DNA from: Armatimonadota bacterium
GTDB taxonomy: Bacteria; Armatimonadota; Hebobacteria; CAIYQO01
Reading direction: 5' to 3'
Length of the DNA: 60,629 bases
Assembly (NCBI GenBank): GCA_029553475.1
Contig: JAKPKV010000057.1
Span: 1-60,629 of the forward strand
Positions 1 through 60,629 of the stretch are shown one piece after another. Position 1 is the first letter of the stretch, and every line of letters starts with the position of its first letter. The translations under genes and the position numbers were made by a program. The notes beneath the pieces were generated by a model that saw only the letters and a program-made list of their open reading frames with translations, had not been told where the DNA came from and ran no database searches.

Positions 1-1
1 C

Positions 2-669
2 CCGGAACGGAAACGCAAAATCATCGGCCGCGAGTTCATCGAGGTGTTCGCGGAGCAGGCGCGCGCTTTCCAGAACTGCAAATTCCTCGGCCAGGGCACG
101 ATCTACCCCGATGTCATCGAGAGCGAGAGCCCGCTCAAGGCCCCAGCCAGACCATCAAAAGCCACCACAATGTCGGCGGCCTGCCGCCGGACCTGAAGTT
201 TGAACTGGTCGAACCGCTGCGCGAACTCTTCAAGGACGAGGTCCGCGCCGTGGGCCGGGTGCTGGGCATGTCCGGCGAACTGCTCGACCGCCAACCGTTC
301 CCCGGACCCGGACTGGGTGTCCGGATTCTCGGCGAGGTGACGGCCGAGCGCGTGGCCCTGCTGCAGCAGGCCGACCTGCGCGTGCAGGAGGAGATCCGCA
401 AACTGCCGGACTACCGCTCGATCTGGCAGGCTTTCGCCGTGCTGCTGCCCGTGAACTCGGTCGGTGTCATGGGCGACCAGCGCACCTACGCGTATCCCAT
501 CGTGCTGCGCGCGGTGACCAGCGAGGACGCCATGACCGCCGATTGGGCGCGCCTGCCCTATGAAGTGCTGGAAAAAATCAGCAACCGGTTGATCAACGAA
601 GTGAAGGGCGTGAACCGCCTGGTCTACGACGTGACCAGCAAGCCGCCCGGCACCATCGAATGGGAATAG
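2..669 (+). CDS. guaA: GMP synthase, C-terminal part (5' truncated, apparent frameshift)
   Basis: This is the last third of glutamine-hydrolysing GMP synthase, which aminates XMP to GMP in the cytoplasm. The reading starts outside the window. Bases 2-139 read [25 protein letters not shown] and SPLK in one frame. From about base 139 the reading continues one frame over as [18 protein letters not shown], then [13 protein letters not shown] and the C-terminal KPPGTIEWE. The [20 protein letters not shown] segment and the dimerisation domain are complete. A single missing base in the G/C run at 139-144 (AAGGCCCC where AAGGGCCCC is expected) explains the shift. It may be an assembly error, because everything on both sides is well conserved. 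The hpt gene follows 17 bases after the stop, so the two purine genes look co-transcribed. Confidence 0.93.
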
Positions 670-686
670 TTCGCGGAGTGACCCTT

Positions 687-1259
687 ATGACGATCCAGTA
701 TCGTGACGATCTTGATACCATCCTGTATACGGAAGACGATATCACCCGGCGCGTGGCCGAGCTGGGCGCGCAGATTTCCGCCGATTACGACGGCAAGGAG
801 ATCGTGCTCGTCGGCGTGCTCAACGGCGCCGTGATCTTCCTGTCGGATCTCATGCGCGCCATCACCGTGCCGGTGGCCATGGACCTGGTCGCCATCTCCA
901 GTTATGGCTCCTACTCCAGCACCAGCGGCGTGGTGCGCATCATGAAAGACCTCGATCAGAGCGTGGAAAGCAAGCACGTGCTGATCGTGGAAGATATCGT
1001 CGACACTGGGCTCACGCTCAACTACCTGGTCGAATACATGCGCTCGCGCAACCCCGCCAGCGTGAAAGTCGCCGCCATGCTGAGCAAGCCCAGCCGGCAT
1101 AAGGTCAAGGCGCAGGTGGAATACCTGGGCTTCACCGTGCCGGATGCCTTTGTGGTCGGGTATGGGCTGGATTACGCACAGCGCTATCGCAATTTGACCT
1201 GCATCGCCGTGCTGAAGCCGGAAATTTACGCCGGCCCCGATACCCCGCCCAACCTGTGA
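687..1259 (+). CDS. hpt: Hypoxanthine (guanine) phosphoribosyltransferase
   Basis: A 190-aa purine salvage enzyme that joins hypoxanthine or guanine to PRPP to give IMP or GMP. The PRPP-binding signature VLIVEDIVDTGLTL lies at about residues 98-111. The flexible loop region SSYGSYSSTSGVV (71-83) and the C-terminal FVVGYGLDYAQRYRN purine-binding segment are also present. Length is normal for the bacterial Hpt family. An upstream in-frame ATG exists at 660, but it overlaps guaA. The ATG at 687 has GGAG at 676-679 with a seven-base spacer and gives the usual N-terminus, so it is preferred. Position right after guaA links salvage and de novo GMP formation. Confidence 0.95.
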   Translation: MTIQYRDDLDTILYTEDDITRRVAELGAQISADYDGKEIVLVGVLNGAVIFLSDLMRAITVPVAMDLVAISSYGSYSSTSGVVRIMKDLDQSVESKHVLIVEDIVDTGLTLNYLVEYMRSRNPASVKVAAMLSKPSRHKVKAQVEYLGFTVPDAFVVGYGLDYAQRYRNLTCIAVLKPEIYAGPDTPPNL

Positions 1260-1317
1260 GTGGGCAAAATCGCGACAGCGGTGGCGCCGTTGCCGGCTAA
1301 GTCGCACACGCGCGGGG

Positions 1318-1345
1318 TTGTGCTCCGCCGGGGGGCGTTTACACT
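1318..1345 (+). promoter_or_regulatory. Putative sigma70-type promoter for rho
   Basis: TTGTGC at 1318-1323 and TACACT at 1340-1345 are separated by 16 bases. Transcription from here would give a leader of about 120 bases before the rho start. Judged by eye only; the -35 box is a partial match. Confidence 0.35.
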
Positions 1346-1414
1346 ACAGGAAGACTCCGGTTGGCGCGGCGCCCGGCCTGCGCGAGCAGATGAAACGCAT
1401 ACGAGCATGTCCGA

Positions 1415-1430
1415 GTGCCCGGTCGGGCAC
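1415..1430 (+). other. Hairpin in the rho leader
   Basis: GTGCCC-GGTC-GGGCAC forms a perfect six-pair stem with a four-base loop, 40 bases upstream of the rho start codon. In several bacteria rho is controlled by attenuation in its leader, so this hairpin may take part in autoregulation. That role is inference. Confidence 0.35.
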
Positions 1431-1470
1431 CCGAGACGCTCACCATTCTTAGATAGAGGTATGAACACCC

Positions 1471-2775
1471 GTGGATGAAGTAGTCCAGACCAAAGAGACC
1501 GTCTCCTATGAGCTGCCCGAGCTCGAAAGCCGCACGGTGCAGGAACTGCACGTCATCGCGCGCGAACTCGGCATCCCCGAGTTCTACAAGCTGAAGAAGC
1601 AGGACCTGATCATGCGCATCCTGCAGACGCAGGCGGAGCGCAGTGGCCTGCTCTTCCGCGACGGCATCCTGGAAACCCTGCCCGAGGGCTTCGGCTTCCT
1701 GCGCGTGCACGGCTTCCTTTCCAGCCAGGATGACGTCTACGTCTCCCAGTCGCAGATTAAGCGCTTCAACCTGCGCACCGGTGACCTGGTCAGCGGCGCC
1801 GTGCGCCCGCCCAAGGACAGCGAGCGCTATTTCAGCCTGCTGCGCATCGAGGCCATCAACGGGGAGAATCCGGAAACCGCCAAGCGCCGCATCAATTTCG
1901 ACGAGTTGACGCCGGTCTTCCCCGACGACCGTCTGCGCCTGGAGACGGAGCAGCGCAACATCTCCGCGCGCGTCATCGACCTGGTCGCGCCCATCGGCAA
2001 GGGCCAGCGCGGCCTCATCGTGGCGCCGCCCAAGGCGGGGAAAACCACCCTGCTCAAGACCATCGCCAACAGCATCATCACCAATAACCCGGAAGTGGTG
2101 CTGATGATCCTGCTGGTGGACGAGCGCCCGGAAGAAGTCACCGACATCAAGCGCTCCGTGCCTCTCGCCCAGGTGGCCGCCTCCACCTTCGATGAGTTGC
2201 CGGAAAACCACATGAAGGTGCAAGAGATGGTGCTGGAGCGCGCCAAGCGCCTGGTGGAAGCAGGCATGGACGTGGTGGTGCTGCTCGACTCGCTCACCCG
2301 CCTCGCCCGCGCCTCCAACCTGACGGTGACCCCCAGCGGCCGCACCCTCTCCGGCGGCCTCGACCCCAGCGCGCTCTATCGCCCGAAACGCTTCTTCGGC
2401 GCCGCGCGCAACATCGAGCACGGCGGCTCGCTGACCATCATCGCCACCTGTCTGGTGGAGACCGGCAGCCGCATGGACGACGCGATTTTCGAAGAGTTCA
2501 AGGCCACCGGCAACATGGAGCTGGTGCTCGACCGCAGCCTGGCCGACCGCCGCGTCTTCCCCGCCGTGGACGTGAAGCGCTCCGGCACCCGCCGCGAAGA
2601 GCTGCTCTTCACCGAGGAAGAGCTGCGCCGCGTCTGGCAGCTCCGCCGGGTGCTCAACTCGCTGGAGACCGACCGCGCGCTGGAGCTGCTGCTCACCGGA
2701 CTCAACAAAACCGCCGCCAACAAAGACTTCCTCGTCTACGTGGAGAAGGAGCTGCGGCCCGGCCCTGAACGGTAA
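1471..2775 (+). CDS. rho: Transcription termination factor Rho
   Basis: A 434-aa hexameric RNA helicase that ends transcription at Rho-dependent sites. In order it has the N-terminal helical Rho_N domain (about 19-60, ending in [12 protein letters not shown]), the RNA-binding cold-shock-like domain (about 62-130, GFGFLRV) and the RecA-like ATPase. Walker A is APPKAGKTT (185-193) and Walker B is VVVLLD (268-273). The Q-loop/R-loop region [20 protein letters not shown] is present. Length is typical and there is no lineage-specific N-terminal insertion. Translation starts at GTG 1471, ten bases after GAGGT; the nearby ATG at 1461 is in another frame and soon stops. A strong hairpin follows the gene. 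Confidence 0.97.
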
Positions 2776-2799
2776 CGCGGCGCCCGGATACTGCCGAGA

Positions 2800-2832
2800 G
2801 CCACCGGCGCCCCCACGTGGGGCGCCGGTGGC
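2800..2832 (+). terminator. Hairpin terminator after rho
   Basis: A perfect 14-bp inverted repeat begins GCCACCGGCG with a five-base loop, CACGT. It is 24 bases past the rho stop codon. No U-run follows, so it is either an intrinsic-like terminator or an RNA 3'-end stabiliser. Confidence 0.6.
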
Positions 2833-2882
2833 GTGTGTGGGGTAGGAACGCCGCGGCTCAGCCGCCGCCATCCTAGCGGATT

Positions 2883-2904
2883 GCGGGGGCATCCCTGCCC
2901 CCGC
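2883..2904 (-). terminator. Hairpin between rho and the FGE-fold gene
   Basis: GCGGGGGCA and TGCCCCCGC form a perfect nine-pair stem with a four-base loop. It sits just past the 3' end of the minus-strand gene at 2940-4658 and may end that transcript. No T-tract is seen. Confidence 0.4.
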
Positions 2905-2939
2905 GTAAGGGGAAAAGGCGCTATGGGATACGGGGAAAT

Positions 2940-4658
2940 TTACGGTCCTGGCGAGAGAGAGAGACAACGGAACCCGAAGCCGTAGCCCCAGTAGCCCGGG
3001 TCGTTGTAGCTGCGGCACGCGCCGCGGCAGCCGTACTCGATGCCGTCGTCCCACGAGCCGCCCCGCAGCACACGGTAGGTGCCCGTCGCCGGACCCGTCG
3101 GGTTACGGGTGGGGGCCGTCTTGTAGTAACCGGCGTCATACCAATCCGCACACCACTCCCACACGTTGCCCGCCATGTCGTGCGCCCCACACCAGCTTAC
3201 GCCCGCCGGGAAGCTCCCCACCGGCCAGGTGCTGATGCCCTTGCTGTCCGAGTTGGCATCGTTCGCGCACTTCGCCAGGTCCCAGGCGTTCCCCCACGGA
3301 TAGATACGCCCCTCCGTCCCCCGCGCCGCTTTCTCCCATTGCGCCTCCGTCGGCAACTGCGCGCCCGCCCAGGCGGCGTAGGCTGTCGCGTCGTGCCAGG
3401 TCACGTTGACGATGGGGTGGTTTTGCAGCGCCGGGTCCGCCCAGCCCGCCTTGCCCTTCCAGCTATGGCCCGACGGGAAGGGCGGCAGCGCCCACCCCGT
3501 GGCCGCGCAGAACGCCCGGTATTGCGCCACCGTCACCTCGTACTTGTAGATCCAGTAGCCGTCCAGGTAGACGCGGTGCTGGGGACGCTCATTGCTCTCG
3601 CCTTCATTATCCGTGTTCCCCATCAGGAACTCGCCCGCCGGCACCCAGACCATGGCGGCGCCGTCCAGCGGGTTGGTGCGTTCCTCGCCGAGCTTCGCGC
3701 CCGCGGGGATCACCGGCATGGGGGTCAAGGTGAGGGCACAGGGGGTCTCCGCTCCCGCTGTCACGGTCAGCTTCGCGTATTGCGGCAGATATCCCGGCAG
3801 AGACACCTGCACCAGTACGGCGCGCGGCTGACCGGTGCGACATTTCACCGTCAGTCGGCAGGGGGATGTCCCTCCGGTAGGCCCATCAACCACCGAGACG
3901 ACCGCGCCCGGCGGCGTGGTGGTGACCGCCAGATAACCCACGCTATCATACAACACCCACTCTTCCAATGGGCCATTCCCCACGGAATTTCCGATGGTAT
4001 CCCGGTCTCGCCAAATCGCTTTCTTTGTGATATCCACACCGGCATCGGCGCAATATTTCATCGCGCGGGCGGCTTCAGTCGCGCCGATGACCCGCGTGCC
4101 GCCGCCGTACGACCCCACCCGGCGCGAGATGAGGATGCCCAGATCGGCATACGTCGCATTGTCGGTGATGATCCAGACGGCGGCCTGCTTCACGGCGTAA
4201 CTGACCCGGTCCTTTTCCATCAAGGGAATGACCTTCGCCAAATCCGCGTGTTGGGGGGATTGCTGCACCGTGAAAGTATCTTTGCCACCGGGAATATCGC
4301 GCGTCCGATTGGCGCAGGCGGCGGGCACCGAGATGGTGCGCCAATTATCATCCGTCAACGTCACGCTGGTCGAACCGACCGTGACCATGTTTTGCGACCC
4401 GGCGTTGCCGGAGACAAAAAACGTGCCCACCGGCACCTGGACGGTCACCGGCTCGGCAACCTTCCGGCGCACCTTCACCGAGACGGATTCAATCCCACTC
4501 CCGGCGGTGGTCACCTCGACCGTGCCCTGCTGGATCAGGTCATATAACGTGCCGGTTTTCGCCGCCCAGGCGGAGGGCTCCTGCACGAGCCAGAGTGCCG
4601 CGACGGTGAGCAGCAGGCACGCCCCGCGCCACCAAACTCGTGAACCCGCATGCGTCAT
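2940..4658 (-). CDS. Secreted PEGA-like / formylglycine-generating-enzyme-fold protein
   Basis: A 572-aa exported protein. A signal peptide (about 1-33) ends in an AWAA-type site. Residues 34-240 match no family I recognise. Residues 242-315 look like a PEGA beta-domain (VTTTPPGAVVSV then LPGYLPQYAKLTV). Residues 334-572 are an FGE-sulfatase (SUMF1) fold with AMVWVPAGEFLMGN, PTEAQWEKAARG, YPWGN, NVWEWCADWY and RVLRGGSWDD. The catalytic cysteine pair of true FGEs is not clearly conserved. The C-terminal segment reads CRGACRSYN, like the non-catalytic FGE-fold proteins common in these phyla. The start at 4658 follows AAGGAGG; the upstream in-frame ATG would include that site. It lies downstream of the prepilin gene on the same strand. 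A sugar or matrix-binding role is possible but unproven. Confidence 0.85.
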   Translation of the reverse strand: MTHAGSRVWWRGACLLLTVAALWLVQEPSAWAAKTGTLYDLIQQGTVEVTTAGSGIESVSVKVRRKVAEPVTVQVPVGTFFVSGNAGSQNMVTVGSTSVTLTDDNWRTISVPAACANRTRDIPGGKDTFTVQQSPQHADLAKVIPLMEKDRVSYAVKQAAVWIITDNATYADLGILISRRVGSYGGGTRVIGATEAARAMKYCADAGVDITKKAIWRDRDTIGNSVGNGPLEEWVLYDSVGYLAVTTTPPGAVVSVVDGPTGGTSPCRLTVKCRTGQPRAVLVQVSLPGYLPQYAKLTVTAGAETPCALTLTPMPVIPAGAKLGEERTNPLDGAAMVWVPAGEFLMGNTDNEGESNERPQHRVYLDGYWIYKYEVTVAQYRAFCAATGWALPPFPSGHSWKGKAGWADPALQNHPIVNVTWHDATAYAAWAGAQLPTEAQWEKAARGTEGRIYPWGNAWDLAKCANDANSDSKGISTWPVGSFPAGVSWCGAHDMAGNVWEWCADWYDAGYYKTAPTRNPTGPATGTYRVLRGGSWDDGIEYGCRGACRSYNDPGYWGYGFGFRCLSLSPGP

Positions 4659-4808
4659 GGCTTCCTCCTTCACGGCCATCAGTCCGCGCCGGCGCGATGA
4701 GCAGCGAGGGGGCAGTTATCGCTCGCTTTGCCGGCGTGTTGACAGACGCTATTCCCTCCGGCAGGTTCATCGCCTTCCGCCCGCCCATGATGCGGAGACG
4801 CGCGCTCC

Positions 4809-5741
4809 CTAATTCAGCCGCACCCGCACCACGCTCTCCGGCGGGGTGGTGAGGAGGGGGAAGGCGGGAGAGACGGAGACGCTGAGGTTCACGCCGCCGC
4901 CGCTTTCGCGATATTCCACGCGCAGGTGGTGGTAGCCGGCGGACAGCGTGATGGGGGTGGCGGTGCCGGCGCCGGCGGTGCCGTCCCAGTCGGCGTAGAC
5001 CTGCGTGCCGTCCACCCAGGCCTGCCCATCGTCGTCCGCGCCGACGGTGAAGGTGTAGGTGCCGCCCGGCACCTTGATGCGCGCCTCCCAGCGCCCGCAG
5101 AAGGCGCCGGTGGTGATGGCCGGGTCCGGCTTGCCGCCGGCCCAGTCCGCCGAGCTGATGCGCTGATCAAACCGCGTCACTTTCGGCATACCGGTGAGGG
5201 CGGTTCCTTCGTAGAATTCCGCATTGTAACCGGCGTACACCGGCGGGGTCTTCGCCCAGGCGAGGTGGCCGTCCACGTAGCTGGCGATGGCGCCGCCGCT
5301 GTGCCGCAGGTCGTAATCGCCCGGATCATACAGCACGTTGTCCAGCGTGGCGGGCGCGAAGCCATTGGCGGGGGTGGCGGTATGCTTGCCGTCGGCGGTG
5401 AGCACGACGGTGTCCGGCTCTTTGATGTCGCCCAGCGCCAGCCCGGCCACCAGATTATGGTAGACGTAGGCGTTCGCCACCCGGCTCCCCTTCGTGGGGC
5501 AGATGAACATCTTCGGCGGCAGCTCCAGCCGCTGCCAGACGGTGGCGGCCTCCGGCAGGGTCTCATCATGGTCCTGCGTGAACATCATGATCGCCAGCGC
5601 GATCTGCCGCTGGTTGCTCATGCAACTGTTCTGCCGCGCCTTCTCCCGCGCTTTCGCGAAGACCGGGAACAGGATCGCCGCCAGGATGGCGATGATAGCG
5701 ATCACCACCAGCAACTCGATTAACGTGAACCCACGACGCAT
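4809..5741 (-). CDS. Prepilin-type H-X9-DG protein with C-terminal PA14-like domain
   Basis: A 310-aa type II/IV pseudopilin-like protein. The short leader MRRG is followed by [20 protein letters not shown], the prepilin peptidase site and hydrophobic spine. The [13 protein letters not shown] extension typical of Armatimonadota and Planctomycetota relatives comes next. H147 and DG 157-158 make the H-X9-DG motif. Residues about 171-292 resemble a PA14 domain ([42 protein letters not shown]), a fold often used to bind carbohydrate. The chosen ATG follows GGAGGT by four bases; an in-frame upstream Met would place 15 residues before the prepilin site. The gene diverges from the secreted protein at 5890. 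Likely an extracellular appendage or surface protein. Confidence 0.9.
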
Positions 5742-5889
5742 CGCAACCTCCATTCCGTGACAATGATAGGTGAATGATAGCGCCATCCCGCGCCGCCGAC
5801 AAGAGGGGTCTCCCCCGGTCGCGCTGTTCAGACCGCCGAAACAGGTATATCATGGGTCTACGCATTTGCGAAACCTCCGGAGGTCTGTC

Positions 5890-8091
5890 ATGCGTCTGCC
5901 GCTGTTGCTGTGCTGTCTCCTGCTCGGTCTTGCCGCCCTCGCCCAGGCGCCGCTGGCGCGGCCCGCTCCGCCGACGGTGGAGATCAAGGGTCAACCGGGC
6001 ACGCGCACGGTCTATTACTGGGCGTTCGCGCGGGATAAATCCGGGCACAGCGCCTACTCCGATCCCGCGGTGGTGACCAACGCGCCGGACGTGCTCTCCG
6101 CCGACAACGCGGTGGTGCTGACCCCGGCGCCGGTGGCGGGCGCGGCGGAGTACGGCATCCTCACTAGCCGCTGCGACGCCCCGCGGACGGCGAACGTGGA
6201 GATCGGCGCGAAGGGCGAGACCACCGTCTACTACTGGTTCCAGGCGCGCAACGGCCGCGGCGTATGGTCGCCGGTGGCAGGGCCATTAAAAGTGGATGGC
6301 TGCGCCGAGACGCCGGAAAACACCCTGGCATGGGCGCCGACGGGCGCGGAATACTACTACCTTTACCGCACGGCGACGCCCGCGATGCCGGTGGGCTGGC
6401 GGGCGTGCGCGCTGCTGGCGGGGGGCAAGGAGACGACGTGGAGCGACAAGGGGCTGGCGCCGGTGATGATCGCCGTGAACCCGGCGGGCAATCCTGCGGA
6501 GAAGCCGGAAGGGCAGGGCCTGTACCTGCTGGGCACGTCGGACGGCAAGGCGATCACCGACAGCGGACAGGCGCTGACCTTCACGAAAATCTACGACATG
6601 AACACCACCGACCCGGCGTTCACGCCGTATCGCCCGACGGTAACGAGTTTCGAGCCGGGCGGCGAGACGGGCGCCTTCATGCTGACGAACCAGAACCGCG
6701 TGAAGACCCCGCAATACAGTTGGGACATGGTCAACGCGATGACGATCCACCAGGACAACATCGCCGGCGGCTTGAACGCCTACCCGCGCAACTGGACCAT
6801 CGAGCGCGAGAACGGGAAGAACACCTACAACGGCATTGATATCCACCAGTTCAACTACACGCCGGGGCAGCACTCGCCCTACCTGACCTTCATGTATAAC
6901 TACGGCCTGGGCGACAATGTGTTTCTACACATGGCTGGCGAGCAGCACGGGCAAAACCGCACCGGGGGCGATGAGGGCACGGAATTCTTCAGCCTGCACA
7001 TGACCCGCCGCTTGAGCGCGAACCGGACGACGCTGGGCGCGGACGCGAAGGCGGGAACGACCTTCCTGGCGGTGGGACGGGAGATCGGCACCGTCGCCGG
7101 GGCGCGGGGCATCGTGAACCTGACGCAGCAATACACCGCCGGCGCCGCCCGCGTGGAGGGGGGCAACACGGTGATCGGTGTGGACACGAACTGGACGCCG
7201 GAGATGGAAGGCCGCTGGATCAGTTTTGACGCCGATACCACGAAGAAGGGCATCCGCCAGTGGTACCTCATCGAGCGCTACCTGAGCCCCACCCGCGTGC
7301 AGATCTTCGCCTACACGTACTGGAGCAAGGCGGCCTATAAAGGCAGCGCCCGCGCGAACGGCGCGTACATGATCTGCCCGTACACGGAGATGGCGGACGG
7401 CGACGCGAACCGGTATGCGGAAGGTCTGAAGGTGACGCCGCTCGCCACCGACTGGCACCAGGGCGACGCGGTGGAGGCCATCGCCGGGCCGCAGACCACC
7501 TTCCGGCTGGGCTGGTGGGAGATGGGCGGCGAATTCCTGCCGCAGGACCACGCCGCCGGGCTGGGCATCGCCTGGAACGGCGACAAACCCACCTCCGAGG
7601 GCGCGCTCATCACCTACAACTGGGGCACGGGGCTGGAGGTGCACAACGGGCAGGCCGGCATGGTGCTCTACAACACGCGGGCGGGGATCCAGGCGTACAA
7701 AGAGTCGCCGGTGCTCATCGCGGTCATCCGCGACGATCCGTATCGCTTCCAGCTCGGGCAGAATCAGGACGGCTTCGTCATCGAGGACCAGGCCAGCCGG
7801 CCGTGGGTGAGCCTGGGGGCGAAGGGCATCACCGTGCATGGCAGCGGCACCATCACCGGCGGCGCGCGCACCCGCGGGCGCAGCGCGTTCTCCGGCGACG
7901 GGCAGCAAGTCGCCTTCTCCCTCGCCTTCCCGGCGAAATTCGACGCCGCGCCCTACGTGGTCGCCTCCTCCAACCTGCCCATCGGCATGGGGGTGACGGC
8001 GGTGACGGCGGAGGGCTGCACGGTGACCTTCGCCACCCCGCCGCCGCCGGGCGCGGACAATATTGTGGTCACCTGGATGGTGCAGGAGTAG
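5890..8091 (+). CDS. Secreted protein: FnIII-like repeats and phage-tail-like C-terminal domain
   Basis: A 733-aa exported protein of unknown function. A signal peptide (MRLPLLLCCLLLGLAALAQA) is followed by two related units at about 25-170. Each contains the pattern T-VYYW-F-A-R, reminiscent of fibronectin type III domains. The large middle part (about 190-640) is rich in Tyr, Trp, Asn and Gly and matches nothing I know. The last ~70 residues (FSGDGQQVAFSLAFPAKFDA to TFATPPPPGADNIVVTWM) resemble a beta-domain common at the C-termini of phage tail and structural proteins. The ATG at 5890 follows GGAGGT, part of the palindrome ACCTCCGGAGGT at 5873-5884, by five bases. No phage genes lie nearby. 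Confidence 0.75.
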   Translation: MRLPLLLCCLLLGLAALAQAPLARPAPPTVEIKGQPGTRTVYYWAFARDKSGHSAYSDPAVVTNAPDVLSADNAVVLTPAPVAGAAEYGILTSRCDAPRTANVEIGAKGETTVYYWFQARNGRGVWSPVAGPLKVDGCAETPENTLAWAPTGAEYYYLYRTATPAMPVGWRACALLAGGKETTWSDKGLAPVMIAVNPAGNPAEKPEGQGLYLLGTSDGKAITDSGQALTFTKIYDMNTTDPAFTPYRPTVTSFEPGGETGAFMLTNQNRVKTPQYSWDMVNAMTIHQDNIAGGLNAYPRNWTIERENGKNTYNGIDIHQFNYTPGQHSPYLTFMYNYGLGDNVFLHMAGEQHGQNRTGGDEGTEFFSLHMTRRLSANRTTLGADAKAGTTFLAVGREIGTVAGARGIVNLTQQYTAGAARVEGGNTVIGVDTNWTPEMEGRWISFDADTTKKGIRQWYLIERYLSPTRVQIFAYTYWSKAAYKGSARANGAYMICPYTEMADGDANRYAEGLKVTPLATDWHQGDAVEAIAGPQTTFRLGWWEMGGEFLPQDHAAGLGIAWNGDKPTSEGALITYNWGTGLEVHNGQAGMVLYNTRAGIQAYKESPVLIAVIRDDPYRFQLGQNQDGFVIEDQASRPWVSLGAKGITVHGSGTITGGARTRGRSAFSGDGQQVAFSLAFPAKFDAAPYVVASSNLPIGMGVTAVTAEGCTVTFATPPPPGADNIVVTWMVQE

Positions 8092-8117
8092 GCGGGCGGC
8101 TACAGATCAGGTGACCA

Positions 8118-8144
8118 AACCATCCCGTTCGTAGTGAGGCACGC
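8118..8144. repeat. Dispersed repeat, copy 1
   Basis: The 27 bases starting AACCATCCCGTT match 44937-44963 at 25 positions. Related sequence with GGGCAAGGGCG-type composition also follows both copies (8470s and 44990s). This suggests an intergenic repeat family. Confidence 0.6.
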
Positions 8145-8165
8145 AGCGGAGCGGAGTGCCGTCAC

Positions 8166-8350
8166 CATGGGGACTGTCCCCCTGAACGCCGTGACCAGAT
8201 GATCCACAGGCCGTTCACCGGGACTGTCCCCATGGTGCGTGGACGCGACCGGCGGCAGATGCGCACGCTCAAGCGATGATGCATATGGGGACAGTCCCGG
8301 TGAGGCCCCTGTGGATCAACGGGTTACGGCGTTCAGGGGGACAGTCCCCA
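8166..8350. repeat. Imperfect inverted repeat with GGGGACTGTCCCC tips
   Basis: The left arm (8166-8233) and right arm (8284-8350) are reverse complements at roughly 85-90% of positions. They are separated by about 50 bases. Each arm is itself bounded by GGGACTGTCCC palindromes. The layout is like REP/BIME or MITE elements; no transposase is nearby. Confidence 0.65.
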
Positions 8351-8552
8351 TTTCACGACGAACGGGTTCTGGTGTTACCGAGGTACAAATGCGGACGCGC
8401 CTTCCCCCTTCGCTCAAGCTACGGGGGACCAGTGCTGAGGCTGCGGCGCTACGACGAACGGGTTCTGGTGGTGCCGGGTGCAAGGGCGGCGGCGCTCCGC
8501 GTTCTGTTGTAAAGATACGGTCGGGGGATAGGGCGGCGTCTATGGGCGCGCG

Positions 8553-9347
8553 CTACCGGTTGAGCAGGCGGCGGGCGTTTTCGCCGAGGATGGCGGCCTG
8601 TTCTTCGGGGGTGAGGGGCAGCGCGCGGAGGGCGGCGATGGCGGCGGATTGGTCGGCCCAGGGGGAGTCGGTGCCGAAGAGGACGTGCTGATAGCCGTGG
8701 GCGCGGATGAGGGCGGTCATCGGTTCGGGGCCGAGGTCGGGGAGGGTGTAGCTGGTGTCGAGGTAGAGGTCGCGGCCGGCGAGGCAGCGGTGGACGTCCT
8801 CCCACTGCCGAAAACCGCCCATATGCGCGGCGATGACGGTGAGCGCGGGGACGGCGTCCAGCGCGCGTGCCAGCCGGTGGGGCGGGCAGTGGGTGGGCGG
8901 GGGCAGGCCGATATCCACGCCGGCGTGGACGAGGAGGATGAGGCCGGCGTCGGCCATGGCGCGGTAGAGCGCCAGCGCGCGCGGCTCGTCCACGAAGAAG
9001 TTTTGGTAATCCGGATGCAGCTTCACCCCGCGGATGCCGTCCGCGACGAGCCGCGCGATCTCCGCCTGCCACCCCTCGGCGCCGGGGAAGAGTACGCCGA
9101 AGCAGACGAGATCGGCGGAGCGGGCGTTCACCTCCGCCGCCCAGGCGTTGATGGCGCGCACCTGCGCCGGTTTTGTCGCCACCGGCATGACGCACGACGC
9201 CGCCACCCCCGCCCGCGCCATGGCGGCGCGCAGGCCGTCGCAGGTGCCGTCGGTATGGGCCGGCACCCCCGCCCGGGCGGAGAGCTGGGCGATAGCCCGC
9301 TTCGCCAGCGCGTCGGGGAAGGTATGGGTGTGGATGTCAATAATCAT
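8553..9347 (-). CDS. Amidohydrolase-2 family metal-dependent hydrolase
   Basis: A 264-aa TIM-barrel hydrolase of the amidohydrolase-related family. Metal-site motifs are visible: H-T-H near the N-terminus (MIIDIHTHTF, His6 and His8), GVKLHPDYQ, LLVHAG, AAHMGG and FGTDSPW near the C-terminus. Length fits the compact TatD/amidohydrolase-2 type. Substrate is unknown; relatives act on aromatic carboxylates, lactones or uronates. The start at MIIDIHTH is chosen because the barrel begins there. It lacks a strong ribosome site, and a longer in-frame extension to 9461 looks non-coding. No signal peptide, so cytoplasmic. No operon partner lies close by. Confidence 0.85.
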   Translation of the reverse strand: MIIDIHTHTFPDALAKRAIAQLSARAGVPAHTDGTCDGLRAAMARAGVAASCVMPVATKPAQVRAINAWAAEVNARSADLVCFGVLFPGAEGWQAEIARLVADGIRGVKLHPDYQNFFVDEPRALALYRAMADAGLILLVHAGVDIGLPPPTHCPPHRLARALDAVPALTVIAAHMGGFRQWEDVHRCLAGRDLYLDTSYTLPDLGPEPMTALIRAHGYQHVLFGTDSPWADQSAAIAALRALPLTPEEQAAILGENARRLLNR

Positions 9348-9678
9348 CGGCGTCGCTTGATGCGGGTATTCGCGCTCCCGGCGGAGGATTCCTGCTGTTT
9401 TTTGCTGAGTGGGGGCGGCTCCGTGCGGGGCCAACACGAAGAGGGGAAGGTGGGAAGACACGAAGGTTAGTTGTTACGGGTGGGGATTACGCGCGGACCC
9501 CTCCCCGGCCCCATGCGCGTCACGATAGGGTGAGCGTTTCCTTCGTGCCCTTGCTCGTACTCGACAAACGTTATCGTCAACCTGCATCGCCACCGTTGTC
9601 TCTGGAGAGCGAGGAAGCGAATTTTTCCGAGTTACGAGCACGAGTACGAGTATGAAAGAACGCGACGCTCCTCACGGG
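9348..9678. other. Gene-free spacer with ACGAGTACGAG-type repeat
   Basis: No gene seen. CTCGTACTCG (9554-9563) and CGAGTACGAG (9641-9650) are exact reverse complements. The second lies in the run ACGAGCACGAGTACGAG (9634-9650), similar to the microsatellite-built element at 30574-30881. The region lies downstream of the 1115-aa protein gene and upstream of the amidohydrolase. Confidence 0.55.
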
Positions 9679-12600
9679 TTACGGGCGCGGGTCTTCCGCC
9701 AGCTCCAGGGTGATGGCGAGGAGGCAGACGGCGCCGCCGTCGGGCAGGGTGATGGACTTCAGCGGTTTGTCGGCCAGCGGCAGGCGGTAGGCGAAGGCGG
9801 CGCCGCGCAGGTACCAGTCGTCGCCGTGCGCGGTGCGGATGTAGCGGGTGCGCAGCATCACCGGCTCATCGTTCGCCGGGTCGCCCAGCCAGCCGGCCAC
9901 GGTGACGGGCACGTCGGTTTGCGTGCCGTCGGCGTAGGTGACGGTGAAGACGGCGGGCGCGGTTTCCAGCACGTTGAAGCCGACGAGGCAGAGCGCGCGG
10001 GCGGTCTGGTCGGGCAGCGGGAGGGCCTGTCCCAGCCCGCGCACCATCGTCGCGCGGCCCTCGCGGGGCGCGGGGAAGACGAAGCTCGGCCAGGCGGCAT
10101 GGGCGGCGCCCTGGTGATAGCCCGGCGCGTAGCCCAGCGGCGGCGCGGTCCGGTCGGGCAGGAATTCTTCCAGCGGGAAGACGGTCTCCAGCATATCCAG
10201 CCCGCCCAGCGACGCCACGCGCTCGGCGGCGGCGGCGATGCCGTTGGCGGCCTCAGCGAGGTCTAGCGGCAGCCAGCGCGGCGACGTCACCCGCACCGGG
10301 GCGATGGGCAGCGCGGGCGTCGCGGCGTCGGCCAGCAGCGGCACGCTCTGGCCGCGATGCCGCAGGTTGATGGCGCAGCGATAGCTGCCGGGCCGCGCGG
10401 GGGGCGTCAGGAGCATGGTCAGCTTCACCACGTCGCCCGGCTTCACCGCGTCGGGCAGCCGCGTGCTGCCGCCGGCATCCGGCAGCGGCCGGCCGTCCCA
10501 GGCGAGCCACTGATAGGTCAGTACGGTGGTGTCCGGCGTCCACGCTGCACCGCCAGTGTTGCGCAGCACTACCGGCGCCAGCGCGTCCGCGCCCGCCAGC
10601 TCCTCCGGCACCTGCATGCCGAGCAGCATGGCGGCGGCGTCGCCGGGCGTGATGGCGACCCAGGCGTCGGGGATGGCGGCGGCGCGCAGCGGCTCATCGC
10701 CGCGCAAGAGCTCGGCGCGCAGCCGCGCCCAGCCCGGCCCTTCGGGGGCGGGGGGCAGCGCGCCAGTGAAGAGCGCGGTCTGGCCCGGGGCGACGGTGGC
10801 GCGCAGCGGCAGCCGCGCGTCGCCGGGCAGCGCCTCGCCGTCGGCGGTGAGCCAGCGCAGGCGCAGCGTCACCGCGTTCTTGCGCCAGGCGTCGGCGCCC
10901 GCGTTGCGCACCGCCAGCCCGACGGGCGTGCGCTGCGCGGGGCCGAGCGCGCCGGGGATGGCGGTCTCCAGCAGTTGCGCGGCGGGGGCATCGCCCGCGA
11001 CGGTGAAGGGGATGGTGAGCGTGCCCACCCGTTCGGTGAGCAGTGGGGCGGTGAGAAAGGCGATTTTGTTGCGGCTGAAATCGAGGTGCAGCCGATAGGC
11101 GCCCGCCGCCAGCGGCCGCCGCGCCGCCACCGTGGGCAGCGTGAGGCCGATGCGCGACGTGGCGCGGTCGAAGAGCGCCAGCTTATCCGTCGCCAGGCCG
11201 GAGAGCACGGTGACGTCGTCGCGCGTCACGCGGTAATGCACGCGGAAGCCGTGCTGGCTGACCACCTTCTGCAGGCTGCCGTTTTTGATGAGCACTTCTA
11301 CCGGGTACGCCGCGCCGGCGCGCAGCACGGGGGGCAGCGTGTGGCCGAGGACGGTCAGGCCGAAATCGCGCCCCTCTGCCAGGCGCATCAGCGCCAGCCG
11401 CGTCGCGTCCAGATACTGCTGCCCATACTGGCGTGAGGCGGCGATCTCGGTGCCGCGGGCGAACTCATTCCAACTGCGGATGAGCAATAAATCCGGCTGC
11501 GCGCCGGTCACCTTCACCCAGCCGTTGGCGTAGGTGTCGCCGCCGGAGCGGGACAGGAAGCCCTGGCGCGCGCCGACGCCGGGGGCGATGAGGGCGGTGC
11601 GCAGCGGCCCGGCGCCCACCTGCACGCCGGCGGAGGGATCCCAGGCGCAGCGGGCGAGCACGCCCGGCGGCACGGCGTCGCCCGTCCAGGCGGCATCCAA
11701 CAGCCAGCCGATGGGGGCGCCCCAGGCGGCGCGCAGGCGCTCGCCGGCCGCCGCCAGCGGCAGCGCCGCCAGCGGGCCGGGATTCGGCGGGGCGACGACG
11801 ATGAGCGGATAGCAGGCGCCGCCATCCGGGGAGGGCAGCGTCAGCCGGTAGCGCGGCGGAATCGCGCGGAAGGCTTCCGTCGCCGCCGCCTCCAGCGTGG
11901 CCGCCAGCCTCGCGGGGTCGGCGGTTTCCGCGGAGAGATCGAGCACCGGCACGATGGGCGGCACGTCATAAAAGTATGCGGCGGTGGAGGCGGCGTCATA
12001 GGCGCTGAGCGCCTGCACGAGCGCCAGCAGGCGGGCGCGCGTGTCGGCGGAGGGGGCGCCGGGCAGCGCCACCGCCAGCGCGTCAATGCCGGCCTGGCGG
12101 ATGGCCTTCACCTGCGGCTGATGATAGAGCGGCATCGCCGGCGTCACCCACGGCGGCAGCGGCTCCAGGGGGTGATGCGCGGGGGATGCGCCTTCGGGAT
12201 CGAGGCTGTACCAGACGGCGGTGAGCGACACCGGCTGGCGGCCCGGCGCCGACGGGGCGACGCCGTGCCCCGGGCGCCGGCGGTAGCTGACCACGCCGGC
12301 CATCACCCATTCGGTGGCGCGCACCTCGCCGTCAATGAAGGGATCGAGCATCACCAGCGGGGCGTTGGCCAGCCGCTCGGTGGTGGGCAACGGCTGGGCG
12401 TTCTGCAGGAACTGCAGTTGCCCCCAGCGCGCGGGGTGGTTCAGGTCCTCTTCCATCACCCCCTCCGGCCAGCAGGAGACCGCGCGCGTCTCGCCCTGCG
12501 CGTAGCAGGCCACCGCGTAGCCGATGGCGGGCAGCGGGTCGCGCGCCGAGCGGCGGAAAGGCGGCACCACCCCCAGCAACTGCCAGGAGAGGGCCATCTC

Positions 12601-13026
12601 CACCACGTAGCCGGTGTCGGGCTTGGTGTTGTCGTTCAGCGTGCCGTTCACGCGCCGCGCCAGGCGGATGGTGCCGCGCTCGCCGGGCTGGAACCAGCTC
12701 GGGTCATCGCGCCAATCGCCTTTGTCGCCGCGCTGCACGGACACCCCGCCGGCGGCGCTGACGATGACGCGCACGCAGTCGCGGTCGAGGAGGTCGCCAT
12801 TAGTGGGGTCCAGGTCCAGGTAGACGGCGATGGCGTCGTCCAGCCACGGCTGGCTCATCGGTGCCGTCTGATTGCCGACAATCAGCGGGTCATCCACGCG
12901 CAGCCCGAAATAGAGCGCGGTGGTGGTCCACACCGTGTGCGCCATGATGCGGTCGAGCGGCGGCGTCTCCGCCGTGGCGGCGAGGCCGGCAAGCAAGAGG
13001 ACGATGGCAAGATAATAATGGCGCAT
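9679..13026 (-). CDS. Large secreted CBM9-like / GH99-like multidomain protein
   Basis: A 1115-aa exported protein. The signal peptide is MRHYYLAIVLLLAGLAATA. Residues about 20-190 resemble the CBM9 sugar-binding fold (WTTTALYFGLRVDD and DDAIAVYLDLDP). A middle region of about 250-600 recalls GH71/GH99-like TIM barrels (QVKAIRQAGIDALAVALPG, then RSWNEFARGTEI, like the WNEW-EGT motif of that clan). Two Ig-like segments follow (TPVGLAVRNAGADAW; APVVLRNTGGAAWTPDT). The C-terminal ~200 residues form a beta-sandwich with VTYADGTQTDVPV, common in bacterial glycosidases. It probably binds and perhaps cleaves polysaccharide outside the cell. The barrel is divergent, so enzyme activity is uncertain. 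An in-frame extension upstream of 13026 runs into repeat DNA and is rejected. Confidence 0.75.
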   Translation of the reverse strand: MRHYYLAIVLLLAGLAATAETPPLDRIMAHTVWTTTALYFGLRVDDPLIVGNQTAPMSQPWLDDAIAVYLDLDPTNGDLLDRDCVRVIVSAAGGVSVQRGDKGDWRDDPSWFQPGERGTIRLARRVNGTLNDNTKPDTGYVVEMALSWQLLGVVPPFRRSARDPLPAIGYAVACYAQGETRAVSCWPEGVMEEDLNHPARWGQLQFLQNAQPLPTTERLANAPLVMLDPFIDGEVRATEWVMAGVVSYRRRPGHGVAPSAPGRQPVSLTAVWYSLDPEGASPAHHPLEPLPPWVTPAMPLYHQPQVKAIRQAGIDALAVALPGAPSADTRARLLALVQALSAYDAASTAAYFYDVPPIVPVLDLSAETADPARLAATLEAAATEAFRAIPPRYRLTLPSPDGGACYPLIVVAPPNPGPLAALPLAAAGERLRAAWGAPIGWLLDAAWTGDAVPPGVLARCAWDPSAGVQVGAGPLRTALIAPGVGARQGFLSRSGGDTYANGWVKVTGAQPDLLLIRSWNEFARGTEIAASRQYGQQYLDATRLALMRLAEGRDFGLTVLGHTLPPVLRAGAAYPVEVLIKNGSLQKVVSQHGFRVHYRVTRDDVTVLSGLATDKLALFDRATSRIGLTLPTVAARRPLAAGAYRLHLDFSRNKIAFLTAPLLTERVGTLTIPFTVAGDAPAAQLLETAIPGALGPAQRTPVGLAVRNAGADAWRKNAVTLRLRWLTADGEALPGDARLPLRATVAPGQTALFTGALPPAPEGPGWARLRAELLRGDEPLRAAAIPDAWVAITPGDAAAMLLGMQVPEELAGADALAPVVLRNTGGAAWTPDTTVLTYQWLAWDGRPLPDAGGSTRLPDAVKPGDVVKLTMLLTPPARPGSYRCAINLRHRGQSVPLLADAATPALPIAPVRVTSPRWLPLDLAEAANGIAAAAERVASLGGLDMLETVFPLEEFLPDRTAPPLGYAPGYHQGAAHAAWPSFVFPAPREGRATMVRGLGQALPLPDQTARALCLVGFNVLETAPAVFTVTYADGTQTDVPVTVAGWLGDPANDEPVMLRTRYIRTAHGDDWYLRGAAFAYRLPLADKPLKSITLPDGGAVCLLAITLELAEDPRP

Positions 13027-13052
13027 GATGGGTCTCGGGTTTATCGAACACT

Positions 13053-13188
13053 GGGCGGGCGAGCGTCCCCGCGAGCCGACTCCGGGGGGAAGTCTCATCC
13101 GTCGTGCTCGCGAGATAGCCTGTGCTGCGAACACGACTTCCATCACTTTCATCCGGAGTCGTCCCGATTGCATCGGGATCGCCCGCCC
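13053..13188. repeat. Inverted-repeat element, copy A
   Basis: A 136-bp element bounded by GGGCGGGCGA and TCGCCCGCCC. The left arm carries GCGTCCCCGCGAGCC; the right arm carries GTCCCGATTGCATCGGGA. Its core (ACTCCGGGGGGAAGTC to GAACACGAC to CCATCA) is shared in the same orientation with 22576-22712, but there the two arms have changed places. It lies just upstream of a minus-strand gene start, as does copy B. Confidence 0.8.
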
Positions 13189-13194
13189 GTGAGA

Positions 13195-13494
13195 TTACGA
13201 CTCCGGCGTGCCGTACTCTTCCTTCGCTTCGGCTTCCTGGCCGGCTTCCGCGTCGAGCGCGCCGGCGTCGGCGTCGGCGGAGAAGGACTCGACGAGGGCG
13301 CGGGCGGTCTCGGCGTCGGCGGCCCGCACCAGCAGTTGGCTGTGCAGCCCGCGCTGCATCACGCCTTCGAGCCACTCCGGCTCGAAGGTGCGCTCCACCA
13401 CGCCGATGCCCGCTTCCTCCAGCATCGTTTGGTAGAGCAGCGCCTGGATTTCGTCGGGCGCGTCAAAGACCGGTACCAGCTCATCCGTTCCCAT
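13195..13494 (-). CDS. DUF2007-like small protein
   Basis: A 99-aa soluble protein resembling DUF2007, sometimes described as a putative prokaryotic signal-transducing domain. The visible pattern is a short alpha/beta unit: LVPVFDAPDEIQALLYQTML, a GI-VVERTF strand, then SQLLVRAADAETARALVESF, followed by an acidic Ala/Glu-rich tail. Family members typically read 'hxxhxxhxxxxEAxxhxxxLExxGI'. The start follows AGGAGG with a four-base spacer. Its cellular role is unknown. It is followed on the same strand by the repeat element and the 1115-aa secreted protein. Confidence 0.7.
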   Translation of the reverse strand: MGTDELVPVFDAPDEIQALLYQTMLEEAGIGVVERTFEPEWLEGVMQRGLHSQLLVRAADAETARALVESFSADADAGALDAEAGQEAEAKEEYGTPES

Positions 13495-13596
13495 GGCTCC
13501 TCCTTCCGGGCCGCCGGGCGTCCCTGCTACCGTTGAGTATACCCCGCCGGGCAGCGAGCGTAAAGCTCATTCCCGCGCCGTGGGCGAAATGATGTC

Positions 13597-14394
13597 TTAC
13601 GCGTCTTCACGCCCGGAGAGATCGGGGATAGACCAGCCCTCGACATCAGTCTGCCGGTGCCGGTTAGCGCGCCGCTCCTCCTGTCTTGCCTTCGCGATGC
13701 GGTGACGATCCCATGACGACAGTGGACTCTCGCTCCGCCAGCGATCTACCAGTGAAATGCAGGCCGACGGCAGAAAGGCCATGGTGATGACCGGCACCAG
13801 CGCAAAACCCACCGGAAATGTCAGCACAAAGCCCACGAGCGTCAGCAGGAGGTAGACGTAGGCGCGCACGAGCGCATCAAGCGTGCGCGCCGCCTGGCAA
13901 GATGCCAGCAATCCCACGCACCCGAACATCAGCGCTTCAATCTGGAGAGCGACGACGCTGACGAGCACTTCCCAGAGGGCGATGCCGCCAAAGGTCGCGG
14001 CCAGTATGGCGACGATGGGCAGCGTCGCGAGCTGCAGCGTCAGCAGTTGCGCCATCGCGCCGTTGAGTTTACCGAATACTATCTCGGCGGCGGTATACCG
14101 GCTGAGCAGCAGGTGATCGAGGCTGCCGCGCTCACGCTGGCCGCTGAACGTGCCCGCGGTGAGCGCCGGGGCGATGACGAGAACCAGCAGCGCCTGCACT
14201 ACCACCATGCCGAACTAGGTCATGCGGCCAAACCTGGCGAGATCGCCAATACTGCCGGCATTCAACCCAGCCAGTACCAGGATCACACCGAGCCCCAGCA
14301 GATAGCCCGTCAGCAACAGCAAGCTTGAGCGTCCGCGCAGCCGGGCGCGTAGCTCAAACCAGAGCAGCGGGTTGTGCGGCAGATACCAGGCCAT
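13597..14394 (-). pseudogene. ABC-2 type transporter permease, interrupted by an in-frame amber codon
   Basis: A membrane protein of about 265 codons with the ABC-2 permease pattern. It has an N-terminal NPLLWFELRARLRGR, a first membrane helix, and after the break LVLVIAPALTAGTFSGQRERGSLDHLLLSR and EIVFGKLNG, the family's cytoplasmic coupling segment. Further hydrophobic helices and a basic tail follow. A TAG codon at 14215-14217 (minus strand) splits it into 60 and 204 codons in the same frame, exactly before FGMVVVQALL. No frame change is needed to join the halves. The start at 14394 follows AAGGA by five bases. Either a pseudogene, a sequencing error, or amber readthrough. No ATPase gene is adjacent. 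Confidence 0.8.
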
Positions 14395-14435
14395 TGCTAT
14401 CCTTGCCGGCATCGGAATGGCATACCCACCGGGCG

Positions 14436-15884
14436 CTATTTTCGCCGCCACGTCGTGCCCGCCGGGGTATCCTCCAGCACCACGCCCAGCTCGGTGAGGC
14501 GAGCTCGGATGGTGTCGGCGAGGGCGAAATTTTTCTCCGCGCGGGCCTGGGCGCGCAGGTCGAGAAGGAGCGTCATCAGCGGCTCCACCAGCGTATCTTC
14601 CGATTTCGCCGCGATCTCCAGCGGGATGCCGAGGACGGAGGCGAAGAGGAGGAGGCGCGCGCCGGCGTCGGAGAGCGCGGTGAGCGCCTGCGCGTCGGGC
14701 ACGAAGGCGGGATCGCCGGTGAGCTTATTCGCCTCGCCGACGAGGGTGAAGAGCACGGCGATGGCGCGCGGGGTGTTGAAGTCGTCGTCCATCGCCGCGC
14801 GGAAGTCGGCCTCCGCCGCCGCCAGCCGCGCGCGCAGGGCGGCGCTGGCCTCCGGGTTCGGCGTCTCGCGCTGGCGGCCGGCGCTCACCACGCGCCGTAT
14901 GTTGAAGACGCCCAGCGTCAGCCGCTGGTAGGCGGCTTGCGCCTGGTCCAGCGCCTGGTCGGAAAAATCAATGGGCGAGCGGTAGTGGGCGGCGGTGAGG
15001 AAGTAGCGCACCACCTCGGCGGGATATTTTTCCAAAATATCCCGCACCACGAAGAAATTTCCTAACGATTTCGACATCTTCTCCGCGTTCACCGTCACGA
15101 AGCCGTTGTGCATCCAGTAGCGCGCAAAAAGGGAGGCGTCGCCATCAATGGCCGCCTCACTCTGCGCGATTTCGTTCTCGTGGTGCGGGAAGATCAGGTC
15201 CTGTCCGCCGCCGTGAATGTCAAAGCCCGCGCCCAGATATTTCAGCGACATCGCCGAGCACTCGATGTGCCAGCCCGGCCGCCCCGATCCCCACGGGCTG
15301 TCCCAGCTCGGCTCGCCGGGCTTGGCGGCTTTCCAGAGGGCAAAATCCAGCGGGTCGCGCTTGCGCTCGCTCACCTCCACGCGCGCGCCGGACGCCATCT
15401 CGTCCAGGTCGCGGTTGGAGAGCGCGCCGTAGGTGGCGAATGTGCGCACCGCGAAGTAGACGTCGCCGCCCACCACGTAGGCGACGCCGCGCTCCACCAG
15501 CGCCGATACCAGGCTGATAATTTCTTCGATATTTTCGGTGGCGCGGGGGTAGACGGTGGCGCGCTTCACGTTCAGCGAATCCATCTCCTCGAAATAGACG
15601 GCGATGAAGCGCTCCACCAGCGCGCGCCACTCCACGCCCTGCTCGGCGGAGCGCTTGATGATCTTGTCCTCGATATCGGTGAAGTTGGTGACGTAGGTCA
15701 CCGCGTACCCGCTGTACTCCAGGTAGCGGCGCACCACGTCGAAGACCACCGCCGGCCGGGCGTTGCCCAGGTGCGGGTAGTCATACGGCGTGGGGCCGCA
15801 GACGTACATCGCCACCTTCCCCGGCTCGCGGGTGATGAGCGGCTCCGTCTGGCGCGACAGCGTGTTGTAGAGATGGATGGTCAT
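14436..15884 (-). CDS. cysS: Cysteinyl-tRNA synthetase
   Basis: A 482-aa class I synthetase that charges tRNA-Cys. The HIGH-equivalent HLGN is at 38-41 and KMSKS at 268-272. The zinc ligands Cys29, Cys208, a His of the HHENE motif (233/234) and Glu237 are all present. The C-terminal DALR-type helical domain carries FRAAMDDDFNTPRAIAVLF. The length matches the family. The longer in-frame extension upstream to 16226 overlaps the sulfatase gene and is rejected. The ATG at 15884 lies only about 10 bases from an extended -10 box, and no Shine-Dalgarno sequence is seen. The mRNA is probably leaderless or nearly so. It is followed on the same strand by the broken ABC permease. Confidence 0.97.
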   Translation of the reverse strand: MTIHLYNTLSRQTEPLITREPGKVAMYVCGPTPYDYPHLGNARPAVVFDVVRRYLEYSGYAVTYVTNFTDIEDKIIKRSAEQGVEWRALVERFIAVYFEEMDSLNVKRATVYPRATENIEEIISLVSALVERGVAYVVGGDVYFAVRTFATYGALSNRDLDEMASGARVEVSERKRDPLDFALWKAAKPGEPSWDSPWGSGRPGWHIECSAMSLKYLGAGFDIHGGGQDLIFPHHENEIAQSEAAIDGDASLFARYWMHNGFVTVNAEKMSKSLGNFFVVRDILEKYPAEVVRYFLTAAHYRSPIDFSDQALDQAQAAYQRLTLGVFNIRRVVSAGRQRETPNPEASAALRARLAAAEADFRAAMDDDFNTPRAIAVLFTLVGEANKLTGDPAFVPDAQALTALSDAGARLLLFASVLGIPLEIAAKSEDTLVEPLMTLLLDLRAQARAEKNFALADTIRARLTELGVVLEDTPAGTTWRRK

Positions 15885-15893
15885 GATGCTGGT

Positions 15894-15902
15894 ATTATAG
15901 CA
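15894..15902 (-). promoter_or_regulatory. Extended -10 promoter of cysS
   Basis: On the minus strand TGC-TATAAT is a perfect extended -10 element. Its 3' end is nine bases from the ATG, placing the likely transcription start within about three bases of the start codon. No clear -35 box is seen, which is usual for extended -10 promoters. Confidence 0.6.
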
Positions 15903-15979
15903 GATTCGGCGATTGGCGCGAGAAGCGAGATCAGCAATGGTCTGAACGAGACAATCGCTGCTGTTGATATGCATCGCGC

Positions 15980-17386
15980 TTAAAAAATATCCGTCCGCGG
16001 CGGGCAGGGTTCGTTTTCGAGGATGAAGGCCAGCAGGCGGTCCTGCATCTCCGCGGCCACGTCCGGGCGCTCCGCCCAGCGGTTGTCGAATTCGTCGGGA
16101 TCGTCCCGGCGGTCGTAGAGCTCGCCGTACAGGCGGTCGTGGTAGTGGACGTATTTCCAGTCCTCGGTGACGAGGCAGCGGGCGACGGTGAAGGGGTCGT
16201 CGGACTGGAAGCGTTTTTCGCGCCATTCCACCAGCGCGGCGTCGCGGGTCGGTTGGGGTTCCAGCGTCTCCGAGAAGAGCGGTTGCCCCTGCGCCAGGTG
16301 CGGGCCGGGGACGCCGGTGAGGGCGGCGACGGTGGGGGCGAGGTCCACGTGCGAGACGAAGCCCCCCTGCACGCCGGTGACGCCGCAGCGGGCGGGGAAG
16401 CGGTAGATGAGCGGCACGCGCACCGCGCCCTCGTAAAAGAGCGGGCCTTTCCAGAGCAGCCCGTGGTCGCCGAGCATCTCGCCGTGGTCGCTGGTGAAGA
16501 TGACGACGGTATTGTCGGCCAACCCGGTCTCCTCCAGCGCGGCCAGCAGGCGGCCCACCATGGCGTCCACGTGGGCGATGGTGGCGTGGTAGGCGGCGAT
16601 GGTGGCGCGGATGCCGCGCGGGCCGGGGTCCTGGCAGTAGGCGTGGATGGCGTCGTACATGCCGCGCGCCGGCGGCGTCATCCGCGCTTCCTCGCCCTCC
16701 CGGTAGCGGGGCATCGGCATCTCCTCCGGCGTGAATAGGGAGGCGTACGGCTCCACCGGATCAAAGGGGTGGTGCGGATCGAAAAAGCCGGCGGAGAGGA
16801 AGAAGGGCCGGCCGTCGGCGGCGCGCTGCTGAACATATTCCTCGCACAGCCCGGCGATCCAGTTGTTCATGTGTTTCGCTTCGGGCAGGTCGCGCACGTA
16901 GCCGTTGCGGTGCCCCTCGCGCTTGAACTGTTTCAGGTAGGGCTCGTACAGCCCCTGCGCGTCCAGCCAGTGAAAATACTCATCCTTGCAGTAGGGGTCG
17001 CCCTCGCACTCGTGGAGAACCTGGAAGTCATATTCCGGGTGCGGCTCGCCGCGCAGCCACACGTTGTCCAGGTGGATCTTGCCGATGAGGCCGGTGTGGT
17101 ACCCCCCGCGCCCCAGCGCCCCCTGCAGCGTCTCGGCCCGGCGGCTGAGCGGCACGCCGTTCATCCACACGCCGTGATGGCTGGGGTACTGCCCGGTGAC
17201 GTACGACGCCCGCGCCGGCATGCACACCGGGTTGGTGGTGTAGCAGTGGGTGAAGCGCACCCCGTCCGCCGCCAGCCGGTCCAGGTGCGGCGTTTTCGCC
17301 ACCGGACTGCCGTAACACCCCAGCGTATCGTGGCGCTGCTGATCGGTATTGATGAAGAGGATATTCGGACGGGTGAGCGCGGGCAT
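15980..17386 (-). CDS. Sulfatase (alkaline-phosphatase superfamily)
   Basis: A 468-aa arylsulfatase-type hydrolase acting on sulfate esters. The N-terminal metal site is NILFINTDQQRHDTLGCYG. The formylglycine signature is C55-M-P-A-R59 followed by SYVTG, so Cys55 would be converted to formylglycine. GKIHLDN and SDHGEMLGDHGLLWKG complete the active site. Choline-sulfatase and phosphonate-hydrolase-like members have similar length. No signal peptide is visible, so it appears cytoplasmic, unlike many polysaccharide sulfatases. The ATG at 17386 follows GGAG by six bases; a TTG upstream would include that site. The exported FGE-fold protein at 2940-4658 is unlikely to be its activator. Confidence 0.9.
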   Translation of the reverse strand: MPALTRPNILFINTDQQRHDTLGCYGSPVAKTPHLDRLAADGVRFTHCYTTNPVCMPARASYVTGQYPSHHGVWMNGVPLSRRAETLQGALGRGGYHTGLIGKIHLDNVWLRGEPHPEYDFQVLHECEGDPYCKDEYFHWLDAQGLYEPYLKQFKREGHRNGYVRDLPEAKHMNNWIAGLCEEYVQQRAADGRPFFLSAGFFDPHHPFDPVEPYASLFTPEEMPMPRYREGEEARMTPPARGMYDAIHAYCQDPGPRGIRATIAAYHATIAHVDAMVGRLLAALEETGLADNTVVIFTSDHGEMLGDHGLLWKGPLFYEGAVRVPLIYRFPARCGVTGVQGGFVSHVDLAPTVAALTGVPGPHLAQGQPLFSETLEPQPTRDAALVEWREKRFQSDDPFTVARCLVTEDWKYVHYHDRLYGELYDRRDDPDEFDNRWAERPDVAAEMQDRLLAFILENEPCPPRTDIF

Positions 17387-17468
17387 GCTAGGCTCCAATT
17401 TTTACCGCAGAGTACGCAGAGAGCACAGCGTTATAACTTTTTCCTTCGGAGAGGTGAGTCCTTCCTGC

Positions 17469-17921
17469 TCACGCGCGCACCATCCCCACCGCGTCTTCCG
17501 GCGTCGCCTGTTCGGCCAATACGGCGGTGATGGCGGGAAAATACATGCGCATGGTGGCCAGGTTGGCGTAGACCAACCCCTTCAGCAGGCCGGGGAGCAG
17601 CGGCTCGTGCTGGGTGTCAACGTAGGTTTTATAGCGGATCTCGCCGTCCTGGAAATCCATCTCAAAATTGCCGTTCGCCAGCCCGTAGTTGGCGCGGGTG
17701 AGCAGCTCGGCCAGCGCCGGCCGCCGCTCTTCCGGGGCGTTCCGCGGGTAGATCGAGTAAAAGAGCACCTGCGCCATCTCCTCGCGCACGTGCACGAGGC
17801 AGGTCCACTCCCCCTTCTCGCTGGCGAACTCCATCCGGTAAATCGGCCGCCCCTCAATCGGCGTGAGCTGCCAGTTCAGCTCCATGAAGAAGGCGAGGAC
17901 GATATCAGTCATCTGGGCCAT
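17469..17921 (-). CDS. YbjN-domain protein (T3SS chaperone-like fold)
   Basis: A 150-aa soluble protein of the YbjN family, described as putative sensory-transduction regulators with a type III secretion chaperone-like fold. Typical segments are YRMEFASEKGEWTCLVHVRE, VLFYSIYPRNAPEERRPALAELLTRANYGLANGNFEMD and EIRYKTYVD. AGGAG lies six bases before the ATG at 17921. A very long reading frame continues upstream on this strand to 20933, but that is the antisense of the antiporter gene and should not be used as an N-terminal extension. The gene precedes the sulfatase on the same strand with an 82-base gap, so the two may be co-transcribed. Function unknown. Confidence 0.8.
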   Translation of the reverse strand: MAQMTDIVLAFFMELNWQLTPIEGRPIYRMEFASEKGEWTCLVHVREEMAQVLFYSIYPRNAPEERRPALAELLTRANYGLANGNFEMDFQDGEIRYKTYVDTQHEPLLPGLLKGLVYANLATMRMYFPAITAVLAEQATPEDAVGMVRA

Positions 17922-18587
17922 GGGATGCTCCTGGTGTCGGGTTTCAAGTGTCGGGTTTCGGATTGCATGGGGGGTATATTCGTGAGGGGGAGGGGAAAGC
18001 CTTCCTGGCGCGCCGCCCCCTGCCGAAACTCGCGGCATGCGCGGTGTCGCCGCCCGCTTATTGACAGTATCCGGCGGAGTCAGGCATACTTCTCTGTGGA
18101 CATGCGCGATGGGCATCACCTGATCATGCCGGGATTCCTCTCTTTGTGCGCATTGCTGGCCCTGACCACGCGTGCCGGTGATGCGGCGGTCACGCGCGAC
18201 GTCCGCCCAGCGCTCCGCGTGAGCGCCACGCGGGGGCATGGCGCGCTCACCGGAGACACACTGCGGGCGCGGCACCTGCCCGCCCGCGCGCAGTGCCTCG
18301 CCCCCCAGCACACCAAGCCGGAGCAGGGCACAGACGCCTGCGCGGCGCCCGCGGTCACGCGCATCCCGTTCACCGGCGCGATGTCCGCCTGCCGAACCCG
18401 GCACGGCCATGCGGGCCGCCCGGTCGCGCGCGCGTACGCGGAATTCCCCCGCCCCCCCACCGTCACGCCACCCGCCTGACCGCGGCGCTGCTGATGACTG
18501 GCCGGCAGTCCCCGACCGGCCGGCAGCCCCCGACCGCAGCCCGCCCGCCTTCACCCGTTCCGGGACGCGCGCCCAGGATACCGTGAC
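17922..18587. other. Divergent intergenic region, no firm gene
   Basis: This 666-base spacer lies between the YbjN gene and the antiporter. It holds a tandem GTGTCGGGTTTC repeat (17934-17945 and 17948-17959), a likely plus-strand promoter (18061-18090), and one weak ORF. The weak ORF (18126-18479, 117 aa) begins MPGFLSLCALLALTTRAGDA, which looks like a signal peptide. It has no ribosome site and its remainder looks like translated spacer, so it is not called. The ~490 bases between promoter and antiporter start are otherwise unexplained. Confidence 0.5.
18061..18090 (+). promoter_or_regulatory. Putative sigma70-type promoter
   Basis: A perfect -35 hexamer TTGACA (18061-18066) and CATACT (18085-18090) are separated by 18 bases. 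It points toward the antiporter gene, with a leader of about 490 bases. Confidence 0.5.
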
Positions 18588-20984
18588 GTGATAACTTTCT
18601 CCAACATTTATAATGAGCTGATCGCGCTGCTGATCATCACGCTGGTGGTCAGCGCGATCGCGGTGCGTCTCCGGCAGCCGCTGATCATCGCCTTCATCGC
18701 GGTGGGCATCCTCGTCGGGCCGGTGGGACTGAACTGCATCCGCGCCACCGAGCAGATTCATCTCTTTGCCGAGATGGGCCTGGCCTTGCTGCTCTTCGTG
18801 GTGGGCCTGAAACTCGACCCGCAGTTGATCCGCAGCATGGGCATGGTGTCGCTGGCGACCGCGCTGGGGCAAATGGCCTTCACCGCGGTGCTCGGGTTCA
18901 TCCTGACGCTGCTGTTCGGCCTGCCGGCGATGACGGCGCTCTACATCGCCGTGGCCATCGTCTTTTCCAGCACGATTCTCATCGTCAAGCTCCTGTCCGA
19001 CAAGCGCGAGACCGACGCGCTGCACGGCCAGATCGCGCTCGGGTTTCTGATTGTCGAAGATATCGTGGTGGTGCTGGCGATGATCGGGTTGAGCGCCTTC
19101 ACCGGCGTCGCCACGCTCAATCCCGCCCTGCAGGTGCTGCTCATCGTCGCGAAAGGCGTCGGCCTTTTCCTCGGCATCTGGGCCGTGAGCACGTATCTCT
19201 TCCCGCGACTCATGCCGGTGGTGGCGCGCTCCACCGAGCTGCTGGTGGTCTTCGGCATCACCTGGGCGCTGGCGCTGGCGGCCGCGGCGGACCTGCTGGG
19301 CTTCAATAAAGAAGTGGGGGCGTTCGCCGCCGGGCTGTCGCTGGCCTCCACGCTCTATCGCGACCAGCTCAGCGCGAAGCTGGTCAGCTTGCGGGATTTC
19401 CTGCTCCTCTTTTTCTTCATCGAATTGGGCAGTCATCTCGATTTGGGCAATATCGGCGGGCAATTGCTCATCGCGGTCCCGGTGTCGCTGCTGGTGCTCT
19501 TGGGCAAGCCCTTCGCCATCATGGGCATCCTGGGTCTGATGGGGTACCGCAAGCGCACCGGCTTCATGGCCGGCCTCACCGTGGCGCAGATCAGCGAATT
19601 TTCGCTCATTCTGGTCGCCATGGGCGTCACCGCCGGCCACGTGGGCGGCAATGCCCGGGACCTGATCACCCTGGTGCTGCTCATCACCATGGGCATTTCG
19701 ACGCACCTGATCATGCACGCGCAGGCCCTCTATGAGCGCGTGGCGCCCTACCTGTCCTTTTTCGAGCGCCGGACGGCGCACCGGGAAGACCCGGACCAGG
19801 ACGTGCCGGAGCTGGATCCGAACAGCGTCATCCTCATCGGGCTGGGCGAGTACGGCGGCAATATCGGCCGCCACCTCCGCGCGCGCGGCCGCATGGTGCT
19901 GGGCGTAGACTTTAATCCGCGGACGGTGACGGCCTGGATGGCGGACGGCCAGCAGGCGGTGTTCGGCGACGCCGAAGATCCCGACCTCGCGCACGCGCTC
20001 CCGCTCGCGCGCGCGCGCTGGGTCGTCAGCTCCATCCGCGACCCCCTGATCAACAAGGCGATCATCCAGACGCTGCGCCATGCCGGCTATCGCGGCCACA
20101 TCGCCTGCGCGGTACAGGAGCGCCAGGATGCCGCCGTGTTCGCGCAGGAGGCCGACCTCGTCTTCGTGCCCTTTGAAGACGCCGCGATTCAGGCGGTTGA
20201 TTTGTTGATTGAGCAGGAGAGTATTCTCGAAAGGAACAGAATGGATACCCAGATCGCCGCGATGACCGGGCACTATCTGGTGTGCGGTTATGGCCGCATG
20301 GGCCAGCAGATCGCCAAGGACTTCATGCGCCAGCAGGTACCGTTTGTGGTGGTGGAAGACAACCCCGAACAACTGCCCCGGCTTCGCGACCAGCGGATTC
20401 CGCACACGGTGGGCAACGCGAGCGAAGATACCGTGCTGCTGGAGGCCGGCGTCACCCGCGCCCGGGGGCTGATCGCCGTGGCCTCGACGGACGAGGCGAA
20501 CGTCTTCATCGTGCTGACCGCGCGCGTCCTCAATCCGGAGCTCTACATCGTCGCCCGCTCGATCCGCGAAGAGAACGAGGATAAACTGCGGCGCGCCGGC
20601 GCGGACCGCGTCATGTCGCCGTATATTCTGGGCGGCCATCGCATGGCCACCGCGGTGACCCGGCCGGGCATCCTGGAATTTCTCGACCTGCTGATGCACA
20701 GCGACCAGCTCCCCATCGAGATCGGCATGGTCACCGTCAGCCCCGGTTCGCCGTTTGCGCAGCGCACCATCGAGGAGGTCGGCTTCGGCCAGGTCTACCA
20801 CGTCACGCTGTTGGCGGTGCGCCGCCCTGGCGACGCGCTGCTCGCCAACCCCCGCGCCGACTTGTGCATCCAGGCCGATGACGAGCTCATCATCATCGGC
20901 ACGCAGGCGCAGCTCGACGCGATCCAGACGCACACCGCGGCCGGCGAGGCGGATGCCGCGGCGCGCACGCCGACCGACGCGTGA
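18588..20984 (+). CDS. CPA2 monovalent cation:proton antiporter with two RCK domains
   Basis: A 798-aa inner-membrane protein related to KefB/KefC. Residues 1-385 form the antiporter domain with about 12 helices, including the family motif GFLIVEDIVVV (151-161). The first RCK/TrkA-N domain is at about 413-540 (VILIGLGEYGGNIGRHL, then VDFNP). A second, more TrkA/Kch-like RCK domain is at about 561-695 (YLVCGYGRMGQQIAKDF, then VVEDNPEQ). An RCK-C domain at about 712-785 (DELIIIGTQAQL) ends the chain. KefC proteins normally have one RCK domain and about 600 residues, so the tandem arrangement is unusual. GTG 18588 follows AGGA by nine bases. It probably exchanges K+ or Na+ for H+ under nucleotide control. 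Confidence 0.9.
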   Translation: MITFSNIYNELIALLIITLVVSAIAVRLRQPLIIAFIAVGILVGPVGLNCIRATEQIHLFAEMGLALLLFVVGLKLDPQLIRSMGMVSLATALGQMAFTAVLGFILTLLFGLPAMTALYIAVAIVFSSTILIVKLLSDKRETDALHGQIALGFLIVEDIVVVLAMIGLSAFTGVATLNPALQVLLIVAKGVGLFLGIWAVSTYLFPRLMPVVARSTELLVVFGITWALALAAAADLLGFNKEVGAFAAGLSLASTLYRDQLSAKLVSLRDFLLLFFFIELGSHLDLGNIGGQLLIAVPVSLLVLLGKPFAIMGILGLMGYRKRTGFMAGLTVAQISEFSLILVAMGVTAGHVGGNARDLITLVLLITMGISTHLIMHAQALYERVAPYLSFFERRTAHREDPDQDVPELDPNSVILIGLGEYGGNIGRHLRARGRMVLGVDFNPRTVTAWMADGQQAVFGDAEDPDLAHALPLARARWVVSSIRDPLINKAIIQTLRHAGYRGHIACAVQERQDAAVFAQEADLVFVPFEDAAIQAVDLLIEQESILERNRMDTQIAAMTGHYLVCGYGRMGQQIAKDFMRQQVPFVVVEDNPEQLPRLRDQRIPHTVGNASEDTVLLEAGVTRARGLIAVASTDEANVFIVLTARVLNPELYIVARSIREENEDKLRRAGADRVMSPYILGGHRMATAVTRPGILEFLDLLMHSDQLPIEIGMVTVSPGSPFAQRTIEEVGFGQVYHVTLLAVRRPGDALLANPRADLCIQADDELIIIGTQAQLDAIQTHTAAGEADAAARTPTDA

Positions 20985-21020
20985 GGGCGGCCCGCCAACC
21001 GCGTGGGCGCATACGCCCGC

Positions 21021-22556
21021 TCATTCCCCCGCCACTTCCGCCAGGCCGCGCGGGATGGCGGCGATCAGGTCCGGCGCGGTGAAGCCGCGGAGGCCGTGCT
21101 GGGCGGTCATGCGCCGGGCGGCGAGGCCGCCGATGAAGCAGGCGAGGGCGGCGGCGTGGGCCGCCTCGACGCGCTGGGCGATGAGGGCGGTGATCATGCC
21201 GGCGAGGACGTCGCCGGTGCCGGCCACCGCCAGCGCCGGGGTGCCGGTGGGGTTCACGTACGTGCGGCCGTCCGGGGCGGCGATGACGACGGGCGCGCCC
21301 TTGTAGACCACGGTGGCGTTGAAGCGGCGCGCGGCCTCCTTGGCGGCGGCGAGGCGGTCCTCCTCCAGCACGGTGGCGGGCTGGCCGAGCAGGCGGCTCA
21401 TCTCGCCGGGGTGCGGGGTGATGACGGTGGGGCTCTCGCGCTGGCGCCACAGGCGGTCGTGCCCGGCCATGGCGGTGAGGGCGTCGGCATCCACCACCAG
21501 CGGCACGGGGATGCGCGGCACCAGCCGGCGGATGAGGTGGGCGGTGGCGGGATGGCGCGACAGGCCGGGGCCGAGGAGCGCCGCGCGCGTGCCGGCGGCG
21601 TCCTCCAGCAGGCGCGCGAACCCGTGGAAACTCAGCGTGCCGGCGCGCGTCTCCGGCATCGGGCGGAAGACGACCTCGGTGAGCTGGGCATTCAGCGCCG
21701 CCGTCAGCGAGGCGGGCAGCGCCAGCTTCACGAACCCGGCGCCGGCGCGGTAGGCGGCGGCCGCGGCCATCGCCGCCGCGCCCGTCATGCCGAAGGAGCC
21801 GGCGATAATCAGCGCCGCGCCCACGTCCATCTTATGCGCCGCCGGGCGGCGCGCGGGCACCCACGCCGCGGCCTGCTCCCATTCGGTCATCTCGGCGACC
21901 GCCGGCCACCCCGCCACCGCCTCCGGCGGGAAGCCGATGTCGGCGACGGTCCACGCGCCGGCGAATTCGGCGGCGGGATGCAGCAGCAGGCACGGTTTCG
22001 GCAGCCCCATCGTCACCGTCGCCTCGGCGCGCATCGCCGCCCCCGGCGCCTGGCCGGTGTTCGTCTCCACGCCGGAGGGCACGTCCACCGCCAGCACGCC
22101 GCGCCCGGCGCGCAGGGCGTTCACGCGCTCGATCAGCGCCGCCAGCTCGCCGCGCACCGCGCCGCTCACCCCGGTGCCGAGCAGCGCGTCGGCGATCACC
22201 CCCGCCTCGCGCAGGTCGGCGTCCGTCACCGCGGAGAGGATGGGGACCCCCGCCGCCGCCGCGCGGTCGTAGTTGACGCGGGCATCGGGGGCGAGGTCGG
22301 CCGGCGCGCAGGGCAGCACCGCCGCCACCGCCGCGCCGCCCGCGTGCAGCCGCCGTGCCGCCACCAGCCCGTCGCCGCCGTTATTCCCCTTGCCGCAGAG
22401 CACCAGCGCCATGCCGGGGTACTGCTCCAGCAGCCGCGCCACCTCGCTCGCCACCGCCTCCCCCGCGCGCTCCATCAGCGCCAGAGCGGGGATGCCCAGC
22501 TCCTCGATGGCATAGCGGTCCAGCGCCCGCATCTGCTCCGCCGTGACGAGTTTCAT
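21021..22556 (-). CDS. nnr: Bifunctional NAD(P)H-hydrate epimerase / ADP-dependent NAD(P)H-hydrate dehydratase
   Basis: A 511-aa metabolite-repair enzyme that restores hydrated NADH and NADPH. The N-terminal YjeF_N epimerase domain (about 1-215) has LCGKGNNGGDGLVAARRL, DALLGTGVSGAVRG and LAVDVPSGVETNTG. The C-terminal carbohydrate-kinase-like dehydratase domain (about 230-511) has ALIIAGSFGMTGAAAMAA, VVDADALTAM, ITPHPGEMSRLLG and VAGTGDVLAGMI. The two-domain fusion is the common bacterial form. The start MKLVTAEQM is preceded by GAGG with an eight-base spacer. Copy B of the arm-swapped repeat element lies directly upstream, between this gene and tldD. Confidence 0.95.
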   Translation of the reverse strand: MKLVTAEQMRALDRYAIEELGIPALALMERAGEAVASEVARLLEQYPGMALVLCGKGNNGGDGLVAARRLHAGGAAVAAVLPCAPADLAPDARVNYDRAAAAGVPILSAVTDADLREAGVIADALLGTGVSGAVRGELAALIERVNALRAGRGVLAVDVPSGVETNTGQAPGAAMRAEATVTMGLPKPCLLLHPAAEFAGAWTVADIGFPPEAVAGWPAVAEMTEWEQAAAWVPARRPAAHKMDVGAALIIAGSFGMTGAAAMAAAAAYRAGAGFVKLALPASLTAALNAQLTEVVFRPMPETRAGTLSFHGFARLLEDAAGTRAALLGPGLSRHPATAHLIRRLVPRIPVPLVVDADALTAMAGHDRLWRQRESPTVITPHPGEMSRLLGQPATVLEEDRLAAAKEAARRFNATVVYKGAPVVIAAPDGRTYVNPTGTPALAVAGTGDVLAGMITALIAQRVEAAHAAALACFIGGLAARRMTAQHGLRGFTAPDLIAAIPRGLAEVAGE

Positions 22557-22575
22557 CTGTCCGTCCTCACGTTCC

Positions 22576-22712
22576 GGGCGGGCGATCCCGATGGCATCGG
22601 GACGACTCCGGGGGGAAGTCGTATCCGTCGTCTGCACGAGAGAGCCTCTCTACCGAACACGACATACCATCATCTCCCCCCGGCGTCGGCTCGCGGGGAC
22701 GCTCGCCCGCCC
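22576..22712. repeat. Inverted-repeat element, copy B (arms exchanged)
   Basis: A 137-bp element with the same core orientation as 13053-13188. Here the arm with GATCCCGATGGCATCGGGACG is on the left and the arm with GGCTCGCGGGGACGCTC is on the right. The tips are again GGGCGGGC and GCCCGCCC. It sits 19 bases upstream of the nnr start codon. Confidence 0.8.
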
Positions 22713-22738
22713 ATTGTCGTTGTGCACCTCCGGGTGTC

Positions 22739-24175
22739 TTACTTGATCCCGACCTTCACCGCGCGGAAGCGGGCGCGGGAGGCGCCGTGGCCGACGTGCA
22801 TCACCTGCATGGGGTCGCCCTTGCCGCAGTTGAGCACGCCCCACATGCGCCATTCCTTGCGGTTGGTCACCGCGTCGCAGCCGTTCCAGAAGTGCGGGGT
22901 GATGCCCTGGTAGCTGGGGTTGCGCACCATGCGGGTGAGGGCGCCGTCCTCGATGAGCCAGCCCACCTCGGTGGAGAACTGGAAATTCAGGCGCAGGTCG
23001 TCAATGCTCCAGCTCTTCGTGTTGTCGAGCAGGATGCCGCGCCGCGTATCGGCGATGAGCTCGTCCAGCGTCCAGTCTCCGGGCTCCAGGTTGATATTCG
23101 TCATGCGGATGAGGGGCGGGCGCGCCCAGCCGTCGGCGCGCATCGCCCCCTGGCTGTGCCCGCCGAGTTTCGGCGCCGTCTCGCGCGAGGTGAGGTAGCC
23201 GATGAACACCCCCTCCTGCACGATGGGGGTGCGCTGGGCATGCACGCCCTCGTCGTCATAGAGGAAGGTGCCCAGCCCGCCGGGCACGGTGGCGTCGGCG
23301 ACGATGTTCACGTGTGCCGACCCGTACTGGAAGCCGAGCGTGTCCGGCTGGAGGAAACTCCCGCCCGCCAGGCTCAGCTCGGTGCCGAAGACGCGGTCCA
23401 GCTCGATGGGATGGCCGCAGCTCTCGTGCACCTGCAGCGCGAGCTGGCTGCCGTCCAGGATGACGTCCAGCTCGCCGGAGGGGCACTCCGGGGCGTCCAA
23501 GAGCTCGGCGGCTTCCCGGCCGATGCGGCGCGCGCCGGCGTCAAGGTCCAGGTATTCGACCACTTCCCACCCCGCCTGCCCGTGGTAGCCTTCCAGCGCG
23601 CTGGGGTAGGAGCGCGTCTGCACCTCGCCGCCGCCCACCGCGGTGGCCTGCAGCAGCCCGCCGCACTCGGTGGTGGTCTGGTGGATATCCGACCCCTCGC
23701 TGCTGGCGAAGAATTTCTCCGTGCGAAAACTGTTGAGCTGCCCCTCGGCCACGCGCACCGCTTTCGTCGCGCGCATCAGGCCGTCCAGCTCCATCAGCAG
23801 GCTGATTTTGTCTTCCAGCGGCACGGCGAAGGGATCGCGCTTGCAGGTGCTGCTCCACTCCGCCGCCACCGGCGGCGCGTCGCTCAGCGTGATCGGCTCG
23901 CCCCCGGCGCGGGCGCTGGCGCGGGCGATGCGCACCGCCTCGCGCGCCGCCTCCGCCACGCCCCCGGCGCCGAGGTCGGCGGTGGCGGCGAACCCCCAGG
24001 CGCCGTCGGCGATGACGCGCACCCCGATGCCCAGCTCGTCGCCGCGCGTCACCCCCTCCACGCCGCCGTTCTTCACCTGCACCGCCTCGTGATCGCGCCG
24101 CACCACCCGCGCGTCGGCGTAGCTCGCCCCGGCATTCAGCGCCGCCTCCACCGCGGCGCGCGCAATCTCTCGCAT
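22739..24175 (-). CDS. tldD: TldD-family metalloprotease
   Basis: A 478-aa zinc protease of the TldD/PmbA (U62) family. TldD with its partner TldE/PmbA degrades small or unfolded peptides and matures RiPPs such as microcin B17. The zinc motif H-E-S-C-G-H lies at 250-255 (HExxxH), with ALQV before and PIELDRVFGTELS after. The C-terminal beta-rich domain ends with ...CGKGDPMQVMHVGHGASRARFR. Only TldD has the HExxxH motif, so this is the catalytic partner; no PmbA gene is adjacent in the window. The start follows GGAGG with an eight-base spacer. No precursor peptide gene was seen nearby. Confidence 0.93.
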   Translation of the reverse strand: MREIARAAVEAALNAGASYADARVVRRDHEAVQVKNGGVEGVTRGDELGIGVRVIADGAWGFAATADLGAGGVAEAAREAVRIARASARAGGEPITLSDAPPVAAEWSSTCKRDPFAVPLEDKISLLMELDGLMRATKAVRVAEGQLNSFRTEKFFASSEGSDIHQTTTECGGLLQATAVGGGEVQTRSYPSALEGYHGQAGWEVVEYLDLDAGARRIGREAAELLDAPECPSGELDVILDGSQLALQVHESCGHPIELDRVFGTELSLAGGSFLQPDTLGFQYGSAHVNIVADATVPGGLGTFLYDDEGVHAQRTPIVQEGVFIGYLTSRETAPKLGGHSQGAMRADGWARPPLIRMTNINLEPGDWTLDELIADTRRGILLDNTKSWSIDDLRLNFQFSTEVGWLIEDGALTRMVRNPSYQGITPHFWNGCDAVTNRKEWRMWGVLNCGKGDPMQVMHVGHGASRARFRAVKVGIK

Positions 24176-24195
24176 GCGTGGCTCCTCCCGTTCCC

Positions 24196-24630
24196 CTATT
24201 TTGGCACGCGCAGCCGCCCGTCGCGCTGCACCATTATCGCCCCCTGTCCGTGATTTGCACAGGTGATGAGCGCATCATCGGGGTTTTTCGCGTCCGGCGT
24301 GTAGCGATACGGCTCCCCGCGGCCCGCCGCCGCCAGCGGGCAGCGCAGGCGCGCGGGGGTATCCAGGTAGACGGGATTCAGGTCGTCCAGCCGCGCCGGC
24401 AGGCGGCCGTGGTCGAGTCGGAAACGCTCCGCCGCGCCATGCAGATACCGCAGGTGTTGCAGGCAGGCGCCGTAGGCCCGGTGATCCCAGGCGGGATCGC
24501 GCCGCTCGCGCTCCATGCGCAGCAGCAGCAAGGCGAAGACCAGCAGGATGCCGATGATGGCGAGCGCGCCGCATCCGCATCCGGTGATGGCCCACAGCGA
24601 ACAGCCCCTGGCTCGGCGCGTGGTAGTCAT
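24196..24630 (-). CDS. Membrane-anchored pseudopilin-like protein
   Basis: A 144-aa protein with one N-terminal membrane helix (ITGCGCGALAIIGILLVFALLLL, about 14-37) and a small extracytoplasmic domain. That domain reads CLQHLRYLHGAAERFRLDHGRLPARLDDL, then a CP and TCANHG. The pattern (Cys, helix, YP/LP-x-x-L-x-x-L, later CP) resembles the globular part of GspG/H-X9-DG pseudopilins, but there is no prepilin cleavage motif. It lies 20 bases upstream of tldD on the same strand, so the two may form an operon. The start ATG 24630 lacks an obvious ribosome site. Function unknown. Confidence 0.6.
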   Translation of the reverse strand: MTTTRRARGCSLWAITGCGCGALAIIGILLVFALLLLRMERERRDPAWDHRAYGACLQHLRYLHGAAERFRLDHGRLPARLDDLNPVYLDTPARLRCPLAAAGRGEPYRYTPDAKNPDDALITCANHGQGAIMVQRDGRLRVPK

Positions 24631-24775
24631 GACTGTGCAAATTCGCGAGCGGGGCGGGAGATTCCTGTTAAGGCGTGAGGGTGAGTTTGTGGTTGAACAC
24701 GAAGATACGAAGAAAGGACGACGCGAAGGTTGGTGGGAAAGGGTGCCCACATTTTCATTCTGGTTGCGGGTATGG

Positions 24776-24861
24776 CAGCGAGTCTGGACGCCGACGCGAG
24801 TCGCGTCCAGGGTCTCCTGCTTCTCCCAGTGCGCGACTCGCGTCGGCGTCCAGACTCGCTG
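24776..24861. repeat. Perfect 30-bp inverted repeat
   Basis: The arms at 24776-24805 and 24832-24861 are exact reverse complements over 30 bases (left arm starts CAGCGAGTCTGGACGCC). The loop is 26 bases. The arm contains its own smaller palindrome, GACGCGAGTCGCGTC. It lies downstream of the methyltransferase gene and could end its transcript. The surrounding spacer (24631-24921) holds no gene. Confidence 0.75.
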
Positions 24862-24921
24862 CTGTTGATACTACCGAATCTGACACTCGCCTTCTCGTTA
24901 TTCGCATTACCGGGAGAGGGA

Positions 24922-25665
24922 CTACACGCACGTCACCTCCAACCCCTCGCCATCCAGCATGATGTGCACGCTCTCGCGAAAATGGCGGGGGTCGCGGACG
25001 TGGGCGAGATAGTGCTGGAGGCGGTCGGCGCAGTTGATGCTGTTGTGGGCGAGGATGAGGGCGCCGGGGCGCAGGCGGTCGCGGGCGGCGTCGAGGATGT
25101 CGTAGTAGATGCCTTTCCCGCGGGCGGCGTCGCCGTCGGCGTCCAGGTAGAGCAGGCCGATGGAATGGGGGAAGGCGCGCGCCACCTCCACCGCGTCGGC
25201 GGCCACCACGTGGGCGATGCCGGTGGGGTCCAGGCGGCGCACGTTGCGCTCGGCGCGCTCCGCTTCCTCCGGCTTGATCTCCACCCCGATGCAGTGGGCC
25301 GCCGCGTAGACGGCGCCCGGCCCCACCGCCGCCCCGGCGTTGGCGATGAAGGTGTTGCCGCAGAAAACCCCGGCGGCGAGCAGGTATGGCGGCCGCGTGA
25401 TGGCGTTCAGCGCGTAGAGCAGCCGCTGCATGCGCGGGGTGATGGCCGTCCACGGGATCTCAAAACGCTCCGCCACCGCCCGGCGGTGCGCCAGGAAACG
25501 GTCGCCGTCGTAGCGCGCGTGCGGGATGACGCCGGCGTCATGCAGCGCCGCCAGCGCGTCATCCACCACGGCGATCTCGCGCGCCAGCGGCTCCACCGCC
25601 AGGTGCGGCCGGCCGTAGTCCATGCGGTAAGTGTCCCAGTCGGGAGTGTGAAAGGTGCGTGCCAT
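24922..25665 (-). CDS. Class I SAM-dependent methyltransferase (O-methyltransferase-like)
   Basis: A 247-aa soluble protein. The Rossmann-type core shows LLAAGVFCGNTFIANAGAAV (motif I position), GVEIKPEEAERAERNV with the acidic residue for SAM ribose, VVAADAVEVA, and LLYLDADGD at the motif III position. A final YDILDAARDRLRPGALILAHNS matches the O-methyltransferase 'LxPGGxxhxDN' step. Substrate unknown. Motif I is not the classic E-x-G-x-G-x-G, so the assignment rests on the overall pattern. Its start lies 37 bases past the OsmC stop on the same strand, so the pair is probably co-transcribed. The ATG at 25665 has no strong ribosome site. Confidence 0.7.
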   Translation of the reverse strand: MARTFHTPDWDTYRMDYGRPHLAVEPLAREIAVVDDALAALHDAGVIPHARYDGDRFLAHRRAVAERFEIPWTAITPRMQRLLYALNAITRPPYLLAAGVFCGNTFIANAGAAVGPGAVYAAAHCIGVEIKPEEAERAERNVRRLDPTGIAHVVAADAVEVARAFPHSIGLLYLDADGDAARGKGIYYDILDAARDRLRPGALILAHNSINCADRLQHYLAHVRDPRHFRESVHIMLDGEGLEVTCV

Positions 25666-25702
25666 GCCGTGGTTATTCGGGGCCGGCACGGCCGTTTCCT
25701 GC

Positions 25703-26146
25703 TCACGCCGCCCGCGCCGATTCCCCGTCGCGCGTGGCGTCCAGCGTGATTTCCGGCACGGCGGCGAGGGCCTTGGAGACGGGGCAGCCGGTTCGCGCGC
25801 CTTCGGCGGCGCGCTGGAAGGTCTCCTCATCCACGCCGGGCACGTCGGCGGTGCACCGCAGGTGGATGCGGGTGATGGCAAAACCCGCGTCCCGCGGCTC
25901 GACGGTGACGCGGGCGGTGGTGCGCACCGCGTGCGGCGGGAAGCCCGCCTGTTCCAGCCGCGCGGCGAACTCCATGCTGAAGCAGCCGGCGTGCGCGGCG
26001 GCGATGAGCTCCTCCGGGTTGCTGCCGGCGCCGCCCGCAAAGCGCGAGCTGAAGGAGAAGGGGACACGCTGCCCCCCGGCCCGCATGTCGCCATCCCCGC
26101 CGCGCAGCGTGCCGCGCCATTCCGCCTGTGCCGTTCGTGTTGGCAT
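25703..26146 (-). CDS. OsmC-family organic hydroperoxide reductase
   Basis: A 147-aa thiol peroxidase-like protein that reduces organic hydroperoxides in the cytoplasm. Both redox cysteines are in their family contexts: NPEELIAAAHAGCFSME and GCPVSKAL. Length and the order RV-FSFSSRF, the first Cys helix, the VTVEP strand and the second Cys match OsmC rather than Ohr. The start MPTRTAQAEW is chosen because it fits OsmC N-termini and follows GGGGGG with a short spacer. A longer in-frame version up to 26287 runs through a non-coding stretch. The methyltransferase gene follows downstream. Confidence 0.9.
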   Translation of the reverse strand: MPTRTAQAEWRGTLRGGDGDMRAGGQRVPFSFSSRFAGGAGSNPEELIAAAHAGCFSMEFAARLEQAGFPPHAVRTTARVTVEPRDAGFAITRIHLRCTADVPGVDEETFQRAAEGARTGCPVSKALAAVPEITLDATRDGESARAA

Positions 26147-26455
26147 CGCATTCCCCCCATACCGTCCGCGTGGGATTCCCCCCGGTGTCTTTCCCCCCCT
26201 CACCCGGCCGTCCCGATGGTATCGGAATGGCCGCCGGGCGCGGACTGCCCGGTGTGATTCATCCAACCGCCACCGCATCCGTGCCACCGAGCATTATGCC
26301 AGGCATGGGAGCGGGGGAGGGGGACGATTTTCCACCAATACCGCTTACTGAACGGTAAGCCAGTTTTTCGTACATTTTCCGCCGTGCGGGCATATCCGGC
26401 GGGAGACTGGTGGTATAATGAGACAAACCAGCCATCGGATGGTCGGGAGGTAATC
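26147..26455. other. Divergent promoter region between OsmC and the 61-aa gene
   Basis: No gene. It contains the hairpin GCTTAC-TGAACG-GTAAGC (26343-26360) followed by CAGTTTTT. This may be a terminator on the plus strand or an operator for the OsmC gene. The extended -10 promoter of the small downstream gene is at 26411-26419. Confidence 0.5.
26411..26419 (+). promoter_or_regulatory. Extended -10 promoter of the 61-aa gene
   Basis: TGG-TATAAT (26411-26419) is a perfect extended -10 element. The expected start of transcription is near 26426, giving a leader of about 30 bases that includes GGGAGG at 26445-26450. Confidence 0.6.
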
Positions 26456-26641
26456 ATGTTGAGTTATCAGCAGACCGACCTCTGGACACCGCTGCCGGGA
26501 AGCTGGGAGGAAGCGGTCGTGCCGAACCTGCAGTTGGCGGAGATGCTCCGCCGCGAGCCCGGCGCGCCGCCGCCTGACGACATCGCCGACCCCGCCGCCG
26601 CCCGCCAGACGCCCTCCGCGACCGAGGCGCCGCCCCGGTGA
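26456..26641 (+). CDS. Small hypothetical protein (61 aa)
   Basis: A short hydrophilic protein that I do not recognise. It begins MLSYQQTDLWTPLPGSWEE and has one likely helix (VPNLQLAEMLRR). The tail is disordered and rich in Pro and Ala. Its reality is supported by an extended -10 box, GGGAGG five bases before the ATG, and a short well-placed leader. An upstream in-frame ATG at 26384 precedes the promoter and is not used. It lies between the OsmC gene (divergent) and the sugar nucleotidyltransferase gene (same strand, about 170 bases on). No function is proposed. Confidence 0.6.
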   Translation: MLSYQQTDLWTPLPGSWEEAVVPNLQLAEMLRREPGAPPPDDIADPAAARQTPSATEAPPR

Positions 26642-26764
26642 AGCTTTTCACCGCGCCGCACGACGTTTTCCCCTGCCGGCTCTCCCGGCGCGGGATGGTC
26701 GCCGCCCCCCTTGTCGGCTCCCGCCGACATCGCCACCCGCGCGCTCCCGCTATACTGTAGCCGG

Positions 26765-26788
26765 AGCGCCTGCCATCCGGCGGGCGCT
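26765..26788 (+). other. Leader hairpin of the nucleotidyltransferase gene
   Basis: AGCGCCTGCC-ATCC-GGCGGGCGCT is a ten-pair stem with one G:T pair. It lies just after a TATACT box (26751-26756), about 25 bases upstream of the start codon. Confidence 0.35.
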
Positions 26789-26811
26789 CGCGTGTGTCAC
26801 GGGAGGGGGCG

Positions 26812-28152
26812 ATGGAACACGTGGTGGGCATGGGGTTGGCGGCGGGCAGCGGCGTGCGCTTCCGGCCGTTGAGTTTGAAGGCGCGGGGCTACCTGCGCGC
26901 GAAGGCGGCGGTGCGCCTGCTGGGACGGCGCGTGCTGGACTGGCTGGTGGCGATCCTGCAGCAGCAGGGCATTGACGACTTCGTGATGATCACCAAGGGC
27001 AAAGAAAATCGCTATCAAATTCGCAGCATGCTCGGCTACGGCGACGCGCTGGGGGTGCGGGTGCGCTACTCGCCGGTGACGCAGGACGCCACCAATACCG
27101 GCAGCGCCGACGCCCTGCTGACGAACCTCGACTACTTCGACATTCACGAGACCGCCTTCGTCTTCCCCACCGACTCCGTGCTGGACATTGACCTGCCCGC
27201 GATGCTGGCGATGCATCATCGGGCGAAGGCCGTGGTCACCATCGCCGCCGCGCAGCAGCCCGCCGCGCTCATCGCCGGGCGCTACGGCCTGATCGATTGC
27301 GACGCGCGGGGGCGGGTGCGCGGCTTCATTGAAAAGCCCGCGCTGAGCGAGATTTACGCCCACTACGGCGTGCCCGCGGAGACGCCGGCGCTGCTGCCCC
27401 CACTGGTGACGAACGCCGGCTTCTACCTGGTAGACGCGCTGGCGCTGCGCGAGATCGCCGACGACCCGGCGCTGCGCGCGCTGCGGGCGCGGCGCCTGGA
27501 CATCGGCGGCGACCTGCTGCCCTGGCTGGTGGAGCACGACTACCCCGTCTACGCGCACCGCATCGGGCGCATGGGCGACCTGGGCAATATCCCCAGCTAC
27601 CTGGAGACGATGCTCGACGTGCTGCACGGCCGCTTTCAGTCGCTGTCCTCGCTGATGCCGCAGGTCTATCCGGACAGCGACTACGTGGTCATTGACCAGG
27701 AGACGTTGGAAATGGCCGACCCGGTGAGCAAGCTGACGCTGTCGGAGAAGCTGGAGCGCGGGCTGGTGGAGCTGCGGCCGCCGCTGCGCATCGGCAAGTT
27801 CGTGCGCATCTACCCCGGCGTGCGGCTGGCGCACTGCAACATTGATGACGAGTGCGAAATCCGCGAGGGCTGCGCCATCGTCCGCTCCTCGGTGGGCTCC
27901 GGCTCCATCATCGGGCCGTACAGCACCATCGAGGATACCCTCACCGGCATCATGGTGGAGCTGCGCTCCAGCCGCGAGGCGCCGGTGCTGCTGCGCCGCT
28001 ACGTGGCGATCGGCGATGAGGTGGTGCTGCGCGGCCCGGTGGAGGTGAGCGACGGCGTCACCATCTTCCCCCGCCTGCGCATTCCCGCCGAGATCCACAT
28101 CCCCGCCGGCACGGAGATCGAGACGAGCGACCAGGTGGTGGAGCTGCTGTGA
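26812..28152 (+). CDS. Sugar-phosphate nucleotidyltransferase with left-handed beta-helix domain (divergent)
   Basis: A 446-aa protein with an N-terminal nucleotidyltransferase domain (about 1-260) and a C-terminal hexapeptide-repeat region (about 320-446: IGKFVRIYPGVRLAHC, CEIREGCAIVRSSVGSGSIIG). Such enzymes make NDP-sugars from NTP and sugar-1-phosphate. GSADALL, GFIEKPAL and TNAGFYLVD match the family. The signature loop is degenerate: GLAAGSGVRFRPLS instead of GGxGTRLxPLT, and AKA in place of PKP. Substrate choice cannot be read off. It may be a regulatory or altered member, like GlgD. The ATG at 26812 follows GGAGGGGGC. Confidence 0.75.
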   Translation: MEHVVGMGLAAGSGVRFRPLSLKARGYLRAKAAVRLLGRRVLDWLVAILQQQGIDDFVMITKGKENRYQIRSMLGYGDALGVRVRYSPVTQDATNTGSADALLTNLDYFDIHETAFVFPTDSVLDIDLPAMLAMHHRAKAVVTIAAAQQPAALIAGRYGLIDCDARGRVRGFIEKPALSEIYAHYGVPAETPALLPPLVTNAGFYLVDALALREIADDPALRALRARRLDIGGDLLPWLVEHDYPVYAHRIGRMGDLGNIPSYLETMLDVLHGRFQSLSSLMPQVYPDSDYVVIDQETLEMADPVSKLTLSEKLERGLVELRPPLRIGKFVRIYPGVRLAHCNIDDECEIREGCAIVRSSVGSGSIIGPYSTIEDTLTGIMVELRSSREAPVLLRRYVAIGDEVVLRGPVEVSDGVTIFPRLRIPAEIHIPAGTEIETSDQVVELL

Positions 28153-28157
28153 GGGAG

Positions 28158-28340
28158 GCCCGTGAACGGGCAGGCACGCCCGCCAGGGGGATGATGGGGT
28201 GAGGAGGTGAAGAGGTGACGGGGTGAAGAGGTGACAAGGTGAAGGGGTGAGGTGACGCGCGGGGGGGGGGAATGCGGAGGCGGTTCCGGCGCGCGCGGCG
28301 TGACGGCGTCTCGCCCGCCAGGGAGGTCTGCGCGTACGAT
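28158..28340. repeat. Short tandem GAGGTGA array and dispersed repeat
   Basis: GCCCGT-GA-ACGGGC (28158-28171) is a short hairpin after the nucleotidyltransferase stop. Bases 28196-28256 are an imperfect tandem array of GGTGAAGAGGTGAC-like units, all lacking long C runs. Bases 28291-28324 carry an inverted copy of the GGCGAGCGAGACGCCGTC-type repeat seen at 52199-52233 and 54012-54047. Confidence 0.6.
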
Positions 28341-28883
28341 TTAGCCCGCCCAGTCCTCGCGCAGCATCGCGTACAGCTCCAGGTCCACGAAATGATCGTA
28401 CAGCCACTGCGCCTGCCGCAGCCGGCCCTCGTGGGTGAAGCCGAGCCGTTCGGGGATGGCGCGGCTGCGGGCGTTGCCGGTGGCGGCGGTGATCTCCACC
28501 CGATTCAGGCGCTCTTCGGCCAGCGCGTAGTCCACCAGCGCCCGGCAGGCGCGCGTCATCAGCCCCCGGCCCTGGAACGCCTCGCCCAGCCAGTACCCCA
28601 GCGAGGTTTTGCGGTCGTTCCAGTTGATGGGATGGAGGCCGATGACGCCGGCGAGCTGCCCGCGATATCGGATGACCATCGTCGGGTTGCCGGTGTCGGC
28701 CTGCTCGCGGCGCACGCGCGCGATGAACGCGAGGATCGTCTCCACCGTGCGCGCGTCATCCACCCACGGCAGCCAGGCGCGCAGGTGGGCGCGGTTGCGC
28801 GCCACCAGCGCGAAGAGCTCTTCCGCGTATTCGTCGCGCAGGTCTACCAGTTCGGCGTCATCCGTCAACGCATACTGCGGCAT
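28341..28883 (-). CDS. GNAT N-acetyltransferase, RimJ/RimL type
   Basis: A 180-aa acetyltransferase of the family that modifies protein N-termini such as those of ribosomal proteins. Typical marks are LRAWLPWVD, GVIGLHPINWNDRKTSLGYWLGEAFQGRG (acetyl-CoA loop Q/R-x-x-G-x-G/A region), LNRVEITAATGNARSRAIPERLGFTHEGRLR and a final LYAMLREDW. Length and order fit RimL closely. The start follows GGAGGAGGGC. It lies ten bases downstream of the 5'-nucleotidase-like gene on the same strand, implying one transcript. Confidence 0.92.
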   Translation of the reverse strand: MPQYALTDDAELVDLRDEYAEELFALVARNRAHLRAWLPWVDDARTVETILAFIARVRREQADTGNPTMVIRYRGQLAGVIGLHPINWNDRKTSLGYWLGEAFQGRGLMTRACRALVDYALAEERLNRVEITAATGNARSRAIPERLGFTHEGRLRQAQWLYDHFVDLELYAMLREDWAG

Positions 28884-28893
28884 GCCCTCCTCC

Positions 28894-29898
28894 TCACGCC
28901 GCGGCGGGGAGTATCCATCTACGTCCCACCTTCACCGGTTCCGGCGCCAGCCAGCGTTGCAGCAGCGCTTTCATTGCCGGCTCTTCGGGGATGTTCGCGG
29001 TCAGCGGCTGCAGCCTGCCGCTGCTCTCGGCAAGCGCCCATCCTTCCGCTTTTTCAAAGACAAGGTCGAGCCGGCCCAGCATCACCCCCTGCTCGCCCGC
29101 CTGCGCGATGGGGACGCTGATGCCCGCCGGATTCTTCACCGGCACCGGCTGCGGCAGGTAGGTGTGCGAATCGCCGCCGACGATGGCGTCAATGCCCGCT
29201 ACCTCCGCGGCCAGCCGGCGGTCCAGATCCACGCCGATATGCGTGACGGCGATGAGGATGTCGCATTCCTTCCGCGCCAGCGGCACCCACGTTTTCGCCG
29301 CCGCGATGGGGTCGCTGATGGTCCAGCCTTTCGTTTGCGGATACTCCGCCGCGCGCGGGGCGGTGAGGCCGAGGTAGCCCACGCGCACCCCGCCGTAGTC
29401 GCGCACGACGAAGGGCTGCACGCCCGGCACCGGCACGCCCGTCTCGCCCACCGTCAGGTTCGCCGCCAGCCAGGGGAAGCGGCTGCGGCGCAGCAGCCCG
29501 AGCATGATCGCCTGGGAATCCGTCTTCTCGGTGGCTTTCAACTCGTTATTGCCCACGCAGAGCAGGTCGTATCCCATGGCATTCAGCGCCTCGATCTCCG
29601 GCACGCCGTAGAACCGCGTATGCCAGGGCCCGCGGGTGAAGACATCGCCGGTATCAATCACCGCCAGCGGATAGGTGATCTCCTTGCGCGCGTTGGCGAT
29701 GGCCGTCGCCCGCCGCGCCAGCCCGCCCACCTCGCCAGGCAGCCGCACGGCAAATCCCGGCACCGCCGGCGTGTATTGATGCGGTAAGAGCATGCCATGC
29801 AGATCATTCGTATGCAGAATCGTCAACTCAAAGCGCTCCCCGGCCAGCGCGCCGAGGGCCAGGAGTGCCAGGGTCAAGACCAACAGCCACCGTCGCAT
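28894..29898 (-). CDS. Secreted 5'-nucleotidase-like metallophosphoesterase with altered active site
   Basis: A 334-aa exported protein (signal peptide MRRWLLVLTLALLALGALA) with the UshA/CpdB phosphoesterase domain. ILHTNDLHG and VIDTGDVF give the first metal ligands. However, the catalytic GNHExxD reads GNNELK, so both the His and the Asp of the dyad are missing. The GGHSH ligand motif reads GGDSH. The His of AVTHIG is kept. The usual C-terminal nucleotide-binding domain is absent. Classic activity is therefore doubtful. It may bind substrate without cleavage or use altered chemistry. GGAGGT lies six bases before the ATG, and TAGAAT (29917-29922, minus) is a possible -10 box. Confidence 0.85.
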   Translation of the reverse strand: MRRWLLVLTLALLALGALAGERFELTILHTNDLHGMLLPHQYTPAVPGFAVRLPGEVGGLARRATAIANARKEITYPLAVIDTGDVFTRGPWHTRFYGVPEIEALNAMGYDLLCVGNNELKATEKTDSQAIMLGLLRRSRFPWLAANLTVGETGVPVPGVQPFVVRDYGGVRVGYLGLTAPRAAEYPQTKGWTISDPIAAAKTWVPLARKECDILIAVTHIGVDLDRRLAAEVAGIDAIVGGDSHTYLPQPVPVKNPAGISVPIAQAGEQGVMLGRLDLVFEKAEGWALAESSGRLQPLTANIPEEPAMKALLQRWLAPEPVKVGRRWILPAAA

Positions 29899-30066
29899 AT
29901 GCAGACCTCCCGCGCTATTCTACCGCCGTCGCCGCCGTCGCGCAACGCGCCGCCGGTGTCTCCGGCTCGCGCAAACCGGCGAGGCGACCGCCTGGAGGAG
30001 GAAGGCCCGTGCGCGGGCGCTGGATCGGCTACGCGCGGCGCCGAGAGCGACGGCGGGGACGCCGGC

Positions 30067-30447
30067 TCACCGGCCCCCGGTCACACTGTACGGCGCAACG
30101 GGGCCGGTCCGCGTGGAGAACGCCGGCGGCGGCGCCTGCTCGCGCCCGCCCCGGCTGCCGCCGGCGAAGAGGGTGCTCATCGCGTCGCGGGCATCGGCAA
30201 TGACGCCCAGCGGCGGCGCGCCGCCGCCATAGAGGTAAAGCACCTGCCCGCCGAGCGCCCTGGTGAGGAGTGGTACGCTCAGATAGTTCACCTGGAGCAG
30301 GCGCACGACGGTGACTTCGTCCGACGCCGGCGCGCCGACCACCACCGTCGGCTCAGCCCTCGTCGCGCCGACGAGGACGCCCCCCTGCGCGAATGCCGCC
30401 GCGCCGAGCAGCGCGGCCAATGCCCACAGCAGCAGGATGCGCGCCAT
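30067..30447 (-). CDS. Small secreted protein, possible secretin N-terminal (STN/N0-like) remnant
   Basis: A 126-aa exported protein with signal peptide MARILLLWALAALLGAAAFAQ. After it, EVTVVRLLQVNYLSVPLLTRALGG recalls the N0/STN unit of secretins and TonB-type receptors (VVRLLYVNAxDVAxxLGG). The rest is a Gly/Ala/Pro-rich tail that ends without any secretin domain. AAAGGAGG precedes the ATG with a five-base spacer, so translation is likely. It could be a truncated secretin or a self-standing small envelope protein. The 167 bases after its stop hold no continuation in any frame that I can recognise. Confidence 0.5.
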   Translation of the reverse strand: MARILLLWALAALLGAAAFAQGGVLVGATRAEPTVVVGAPASDEVTVVRLLQVNYLSVPLLTRALGGQVLYLYGGGAPPLGVIADARDAMSTLFAGGSRGGREQAPPPAFSTRTGPVAPYSVTGGR

Positions 30448-30573
30448 ACGGGCCTCCTTTATGCTCGACGCCGGCCTCTCCGCCATCCCCCCGAATGTGA
30501 GAGAGGCCGGTGAGTCGAGTGCACTGGTTATACGCCGGACGCGCGGACAAAGTTGCAGCGATTGTTGAAATAT

Positions 30574-30881
30574 CTGACGGGTTCACCTCTCCCCCGGCCC
30601 GTCGTACTCGTACTCGGATACGTGCGGACAAGATGTCCGCGCTCCGACTCCTACTCGTACGCGAAACGATTATGCTGAAGCCGAGCGCTGTGTACCGCGC
30701 GTCGGGCAGTCTGGGACGTGGCGATCCGACATGATGTGAAAAAACGAAGCCCGTATTCGATTATGACTACGACTACGAGTACGAGTCGTGCCCATCGGAG
30801 CGCGGACATCCTGTCCGCACGTATCCGAGTACGAGTACGAGCACGAGTACGACGGGCCGGGGGGAGAGGTGCACCCGTCAG
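30574..30881. repeat. Inverted-repeat element built on ACGAGT-type units
   Basis: The left arm 30574-30645 and right arm 30797-30881 are near-exact reverse complements. The inner 43 bases (30603-30645 against 30797-30839) differ at one position. The outer part differs by a short insertion of ACGAGC/ACGAGT units in the right arm. The arms also contain GCGGACA-AGA-TGTCCGC hairpins. The ~150-bp centre has further TACGACTACGAGTACGAG units. No ORF. It has a MITE-like layout, and the whole spacer 30448-30886 holds no gene. Confidence 0.75.
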
Positions 30882-30886
30882 CAAAT

Positions 30887-31282
30887 TTATTCCGCGCCGC
30901 CGGCCACCTTCACCACCATCCAGACCATGCGGCTGTGGCGGGTATCCACCATGTGCGGCACGCCCGCCGGGATGATGACGACGTCGCCCGCGTGCAGGTG
31001 AAAGGTCTCCGCGCCGTCCAGGCCTTCGCCGCGATGCTGCCCCGCGCGCGGGGAGGTCGGCGCGAGGAGCGTGCCGCCCAGCGCGATCTCGCCTTCGCCC
31101 TGCATGACGATGTAGATATCCGTCTCGGCATCGTGCAGCTCCGACTTCAGCTCCGGGCTGTGGTCCTTCACCACGTAATCCACCCAGTAGCGCTGGCCGT
31201 CCGGCATGAAGAGATTCGTGCCGCCCACTTGCGTCGCCGCCATCGCGCGCAGCGCCGCGCCGGTGAAAATTTGATATGACAT
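30887..31282 (-). CDS. Cupin-domain protein
   Basis: A 131-aa single-domain cupin, a small beta-barrel that usually binds a metal. The first motif region reads LHDAETDIYIVMQGEGEIALGG. The second is HLHAGDVVIIPAGVPHMVD, which fits the P-x-G-x-x-H pattern. The first His of the usual HxH is replaced by the E-L-H-D-A-E-T-D stretch, so metal ligands may be atypical. It resembles cupins that bind sugars or act as small isomerases; the role is unknown. GGAG lies five bases before the ATG. No operon partner is seen; the repeat element follows immediately downstream. Confidence 0.75.
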   Translation of the reverse strand: MSYQIFTGAALRAMAATQVGGTNLFMPDGQRYWVDYVVKDHSPELKSELHDAETDIYIVMQGEGEIALGGTLLAPTSPRAGQHRGEGLDGAETFHLHAGDVVIIPAGVPHMVDTRHSRMVWMVVKVAGGAE

Positions 31283-31507
31283 CGTCGCTCCCGTCGTTTG
31301 GTATAGTGATGGAGTGAAGTCGTAATCAGTAGTCAGTGATCAGTATAGCGACGCGGGCATTAAAATACCCCCTGCGAGGCCATGCGGCCAAGCGTCCACC
31401 GTCGTGGACGTAGTGGATCCGGCAACAAACCGGATGCCGGGCAGCGCGGGAGGGATTTTCGAGAGCCTGATGCACTGATGACTGGTTACGCCTCGTTCCT
31501 GTCTGTC

Positions 31508-31864
31508 TTACGCTTCGCCCGCTTCCTCCGCCGGCGGCTTCAGGATCAGCGCCACCTCCTCGCTGCGCTCCTGCAGGCTGGCGCAGACGAGGTTGCACAG
31601 CGTGGTGAGCGAGGGATCGGCGATGCGGTAGAAGGTGCTGACCCCCTCTTTGCGGCGGGCGACGAGGCCGCCGTCGGCGAGGATGCCCAGGTGTTTGGAG
31701 ACGTTGGCCTGCGTGGTCTGCATCGCCTGCACCAGCTCGGTCACGCTTTTTTCGCCCCCCATCAATAACTGCAGGATGCGCAGCCGCGTGGGCTCGGAGA
31801 GCAGCTTGAACCGATGCGCGATCAATTCGAGGGCCTGATCCGATAGCGGTAGATGCTGGGTCAT
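31508..31864 (-). CDS. ArsR/SmtB-family transcriptional regulator
   Basis: A 118-aa winged-helix repressor. The DNA-binding part is ALELIAHRFKLLSEPTRLRILQLL, then TELVQAMQTTQANVSKHLGILADGGLVARRKEGVSTFYRIAD. Two cysteines, C-N-L-V-C, lie in the last helix (LCNLVCASL) and are the likely metal, thiol or persulfide sensors. It reads away from the ferredoxin gene. The promoter has a perfect palindrome right at the predicted transcription start, so autoregulation is likely. The start site has only a weak GGGATGA upstream. The spacer after the gene (31283-31507) holds short hairpins but no gene. Confidence 0.92.
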   Translation of the reverse strand: MTQHLPLSDQALELIAHRFKLLSEPTRLRILQLLMGGEKSVTELVQAMQTTQANVSKHLGILADGGLVARRKEGVSTFYRIADPSLTTLCNLVCASLQERSEEVALILKPPAEEAGEA

Positions 31865-31883
31865 GGTCGTGTCATCCCATTTG

Positions 31884-31928
31884 GTAGACGATCTACGGTA
31901 TTATCGCCCCTTTCGCCGCTTTCGGCAA
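31884..31928 (-). promoter_or_regulatory. arsR promoter with palindromic operator
   Basis: On the minus strand, TTGCCG (31923-31928) and GATAAT (31900-31905) are separated by exactly 17 bases. The palindrome GTAGA-CGA-TCTAC (31884-31896) begins three bases past the -10 box and covers the expected transcription start. It is well placed for repression by the ArsR protein encoded just downstream. Confidence 0.6.
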
Positions 31929-31957
31929 GTCATCGCCGCCCGGCAAGGCCCGCGGCG

Positions 31958-32012
31958 AAGACAGCCGCGATGTTTTTGTGTATAATAGCTGTCGCGGTTT
32001 CCTGACCGCGAC
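31958..32012 (+). promoter_or_regulatory. Ferredoxin promoter and leader hairpin
   Basis: AAGACA (31958-31963) and a perfect TATAAT (31981-31986) are 17 bases apart. Directly after, GTCGCGGT-TTCCTG-ACCGCGAC (31991-32012) forms a perfect eight-pair hairpin at the expected 5' end of the RNA. This may stabilise the message. The ribosome site is 60 bases further on. Confidence 0.55.
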
Positions 32013-32085
32013 AACCCATACCCATTCCCTCGCGGAGGGCTGCGACCCGCGTGCCCGCCGTACCGTTGAGAAGGAGGAACCTGTC

Positions 32086-32256
32086 ATGAGCTATGTGATC
32101 AGCAACGCGTGCGTGAGCTGCGGTGCCTGCGCCCCGGAGTGCCCGGTTGATGCCATCAGCGAAGGCGCGGACAAGTACACCATTGATCCCGACACCTGCA
32201 TTGATTGCGGTAGCTGTGAGGGCAGCTGCCCCAGCGAAGCCATCAGCGCCGGGTAA
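32086..32256 (+). CDS. 2[4Fe-4S] ferredoxin (clostridial type)
   Basis: A 56-aa electron carrier holding two [4Fe-4S] clusters. Both C-x2-C-x2-C-x3-CP sets are intact: CVSCGACAPECP near residues 9-20 and CIDCGSCEGSCP near 37-48. The length and the internal symmetry are those of clostridial ferredoxins. AAGGAGG at 32071-32077 lies eight bases before the ATG, and a promoter and a terminator frame the gene, so it is monocistronic. A possible partner is an anaerobic-type oxidoreductase elsewhere. The divergent ArsR gene may control it, though the palindrome sits on the ArsR side. Confidence 0.96.
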   Translation: MSYVISNACVSCGACAPECPVDAISEGADKYTIDPDTCIDCGSCEGSCPSEAISAG

Positions 32257-32273
32257 GCGTCCGCGACACACGC

Positions 32274-32318
32274 GACACGCCACGCCGGCGCTCGGTATGC
32301 GCGCCGGCGTGGCGTGTC
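32274..32318 (+). terminator. Hairpin terminator after ferredoxin
   Basis: A perfect 18-bp stem (32274-32291 with 32301-32318, beginning GACACGCCACGCC) has a nine-base loop. It starts 17 bases past the stop codon. There is no T-run after it. Confidence 0.7.
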
Positions 32319-32375
32319 CGGTCGTACCTTCCACCGCGGTCACGCTGCTCCCACACCGGCGCTGCGCGGGAGCAT

Positions 32376-32912
32376 TTACTGCCCCGCCGTCGCCCCGCGC
32401 AAGCGCGCCAAGTAGACCGCCACCGCCTCGTCCCATCGGTTTTGCCCGCGCAGGATCAGCTCCACCACCTCGCGCAGCGCGCCGGCGCCGCCGGGGGCGG
32501 CCGTGATGTGGGCGGCGGCGGCTTGCACCTCCGGCACGGCGTCCGCCACGGCGATGGGCAGGCCGACGCGCCGCAGCGCGGGCAGGTCGTTCAGATCATC
32601 GCCGACGTAGGCGATCTCCGCCGGCGCCACCCCGTGATCGTCCGCCACCCAGCGCAGGCCGGCGTCTTTATCCGCCACCCCTTCGTACAGGCGCACGCCC
32701 AGCTCCGCCGCCCGGCGCGTCACCGCGTCCGATCGCCGCCCGCTCAGCCACGCCACCGGCAGTCCCGCCCACGTCGCCAGCCGCAGCCCGAGGCCGTCTT
32801 TGATGTTGAACGTCTTGCTCTCCTGGTTGTCGCTGCCGTAGGTGATGGCGCCGTCCGTCAGCACCCCGTCCACGTCACTGACCAGCAGGCGAATCGGCGA
32901 TACGTCGAGCAT
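32376..32912 (-). CDS. kdsC: 3-deoxy-D-manno-octulosonate 8-phosphate phosphatase
   Basis: A 178-aa HAD-superfamily phosphatase (KdsC/YrbI type) that removes phosphate from Kdo-8-P during lipopolysaccharide core synthesis. The HAD motifs are intact: DVDGVLTDG with nucleophile and acid/base Asp, WLSGR, the lysine segment, and YVGDDLNDLPALRRVG. The absence of a cap domain and the TDG after DVDGV mark the C0-type KdsC family. A related phosphatase could act on other sialic-type acids, but the match is best to KdsC. It implies an outer membrane with Kdo. The upstream ribosome site is weak (GGTGGG). Confidence 0.88.
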   Translation of the reverse strand: MLDVSPIRLLVSDVDGVLTDGAITYGSDNQESKTFNIKDGLGLRLATWAGLPVAWLSGRRSDAVTRRAAELGVRLYEGVADKDAGLRWVADDHGVAPAEIAYVGDDLNDLPALRRVGLPIAVADAVPEVQAAAAHITAAPGGAGALREVVELILRGQNRWDEAVAVYLARLRGATAGQ

Positions 32913-32989
32913 AGCGTGGGCCCACCCTCAACAGGAATTCTCGAACAGATTTTTCGGGGAGAAGGGGTTTCCTTCATCACGTATGCCGT

Positions 32990-33478
32990 TCACGGCCGGG
33001 TTCTCGCGTCTCCCTGGATCGCCGCCAGCACTTCCTCGCCGTGCCGCGAGACGTTCACCTTCGTGAAGACCGTGCGGATGATCCCGTCGGGATCAATGAT
33101 GAAGGTGGTGCGCGTGATGCCAAGGAAGCTTTTACCGTACAGCGATTTTTCGCCGTAGACGCCATAGCGCGTGGAGACCGCGGTGTCCGTATCGGCGATG
33201 AGGGTGAAGGGCAGGCCGAATTTCGTGATGAATCGCTGATGCGCGGCGGCGGAATCGGTGCTCACCCCCAGCACCACCGCGTCAGCGCCGGTCAGCGCCG
33301 CGTGGCTGTCGCGCAGGCTGCAGGCTTCCATCGTGCAGCCGGGCGTGTTGTCGCGCGGATAAAAGTAGAGCACGACCCACTTGCCCCGGTAGTCCGAGAG
33401 ACTGATCTGCTCGCCGGTCTCCGTGACGGCGGTGAACTCCGGGGCCGGCTGCCCCGCTTGCGGCATGGTATCGGCCAT
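32990..33478 (-). CDS. bcp: Thioredoxin-dependent peroxiredoxin, Bcp/PrxQ type
   Basis: A 162-aa cytoplasmic peroxidase that reduces hydrogen peroxide and alkyl hydroperoxides using thioredoxin. The active region is YFYPRDNTPGCTMEACSLRD, with the peroxidatic Cys and, five residues on, the resolving Cys typical of atypical 2-Cys PrxQ. GVSTDSAAAHQRF and FIIDPDGIIRTVF complete the fold. GGGAGG lies five bases before the ATG. It lies 77 bases upstream of kdsC on the same strand, so joint transcription is possible. Confidence 0.94.
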   Translation of the reverse strand: MADTMPQAGQPAPEFTAVTETGEQISLSDYRGKWVVLYFYPRDNTPGCTMEACSLRDSHAALTGADAVVLGVSTDSAAAHQRFITKFGLPFTLIADTDTAVSTRYGVYGEKSLYGKSFLGITRTTFIIDPDGIIRTVFTKVNVSRHGEEVLAAIQGDARTRP

Positions 33479-33721
33479 GGCGCCCTCCCATCATGCTCGG
33501 CGGCTATCCTTACTGCTATTCGCGACAGGTATCCCAACTCCTGCTCAATGCCATGCAAATCAGGACTTTCACACGGCACGCCCCACCTCTCCCCCAGCCC
33601 CCTCCCCTACGTGGGGAGGAGAGCGTCATGAGGAAAGATGGCGGCAGGGAGCGACTGATCCACCACCCGAAGCAGGCGTATGTTACTGGTATCCCAACTT
33701 CTGCTCCCCGGCGCCGGGCAG
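33479..33721. other. Divergent spacer with 19-bp direct repeat
   Basis: No gene. GGTATCCCAACTCCTGCTC (33528-33546) recurs with one change at 33688-33706. Between them is CCCCTACGTGGGG-type palindromic sequence. The repeat spacing is 160 bases. Confidence 0.5.
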
Positions 33722-33751
33722 TTGACAGGCCGTGACCGGGCGGGCGATAAT
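33722..33751 (+). promoter_or_regulatory. Promoter of the LuxR-pnuC pair
   Basis: TTGACA (33722-33727) and GATAAT (33746-33751) are 18 bases apart. Transcription would start near 33758, about ten bases before ATG 33768. This rules against the in-frame GTG at 33732 as the start. Confidence 0.65.
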
Positions 33752-33767
33752 CCATGAGAGTTCGTCT

Positions 33768-34553
33768 ATGGGATGGCTGTCGCACGACCAGTTCACGCGC
33801 TATAACGACGCCCTGATCGCCTTCTACGCCGCGGATCGGGTAGAGCGGCTCATTCACGAGATCCTCGCGCGCATCCCCTCCCTGGTCGCGGTCGACAGCA
33901 CCACCTTCTTTCCGGTGGATACCGACCAATGGCACTTCACCGGCGTGGTCAGTCACGAGCTGGACACGGCGTTGTTTGAGCAATACCAGGCATATTACGA
34001 GCCTTTCGACGCCTACAAGGCCGCAGTCTTCGCGGTAACGCCGCTGCCCGCCTACGACCGCAGCTCCGACTACATGGATTACGCGGCCTGGGCGCGCAAC
34101 CCCCACCGCGCCGACTTCCTGCTGCCGCATGACCTGTATCACCTGGCGGGGCTGCAGGTCATCGTCAACGGCACGCTCATCGGCGACCTGTCGTTCCATC
34201 GCGGCCGCGGGCCGGACTTCAGCGACGACGAGATGCTGCTGCTGCGCGCGCTGCAGCGGCACATCTGCCAGGCGTTCGCGAATTGCCTGTGCCAGGAAGC
34301 GCCGCCGCCGCGCCCCGAGCTGACCCTGCGCGCCGACGCCGCACCGCTGCTGCGGCCATTCACCGAACGCGAGCGGGAGATCGCGCGGCTGGTGGCGCTG
34401 GGGTGGACGAACCTGGAGATTGCCGCGCGGTTGAACATCAGCGTCAATACCGTGAAAACCCACCTGAAACACCTGATGGCGAAAGCCCGCTGCGTGAACC
34501 GCACCGAGCTCGCCGCCGCCCTTTTCGCCCCGCGCTTCCCGGAGTTGCCATGA
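33768..34553 (+). CDS. LuxR-family transcriptional regulator
   Basis: A 261-aa regulator. The C-terminal helix-turn-helix is typical of LuxR/GerE: LLRPFTEREREIARLVALGWTNLEIAARLNISVNTVKTHLKHLMAKARCVNRTELAA. The N-terminal ~180 residues have GAF-like features (TTFFPVDTDQWHF, LAGLQVIVNGTLIGDLSFHR, then DDEMLLLRALQRHICQAF). This is often seen in sensors of small ligands, and no receiver or autoinducer-binding signature is visible. Its last codons overlap the pnuC start as ATGA, so the two are translationally coupled. It likely controls NAD-precursor uptake or senses such a compound; that link is inference. Confidence 0.88.
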   Translation: MGWLSHDQFTRYNDALIAFYAADRVERLIHEILARIPSLVAVDSTTFFPVDTDQWHFTGVVSHELDTALFEQYQAYYEPFDAYKAAVFAVTPLPAYDRSSDYMDYAAWARNPHRADFLLPHDLYHLAGLQVIVNGTLIGDLSFHRGRGPDFSDDEMLLLRALQRHICQAFANCLCQEAPPPRPELTLRADAAPLLRPFTEREREIARLVALGWTNLEIAARLNISVNTVKTHLKHLMAKARCVNRTELAAALFAPRFPELP

Positions 34554-35239
34554 CCGCGGCGCGCGTCGCCCACGGGAAATGGCTGGCGCTGGCGCTGGCC
34601 GCGGCGCTGCTCGCCGTCGGGTGGGCGACGGGCCGCCTGCCCGCGCATCCGCTGGAGATCGTCGGCGTCATCAGCGGCATCGCCTGCACGCTGCTGATGA
34701 TCGAGCAGTCCGTCCTCAACTTCCCCGCCGGCATCCTCAACATCCTCGCCTCCGCCGCGCTCTACTTCCTGGCAAAACTCTACGGCAATATGGGGGTGCA
34801 GTTCGTTTACGCCGCCTTCGGGGTGGTGGGGTGGGTCCACTGGGCGCGCCGCGGCGGCGAGGCGCCGCTGCGCATCACCCGCGCCCGCGCCTGGGAGTGG
34901 GCGCTGCTGCCCGGCCTCGGCGCGCCGGCGGTCTGGCTGCTCACCGGTTTTCTCGGCCGCACCGGCTCCGCCGCGCCCGTCCTCGACGCCCTCACCACCG
35001 TGCTGGCGCTCGGCGCGCAGTACCTGCTCAACCGCAAGCGGCTGGAGCACTGGCTGGTGGGCCTGGCGCTGGTGGTCTTCAGCGGCGTCATGTGCGCCCA
35101 GCAGGGGCTCTGGCTGTATGCCGTCCTCTTCGGCTTCTACTTCGTCATGTGCGTCATCGGCTTCCGCGCCTGGCTGCGCGCCTTCCGCGCGCAGGACGCG
35201 CCCGCCGTGCCCGTCCCCGTGCCGTCTCTCGACAACTGA
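34550..35239 (+). CDS. pnuC: PnuC-like nicotinamide riboside/mononucleotide transporter
   Basis: A 229-aa inner-membrane protein with about seven hydrophobic helices. PnuC-family marks are LEIVGVISGIACTLLMIEQSVLNFPAGILNILASAALYF near the N-terminus and YAAFGVVGWVHWARRGG in the middle, matching the W-x-x-W region that binds the riboside. The C-terminal YLLNRKRLEHWLVG and YAVLFGFYFVMCVIGFRAW follow. PnuC proteins passively import vitamin precursors trapped by kinases; related members carry thiamine or riboflavin, so the ligand is not certain. GGAG lies five bases before ATG 34550, inside the last codons of the LuxR gene. Confidence 0.9.
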   Translation: MTAARVAHGKWLALALAAALLAVGWATGRLPAHPLEIVGVISGIACTLLMIEQSVLNFPAGILNILASAALYFLAKLYGNMGVQFVYAAFGVVGWVHWARRGGEAPLRITRARAWEWALLPGLGAPAVWLLTGFLGRTGSAAPVLDALTTVLALGAQYLLNRKRLEHWLVGLALVVFSGVMCAQQGLWLYAVLFGFYFVMCVIGFRAWLRAFRAQDAPAVPVPVPSLDN

Positions 35240-35265
35240 TGCCCGCCGGCCACGGATGGCGCATC

Positions 35266-35726
35266 AGCGGACCCCGCGGGCAGCACCCGGTCGCCCCCCA
35301 TCCCCCTGTCCCGCAGGGACCGAAGCCGTTAGCCACGGGTGGAGCGATAGCGGAACCCGTGGGACCCGGTCCCGCAAACATCCACAGCCCCGCAGGGGCG
35401 ACAGCGTCCCGTCCCATCGCTACCGCGGAGCATCCGGAATCCTCCTCCTGCAACGTCACCGTCCGCTGCGGCTCGGCCTGCCGCTCGCGCTACCGCTTCA
35501 CCGCGTCCCATCTGCTCACGCTGCTCGAGGAGGCGCGGGGGCCATCTCCGGTCGGGGCGGCGAATGAATCGGCCATGATCTCCTCCTGCTGCCGCCCCTG
35601 CGGGGCTATGATGTTTTGCGGGGTCGGGGTCCACGGGTTCCGCTGGCGCTCCACCCGTGGCTAACGGCTTCGGTCCCTGCGGGACAGGGGGGTGGGATGC
35701 GACCGGTGCTGCCCGCGGGGTCCGCT
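35266..35726. repeat. Large inverted-repeat element
   Basis: The left arm (35266-35401) and the reverse complement of the right arm (35593-35726) match at roughly 90% over ~135 bases. They surround a ~190-bp centre. Conserved parts include CCCGCAGGGACCGAAGCCGT, TAGCCACGGGTGGAGCG and AGCCCCGCAGGGGCG. Such repeats yield spurious ORFs on both strands. There is no transposase gene, and no gene is called in 35240-35929. The layout is MITE-like. Confidence 0.8.
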
Positions 35727-35817
35727 GGCGCGCCGCCCGCGTGGGCGCCGTCCGATTCCCGTGGGGCGCCCCCGGTCAAGATGGCGAAGCGAGGTGCAAC
35801 GTGACGGCCCACTACAG

Positions 35818-35916
35818 TTAGGGATTAGGGGTGAGGGGGTCGTTACGTTGTCGTGTGCGTATCAGGATAACCGCCTGTAGCGCGCGCCCAACCCCTAACC
35901 CCTCACCCCTAACCCC
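35818..35916. repeat. Inverted GGGGTTAGGGGTGAGGGG-type repeat
   Basis: TTAGGGATTAGGGGTGAGGGG (35818-35838) pairs with CCCCTCACCCCTAACCCC (35899-35916) with one mismatch over 18 bases. It lies between the convergent pnuC and acetyltransferase genes. Possible bidirectional terminator. Confidence 0.55.
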
Positions 35917-35929
35917 GACTTCCAGTTCC

Positions 35930-36538
35930 CTATCGTACGTCACTGGTCGAGAAGGTGAGAGTGCGGCCGCATTTGGCGCAGGACACCGGCGCATCGGTGG
36001 GCAGGCCGGCGTCGCCGAGTTTCGCGCCGCAGACGCAGACGTAGCCGACGTGGCGGGCGGGATTGCCGCGCGCGAGGGCGAAGGCGGGCACGTCGCGGGT
36101 GACCACGGAGCCGGCGGCGATCATCGCGTATTCCCCGATGGTGGTGCCGCAGACGATGGTGGCGTTCGCCCCGATGGACGCCCCCCGGCAGACGCGCGTG
36201 GGCACGATCACCCAGTGGCGGCCGTCGGCGCGCGGGTACAGGTCATTGGTGAAGATCATGTTCGGGCCGAGGAAGACCTCGTCCTCGATGGTGACGCCAT
36301 TGTAGATGAGACAGCCGTTCTGCACGCGCACCAGGTTGCCGATGGTCACGCCGGCATCCACGTACGTGCAGTTGCCGAGCATGCACTTCTCGCCGATGAC
36401 GGAGCCGGCGCGCACGTGCGCGAAGCGCCAGACCTTGGTGCCCGCGCCGATGCGCGCGCCGTCTTCGACCTCCGCCAGCGGGTGGATATACGCGTCCGCG
36501 GCCACGCCGGACGTCATGGCTTCCCGTTGAGATGACAT
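35930..36538 (-). CDS. Left-handed beta-helix acetyltransferase, WlbB/WbpD-like
   Basis: A 202-aa acyltransferase with hexapeptide repeats throughout (about 15-160: VEDGARIGAGTKVWRFAHVRAG and GASIGANATIVCGTTIGEYAMIAAGSVVTRDVP). The repeat helix is followed by a C-terminal pair of Cys motifs (CVCGAKL and CAKCGRTL). It matches the WlbB/WbpD type that N-acetylates a UDP-3-amino-sugar. Start ATG 36538 follows GGAG by five bases and overlaps the end of the aminotransferase gene by 25 bases. With the aminotransferase and the dehydrogenase it would form the pathway to a 2,3-diacetamido-uronic acid. The exact sugar is inference. Confidence 0.85.
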   Translation of the reverse strand: MSSQREAMTSGVAADAYIHPLAEVEDGARIGAGTKVWRFAHVRAGSVIGEKCMLGNCTYVDAGVTIGNLVRVQNGCLIYNGVTIEDEVFLGPNMIFTNDLYPRADGRHWVIVPTRVCRGASIGANATIVCGTTIGEYAMIAAGSVVTRDVPAFALARGNPARHVGYVCVCGAKLGDAGLPTDAPVSCAKCGRTLTFSTSDVR

Positions 36539-37665
36539 GGAGACTCCTTTACCCCTGCTGCTGACGCGCCTTCGTCGGCCGGGGTGAAGCCGCGCACGGC
36601 AGCGATAATCGTCCGCAGATCGTCGGCGTCGAGCGCCGGATGCACCGGCAGCGACAGCACTGCCTCGGCCAACCGCCGCGCGGCCGGGAAGCGCTCGCTG
36701 GTGTACCCCAGGCGCTGGTACAGCGGCTGATCGGTGATGAGCCGCGGGTAATGCACGTCCGAGCCGACGCCGGCCGCCTGCAAATGCGCCTGCAGCCGCG
36801 CCCGGTCGCGCACCATCAGCACGTATTGATGATAGACGTGTGCACAGCCGGCGCGCTCGGTCGGCACGGTGAGCCACGACAGGTCTGCGAGACCGGCGTT
36901 CAGCGTCTCCGCGTTGGCGCGCCGCCGGCGATTCCATTCCGGCAGCCGCGCGAGCTGGCACAGCCCCAGCGCGCCGGCGATGCTGGTCATGCGATAGTTG
37001 AAGCCCAGCGCGGTGTGCAGGTAGCGCTGGGGGGCGCCATGATTCAGGTACAAGCGGCAGCGTTCCAGGAGCGCGGTGTTGCGCCCGGTGATCATGCCGC
37101 CCTCGCCGGTCATCATATTCTTCGTCGGGTAGAAGCTGAACACGCCCAGGTCGCCCACCGCGCCCACCGGCACGCCGTCCTCGGTGGCGCCGTGCGCCTG
37201 CGCGCAGTCTTCAATCACCGCCGCGCCGCGGGCGTGGGCGATCTCGACGATGTCGCGGATTTCACACGCCTGCCCATACAGGTGCACCGGGATGACCGCC
37301 TTGATCTCGGCATCGGCGTCCAGCGCCGCGCGCACCGTCTCGGCGGTGAGCACGAAGGTCGCCGGATCCACGTCGGCGAAAACCGGGGTGGCGTCGTTAT
37401 AGAGGATGCTGTTGGCGGTGGCGATGAAGGAGAACGGCGTGGTGAGCACTTTCGCGCCCCGGGGCAGATCCAGCGCGGCCACGGCGATGCAGAGGCCGGC
37501 GGTGCCCGACGAACAGGCGACGGCGTCCGGCGACGCGCAGTAGGCGGCAAACGCCGCTTCAAAGGCCTTGACCTTCGGACCGGCGGCGAGCATGCCGGAG
37601 GCGAGCACCTCGGCGACGGCGGCCTGTTCTTCTGGGCCGATGAACGGTTTGGCGATGGGTATCAC
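36514..37665 (-). CDS. DegT/DnrJ/EryC1/StrS aminotransferase (WlbC/WbpE-like)
   Basis: A 383-aa PLP enzyme that transaminates a keto-sugar nucleotide. The PLP lysine is K182 in FSFYPTKNMMTGEGG. FSFIATANSILYNDATPVFADVDP, IEDCAQAHGA and GFNYRMTSIAGALGL are family hallmarks. In the WlbA-C-B pathway this step makes a 3-amino group. Two GTG starts are possible: 37683 with no ribosome site, and 37665 after GGAG with nine bases; the latter gives the usual IPIAKPFIG N-terminus. Its 3' end overlaps the acetyltransferase gene, so translation is coupled. Confidence 0.92.
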   Translation of the reverse strand: MIPIAKPFIGPEEQAAVAEVLASGMLAAGPKVKAFEAAFAAYCASPDAVACSSGTAGLCIAVAALDLPRGAKVLTTPFSFIATANSILYNDATPVFADVDPATFVLTAETVRAALDADAEIKAVIPVHLYGQACEIRDIVEIAHARGAAVIEDCAQAHGATEDGVPVGAVGDLGVFSFYPTKNMMTGEGGMITGRNTALLERCRLYLNHGAPQRYLHTALGFNYRMTSIAGALGLCQLARLPEWNRRRRANAETLNAGLADLSWLTVPTERAGCAHVYHQYVLMVRDRARLQAHLQAAGVGSDVHYPRLITDQPLYQRLGYTSERFPAARRLAEAVLSLPVHPALDADDLRTIIAAVRGFTPADEGASAAGVKESPCHLNGKP

Positions 37666-37722
37666 GATCGTCTTCTCCCTCACTGCCCGGCGCGAGCCTT
37701 CCCGTGCCGGCGACGGATGGTG

Positions 37723-38703
37723 TTACGCGTTCGCGCACAGGTACTCGCGCACGCGCTGCTGAATGGCGGTCGCCATGCGCAGCGCCGCCAGCCCGACCTC
37801 GGCGGAGGTGGTGGGCGGCGTGCCGGTGCGAATCGCCCGCAGAAAATGCTCCTGCTCCACCGCCAGCGGCTCCTTCGGCGGCACGAGAATCTGCTCCACC
37901 TGACTGGACAGGTAGTATTGCCCGTCTTCGAGCGCCAGCGACGACTGCCCGTGCCGGTGCACCCACACCTCGCGGCTGGCGAAATCCACGCTGAAAAGCG
38001 CCGACGGCGTGAAGATGCGCGCCCGCCGCACGCGCTCCTGGCTGATGGACGACGCGGTGAGCGTGCTGGTGACGCCGTTTTCGAAGCGCAGCAGCGCGGT
38101 GACGTGATCAATCAGCTCGGTGCGCACGCAGTGCCCCATGGCGGTGATGGCGACGGGCGCCGACTGCGTGAAGGCCAGCGCGAGGTCGAGGTCATGGATC
38201 ATCAGATCGAAGATGATGTCCGCCGACCGATCGCGTCCCGGCGCGGTGCTGAGGCGCTGCAGCTCGCAGGAGATGATGTCGTCGGGCTTCACCAGGGAGA
38301 GCAGCGCGGTGACCGCCGGATTGAAGCGTTCGACGTGGCCGATCATCAGCACGCGGTCGGTGCCGGCGCTCGCGGCGACCAGCGCCTCCGCGTCCGCCAA
38401 CTCGGCGGCGATGGGTTTCTCCAGCAGCACGTGGCACCCCGCCCGCAGACACGCCATCGCGACCGGCGCGTGGGTGACCGTCGGGGTGGCGATGATCACC
38501 GCCTCACAGGCTTCGCAGGCTTCCTCCAACGCGCGGAAGGCGGCCACGCCGTATTGCCCGGCCAGCGCCGCCGCGCGCTGCGCGTCGGCATCGTAAATGC
38601 CGACGAGCTGACAGTCCTTCGACATGGCGGCGACGCGGGTATGGTGCCCGCCCATCACCCCCGTGCCGATCATCCCCAGGCGAACCGGCGCCCCCTGCTG
38701 CAT
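37723..38703 (-). CDS. Gfo/Idh/MocA-family NAD(P)-dependent oxidoreductase (WlbA-like)
   Basis: A 326-aa dehydrogenase. The Rossmann motif is GTGVMG (13-18), with GIYDADAQRAAALAGQYGV, and EKP (95-97) as part of the catalytic site. HVERFNP and DLMIHDLDLAL supply the usual downstream residues. In the sugar set it would oxidise C3 of UDP-GlcNAcA, the first step before transamination. Other Gfo/Idh substrates cannot be excluded. It is the first gene of a three-gene transcript (dehydrogenase, aminotransferase, acetyltransferase), with a strong promoter at 38810-38838. The start follows AAAGGACGGAGCGT. Confidence 0.88.
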   Translation of the reverse strand: MQQGAPVRLGMIGTGVMGGHHTRVAAMSKDCQLVGIYDADAQRAAALAGQYGVAAFRALEEACEACEAVIIATPTVTHAPVAMACLRAGCHVLLEKPIAAELADAEALVAASAGTDRVLMIGHVERFNPAVTALLSLVKPDDIISCELQRLSTAPGRDRSADIIFDLMIHDLDLALAFTQSAPVAITAMGHCVRTELIDHVTALLRFENGVTSTLTASSISQERVRRARIFTPSALFSVDFASREVWVHRHGQSSLALEDGQYYLSSQVEQILVPPKEPLAVEQEHFLRAIRTGTPPTTSAEVGLAALRMATAIQQRVREYLCANA

Positions 38704-38809
38704 ACGCTCCGTCCTTTTCCGAGTATCCATACCGGCGACACTGTGCTCCCCCTGCTCATGCAAGCGAATGCGGTCCGCCTGAAGAAGAGGTTGTCGCGCC
38801 GGCAGCTAC

Positions 38810-38838
38810 ATTCTAGGGATATTTCCCGAAAAGTTCAA
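38810..38838 (-). promoter_or_regulatory. Promoter of the amino-sugar operon
   Basis: On the minus strand TTGAAC (38833-38838) and TAGAAT (38810-38815) are separated by 17 bases. The spacer carries GGGATATTTCCC (38817-38828), an inverted repeat that could be an operator. The transcript would have a leader of about 100 bases. Confidence 0.6.
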
Positions 38839-38896
38839 CCGTGACGGCGGGCATGATGGCGCGGGACCGCACGCGGCGGGGCGAGAAACGGCACAA

Positions 38897-39934
38897 TTAC
38901 GCCGCCGCCCCGGTCAACAGTGACGGCGATTCCGACGTGCTGGCTGCCCGGAGCCGGCGCGACCACCCGTGGAGCGCCCGCGCCGCGTTCAAGGCCCGTG
39001 AGGCGCGCCGGGTGATGAGAAAATATGGCGTGAGCGCGCCCCCGAACGAGCGGAAGAAGGCTTCAATCGGTTCGATCGTCGAACCTTCAAAATCATAGGC
39101 CGGCACCAGGTCGGCGGCCACCTGCATCTCGTGCACCAGCGAATACGGCGCCGCGCCGGACTGGCGAAAGCGCGGATCGCTGCCGCCGAAGATGGCATAG
39201 GCGCAGCGCGTGTCCCACACCATGGCGCGCGCGGTGTGGTCGTGGCCCTCGTCATCCGTCACCGCGGTGGTGAACAGACAGCCGCGCGCGCGCGCCGCCG
39301 GCGCGATCCGCGACCAAGCCGCCAGCACCTCCGGATCGCCGCTCATCCCCTGGCGGGCCATGGTGCGCTGAAACATCGCCGTCACCGCCGCGACCGCCAC
39401 CTCATCCCGCACCGTCAACGCGCGCTGACGCGCGCTGCGCAGCTTCTGCCGCACGGATTTCTGGAAGGCGTCATCGTGCAGGGGGAACTCCCACAGCCGC
39501 TCCACGCGGTAGGTGTAGCGCGTGGTTTGCGCATAGCCCTGCCAGAAAAACGGCAACCAGTTCATCACCGTGGGATGCCATTGCATGGTCACGTCCGGCC
39601 ACGGCAGCAGCGCCTCGGCAAAGGCGCGCAGGATGCTCATCTGCGAATTGAGCTGCGTGGTATACCCGCCGTCCAGCTTGCCGAAGATCGGCCCCCAGTA
39701 GGGGGTGAGCGGCGGCTGGCGCAGCCGGCGGATGCCCAGCGTGGTGGTGGACCAGATGGGCAGCCCCGCCAGCAGGCGATCTCCCGTAAAACAGCCGAGC
39801 CGCTGTCCCTGCCCATCGGTGGCCGCCTCGATCCACCAGCGCTGGGCGAAGACCGTCCCCTGCGCGGAGCTCTCGACGAGGGCATCCCATCGCGCGTCGT
39901 CTGCCGGCGCCAGCACCCTCACATCCAACTGCAT
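38897..39934 (-). CDS. FemAB/BioF2-like GNAT acyltransferase
   Basis: A 345-aa soluble protein of the GNAT superfamily, FemAB-related branch. It has DALVESSAQGTVFAQRWWIE, LAGLPIW and LRQPPLTPYWGPIF at the N-terminus. The second half contains QKLRSARQRALTVRD, MVWDTRCAYAIFGGSDPRFRQSGAAPYSLVHEM and YDFEGSTIEPIEAFFRSFGG, the typical ending of these proteins in polysaccharide clusters. Members transfer acyl or aminoacyl groups to sugars or peptidoglycan precursors. The donor and acceptor here are unknown. GGAGG lies six bases before ATG 39934. It reads divergently from the polymerase-type gene and lies upstream of the amino-sugar operon. Confidence 0.8.
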   Translation of the reverse strand: MQLDVRVLAPADDARWDALVESSAQGTVFAQRWWIEAATDGQGQRLGCFTGDRLLAGLPIWSTTTLGIRRLRQPPLTPYWGPIFGKLDGGYTTQLNSQMSILRAFAEALLPWPDVTMQWHPTVMNWLPFFWQGYAQTTRYTYRVERLWEFPLHDDAFQKSVRQKLRSARQRALTVRDEVAVAAVTAMFQRTMARQGMSGDPEVLAAWSRIAPAARARGCLFTTAVTDDEGHDHTARAMVWDTRCAYAIFGGSDPRFRQSGAAPYSLVHEMQVAADLVPAYDFEGSTIEPIEAFFRSFGGALTPYFLITRRASRALNAARALHGWSRRLRAASTSESPSLLTGAAA

Positions 39935-40212
39935 CGCGTTCCTCCATCGTCCCGCCAGACACGGGCGCCCCGTACCCGGCGCCGGCTCTCGCCCGGCCGT
40001 CATGCCATCTCTGGCCTTCATTCTGGCGCATCCGTCCTGGCTGGTGATGTTCGGCCAGCCACCATCGGCGGGAGATGGGGGGGAAATGAACACACGGCGC
40101 GCCGCGCTTCCCTGTACGCTAGGGACGGTCACGCCAATCGCCCGGTTGGCAGCGTGCGCATCGCTCCGCCGGGCGCGGGGATGCGGGTCAGCAGGCGAGG
40201 AGGACAGCACGT
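39935..40212. other. Divergent promoter region inside the polysaccharide locus
   Basis: No gene. It separates the FemAB-like gene (minus) from the O-antigen-ligase-like operon (plus). TGGCTGG and CCAGCCA in the middle form a seven-bp inverted repeat. No consensus promoter stands out. Confidence 0.45.
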
Positions 40213-41439
40213 TTGGTCAACGGACATCCAGCAGTGCACAGCGTCATACCGCGCGCGCCGCGTCGGGCCGTCGCGCGCTCCCGCCGGCGCGACGTCATCG
40301 CCGGCGTCCTCATCGCCAGCGGGCTCACCTGGCCGTTTCTCCTCTCCAGCGTCCTGCACATCCCCTGGTGGGCGTATCTGACGCTGGCGATGCTGGGCGG
40401 CGCGCTGCGGTACGATGCCGCTCCGCGCGACAAGAGCCCGCATTGGCCGCTGTTCGGCTTTGTCATTGTCGTGCTGATCTATACGCTGCTGGGCGCCGTC
40501 GTGCTGCGGATGCCCGGATACGGCAGCGAAAAAGCCTGGCACTTCCTCCTGCTGGCGCTGGCTGCCTACCTGGTGACCTTCCGGCAGGCGCCGCTCACCA
40601 TTGATCTAGACCGGGGGCTGCGCTGGGGACTGGGCCTGGCGCTGCTGGTCGCGCTGGGCGTGGTGTATCACCATCGCGACCTGTTCCTGGAGACGCAGCG
40701 CTACGGCATCGCGGAGCTGCGCCAGCTCTTCGCCGTGACGGGGTTCCCGCTGGCCATCGCGCTGGCGGGGCTATGGGCGCTCCCGCGCACGCTGCGCCCG
40801 TGGTCACTTTTTGCCGGCGGCGCGCTGCTGCTGCTGGTGGCGGCGCTGGAAATTTTCGTGCGCGGCCGCTTCGCGGCGCTCACCCTCGGCGCGTGCGCGG
40901 TGCTGCTCGTGCTCGGACCGCCGTGGCAGCATTTCGTCTCCCGCCTGTTCTACGCGTGCGGACTGGTCGGCGCGCTGCTCCTGTTATACGTCTTCGTCTT
41001 GCCCGATTTCGGCGAGTCGTATCAATATCTGGAAGCGCTGATACAGCATCCGCTGGAAAACCGCGACCTGCTCTATACCTTCGCCTGGCGCGGCTTCATG
41101 GCGCATCCGCTGGGCAGGGGCATCGGCTCCTTTGCGTACAGCGGTATGCTGGATGCCTATCCGCATAATATCTTCCTGGAGGTGGGCTACGAACTCGGGC
41201 TGCCCGGCCTGCTGACCGTCGTGCTGATGTATGGGATGGCGCTGCGCCGGCTGTGGCGCCTGTGGCTGTCGCCGCCGCATCGGCTGCTGGCGGCGTTGCT
41301 GGGGGTGATGATGCTGTATATGCTGAAAGCGGGCGACATCGCCACCTGGGCCTTTCAGTGGGTGTACCTCTATATGTTGATCGTCGCCACCCCGGTGGCG
41401 CCCACTTGGCCGCTGCTCCGCGGGGAGGCGCTGCGATGA
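40213..41439 (+). CDS. O-antigen ligase/polymerase-like membrane protein (Wzy_C family)
   Basis: A 408-aa inner-membrane protein with about ten hydrophobic helices. The Wzy_C/WaaL core is recognisable: a large periplasmic loop with LENRDLLYTFAWRGFMAHPLGRGIGSFAY, then AYPHNIFLEVGYELGLPGLLTVVLM. The PHN motif is a hallmark of O-antigen ligases and polymerases. It would ligate or polymerise repeat units. Start is TTG 40213, nine bases after AGGAGG. Its stop overlaps the next gene's ATG. Whether it acts as Wzy or WaaL cannot be told from sequence. Confidence 0.88.
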   Translation: MVNGHPAVHSVIPRAPRRAVARSRRRDVIAGVLIASGLTWPFLLSSVLHIPWWAYLTLAMLGGALRYDAAPRDKSPHWPLFGFVIVVLIYTLLGAVVLRMPGYGSEKAWHFLLLALAAYLVTFRQAPLTIDLDRGLRWGLGLALLVALGVVYHHRDLFLETQRYGIAELRQLFAVTGFPLAIALAGLWALPRTLRPWSLFAGGALLLLVAALEIFVRGRFAALTLGACAVLLVLGPPWQHFVSRLFYACGLVGALLLLYVFVLPDFGESYQYLEALIQHPLENRDLLYTFAWRGFMAHPLGRGIGSFAYSGMLDAYPHNIFLEVGYELGLPGLLTVVLMYGMALRRLWRLWLSPPHRLLAALLGVMMLYMLKAGDIATWAFQWVYLYMLIVATPVAPTWPLLRGEALR

Positions 41440-42671
41440 TGGCCTCCCCACCCGATGACCGGCGTGCCGTCCCCCCCGGCGAGCGGCGCGCCTACGTGAC
41501 CGAGCAACTGTCCACCATCATCGGCGCGCCGGTAGTCCCGACGGACGCGCAGGTGGCGCGCTGGTGGTGGCTGCTGGCGCGCGAAGAAGAGCGCGAGAGC
41601 GCGCGAGACGTACACGGCAACGTCGTCACCGCGGCGTCGCAGCTGGCTGCCCTGCACCTGCTGGAAGACCCGCCGCTGCACGCCGACGTGCTGGCCCTGG
41701 CGCGACAGCCGCGTATCGCCTGCTGGCCGTCACCCTATCGCTTTGCCGCCTGCCTCACGCATGACGTGGACGTGGTGACGGCACACCCCTGGCGTGAGCG
41801 CCTGCGCCGGCTGGGGGAGGCGCGCATCGCCGCCGGCTTGCTCCAGCGCGGCCGCTGGGCGCTCAGTGCCCTCGTTCATGCCGGCCACGGGCGGGAAGAC
41901 GGCCCCTTTGACGACTGGATGGCCGCGGAGGCCCGCTACGGCTTCCATTCGACGTTCTTCCTGATGCCGGAAGCCTATGTGAGCCCGACGGCCTACGATC
42001 ATTTTCACCGATACAATGATCCGGTGGGCCATTTCGGCGCGCGCATGCGCTACGCCGACGCCGCCCGCCAGGTGCACGCCGCGGGCTGGGAGATCGGCCT
42101 GCACGGCAGCTACGCCAGCGCGTATGACGCGGACATCATGCGGGTGGAAAAGGCCGCCCTGGAAGCGATGCTGGCGGCGGAGGTCGTCTCCACGCGCCAG
42201 CATTATCTGCGCTTCGCTGTCGCGGTGACGCCGCGCGCCTGGGCGGAAGCCGGCCTGCGCGCGGATGCCACGCTGGGCGCCGTGCACGCCATCGGCTACC
42301 GGTCCGGTCTGGCCTTCCCCTACTTCTGGCCGGGGGAGGACGCCGTCCTGGAAGTGCCGCTCAGCCTGCATGATCTCAGCCTGTTTCGCGCCCCTCGCCG
42401 CGCCCAGGAGGATACCCTGGAGCGGCGGATGACGCGCGCGCGGGCGCTCATCGCGCGCATCGCCGCCATCGGCGGCATCGTCACGCTGTCCTGGCACACC
42501 CACCCCGACGACCCCGGCGCCCTGGACGCCTATCGCCTGCTGCTGCGCGATATCGCGGAGGGGGGCGGGTGGGGCTGCACGCTGGGCGAGGTGAATGCCT
42601 GGTGGCGCGCGCGCCGGGCGACGGCAACCCGGCAGCCCGCGCGCGCGCCGGAAGAGACCCCCCGAACGTAA
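41436..42671 (+). CDS. Polysaccharide deacetylase-like protein
   Basis: A 411-aa soluble protein of the NodB-like deacetylase group found in polysaccharide loci. The N-terminal ~110 residues are a helical extension. The catalytic-like domain starts at AACLTHDVDVVTAHPW, with H-D-V-D as the metal motif. It continues with YGFHSTFFLMPEAY, GWEIGLHGSYASAYD (with its His) and GGIVTLSWHTHPDD near the end. It may deacetylate a polymer or be a divergent member. Signal sequence is lacking. The ATGA overlap with the polymerase gene indicates coupling. Confidence 0.78.
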   Translation: MMASPPDDRRAVPPGERRAYVTEQLSTIIGAPVVPTDAQVARWWWLLAREEERESARDVHGNVVTAASQLAALHLLEDPPLHADVLALARQPRIACWPSPYRFAACLTHDVDVVTAHPWRERLRRLGEARIAAGLLQRGRWALSALVHAGHGREDGPFDDWMAAEARYGFHSTFFLMPEAYVSPTAYDHFHRYNDPVGHFGARMRYADAARQVHAAGWEIGLHGSYASAYDADIMRVEKAALEAMLAAEVVSTRQHYLRFAVAVTPRAWAEAGLRADATLGAVHAIGYRSGLAFPYFWPGEDAVLEVPLSLHDLSLFRAPRRAQEDTLERRMTRARALIARIAAIGGIVTLSWHTHPDDPGALDAYRLLLRDIAEGGGWGCTLGEVNAWWRARRATATRQPARAPEETPRT

Positions 42672-42683
42672 AGGAGGTTCGCC

Positions 42684-43865
42684 ATGCGCAATGAAGTGGA
42701 GATTGTCCTCGTCTCCTCGGGCCATCCCGCGCTGGATCAGCGCGTATTTGCGAAAGAAGCGGTCTCGCTGGCGCGGGCGTTTTCGCGCGTGCGCGTAGTG
42801 GCGCCGCACGCCGGCGACGACGTGCGCGACCGGGTACGCATCACCGCGCTGCCGCCCTATCGCTCGCGCCTGTCGCGCTTCCTGCTGCGCCCGCTGCAGG
42901 CGTACTGGGCGGCGCGCGGGCGCGGCCCGCGCGTGCTGATTCTGCAGGATGCGGAGCTGCTGATACTGGCGCCGCTGGTCAAACTGTTCACCGGCTGGCG
43001 CCTGATTTACGATGTCCACGAGGATTTCCCCGAGCTCATCCGCGGCCGCACCTGGATTCCGTCGCTGTTGCGGCGACCGATGAGCAACCTGGTGGCGCTG
43101 CTGGAGAAAGGCTGCGCGCGCGCCTGCGACGGCGTCACGGGCGCCACCGGAGCGCTCACCGAACATTTCCCGCACGCCCGCCGGATGGCGCTGTACAATC
43201 TCCCCAGCCGCGCCTTCATTGACGAAGTGGCGCGCCAGGCACGCCCGCCGCGGGAGCGCGGCTATGACGTGGTGCATCTGGGCACACTGGCCGAGGCCGG
43301 GCGACTGGAATTCCTCATCGCGGTCCTCGATGAGCTGTTCGCGCGCAAACCGGAGGCGCGCGGGTTGATCATCGGCGTGCGGCCGGACCAGGAGCGGGCG
43401 CTCGCGGCCCATTTTCCCCCGGAACGCGTGACGGTGCTCGGCAAGATCCCCTACACGCAGGTGGCGGCGTACCTGGGCGATTGCCGCATCGGCGTGAGTC
43501 TCTTCCCCACGCTGTATCCGCACCTGCGCTGCGCGGTGCCGGTGAAAGTCTTTGAATATATGGCCGCGGGCTGCGCGGTGGTCACCAGTCACCTACCGGA
43601 GCTCCAGCGGCTGATCGGCGACGAAGGCGCGGCGCAGGTGACGATCCTCTATACCCCGGACGCGGCGCGCGGCGCGGATGAGCTCACGCGGCTGCTGGAC
43701 GATCCCGAGCTGCTTGAACGCCGTCATACGGCGCTGATGCAGTGGGTACGGAGCGTCTGGAACTGGGACGCGCAGGCCGATCACTACGTCCGCTTCGTCG
43801 CCGAGATCATCGGCACGCCGCGGGCGGTGCCCGATGCGCGGACGCGAGATGAGCTGGCGCGATGA
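42684..43865 (+). CDS. Family 4-type glycosyltransferase
   Basis: A 393-aa GT-B fold enzyme that adds a sugar to the growing repeat unit, probably at the cytoplasmic face. N-terminal half: VSSGHPALDQRVFAKEAVSLARAF and LIYDVHEDFPELI. C-terminal half: VVHLGTLAEAGRLEFLIAVL, then VTVLGKIPYTQVAAYLGDCRIGVSLFP and CAVPVKVFEYMAAGCAVVTS, the E-x7-E region of GT4-like enzymes. AAAGGAGG precedes the ATG. The stop overlaps the next glycosyltransferase start (ATGA). Donor and acceptor unknown. Confidence 0.88.
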   Translation: MRNEVEIVLVSSGHPALDQRVFAKEAVSLARAFSRVRVVAPHAGDDVRDRVRITALPPYRSRLSRFLLRPLQAYWAARGRGPRVLILQDAELLILAPLVKLFTGWRLIYDVHEDFPELIRGRTWIPSLLRRPMSNLVALLEKGCARACDGVTGATGALTEHFPHARRMALYNLPSRAFIDEVARQARPPRERGYDVVHLGTLAEAGRLEFLIAVLDELFARKPEARGLIIGVRPDQERALAAHFPPERVTVLGKIPYTQVAAYLGDCRIGVSLFPTLYPHLRCAVPVKVFEYMAAGCAVVTSHLPELQRLIGDEGAAQVTILYTPDAARGADELTRLLDDPELLERRHTALMQWVRSVWNWDAQADHYVRFVAEIIGTPRAVPDARTRDELAR

Positions 43866-44953
43866 AGGCGCGCCAGCCATTCGTCAGCGTCATCATCCCG
43901 GTCCGCAACGAGGCGCGATACATCGAGGCGTGCCTGCGGTCGCTGCTGCGCGGCGGGTATCCCGCCGCGCGCTGGGAGATCATCCTGGCGGACGGGATGA
44001 GCACCGACGGCACGCGCGAGATCATCGCCCGCGTGGCGGCGGACGCGGCGGTGCCCATCTATATCGCGGATAATCCGCGCGGCACGATCCCCCACGCGCT
44101 GAATCTGGCCATCGCCGGCGCGCGCGGGGAGATCATCATCCGCGCCGACGCGCACGCGCGCTATCCGCGGGAGTACGTGGCGCGCTGCGTGCGGACGCTC
44201 CGCCGGCAGGGCGCGGACAACGTCGGCGGGCCGGTGACCACCGCGCCCGGCGCCGATACCGTGATGGCGCGCGCCATCGCCCTGGCGCTGTCGCACCCCT
44301 TCGGCGTGGGGAATTCCGCCTTCCGCACGACGCACACGGCGCGCGAGACGGACACCGTGCCGTTCGGCTGCTTCCCGGCGTCCGTCTTCCGGCGCATCGG
44401 GCTGTTTGACGAGCGCTTGCGGCGCAATGAGGACTATGAGTTCAACCGGCGGCTGCGGCGGGCGGGCGGGCACATCTGGCTGGACCCGGCGCTGGCGAGC
44501 ACCTACTACAGCCGCGATACGCTGGGCGGCCTGCTGCGGCAGGCGTGGGAGAATGGGATGTGGAATGCGCTCTCGCATGCCCTGCATCCGGCGATTCGCA
44601 CGCCGCGCCACGTGCTGCCCCTCTTTTTCACGCTGGGGGCGCTCGCGCTGGCGGTCACCGCCGCGCCGCTGCCGTGGATGCCCCCCCTCGCGCTCCCGCT
44701 CCGGCTGGGCTACGGCGCCTACGCGCTGCTCGCGCTGCTCGTGTCCGCCCGGCTCGCGCGGCGCCGGGGCTGGCGGCTCTTCCCCGCGCTCCTCGCCCTC
44801 TTTCCGCTCTTCCACTTCACCTACGGCGCGGGCATCGCCTGGGGCTGGCTGCGCGTCCTCGCCCGCCGCTATCCCTGGCGACCGGAAGACGGCATACCCG
44901 CCTGCGCGCCCCGGCCCGATACCGCCGCCGTCACCGAACCATCCCGTTGGTAG
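43862..44953 (+). CDS. Family 2 glycosyltransferase, ExoA-like
   Basis: A 363-aa GT-A glycosyltransferase with C-terminal membrane helices. Key motifs are SVIIPVRNEARYIEACLRSLL, the metal-binding IIIRADAHARYP, VGGPV, and FDERLRRNEDYEFNRRLRRAGG. The order, including the Q-W-E-N-G helix, is that of succinoglycan ExoA-type enzymes. Its last codons (TEPSRW-stop) lie within a dispersed 27-bp repeat, so the stop codon may be contributed by repeat DNA and the native C-terminus could be altered. ATGA overlap with the GT4 gene shows coupling. Confidence 0.92.
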   Translation: MKARQPFVSVIIPVRNEARYIEACLRSLLRGGYPAARWEIILADGMSTDGTREIIARVAADAAVPIYIADNPRGTIPHALNLAIAGARGEIIIRADAHARYPREYVARCVRTLRRQGADNVGGPVTTAPGADTVMARAIALALSHPFGVGNSAFRTTHTARETDTVPFGCFPASVFRRIGLFDERLRRNEDYEFNRRLRRAGGHIWLDPALASTYYSRDTLGGLLRQAWENGMWNALSHALHPAIRTPRHVLPLFFTLGALALAVTAAPLPWMPPLALPLRLGYGAYALLALLVSARLARRRGWRLFPALLALFPLFHFTYGAGIAWGWLRVLARRYPWRPEDGIPACAPRPDTAAVTEPSRW

Positions 44954-44963
44954 TCAGGCACGC
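44937..44963. repeat. Dispersed repeat, copy 2, overlapping the GT2 stop codon
   Basis: These 27 bases match 8118-8144 at 25 positions. The repeat starts inside the GT2 coding region and supplies its TAG stop at 44951-44953. The adjoining 44964-45056 spacer has GGGCAAGGGCG-type sequence similar to that after copy 1. Confidence 0.6.
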
Positions 44964-45056
44964 CGCGGCGTGCCTCACGACGCACAGGTGCTGGTGGCGC
45001 CGAGGGCAAGGGCGACGGAGGGGGGCCAGTGATACCGGGGGCACAGATGCGCGCCC

Positions 45057-46397
45057 CTACGGCAGCAGCACCCCCAGGTAGTACGCGCTCTGCACGATTT
45101 CCATCAGCGACAGCGACTTGCTGCCGGGCACGTAGACGATGTCGTGCGCCTGCAACGGCACGTCCTTGTCATACTGCCCTTTCTTCAGGATGTCGTTGAC
45201 ATCCACCTTGATGCTCTGCGGCGCGCCATCCACCCGGCGGATGATCGTCACCGCGGAAAGCTTCGCCTTGCGGTCGGCGCCGCCGGCCTGGGCGATAGCC
45301 TCTACCACCGAAAGCGGACGATCCTCGGCGAGGAGAAACGCGCCGGGCCGCTGCACCATGCCGAGCACCGCCACCTTGTCCGTCAGCTCCGGCACGATCA
45401 CCAGATCGCCGGCCGACAGCGGCAGGTTCTCCTTCACCTGTCCGTTCACGATGCCCGACACGTCTACCTGCTTCGCGGTGCCGTCCCGGCGCATCACCGT
45501 CACCCGGCGCAGCGCGGCCAGCTCGGTGGCGCCGCCGGCCAGCGTGATCGCCTGCATCACCCCCGCCCCGTCCGGCAGCTCATACGTGCCCGGCGATTTC
45601 ACCTGCCCGTTGATGAAAATCTGCGCCACCGGCAGCCGCTCCACCAGGATGACATCGCCGTCGCGCAGCGCGGTGTTCACATCGCCCCAGGCCAGCGCCT
45701 CCCGCGCCGTGCCGCGCTGCAGCGTGATGGTCAGCTTCTCCGGCCGCTCCAGCACGTCGCCCGCCGCCGCCAGCGCATCCACCAGCGTCGCCCCCTGCTT
45801 CAGCTTCACCGCGCCGGGATTTTTCACCTGACCGCTCACTACGACCGTCATCCGCTCCGGCGCCTCGATCCACAGCAGGTCGCCTTCCTGCACCGCCGGA
45901 TTGGCCTCCGGCGATTTGCCGGCGAGCGCCGCCGGCAAATCGAGCGGGATGATCGCCTTGCCGCGCACCAGCCGCGCGCGCAGCTCCGCGCGCTCGCCGA
46001 TCAGGTCTCCCGCCGCCGCCAGCAGCTCCGTCACCCGCGTCTGCGCGGTGATGGGATACTGCCCCGGTTTCGCCACCGCCCCCAGCACGAAGGCGTGCTT
46101 CACCCGCGCCTCGGACAGCGTCACCGCCACGTCCGGCTCCTTGAGGAATTCCAGGAATTTCTCCGTCAGCAGCGCCGCCAGCTCCCGCGTCGTCTGCCCG
46201 CTCACCATCAGACGCCCGGCGCGCGGCACGTCAATGACGCCGTCCGGCGGGATGGTATACGTGCCGGAGAGCTCGGCGTGCTTCAGCACCGTGATGGTGA
46301 TGCGGTCCTGCGGGCCCAGCCGGTATTCCGCGTCTCCCCCGGCGCCCAGTGCCCATGCCGCCCCCAGTAGGAGCAAGCCAACGGCGAAATATCTCAT
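45057..46397 (-). CDS. Polysaccharide export protein, Wza-like, with multiple SLBB domains
   Basis: A 446-aa outer-membrane exporter precursor. Signal peptide MRYFAVGLLLLGAAWALG. The Poly_export domain reads YRLGPQDRITITVLKHAELSGTYTIPPDGVIDVPRAGRL with FLKEPDVAVTLSEARV. At least four SLBB repeats follow (VFVLGAVAKPGQY, VVVSGQVKNPGAV, IFINGQVKSPGTY, VAVLGMVQRPGAF). This is longer than Wza (about 380). There is no lipobox at the signal cleavage site. It would form the channel for export, working with the BY-kinase-like protein. It reads on the opposite strand from the kinase. Start site has no strong ribosome binding site. Confidence 0.92.
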   Translation of the reverse strand: MRYFAVGLLLLGAAWALGAGGDAEYRLGPQDRITITVLKHAELSGTYTIPPDGVIDVPRAGRLMVSGQTTRELAALLTEKFLEFLKEPDVAVTLSEARVKHAFVLGAVAKPGQYPITAQTRVTELLAAAGDLIGERAELRARLVRGKAIIPLDLPAALAGKSPEANPAVQEGDLLWIEAPERMTVVVSGQVKNPGAVKLKQGATLVDALAAAGDVLERPEKLTITLQRGTAREALAWGDVNTALRDGDVILVERLPVAQIFINGQVKSPGTYELPDGAGVMQAITLAGGATELAALRRVTVMRRDGTAKQVDVSGIVNGQVKENLPLSAGDLVIVPELTDKVAVLGMVQRPGAFLLAEDRPLSVVEAIAQAGGADRKAKLSAVTIIRRVDGAPQSIKVDVNDILKKGQYDKDVPLQAHDIVYVPGSKSLSLMEIVQSAYYLGVLLP

Positions 46398-46496
46398 CGT
46401 CTCAATCCTCTCGTGTCTCCTCGGATACGTGCCCCTTCACACCGCGCTCGACATGGCTCGTCGTCCGCGCGCGGCGGATGGGGGTGTGAGCGTGTC

Positions 46497-47678
46497 TCAC
46501 TCCGCGATCATGCTGAATGACAGGTCCGCCGGCACCGGCGTCTTCTTCCACGCGCCGTCGCGCGTGACGGCGCAGGCGCTCCTCCCGCCCCACGTCTGCT
46601 CGCCCCACCCCGGCACCGCGTCCGTCGCGCAGACGACGAAGGTGGCATAACCGTTCTCGACGGTGCAGGCGGGCGCCGTCAGATACAGGCGATACTCCAC
46701 GCCCGTGCGCAGCGTCACCGGCTGCGCCACCGTCACGCGCTGCCAGTGCGGCAGCTCCGTCATCGCGTCCGCGCTCGCGGCCACCGCGCTCAACACCACC
46801 GTGCCGCTCTTCGTCTCTTCGAGCACGAGGCGCAGCTCGTCCCGCGGCTCACCGACGGCGAAGACGGCCACGCCGAACTGCCGCACCGTCGCCGCGGGCC
46901 GCGTCCAGGTGAACTGCTCCCCCTGGCAGACCGCGCCATAGATGCGCGCCTCGTGCGCGAAATAATACGGCATCCCCTCTTTGGTGCCGTCGGCATATTC
47001 CAGCAGATAGGCCGCGCGGCCGCCGCGATACGGCGCGCAGCGGTTGTCTTTGGGCCCCCATTCGCGCCAGGCGCGCCCGTCGAAACTGAGGATCCCTTCC
47101 CCGCGCCACGGCTTATCGGGGAAGGACATGATGGTGTTCGGGCTGGACCAGTTGCGCGCCGGGTCCGGGTCGGTGTTCGCCATCACCAGGTGATACACCT
47201 CGCCCGCCTGCACCGGGGTATCCGGCAGGTCCAGCCGCAGGTAGCCGTCCGGCGGATTCGTCACGTCGGTCACCCGCGCGAGGACCGTCCCCGAGGGCAG
47301 GTGCTCGCGGGGCGCATCGCGCTGCAGCTCGAACGCCCAGTTGCCATACGTGCCGGCGCCGTACCCCGGCGCCGTCTTCCAGCACACCCACATCGCCGCC
47401 AGCGTTTTACTGGCGCGCGGGATGAAGGCGAGGGCGCATTTATAGCCGGGATACCGCCCCATCGCCCAGTTCGCCGCGCCGAACCCCTCAAAGGTATTGC
47501 CCAGCTCCTCGCCGGGCAGCGCTGCGGGCGGCGTCGGCGCCACGGCATCCGCCGTATGCCCCCCGGTATACCAGGGATCGGTCGCGCCGCCACGTCCCCC
47601 TGCCGCGATGAGGAGCACGCTGAGCGTCCCCAGCGCGAGACTCACCCCGGCCGCCCGCCGTATGGCACGTCCGTGCAT
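46497..47678 (-). CDS. Secreted protein of unknown function in the polysaccharide locus
   Basis: A 393-aa exported protein, signal peptide about 1-32 (RAAGVSLALGTLSVLLIAAGG). No domain is recognised with confidence. The central and C-terminal parts look all-beta: WAFELQRD, VYHLVMANTD, EARIYGAVCQGEQFTWTRPAATVRQ, then LRTGVEYRLYL. The order suggests one or two jelly-roll modules, as in surface or carbohydrate-binding proteins. GGAG precedes the ATG by five bases. It lies 99 bases upstream of the Wza-like gene on the same strand, so co-transcription is likely. Role in polymer export or surface retention is speculative. Confidence 0.65.
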   Translation of the reverse strand: MHGRAIRRAAGVSLALGTLSVLLIAAGGRGGATDPWYTGGHTADAVAPTPPAALPGEELGNTFEGFGAANWAMGRYPGYKCALAFIPRASKTLAAMWVCWKTAPGYGAGTYGNWAFELQRDAPREHLPSGTVLARVTDVTNPPDGYLRLDLPDTPVQAGEVYHLVMANTDPDPARNWSSPNTIMSFPDKPWRGEGILSFDGRAWREWGPKDNRCAPYRGGRAAYLLEYADGTKEGMPYYFAHEARIYGAVCQGEQFTWTRPAATVRQFGVAVFAVGEPRDELRLVLEETKSGTVVLSAVAASADAMTELPHWQRVTVAQPVTLRTGVEYRLYLTAPACTVENGYATFVVCATDAVPGWGEQTWGGRSACAVTRDGAWKKTPVPADLSFSMIAE

Positions 47679-48039
47679 GGCGTCTCCTTTCGCCCCCGTC
47701 CTCTCCGGTCCGCCACCGCACGATGCGCGCGGCGCTGCCGTCATGCTATCACGACATCGCTCACCCCGCCGTACCGATTTTCCGACAGTGCCCTCCCCCG
47801 CGCGGCGGCGCGTACGGCGCCATGACGGCCATCCGCCTGCCGGCGCGGCGGGGTCGCGTCTGATGCCAGGGGTACGTACGGCCGTCTCGGCACACATGTA
47901 GACGGCTCGCTGTGCGGTATTGGGGACACGCCGGTGCCGGTGGCGTGCTTTCTGTCCGCCATGCGGCGCGCCAGTGTCGAGAATGAGAGGGAACCGGCGC
48001 GCCGCGCTGGTCCGGAAATCAGACAGGGAAGAGGACGGC
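47679..48039. other. Divergent promoter region between the secreted protein and BY-kinase genes
   Basis: A 361-base spacer with no gene. It contains small palindromes such as GTACGTAC and GGCGCGCC but no clear promoter consensus. Both flanking operons probably start here. Confidence 0.45.
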
Positions 48040-50232
48040 ATGAACCCACGAAAACCCGAGGTGAATACCGCGCATGAGCTGGTGCCGGTCGCCGGCGACC
48101 CCGCGCGCCAACTGGTGCCGGACTACGTCGTCGGCGAATATTATTACGGGCATCAACCCACCAAATCCGCGGTGGCGCGCTCCTATCTGCAGGTGCTCTC
48201 GCGCCAGCGCTGGGTGCTCCTCGTCGCCTTCGTGCTGCTGATAGAGTTGGGCCTGGTGTGGATTTACTCCCGCCCGCTCCTCTACCGCGCGAAAGCGGAG
48301 GTGTTGGTGACGACGGCGGAACGCGGCGGCGGCCCCAGCGGGACACTCGCCGCCGACATCGGCTTCATGACCCGCGTGCGCTCCGTTTCGACGGAGATCA
48401 AAATGCTGCACAGCCCCGACCTGCTGGACATGGCGTTTGCCGCCGTGCCCGTGGAGCTGCGCGAGAAAGGCTTTCGGACGCGCGAGACGACGCTGGGTGA
48501 CTATCCGGTCATCATTGAAAATCCGAAGGATACCGACGTCATCGGCGTCGAGGTGACGGCGCGCGACCCCAAGGCGGCCGCCGCCTTCGCCAATGCGCTG
48601 GTGACCACGCACCTGCAACGCCGCAAGGCATCCCTGCAGGCGCTGGCGGAATCGGCGACCGAACACGTCACGCGGCAGCTCGCCGACTGTGACGCCGCGC
48701 TGCGGGACACGCTGGCGGAGATGGCGGCCTATAAGCAGCGGCACGGGGTGGTGGACCTGGGCGTGCAGAGCAGCACCGACGCGGCGGCGCTGGCCCGACT
48801 GGAAGCGGAAGCCACCCAGGCGGAGGCGGCGCTGGCTCAGGCCCGGCAGCGCCGCGATATGATGGAGCGGCAGCTGCGCACCACCTCGCCGGAGATCGTC
48901 ACCAGCGTCACCATCACCGACAATCAGGTGGTGGCGGCGATTGACGCGGAGATCGAGCGCCTGCAGCAGGAGCGCGCCGCGCGCCTGCAGGAGTATCAGC
49001 CGACGGCGCCGGAGATGCGGGAGATTGACGAGCGCATCGCCGCCGCGGTGATCCGCAAGGAAGCGGCGCTGAAGAAGAAGGCGCAGTCGCAGACCCACGG
49101 GCCCAATCCGCTGTATGATGACCTGCTGCAGAACTTCATCAACGCCAGCGTGGCGGAGAAAGAAGCCGGCAGCCGGCTGACCCTCACCCGCGCGGAGGCC
49201 GGCCGCGTGCGCGGTCGCATGGGCACGCTGCCGGCCAGTGAACAGCGGCTGGCGCTCCTCACCAGCCGCATCGAGGAGCTGCGCACCACCCACGCCTTCC
49301 TCACGCAGCAGCGACAGGCGCTATCGCTGACGATGCAGGCCGGCATGCCCGGCATGATGCCGGTGACGCTGGCCCGCGCCAACCCGACGCCGGCCAGCCC
49401 GAATCTTCCCGCCAGCATCGCGCTCCTCGTCGTCATCGCCGCCATGATCGCGTTGGGCCTGGCGGTCCTGCGCGACCAGCTCGATGAGCGCATCCACTCC
49501 GGCGACACCCTGGAGACGCAGGCCGGGCGGCGCATCCTGGCCACGCTGCCGCGAGTGCGCAACGGCTTCCACGGCCTCATTACCGATCCGGGCTGCCCGC
49601 CGGCGCTGCTGGAAAGTTTCCGCATCCTGCGCGGCAATCTCCTGCTCGCCCTGCCGGACCCGCTGCCCCGGACCATCATGATCACCAGCCCGCGCCCCGG
49701 CGAAGGCAAATCCACCACCGCCGCCAACCTCGCCGCCAGCATCGCCATCAGCGGCAAGCGCGTGCTGCTCATTGACGGCGACCTGCGCCACCCGTCCATC
49801 CATCAGATTTACGCGCTGCCGAATGAAATCGGGCTGAGCACGGTGCTGGCCGGGGAAACGCCGGGGGAGACGGCGATTCAGCCCACCATCATCTCCCAGC
49901 TCGACATCATGGCGGCAGGGCCGGTGCCCGCCTATCCGCCGGAGATGCTCGCCTCCCCGGAGCTGCCCGCGCTGCTGGACCGCCTGCGCGAGATCTATGA
50001 CTGCGTCCTGCTGGACAGCACGCCGCTGGTGAATCTCAGCGACGGCGCGCTGCTGGCGGCCTACGCCGAAGGCGTGTTGGTGGTGGTCTCGTCGGCGCGC
50101 ACGCGCTACCCCGATTTACAGATGGCGCTGCGCGTGTTGGAACAGATGGGCGCGCCGGTGCTCGGCCTGGTGCACAACCGCTCGGAGGATCTCGCGGCCG
50201 TGCGCTGGTCGGGCGACGCGGAACGCGCGTGA
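48040..50232 (+). CDS. Wzc-like chain-length regulator / BY-kinase fusion lacking a tyrosine tail
   Basis: A 730-aa inner-membrane protein. A Wzz domain with helices at about 60-80 and 450-475 flanks a long coiled-coil periplasmic region (about 200-420). The cytoplasmic part is a CpsD/CapB kinase-like ATPase. Walker A is GEGKSTTA (about 554), A' is LLIDGDLRHP (about 577-586) and B is CVLLDSTPL (about 655). The C-terminal end (NRSEDLAAVRWSGDAERA) lacks the Tyr cluster that Wzc autophosphorylates. Phosphorylation elsewhere, or a non-kinase role, must apply. No Wzb phosphatase gene is near. Start follows GAGG; the next gene starts within 21 bases. Confidence 0.9.
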   Translation: MNPRKPEVNTAHELVPVAGDPARQLVPDYVVGEYYYGHQPTKSAVARSYLQVLSRQRWVLLVAFVLLIELGLVWIYSRPLLYRAKAEVLVTTAERGGGPSGTLAADIGFMTRVRSVSTEIKMLHSPDLLDMAFAAVPVELREKGFRTRETTLGDYPVIIENPKDTDVIGVEVTARDPKAAAAFANALVTTHLQRRKASLQALAESATEHVTRQLADCDAALRDTLAEMAAYKQRHGVVDLGVQSSTDAAALARLEAEATQAEAALAQARQRRDMMERQLRTTSPEIVTSVTITDNQVVAAIDAEIERLQQERAARLQEYQPTAPEMREIDERIAAAVIRKEAALKKKAQSQTHGPNPLYDDLLQNFINASVAEKEAGSRLTLTRAEAGRVRGRMGTLPASEQRLALLTSRIEELRTTHAFLTQQRQALSLTMQAGMPGMMPVTLARANPTPASPNLPASIALLVVIAAMIALGLAVLRDQLDERIHSGDTLETQAGRRILATLPRVRNGFHGLITDPGCPPALLESFRILRGNLLLALPDPLPRTIMITSPRPGEGKSTTAANLAASIAISGKRVLLIDGDLRHPSIHQIYALPNEIGLSTVLAGETPGETAIQPTIISQLDIMAAGPVPAYPPEMLASPELPALLDRLREIYDCVLLDSTPLVNLSDGALLAAYAEGVLVVVSSARTRYPDLQMALRVLEQMGAPVLGLVHNRSEDLAAVRWSGDAERA

Positions 50233-50252
50233 ATGGCTGTCCAGGAGGAATC

Positions 50253-52166
50253 ATGGAGCGACCGGAGACGACGGAACGTATGCGCAGCGCGCTGACCATG
50301 AGCATGCTCATCGGCATGGATCTGCTCATCGTGCTGGCCGCGCTGGCGCTGGCGGGCATCCTGCAAACGGAACGCCTGGAAGCGCGCGCGCTGACCGAGC
50401 ACCTGATGAGCCTGCCCTTGACGCTGGCCACCTTCATTCTCGCCTATTACGCCTTCCGCTTGTACCATGCCCACTGGGAGTATGCCGGCGTGGAGATGGT
50501 GTGGGCGGTCGTCGCCGCCAGCGGCCTGGCCACCGCCATCAGCGCGCTCTGGCAATGGTATCTCGATCAACAGTTGATGCCGGCCGCCACGCTGGTCATC
50601 CTCTTTATGCTCACCACCGGCCTGGTCGGCGGCCTGCGCCTGCTGCTGCGCCTGACCGCCAGCCGCGTCGCCGCCGCGTCGGCGGAACTCCCCCCCACCC
50701 CGCCGAAACGCGCGGTCATCCTGGTGAACGGCAAGAGCGCGGTGGAAGTGCTCGTCGCCCTGGAGAAGGAGCACGCCCGACGCTATGAAATCGTCGGCCT
50801 GCTGGACGGGGACCGGCGCTATCACGGCGCCTTCCTGCGTGGGGTGAAAATCCTCGGCGGCTTCGAGCTGCTGGACGAGTTGCTGGCGCGCAACGCGGTG
50901 GATGAGGTCATCATCGCACTGCCCGGCGCCGATGGCGCGCACCTGCGCCACTTCATCCTCGCCTGCTGCCGGCACAAAATCGCCGTGCGCGTGGTGCCCG
51001 TGCTGTCCGAGCTGCTGCGCAATCCCGCCGCCGCCCGCACCCGGCTGCGCCTGCACGAGGTGCGTACCGAGGACCTGCTGCACCGCCCGCCCATCGAACT
51101 GACGCAGCCGGAAGTGCAAGCCGCCTTCACCGGCAAGCGCGTGCTGGTCACCGGCGCCGGCGGCTCCATCGGCTCCGAGCTCTGCCGGCAAATCGCCCGC
51201 ATGAATCCCGCGCTGCTCATCCTGCTCGGCCATGGGGAAAATTCCGTGGTGGCCGTGCAGCGCGAGTTGGCGCAGCGCCACCCGGAGCTGGCGCTCTGCC
51301 TGGTGCCGGTCATCTGCGACGTGCGCGACGCGGCGCGCGTGCGGCGCCTGGTGCGGCACTATCGCCCGCACGCCATCTTCCACGCGGCGGCGCACAAGCA
51401 CGTGCCGCTGATGGAGGAGAACGTGGCGGAGGCCGCCACCAATAACATCGGCGGCACCCGCTGCGTGGCGCGCGCCGCCGCCCGCGCCGGCGTGGAGCGC
51501 ATGGTGCTCATCTCCACCGACAAGGCCGTCAATCCCACCAGCGTGATGGGCGCGACAAAATTCCTCTGCGAGGAGGTGGTGCGCGCGGAGGCCGCACGCG
51601 GCGACACCTGCTTCGTCACCGTGCGCTTCGGCAACGTGCTGGGCAGTCGCGGCAGCGTGCTGCCGCTCTTCCAGGAGCAAATTTCCCTCGGCGGACCGCT
51701 GACCATCACCCATCCCGAGATGGAGCGCTACTTCATGACCATCCCCGAAGCGGCGTCGCTGGTCCTCCACGCCGGCGCCATCGGGGAATCCGGCAGCCTG
51801 TACGTGCTGGATATGGGCAAACCAGTGCGCATCATGGAGCTGGCGGAAAACCTCATCCGCCTCTCCGGCCTGGAGCCGTATCGCGATATTGACATCACCG
51901 TCTGCGGCCTGCGCCCGGGCGAAAAACTCGTGGAAGAGCTCTTCACCGAGGCGGAGCGCGACCGGATGCGCGCCCAGGGGCGCATGTTCACGGTGCCGCG
52001 CCCGGTCTACCTCGCCGCCGATGGGCTCGACGCCATGCTGGACGACCTCCTCGCCCTCGCCGCCGCCCACGACGATGACGCCGTCCTCACCCGCCTCGGC
52101 GACCTGATTCCCGCCTTCCGGCGCTGGCGCCAGGACTATCCGGCCGCGGCGGAGGTGGAACCGTAA
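50253..52166 (+). CDS. Membrane-bound UDP-sugar 4,6-dehydratase, WbpM/PglF-like
   Basis: A 637-aa enzyme with four N-terminal membrane helices, a first Rossmann-like region (about 150-290) and a C-terminal SDR domain. GAGGSIGSE (about 299-307) is the NAD(P) loop. The active site STDKAVNPTSVMGATK has M-x3-K in place of Y-x3-K, the hallmark of the WbpM/PglF/CapD family. These convert UDP-GlcNAc to the 4-keto-6-deoxy sugar, feeding bacillosamine- or QuiNAc-like residues. An upstream GTG at 50229 overlaps the kinase stop; ATG 50253 with AGGAGG is preferred. It follows the BY-kinase in one transcript. Confidence 0.93.
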   Translation: MERPETTERMRSALTMSMLIGMDLLIVLAALALAGILQTERLEARALTEHLMSLPLTLATFILAYYAFRLYHAHWEYAGVEMVWAVVAASGLATAISALWQWYLDQQLMPAATLVILFMLTTGLVGGLRLLLRLTASRVAAASAELPPTPPKRAVILVNGKSAVEVLVALEKEHARRYEIVGLLDGDRRYHGAFLRGVKILGGFELLDELLARNAVDEVIIALPGADGAHLRHFILACCRHKIAVRVVPVLSELLRNPAAARTRLRLHEVRTEDLLHRPPIELTQPEVQAAFTGKRVLVTGAGGSIGSELCRQIARMNPALLILLGHGENSVVAVQRELAQRHPELALCLVPVICDVRDAARVRRLVRHYRPHAIFHAAAHKHVPLMEENVAEAATNNIGGTRCVARAAARAGVERMVLISTDKAVNPTSVMGATKFLCEEVVRAEAARGDTCFVTVRFGNVLGSRGSVLPLFQEQISLGGPLTITHPEMERYFMTIPEAASLVLHAGAIGESGSLYVLDMGKPVRIMELAENLIRLSGLEPYRDIDITVCGLRPGEKLVEELFTEAERDRMRAQGRMFTVPRPVYLAADGLDAMLDDLLALAAAHDDDAVLTRLGDLIPAFRRWRQDYPAAAEVEP

Positions 52167-52759
52167 AGGCCTGGCGCGACCCGGCGCCGTCGCGCCCGCC
52201 CCCTGGCGAGCGAGACGCCGTCGAGCCGCGCGCGTAGGGGCCGGGGAGTGCTTCCGTGCAGACCCGCGCGCGGGGGCCGGTCTGTGCGGCTCCACCACGA
52301 AGAGCGGAAGACAGGCGTCCGGGCCATGAGCCGTACACCAGGGGCCACAGCGGCGCCACTCCCGCGCGTACACGGCTGCTATGCGCTCGGCTGGTTGCTA
52401 ATCCGGCAACGATGGCGCGGGATGCGTGAGGGGGATCAGTTCGGGCGACACGGTCTCCAGACGTATCTTGATTGACTGGATACCCGGTGTTTTTGATGAA
52501 GCGGACGGTTCCGAAAATCGCGCATTTCCGGAAATTAGTATACCGCATGGGCCTGTTTTGTCAAGCGATCTCACGCGTTCCCCCTCCACGTTCGCGACTA
52601 TTTGCGCGCCGCCACGCCCTGCGGAGGCGCTTCCGCGCGCGCGACGGAGCGCCAGGCAGCATGATTTACGCCCGCTGGCTTCCGAGAATGCGCGAATCCC
52701 GGAAACGCGACCTCAGTCAGACGTTAGTCAGACGTTATGTTGGAAAGGAGTGCAGAACG
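52167..52759. other. Spacer upstream of the second prepilin gene
   Basis: No gene. Visible features are the GGCGAGCGAGACGCCGTC repeat at 52199-52233, the perfect 12-bp palindrome ATTTCCGGAAAT at 52524-52535, and a perfect tandem 11-mer AGTCAGACGTT at 52715-52725 and 52726-52736, 24 bases upstream of the start codon. TTGACT (52472-52477) may be a -35 box. The AT-rich part around 52490-52560 is the likely promoter region. Confidence 0.5.
52199..52233. repeat. Dispersed GGCGAGCGAGACGCCGTC repeat, copy 2
   Basis: Matches 54012-54047 closely and the reverse complement of 28291-28324. Both copies here follow a CCTGGCGCG-type upstream sequence (52171, 53984). Confidence 0.55.
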
Positions 52760-53977
52760 ATGTCTCACCGGCAGCGCAGGGAGACCCGCCGCGCGGGCTT
52801 CACCCTCATCGAACTCTTGGTGGTGATCGCGATCATCGCCATCCTCGCCGCCATCCTCTTCCCGGTCTTTGCCAAGGCGCGGGAGAAGGCCCGGCAGAAC
52901 GCCTGCATCAATAATCAACGGCAGATCGGCATCGCCATCGCCATGTACGTGCAGGACCACGACGAAACGTTCATGCCGGATCCCGGCGCCAACGCCTGGG
53001 CGTCGCTCCTGCAGGCGTACAACGAACCCACCATCTACGACTGTCCGACGAAGACCGGCAAGGGCAGCAACACCGCGCCGGAGTATGGCTTCAACAGCTA
53101 TTTGTTCGGCCAAGCGTTAGGCGATGTCGAGCATCCTTCGCGCGCGTGTATTACCGCCGACCTCGACACGGGAAACCCCAATCCGAATTATGCGTTCATC
53201 CTGTTTGACGGCGAGATCGCTGCGCGTCATAACACGGGGGTGGTGGTGGCCTGTGTTGACGGTCACGTTGCGTATGAATCGTTCAATACCGCTGCCGAGG
53301 GTCCGCTGCTCTTGCTGAGCGGCCGCGGGTATGACATGATTCCCACGCCGGGGCGCACGCTCTACAGCAACGCGGGCGAGATGGATACCGGCACTATCTA
53401 CCCGCAGGTGCCGGGCAACTACGCGGGTACGGTGCGCTGCGACTTCCTCGACATGCCGGACGGCTCCTTCCGCACCACCGCCACGGCGGATATTCCCAAT
53501 CTGAAGATCGCGTATGAGGCGGCTTCAGACGCGTCCAACTATGGGCATACCGCGTTCACGATATTCGATGCCGGCACCTCGGCCAAAGGCACGGATGGCT
53601 GGAACTCGTATCCCGAGCCGTGGCCCACGTGCATCGCCGTCGGCACTGCTGGCGCGAACGTGCTGCGCCTCTGGGTGAGGAGCGCGAACTATGGCTCCCC
53701 TTCCGCCTCACAGACCGTGACGCAGGACCTGGTCAGCGGCAGTTATAGCTGGACCACGCCCACCTATTTCCGCTATTCGATTACGCTACTCGCCGGCAAG
53801 CTCGCGCTGGTGTCCGTGAGCAGCGGCGGCGGCGCGGCTGTCGGCGGTGTCAGCATCAACAAAGATTTCCGTGAGATCATGGTCTACCCCACCGGCAGGC
53901 CGAAGATGGCCTTTTATGTCGGCAGCGCCGAAAATCGCCGGGGCAAGATCAGGAACCTGCGCGTGTCCGCGTTCTGA
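52760..53977 (+). CDS. Prepilin-type H-X9-DG protein with C-terminal beta-sandwich
   Basis: A 405-aa pseudopilin-like protein. Prepilin site G13|F14 is followed by the [20 protein letters not shown] spine and [14 protein letters not shown]157 and DG 167-168 form the H-X9-DG motif. The C-terminal ~220 residues ([17 protein letters not shown] to [10 protein letters not shown]) look like a concanavalin/LamG-type beta-sandwich. This is a second case, after 4809-5741, of a pilin-like N-terminus fused to an adhesion-type module. AAAGGAG lies nine bases before the ATG. The tandem AGTCAGACGTT upstream may be regulatory. Confidence 0.88.
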
Positions 53978-54011
53978 CCGAATCCTGGCGCGGCTCGGCG
54001 CCGTCTGACCG

Positions 54012-54047
54012 CCCCCCCGGCGGGCGAGACGCCGTCGCGCCGCGCAT
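54012..54047. repeat. Dispersed GGCGGGCGAGACGCCGTC repeat, copy 3
   Basis: Starts CCCCCCCGGCGGGCGAGACG, 35 bases after the prepilin stop. Same family as 52199-52233 and, inverted, 28291-28324. Confidence 0.55.
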
Positions 54048-54067
54048 AGGCACTCCGCTGTAAACAG

Positions 54068-54163
54068 GGTCACCGTCTGGAACAGGGCGAAAGCCCGGCC
54101 GCGTATCGGTAAAGGCTGGGTAGAGAGCCGAGCCGGGCTCCCGCCCTGTTCCAGACGGTGACC
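54068..54163. repeat. Long hairpin after the prepilin gene
   Basis: A perfect 22-bp inverted repeat, GGTCACCGTCTGGAACAGGG onward (54068-54089 with 54142-54163). An inner GCCCGGC/GCCGGGC pairing (54093-54099 with 54132-54138) extends it. It could serve as a terminator or be a small repeat element. The GTCACCGTCTG core recurs partly just downstream. Confidence 0.65.
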
Positions 54164-54253
54164 ATCACTATCCCGGTGTGCAGACCGTGACCCCGCGCAG
54201 AACAGCCCCTCTTCACCCTTCCACCAACTCCTCCCTCGCCACGCGCGCCGCCG

Positions 54254-54264
54254 TGTGGTATACT
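54254..54264 (+). promoter_or_regulatory. Extended -10 promoter of glyQ
   Basis: TGTGG-TATACT is a full TRTGn extended -10 element. Its end is 11 bases before the ATG, so the RNA would start about five bases upstream of the coding region, with no room for a ribosome binding site. Confidence 0.6.
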
Positions 54265-54275
54265 CGCTTGGTTCC

Positions 54276-55154
54276 ATGAAGACGGTCACCTTTCAAGAGA
54301 CGATCCGCGCGCTGGAAGACTACTGGGCGCAGCAGGGGTGCCTGATTGAGCAGCCCTACGACGTCGAGATGGGCGCCGGCACCATGCACCCGGGGACGTT
54401 CCTGCGGGCCCTAGGCCCGGAGCCGTGGAAGCTGGCGTGCGTGCAGCCCTCGCGGCGGCCGGCGGACAGCCGCTATGGCGATAATCCGTATCGCCTCTTC
54501 CGCCACTACCAGTACCAGGTGGTGCTGAAACCGTCGCCGGACAACGCGCAGGAGCTCTACCTCGACAGCCTGCGCGAGCTCGGCTTCGACCCCCGCCACC
54601 ACGATATCCGCTTCATGGAGGATGATTGGGACTACCCGGCGCTGGGCGCGTCCGGCGTGGGCTGGCAGGTGTGGCTGGACGGGCTGGAGGTGACGCAGTT
54701 CACCTACTTCCAGATCGCCGGCGGCCAGGAGCTCTCCCCCGTCTCGCTGGAGCTCACCTACGGGCTGGAGCGCCTCTGCATGGCCATCCAGGGAGTGAGC
54801 CATTACCAGGTGCTGCGCTGGAACGACACCCTGACCTACGGGGAAATCATGCGGCAGACGGAGTATGAGTGGGGGCGCTATACCTTCGAGCTGGCCGATC
54901 CCGGCCTGCTGCGCCAGCGCTTTGATGAAAACGAACGGGAGGCGCACCGCCTGCTGGACGCCGAAGCGCTGCTGCCCGCCTACGACCTCACCCTCAAGTG
55001 CTCGCACGCCTTCAATCAGCTTGACGCGCGCGGCATGGTGTCCGTCACGCAGCGCGCCGGCTTCGTCGCGCGCGTGCGCACCCTCGCCGGCCGCTGCGCG
55101 CACGTCTACCTGAAGCAGCGCGAGGCGATGGGGTTTCCGCTGTTGAGCGCGTGA
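54276..55154 (+). CDS. glyQ: Glycyl-tRNA synthetase alpha subunit
   Basis: A 292-aa class II synthetase catalytic subunit that works in an alpha2-beta2 enzyme. Family signatures run throughout: FQETIRALEDYWAQQGCLIEQPYD, GAGTMHPGTFLRALGPEPW, QPSRRPADSRYGDNPYRL, FMEDDWDYPALGASGVGWQVW, DGLEVTQFTYFQ and GGQELSPVSLELTYGLERL. The length is standard. The beta subunit gene (glyS), usually next to glyQ, is not in the window; the next gene is on the other strand. Expression is from a near-leaderless promoter, as for cysS. Confidence 0.97.
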   Translation: MKTVTFQETIRALEDYWAQQGCLIEQPYDVEMGAGTMHPGTFLRALGPEPWKLACVQPSRRPADSRYGDNPYRLFRHYQYQVVLKPSPDNAQELYLDSLRELGFDPRHHDIRFMEDDWDYPALGASGVGWQVWLDGLEVTQFTYFQIAGGQELSPVSLELTYGLERLCMAIQGVSHYQVLRWNDTLTYGEIMRQTEYEWGRYTFELADPGLLRQRFDENEREAHRLLDAEALLPAYDLTLKCSHAFNQLDARGMVSVTQRAGFVARVRTLAGRCAHVYLKQREAMGFPLLSA

Positions 55155-55158
55155 ACGC

Positions 55159-56736
55159 TCACCGCCTCACCGGCGTTTCCGGCACGTCGTCTTCCCGCTC
55201 GCCCGCGACGGGGTCAGGCAGCGGCACCGACGCGTCGGGCGTGAAGACTTCCACGCGGTTGCGGCCGTTCGCCTTGGCGGTGTAGAGGGCGCGGTCGGCG
55301 ACGACGGCGAAATCCTCCACGCTGCGGATGCTGCCGTCGAGCAGCGCCACCCCCGCGCTCACCGTCATGGAGAACGTGGTGCCGTCATCGAGGACGAACG
55401 GCGTCTCGCCGATGTGCCGACAGATGCGCTGGGCGATGGCCAGCGCCTCCAGCACCACCGCGTCCACCACCATCAGCGCGAATTCCTCGCCCCCGATGCG
55501 GCAGAAGAGGTCGTTGCCGCGGATGTCGTGCTGCACCAGCGCGGCGAACTGTTTGAGGACTTCATCGCCCGCCGGGTGGCCGTACTGGTCGTTGATGCGC
55601 TTGAAGAAGTCGAGGTCGAGCATCACCAGGCACAGCGGGGCGCCGGTCGCGCGCGACCGGGCGATCTCCGCCCCCAGCCGCAGGTTGAAGAGGCGGCGGT
55701 TGCCCAGTCCGGTGAGCTCGTCGGAGAGGGAGAGCTCTTGCGCGCGCGCGAACAGGCGGGCGTTCTCGATGGCCAGCCCGAGCACGCGCGCCAGCGAGCC
55801 GAGGAAGTTGGCGTCGTCATCGTTGAAGGCTTCGCCGTTTCGCCGGCTCAGCACCAGCACGCCCCGTGCGCGCGCGCCCACGCGCAACGGCACCGCCGCC
55901 AGGCTGCGCGCCTCCGGACTGATGCCCGGCGGGCGGGGCTCGTCATCGAGCTGCGCGCAGACCGGGCGCTGCGCGTGGATGGCCGGCCAGAGCAGGGCGT
56001 CGCCGGGACGGATCACCGCCGCCGGCGTGTCCTCCGGCTCCGGACGCGCCACCTCCAGCGCCAGCGCGTCGCCGGCTGGCGAGGTCCAGTAGACGGCGAG
56101 ACCGTCCACCCGCATGAGCGCGCCAAGCTGGGTCATCGCGGTATCCATGATGCGCGCCATGTCCAGCGAGCTGTTCACCGCGGTGGCGATGCCGTTCAGC
56201 AGCGCCAGCTCCTCGTTCATGCGCAGCAGGTGCGCGTGCCCCTGGCTCATCTCCTCCAGCAGCGCTTCATAACGCTCCGCGGCCGCCTGCGCGTGCTGCA
56301 GACGGCTTTCCATCTCCGCCACCACCTCGTGTTGTCGCCGCCGCGCGAGGTCGCCGCGCAATCCGGTGAGCACGCCCAGCGCCAGGTAGCACAGCCCCAG
56401 CGGCGCCCACACCTCCAGGTTGAGCGCCGGCTTCACGAGGGACTCCTGCCCTTGCAGGTAGGGGGCGGTGAGCAGCGCGGCCGTGCCGCCCACCAGCAGC
56501 CCCGCCACCCAGCCGCGCACCAGCGCGATGAGCGCGATGGGCGCCATGAGCAGCGTGCCGACCACGGCGGCGTTGCGGGTGAGGGAGAAGATGCCGATGG
56601 CGATGATCGTCGCGGTGAGCAGCGTCAAGCCCGGCACGTCAACGCGCCGGCGCAACATGCCCCACCAGTGGAGGGCCTGCTGCCACGCCGTCAATGGTCG
56701 TTCATCCGCCATGCGTGCCGATCGCTTGACTGCCAT
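55159..56736 (-). CDS. Membrane GAF-GGDEF diguanylate cyclase
   Basis: A 525-aa signalling protein. About four membrane helices (about 30-130) lead into a coiled coil (135-185), a GAF domain (about 190-355) and a GGDEF domain (about 360-515). The active-site loop is GGEEF (about 410-414). An I-site R-G-N-D stands exactly five residues before it, so product feedback inhibition is likely. SDELTGLGNRRLFNLRL and DLDFFKRINDQYGHPAGDEVLK are also intact. It makes cyclic-di-GMP and could regulate the neighbouring exopolysaccharide or pilus systems. GAGG precedes the ATG. It converges with glyQ with a four-base gap. Confidence 0.93.
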   Translation of the reverse strand: MAVKRSARMADERPLTAWQQALHWWGMLRRRVDVPGLTLLTATIIAIGIFSLTRNAAVVGTLLMAPIALIALVRGWVAGLLVGGTAALLTAPYLQGQESLVKPALNLEVWAPLGLCYLALGVLTGLRGDLARRRQHEVVAEMESRLQHAQAAAERYEALLEEMSQGHAHLLRMNEELALLNGIATAVNSSLDMARIMDTAMTQLGALMRVDGLAVYWTSPAGDALALEVARPEPEDTPAAVIRPGDALLWPAIHAQRPVCAQLDDEPRPPGISPEARSLAAVPLRVGARARGVLVLSRRNGEAFNDDDANFLGSLARVLGLAIENARLFARAQELSLSDELTGLGNRRLFNLRLGAEIARSRATGAPLCLVMLDLDFFKRINDQYGHPAGDEVLKQFAALVQHDIRGNDLFCRIGGEEFALMVVDAVVLEALAIAQRICRHIGETPFVLDDGTTFSMTVSAGVALLDGSIRSVEDFAVVADRALYTAKANGRNRVEVFTPDASVPLPDPVAGEREDDVPETPVRR

Positions 56737-56998
56737 GCACAAACCTCGGGCCTGCGCGAGCGGTGACGCGGACAATGTCCACAGGGCCGATTGTGTAAAT
56801 TATTGCATATTTTCCGCTAAATATGAGATATCCTGCCGCTTGCGGCGCGGAATATTGAAAAAATCCGTGGTGCTGGCACGCTGGCACGACAGGCGCGATC
56901 CGTGCAGGGCACGCCGGGGTTTCCCTCCACGCGACCGATATGGCGGCCGGAGCTCCCGGGCAGGCTGCCGCGGGCGCGCGGCCGGGCCGGACCGCGGG

Positions 56999-58228
56999 TC
57001 ACCGTTTCCGCTGTTCCAGCGTGAACGCATCAATCCGCGTGCCGTCCTGCGCATAGGTGGTGATCGTCGCCGTCATCGCCGTCAACTCGACCACCAGGTA
57101 ATTCGGCTGGTCGAGGGGATTGTGGAAGAACGCGTGCAGCGGGTGGGCGCGCAGGTCGCGGTAGACTTTCATGCCGCTGCGCCCGGTGGTCATGTAGATC
57201 GTGCCCTCCGCCGCGCGGGCGTGGTGTTTCAGCGGATGGGTGCGCGCGACGCCGTGGTCATGGGCGCTGAAGACCACGTTGACGTTGTGCGCCTCCAGCG
57301 TGGGGCAAAAGGCGTCGCGGATTTGCGGGTTGCCGCCGCCGTGCAGGTGATACGGACCCTTATGCACGAAGGCGAACTTCCACGGCGCGTTGACGTTCTT
57401 CAGATCGGCGTCGAGCCACTGGCGCTGCGGGGTGAGGATATCGCCGCGTTGCCGCTGTTCGCTCTGCTGGCTGTCGAGCACGGTGAAGTGCGCGGGGCCG
57501 ACATCGAAGCTATAGACCTGATTTTTCTGCCCGTCCGGGCCATTTTGCGGCAGGCGGAACTGCGCGTGCCAGTACGCGCGCCAGCCCGTGCCCAGCGGAT
57601 AACACTCGTGGTTGCCCAGCGCCGGCATCACCGGGATGCGGTCAATCACGCCTTCGGCGGCGGCGAACCAGGCGTGCCAGTGCCCGGCGCTTTTCCCGGT
57701 ATCCACCAGGTCGCCGACATTCACCATGAAGCGGGCATCAGGATGCGCGGCGAAGGCGCGCTGGACCGTTTTCCGCCACTGCGCATATGGCGCGATGCTC
57801 TGGCTGTCGCCGAAGACGAGAAAGGTGAGCGACTCCGCCTCCGGGTCGGCGGTGGTGAAGGCGCGGACGGGGCTCCACTGGCGGCCGTCGCCCACGCGAT
57901 AGGCATAGCGCGTCTTCGGGGCCAGGCCGGTGAGCGTGGCGGAATACAGACGCCAGACGCCGGCATCGGTCGCGAGATCCGTCGCCGTCGCCAACGCCTG
58001 CTGCGGCGTAGCGGTGAGGGTCTCGCCTTCCTGGTAGCAGACCACGCCCGCGGCCGCCTCGGCGGGAGCGCGCCAGGTGATGGTGATGGTGGTGGCGGGG
58101 TCGGCCGTCCAGGTGAGCACCACGTGGTCGGGCGCGCCCGGCGCGCCGGCGGCGGCGCCGCCGCCCAGCAGCAGCCACCCGGCCAGCAGGCTGGCCACGA
58201 AGAGCGAGAGATAGGTGACGATGCGCAT
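56999..58228 (-). CDS. Secreted purple-acid-phosphatase-like metallophosphoesterase
   Basis: A 409-aa exported phosphoesterase. Signal peptide about 1-30. An FnIII-like N-terminal domain (HVVLTWTADPATTITITWRAP, then YAYRVGDG) precedes the catalytic domain. VFGDSQS, VGDLVDTG, ALGNHECY, FVHKGPYH and FSAHDHG carry the dinuclear metal ligands; all expected His, Asp and Asn residues are seen. This contrasts with the degenerate site in the protein at 28894-29898. It likely releases phosphate from organic esters in the periplasm or outside. GAAGGAG lies nine bases before the ATG. Confidence 0.9.
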   Translation of the reverse strand: MRIVTYLSLFVASLLAGWLLLGGGAAAGAPGAPDHVVLTWTADPATTITITWRAPAEAAAGVVCYQEGETLTATPQQALATATDLATDAGVWRLYSATLTGLAPKTRYAYRVGDGRQWSPVRAFTTADPEAESLTFLVFGDSQSIAPYAQWRKTVQRAFAAHPDARFMVNVGDLVDTGKSAGHWHAWFAAAEGVIDRIPVMPALGNHECYPLGTGWRAYWHAQFRLPQNGPDGQKNQVYSFDVGPAHFTVLDSQQSEQRQRGDILTPQRQWLDADLKNVNAPWKFAFVHKGPYHLHGGGNPQIRDAFCPTLEAHNVNVVFSAHDHGVARTHPLKHHARAAEGTIYMTTGRSGMKVYRDLRAHPLHAFFHNPLDQPNYLVVELTAMTATITTYAQDGTRIDAFTLEQRKR

Positions 58229-58361
58229 ATGGACAGACTCCTTCGCTGGGGTCTTCAGTATGCCCGAGCGGGGCGGCATGCGTCAAGCGCGACCGACAGC
58301 GTCACGCGAAGAAGGCGTTGCCTCACGCCCGGCGAATCAGACCGGTGGAGGAGCATACGCC

Positions 58362-58538
58362 ATGCACGATCGAGAGAAAGTCATCCAGGCCTTCCGTGAC
58401 GCCGGCGAACCGCTGAACGCCGGCAAAGTCGCCGACCTCACCGGCCTTGACCGCAAGGTGGTGGACAAGATTATGACGGCGTTGAAAGACGAAGGGGTGA
58501 TCGTCTCGCCGAAGCGGTGCTTCTGGGCGTTGAAGTAA
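58362..58538 (+). CDS. Small winged-helix-like DNA-binding protein
   Basis: A 58-aa protein reading KVIQAFRDAGEPLNAGKVADLTGLDRKVVDKIMTALKDEGVIVSPKRCFWALK. It is a helix, helix-turn-helix and beta-wing with a Cys in the wing. It resembles the short archaeal/bacterial stand-alone HTH regulators in which the last strand carries SPKRCYY. GGAGGAG precedes the ATG by eight bases. It may act as a transcription or replication-linked regulator. It lies in a separate unit between the phosphatase gene (divergent) and the IS remnant. No target can be named. Confidence 0.75.
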   Translation: MHDREKVIQAFRDAGEPLNAGKVADLTGLDRKVVDKIMTALKDEGVIVSPKRCFWALK

Positions 58539-58784
58539 GCAGGACATCGCATCAGGGGTGTCGCGTTCTCCCCCGCTCCACGAAGAAATCGGGGGGCGGG
58601 GGAGGAGATCAGCAGTCGCGGCAGGCATCACCAACGATGGGCTGGCGGATTGCGGGGTCATCGCGAATATGCCAGACCACAGTCATCCCAGGGCGATGAT
58701 CATCTGGGCGGCATACGCCGATGCGCCAGCAGGCACGGATTGCGCTAACGAACGCCACCCGATGCCAGCGGCTGACCTGGGGCT
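58539..58784. other. Spacer after the HTH gene
   Basis: No gene. TCCCCCGC (58569-58576) and GCGGGGGA (58596-58603) make an eight-bp hairpin that may end the HTH transcript. The rest is unassigned. Confidence 0.45.
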
Positions 58785-58976
58785 TTACCGCAAGGCGTTG
58801 AGCACTTCACGCAAAGTGACGCGGCGTGGACGACCACCGGGTTTCGCTTTCGGCAATAACGGTTCCAGGATGCCCCACTCGGCAGCCGTCAGACCACTGG
58901 GGTAGCGTTTTCGAGACATCCCCCTACAGAAGGCCCTGTTGAGCGTGACTCAACACTTTGAAAACAGTTTCTGAGA
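58785..58976 (-). mobile_element. IS5-family (IS427-type) remnant: transposase N-terminus only
   Basis: A 44-codon open reading frame (58785-58919, minus) begins MSRKRYPSGLTAAEWGILEP and continues LLPKAKPGGRPRRVTLREVLNAL. This is the N-terminal DUF4096-type segment of IS5-family transposases. It then hits a stop; the catalytic domain is missing. Upstream on that strand, sequence ending about 58976 (CTCAGAAACTGTTTTCAAAG) resembles an IS427-group terminal repeat. The other end is lost. It is a decayed, non-functional insertion sequence. Confidence 0.75.
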
Positions 58977-58992
58977 GCGGAGCATCAGCACT

Positions 58993-59643
58993 TCAGCTCT
59001 TGTTCATGAATCTCTCGATGAGTTCCACCCGCTCGGCGCGTCCGTAGTGCTGGTTGTCGCGTTTGAGCCACTCCAGCGGGGAGATTGCGATCGTCCGGCC
59101 CATCCATTCCACTTCCGTCAGTGGGCGCATATCGAAGGGGACATCGCTGGCATTCATGAACGCCAGACCGATATTCGCGTGGATGAACACCCCACCCAGC
59201 CCTCCCATGAGCCAGCCTGGGCACAACTCGATCGGGTAGATGGTTTCGGCGAGGAAGAGCTGGCGGACGCGGTCAAAATCGGACAGGTCGGGGAAGATGA
59301 TGTTGAGATCGCGCGGGGCCACATCAATCCCCCAGATGGCCATGGCGGCGCTTCCGTGAATGTACCACCGGATCCCCGTGCCGGCCAGTTTCTCGATGAA
59401 CGCGGACAGGGCCTGTTCCCACGGCGCAGGCCGGATCTTCAGCAACTGCGCCAACGACTCGACGCCATGTGTTTCAAAATTGCCCGCAATGATCTCCATA
59501 TCAGGGTCATGCCCCCACTGCTTCAAAAAGCTATGCTCCACCGGCCAGTACAGGTCGTCGAGGAGACGAGAGCGATACTCCTCCGGCACGTCGGACACCA
59601 CATAGGCAAACGTGTACGGGTTTTTCAAGACGGCGACTTTCAT
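58993..59643 (-). CDS. Nucleotidyltransferase-fold protein
   Basis: A 216-aa soluble protein. The middle holds WYIHGSAAMAIWGIDVAPRDLNIIFPDLSDF, the G-S pattern with a downstream D-h-[ND]-h that marks minimal or AbiEii-like nucleotidyltransferases. Where DxD is usual, DLNI is seen, so the second acidic residue is Asn and activity is uncertain. The N- and C-termini (VAVLKNPYTFAYVVSDVPEEY; VEWMGRTIAISPLEWLKRDNQHYGR) are unassigned, though the last recalls the end of other NTase-fold proteins. AAAGGA lies seven bases before the ATG. Codon use is less GC-biased than neighbours, and an IS remnant adjoins it, so acquisition by transfer is possible. Confidence 0.65.
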   Translation of the reverse strand: MKVAVLKNPYTFAYVVSDVPEEYRSRLLDDLYWPVEHSFLKQWGHDPDMEIIAGNFETHGVESLAQLLKIRPAPWEQALSAFIEKLAGTGIRWYIHGSAAMAIWGIDVAPRDLNIIFPDLSDFDRVRQLFLAETIYPIELCPGWLMGGLGGVFIHANIGLAFMNASDVPFDMRPLTEVEWMGRTIAISPLEWLKRDNQHYGRAERVELIERFMNKS

Positions 59644-60431
59644 GGTCGCTTCCTTTCGGTTGCATGAGTGTTGAATGTGCGCGCGTTCCAAATCCTCACA
59701 AGGAGCATACGCATGGCAGCTGCCAGTATGCAGGCAACTTGAGTATTTGCTAACAAGCTAACGATACATATTACGCCAACAATATCAACCGCTCCTCCCT
59801 TCACCGATCGCGAACCCTCCGACCGCTTCCCGCCATTTCGAGCGTGGAAAACTGTGGACGATTATAGGGGGTCGTCTTCAGTTTCCAGAGAGACAGAGAG
59901 AGAATTGGGCACTGAGAAGGCGAAAATGGGAGTCGGGGGCTTGGTCAGTCGTCCACAGTTTCCGTACAGGGGGATTGCGCATCCTATATACAATGAAGGG
60001 GCGGGGCGCGAAATCGGGGTACCAAATGCAAAAACGCCGGAGAGAGAGCCCTCCGGCGGCCAAGTTGGTAGGGCATTCGTGACTGACAAAAACGAACAGG
60101 CGAAACGCGTGAGAATCTGACTTCATTGTAGACCTGCAGCATACGTAATATCTCATCGGGGAGCTGCTCCTGGCTCCCTTTACTGCCTGCGCCGTATGGC
60201 CTGACCCAGCGTGCGGGAGATGACGTGATGGAAGCTCTTCATCTGTGAGGACGATGCTGACCACGGTCGCGCATCATCCCGACGACGCTGTACCACAATT
60301 GTTCGGATCGGTTGATACGGCCAGTGCGTTGTCAACAATCGGAGCAGAAGGGTAGCGCCTCATTGGCTATAGTTGCGCTATTGCACGATCGCTGATCAGC
60401 AACGGCATCTGCGCATGGCGAGGCATCACTG
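59644..60431. other. Lower-GC spacer, no gene recognised
   Basis: A 788-base stretch, more AT-rich than the rest. No reading frame looks real. GGAAAACTGTGGACGA (59846-59861) pairs with TCGTCCACAGTTTCC (59949-59963), an inverted repeat with one bulged base. Remnants of a coding frame on the minus strand near 60130-60240 were considered but not supported. Together with the IS remnant it may mark an old insertion site. Confidence 0.45.
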
Positions 60432-60629
60432 ATGGCAGAGGAATGGCGCAATTGGTCCGGGAGCCTGCGTTTTCATCCGGCGAGCATTGCCAGGCCCACT
60501 GACGAAGACCGGTTAATTGCGATCATTCGCCAGGCGGCGGCGGATGGGCGGACGGTGCGGGTCGTCGGCGCGGGGCACTCCTCGTCGCCCCTGGTGGAGA
60601 CGACCGGGGTGCTGGTCTCGCTGGAGCAG
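60432..60629 (+). CDS. FAD-linked oxidase (lactone oxidase type), N-terminal part, runs off the window
   Basis: The first 66 codons of an FAD-binding (PCMH-fold) oxidoreductase of the gulonolactone/arabinonolactone oxidase type. The visible part is MAEEWRNWSGSLRFHPASIA, then RLIAIIRQAAADGRTVRVVGAGHSSSPLVETTGVLVSLE. The G-x-G-H-S-x-S segment is the FAD-contact loop typical of the ALO family (VGAGHSWSPL). GAGG at 60420-60423 lies eight bases before the ATG. The substrate cannot be told without the C-terminal domain. Confidence 0.85.
   Translation, partial: MAEEWRNWSGSLRFHPASIARPTDEDRLIAIIRQAAADGRTVRVVGAGHSSSPLVETTGVLVSLEQ

Follow-up and report, generated by a model that had tools for sequence, protein, structure and literature searches.

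Exchanged hairpin arms in a REP-like family of intergenic repeats from an Armatimonadota genome

The DNA analysed here (the window, 60,629 nucleotides at full length) is contig C157 of G000, a 5.27-Mb genome of an Armatimonadota bacterium. It was compared with G001, a sister species and, among 60 relatives, the one genome of the same genus; both are MAGs in many contigs, in which repeats may be mis-assembled. Two related elements, A (13053-13188) and B (22576-22712), are found in the window among minus-strand genes. Element A is flanked by a gene whose product has a weak CBM9-like domain near the N-terminus (9679-13026; start codon 26 nt from A) and by a DUF2007 gene (13195-13494; stop codon 6 nt from A). 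Element B is flanked by the gene for an NAD(P)H-hydrate repair enzyme (YjeF_N and Carb_kinase; 21021-22556; start codon 19 nt from B) and by a TldD/PmbA peptidase gene (22739-24175; stop codon 26 nt from B). A preliminary description of this DNA placed both elements directly upstream of a minus-strand gene start, and the distances to the start codons at 13026 and 22556 bear this out. It did not mention that both also begin shortly past a stop codon, which belongs to the preceding minus-strand gene (at 13195 and 22739). With a stop codon 6 to 26 nt away on one side and a start codon 19 to 26 nt away on the other, each element thus nearly fills the gap between two co-directional genes.

A and B possess identical tips (GGGCGGGC/GCCCGCCC) and are built from two types of arm hairpin, S (GAGCGTCCCCGCGAGC) and D (GATCCCGATGNCATCGGGA), around a core of 85 to 86 bp (CGACTCCGG...CCGGAGTCG). 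Element A reads S-core-D. Its left S arm (13053-13076, plus strand) consists of the tip GGGCGGGC and the hairpin GGC-GA-GCG-TCCC-CGC-GA-GCC, and is followed by a forward core (13077-13161, plus strand) and by a right D arm on the minus strand (13162-13188; hairpin TCCCGATTGCATCGGGA plus tip). Element B reads D-core-S, with a D arm on the left (22576-22602, plus strand), a forward core (22603-22688, plus strand) and an S arm on the right (22689-22712, minus strand). The arm hairpins have therefore swapped sides and the cores are co-oriented. With the core profile, A scored 79.6 in the forward and 32.9 in the reverse direction, and B 77.5 and 29.0, respectively; as direct repeats, the inner cores are 79% identical over 66 nt. 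Conversely, the S arms of A and B form an inverted pair of 43 nt with 95% identity (13048-13090 and 22675-22717). The shared tips, the common core orientation and the placement of an S-type arm on the left of A and, reverse-complemented, on the right of B were all correctly recognised in the preliminary description. Within the window there are exactly two occurrences of the S-arm pattern and two of the D-arm pattern, where shuffled sequences would be expected to yield 0.04 and 0.00 occurrences, respectively. Further long inverted repeats lie at 8163-8351, 24775-24862, 30591-30863, 35253-35739 and 54050-54181, and may represent other palindromic families.

A search of the genome with A as the query recovered B (E=6e-22). 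In total, 75 matches were obtained with A and 79 with B, many of them being the two-strand matches of a single palindrome. Approximately 1.2 Mb of the 5.27 Mb was read directly, the remainder being covered through searches, and cores were counted in the window plus 60 fetched regions (1.2 Mb) picked around all S- and D-arm matches. The core profile identified 61 places in this set, about 50 of them strong; listing elements by their tip pairs alone proved too noisy. A and B belong to a family of about 50 copies of a 134-bp intergenic hairpin repeat. When arm order was scored across the family, as the preliminary description had proposed, S-core-S emerged as the standard form (approximately 34 copies) and both hybrid orders were found, with seven S-core-D copies of the A type and two D-core-S copies (B and C186:44830), boundary offsets having been adjusted by eye and the rare classes being small. 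The remainder comprised one S'-core-S' copy (arm GAGACTCCGTCGAGC) together with a small number of copies that are truncated or flanked by D. Both arm types also exist free of the core, as solo S arms, as half-elements with other interiors and, at C93 and C186, as perfect 37-bp D palindromes.

Among 60 relatives, full-length copies of the family were present only in G001, and two other genomes gave weak short matches of 29 to 36 nt. The only named records containing the element were contigs of Armatimonadetes MAG UR.bin144, no match was found in viral contigs, and an Rfam scan of the window returned nothing at gathering thresholds. Several further arrangements were observed in G000. Two stretches, at C57:128556 and C119:204673, are nearly identical to each other over some 170 bp or more, and each combines a solo S arm with a partial D arm (GGGCGGGCGATCCCGATGCAT). 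Tandem arrays at C46:67822-68014 and C95:19346-19570 consist of S-core-S (or a shortened S-S), ATTTTC and a second core that has no left arm of its own. Additionally, a recurring flank, CACAGCCGCGACGATGCTCC, directly adjoins the tips, on one side or the other, in several S and D elements (C3, C4, C131, C156, C160, C162 and C186), which suggests yet another associated repeat unit.

The S hairpin follows the pattern GGC-GA-NNN-TCNN-NNN-GA-GCC. Its variable stem is fully paired in 116 of 119 S arms, with compensatory pairs such as GCG/CGC, GTG/CAC and GAC/GTC, and the tandem GA/GA mismatch is present on both sides in 111 of the 119. S-core-S copies are predicted to fold into one hairpin of almost full length. 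For A, B and another S-D copy the predicted fold is a cloverleaf comprising a tip stem, two arm hairpins and a core stem; C186:44830 adopts the cloverleaf only with DNA parameters. On the basis of folding, the 119 S arms and some 50 copies, the elements possess the inverted pair of imperfect-palindrome hairpins around a spacer that characterises REP dimers and REPINs.

A comparison of G000 with G001 was feasible at seven orthologous sites, too few for statistics. At the site of A, G001 retains the right-hand D arm (31 nt, 97% identical), whereas an unrelated palindrome, CGGTGACAG...CACCGAATTACTGAG, occupies the place of the missing S arm and core. This palindrome is probably itself a REP-type repeat, since its ends are shared with repeats that flank Y1 transposase genes in both genomes. 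At the C120 site, S-core-S in G000 corresponds to S'-core-S' in G001 with the same core orientation, one flank being syntenic. A solo S arm (C46) and a D-like remnant (C4, about 79.9 kb) in G000 each correspond to S-core-S in G001; S-core-S copies in G000 correspond to a D-like remnant (C35) and to a different G+C-rich hairpin (C94). The C13 site (about 77.1 kb) holds no element in G000 and S-core-S in G001. For the site of B, the G001 contig stops 215 bp short and searches with the flanks gave no match. The content of these slots turns over, and D remnants often lie at exactly the same edge. It is possible, if rather unlikely, that certain intergenic slots of this genus act as docking sites at which hairpin cassettes of unrelated families replace one another and leave one arm behind, so that species would exchange the palindromes of a slot through arm-by-arm recombination and not ordinary insertion and decay. 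A second palindrome family, CGGTGACAG...CACCGNNTTACTGAG, was noted at L164 (G001 C351), L174 and L187; it is the family that occupies the slot of A in the sister species, and it resembles the repeats around two Y1 genes (L161 and L156).

To place the copies relative to genes, we used gene calls made with a simple script. Of 50 placed copies, 48 lay between called ORFs; B is one of the two overlapping copies, as a consequence of a start codon misplaced too far upstream in these crude calls. Co-directional gaps held 29 copies, convergent gaps 13 and divergent gaps six. Proximity to 3' ends was slightly enriched and divergent promoter regions were under-used (6/50; P=0.05). Relative to flanking co-directional genes, the core was in the same orientation in 14 cases and opposite in 16 (P=0.86). 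The suggestion in the preliminary description that core orientation could matter for expression is therefore unlikely to hold.

These placements raise the question of whether the repeats are selected RNA or terminator elements between genes (attenuators, 3'-end stabilisers or RNase III sites) with mobility a secondary trait. Nearly all copies are intergenic and most lie close after stop codons, their predicted folds are very stable, and orthologous slots often carry some palindrome even where the family differs. However, the core is oriented at random with respect to transcription, no T-run terminator layout was seen, no Rfam match was obtained and the element is not conserved outside the genus. 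We regard such a role as improbable.

With respect to mobility, no target-site duplication of any length tested was detected over 54 copies in a shuffle test, as is expected of REPs and REPINs; a short dyad extension was present in 8 of 54 flanks. Immediately beyond the tip, 101 of 108 ends have a pyrimidine, and the following position also seldom carries G; this pattern suggests a preference in targeting or cleavage. We also considered that the family might be a MITE, that is, terminal inverted repeats of a DDE transposon moved by an IS transposase of the classical type, gene conversion having diversified the arms. The S-S copies indeed possess long near-perfect terminal inverted repeats and a length of about 134 bp, private changes are present on both sides, and the C13 slot is filled in G001 and empty in G000. 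Like MITEs, the repeats are short and non-coding and differ in presence between species. Conversely, the fixed-length duplication left by a DDE transposase is lacking, the compensatory changes within the arm hairpins would be unneeded by a DDE end, the arms are themselves hairpins and exchangeable, and no longer element with GGGCGGGCGAGCG ends was noticed. A DDE origin thus seems a poor prospect.

The preliminary description had proposed a search for a RAYT. G000 does contain ten Y1_Tnp genes and G001 a further five, most of which are assigned to IS200/IS605 by NCBIfam, with some nearer to the REP-associated transposase but below its cut-off. Several Y1 genes have their own inverted palindromic repeats on both sides, which belong to other families. 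No pair of S or D arms, however, flanked a Y1 gene at any of the 15 loci in G000 and G001 or at eight loci in relatives, and the S/D family is therefore an orphan here. One Y1 ORF (C12, L153) contains an S-like hairpin at its 3' end; the hairpin was not counted as a RAYT link, being single, imperfect and inside the ORF. Mobilisation would presumably have relied on a Y1 single-strand transposase of the IS200/RAYT type acting on the hairpins. Inverted palindromic repeats within 600 bp were observed at Y1 genes L155, L157, L159, L160, L161 and L163 in G000 and L150, L152, L154, L156 and L158 in G001, and in several cases the flanking family has at least eight places within the 1.2 Mb that was read. 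The Y1 loci with flanking repeats of their own represent several candidate REPtrons or TIRtrons in a single Armatimonadota genus.

The layout of the S/D elements is best read as that of a REP dimer (BIME or REPIN), with two inverted, tip-anchored hairpin arms and an oriented spacer. In common with REPINs and BIMEs of Pseudomonas fluorescens and Escherichia coli, they consist of inverted hairpin units around a spacer, are intergenic, number in the tens of copies or more, form mosaics and singlets, and leave no target duplication. The alternative long-hairpin and cloverleaf folds are also shared, both having been proposed for REPINs (PMC3116915). Furthermore, hybrid dimers with arms of different families and conserved or structured spacers are known among GTAG- and CGTC-tagged REPs, where hybrids account for about 10% of dimers in S. 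maltophilia, and CGTC-tagged families also occur without a dedicated transposase (PMC3733652). The S arm carries a conserved tandem GA/GA mismatch; a conserved mismatch bulge is also needed in E. coli REP hairpins (PMC8266576). In contrast to these systems, the S/D arms begin with GGGCGGGC and bear neither an established CGTC tag nor a 5' GTAG (or GGAG) tetranucleotide at the foot of the hairpin, the family is found in Armatimonadota with no linked RAYT gene, and its conserved, oriented 86-bp core exceeds many REP spacers in length and conservation, which counts against the assignment. The elements behave like a REP dimer; strict membership of the RAYT-REP class is not established, since two features that define it, a cognate flanking Y1 gene and the GTAG tag, are lacking.

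How the arms came to be exchanged is indicated by the composition of the family. The preliminary description had stated that its reading would be refuted if the arms turned out to be two independent element families, and this largely applies: the arms act as independent modules, as S-core-S predominates, hybrid classes exist, and S and D both occur free of the core. Within one core subfamily (91-95% core identity), S-S (C162), S-D (C156) and D-D-like (C164) arms are all represented. In a core tree, no fewer than nine switches between S-only and D-bearing copies were required, although the tree is poorly resolved and has too few columns for arm history. The left and right S arms of a single copy were identical in 28 of 39 cases versus 15 expected on shuffling (P<5e-5), an excess that either shared descent or palindrome correction would explain.

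Candidate precursors of both hybrids are present in G000. The copy at C4:51705-51871 reads D-CGACTCC-[S-core-S] and contains the core nearest to that of B (91% identical). It differs substantially from B only in a block of 31 bp with the direct repeat CGACTCCGGG at its borders, and removal of this block gives D-core-S. Its mirror image, at C119:115944-116118, reads S-core-S-TTCCCCCGGAGTCG-D, and a deletion between its CCGGMGTCG repeats would yield S-core-D. Recombination between copies, one of two routes put forward in the preliminary description, gains support from the modular arms and from these precursors, each one short deletion away. Most likely, an S-core-S copy inserted next to a D-type half-element or underwent recombination with one, after which one S arm would have been lost between short direct repeats (left, CGACTCCGGG; right, TTCCCCCCGGMGTCG), forming S-core-D (A) and D-core-S (B) as hybrid dimers. 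The juxtaposition of D with S-core-S is seen directly; we infer the deletion step and its direction from static structures.

The other route, a phase-variable switch in which the arms stay fixed and the core between them is inverted by a recombinase or by cruciform resolution so that A and B interconvert, is very improbable: A and B do differ exactly as an inversion would leave them, and the inverted repeats at the core ends (CGACTCCGG/CCGGAGTCG) could recombine, but D arms next to an intact S-core-S on either side offer a simpler route, the predominant S-S copies and the solo and D-plus-other structures would all go unexplained, orientation is not coupled to the adjacent promoter or gene, with seven S-D and two D-S copies the numbers are too small for a test of symmetry, the core points the same way in both members of the single shared ortholog pair (C120/G001), and no linked site-specific recombinase was seen in a search that covered Y1 genes, so that the enzyme would be an unseen one.

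Thus, the swapped arms most likely come from the exchange of modules between repeats and not from a flipping genetic switch, and regulatory switching is not needed to explain them. Taken as a whole, it is likely that A and B belong to an orphan family of the REP/BIME/REPIN type, that its hybrids formed by juxtaposition or recombination followed by loss of an S arm, and that Y1 activity would have driven its spread.

What was suspected to be an invertible switch becomes a clear case of modular evolution among REP-like repeats, of which our literature search turned up no such description for Armatimonadota. The structures at C4 and C119 supply candidate intermediates for the formation of hybrid dimers; the REP literature examined poses the question of how such dimers form but does not follow it up. 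With several Y1 genes that have a repeat family of their own and at least one orphan family, this genus is well suited to studying how a transposase is acquired or lost by REP families.
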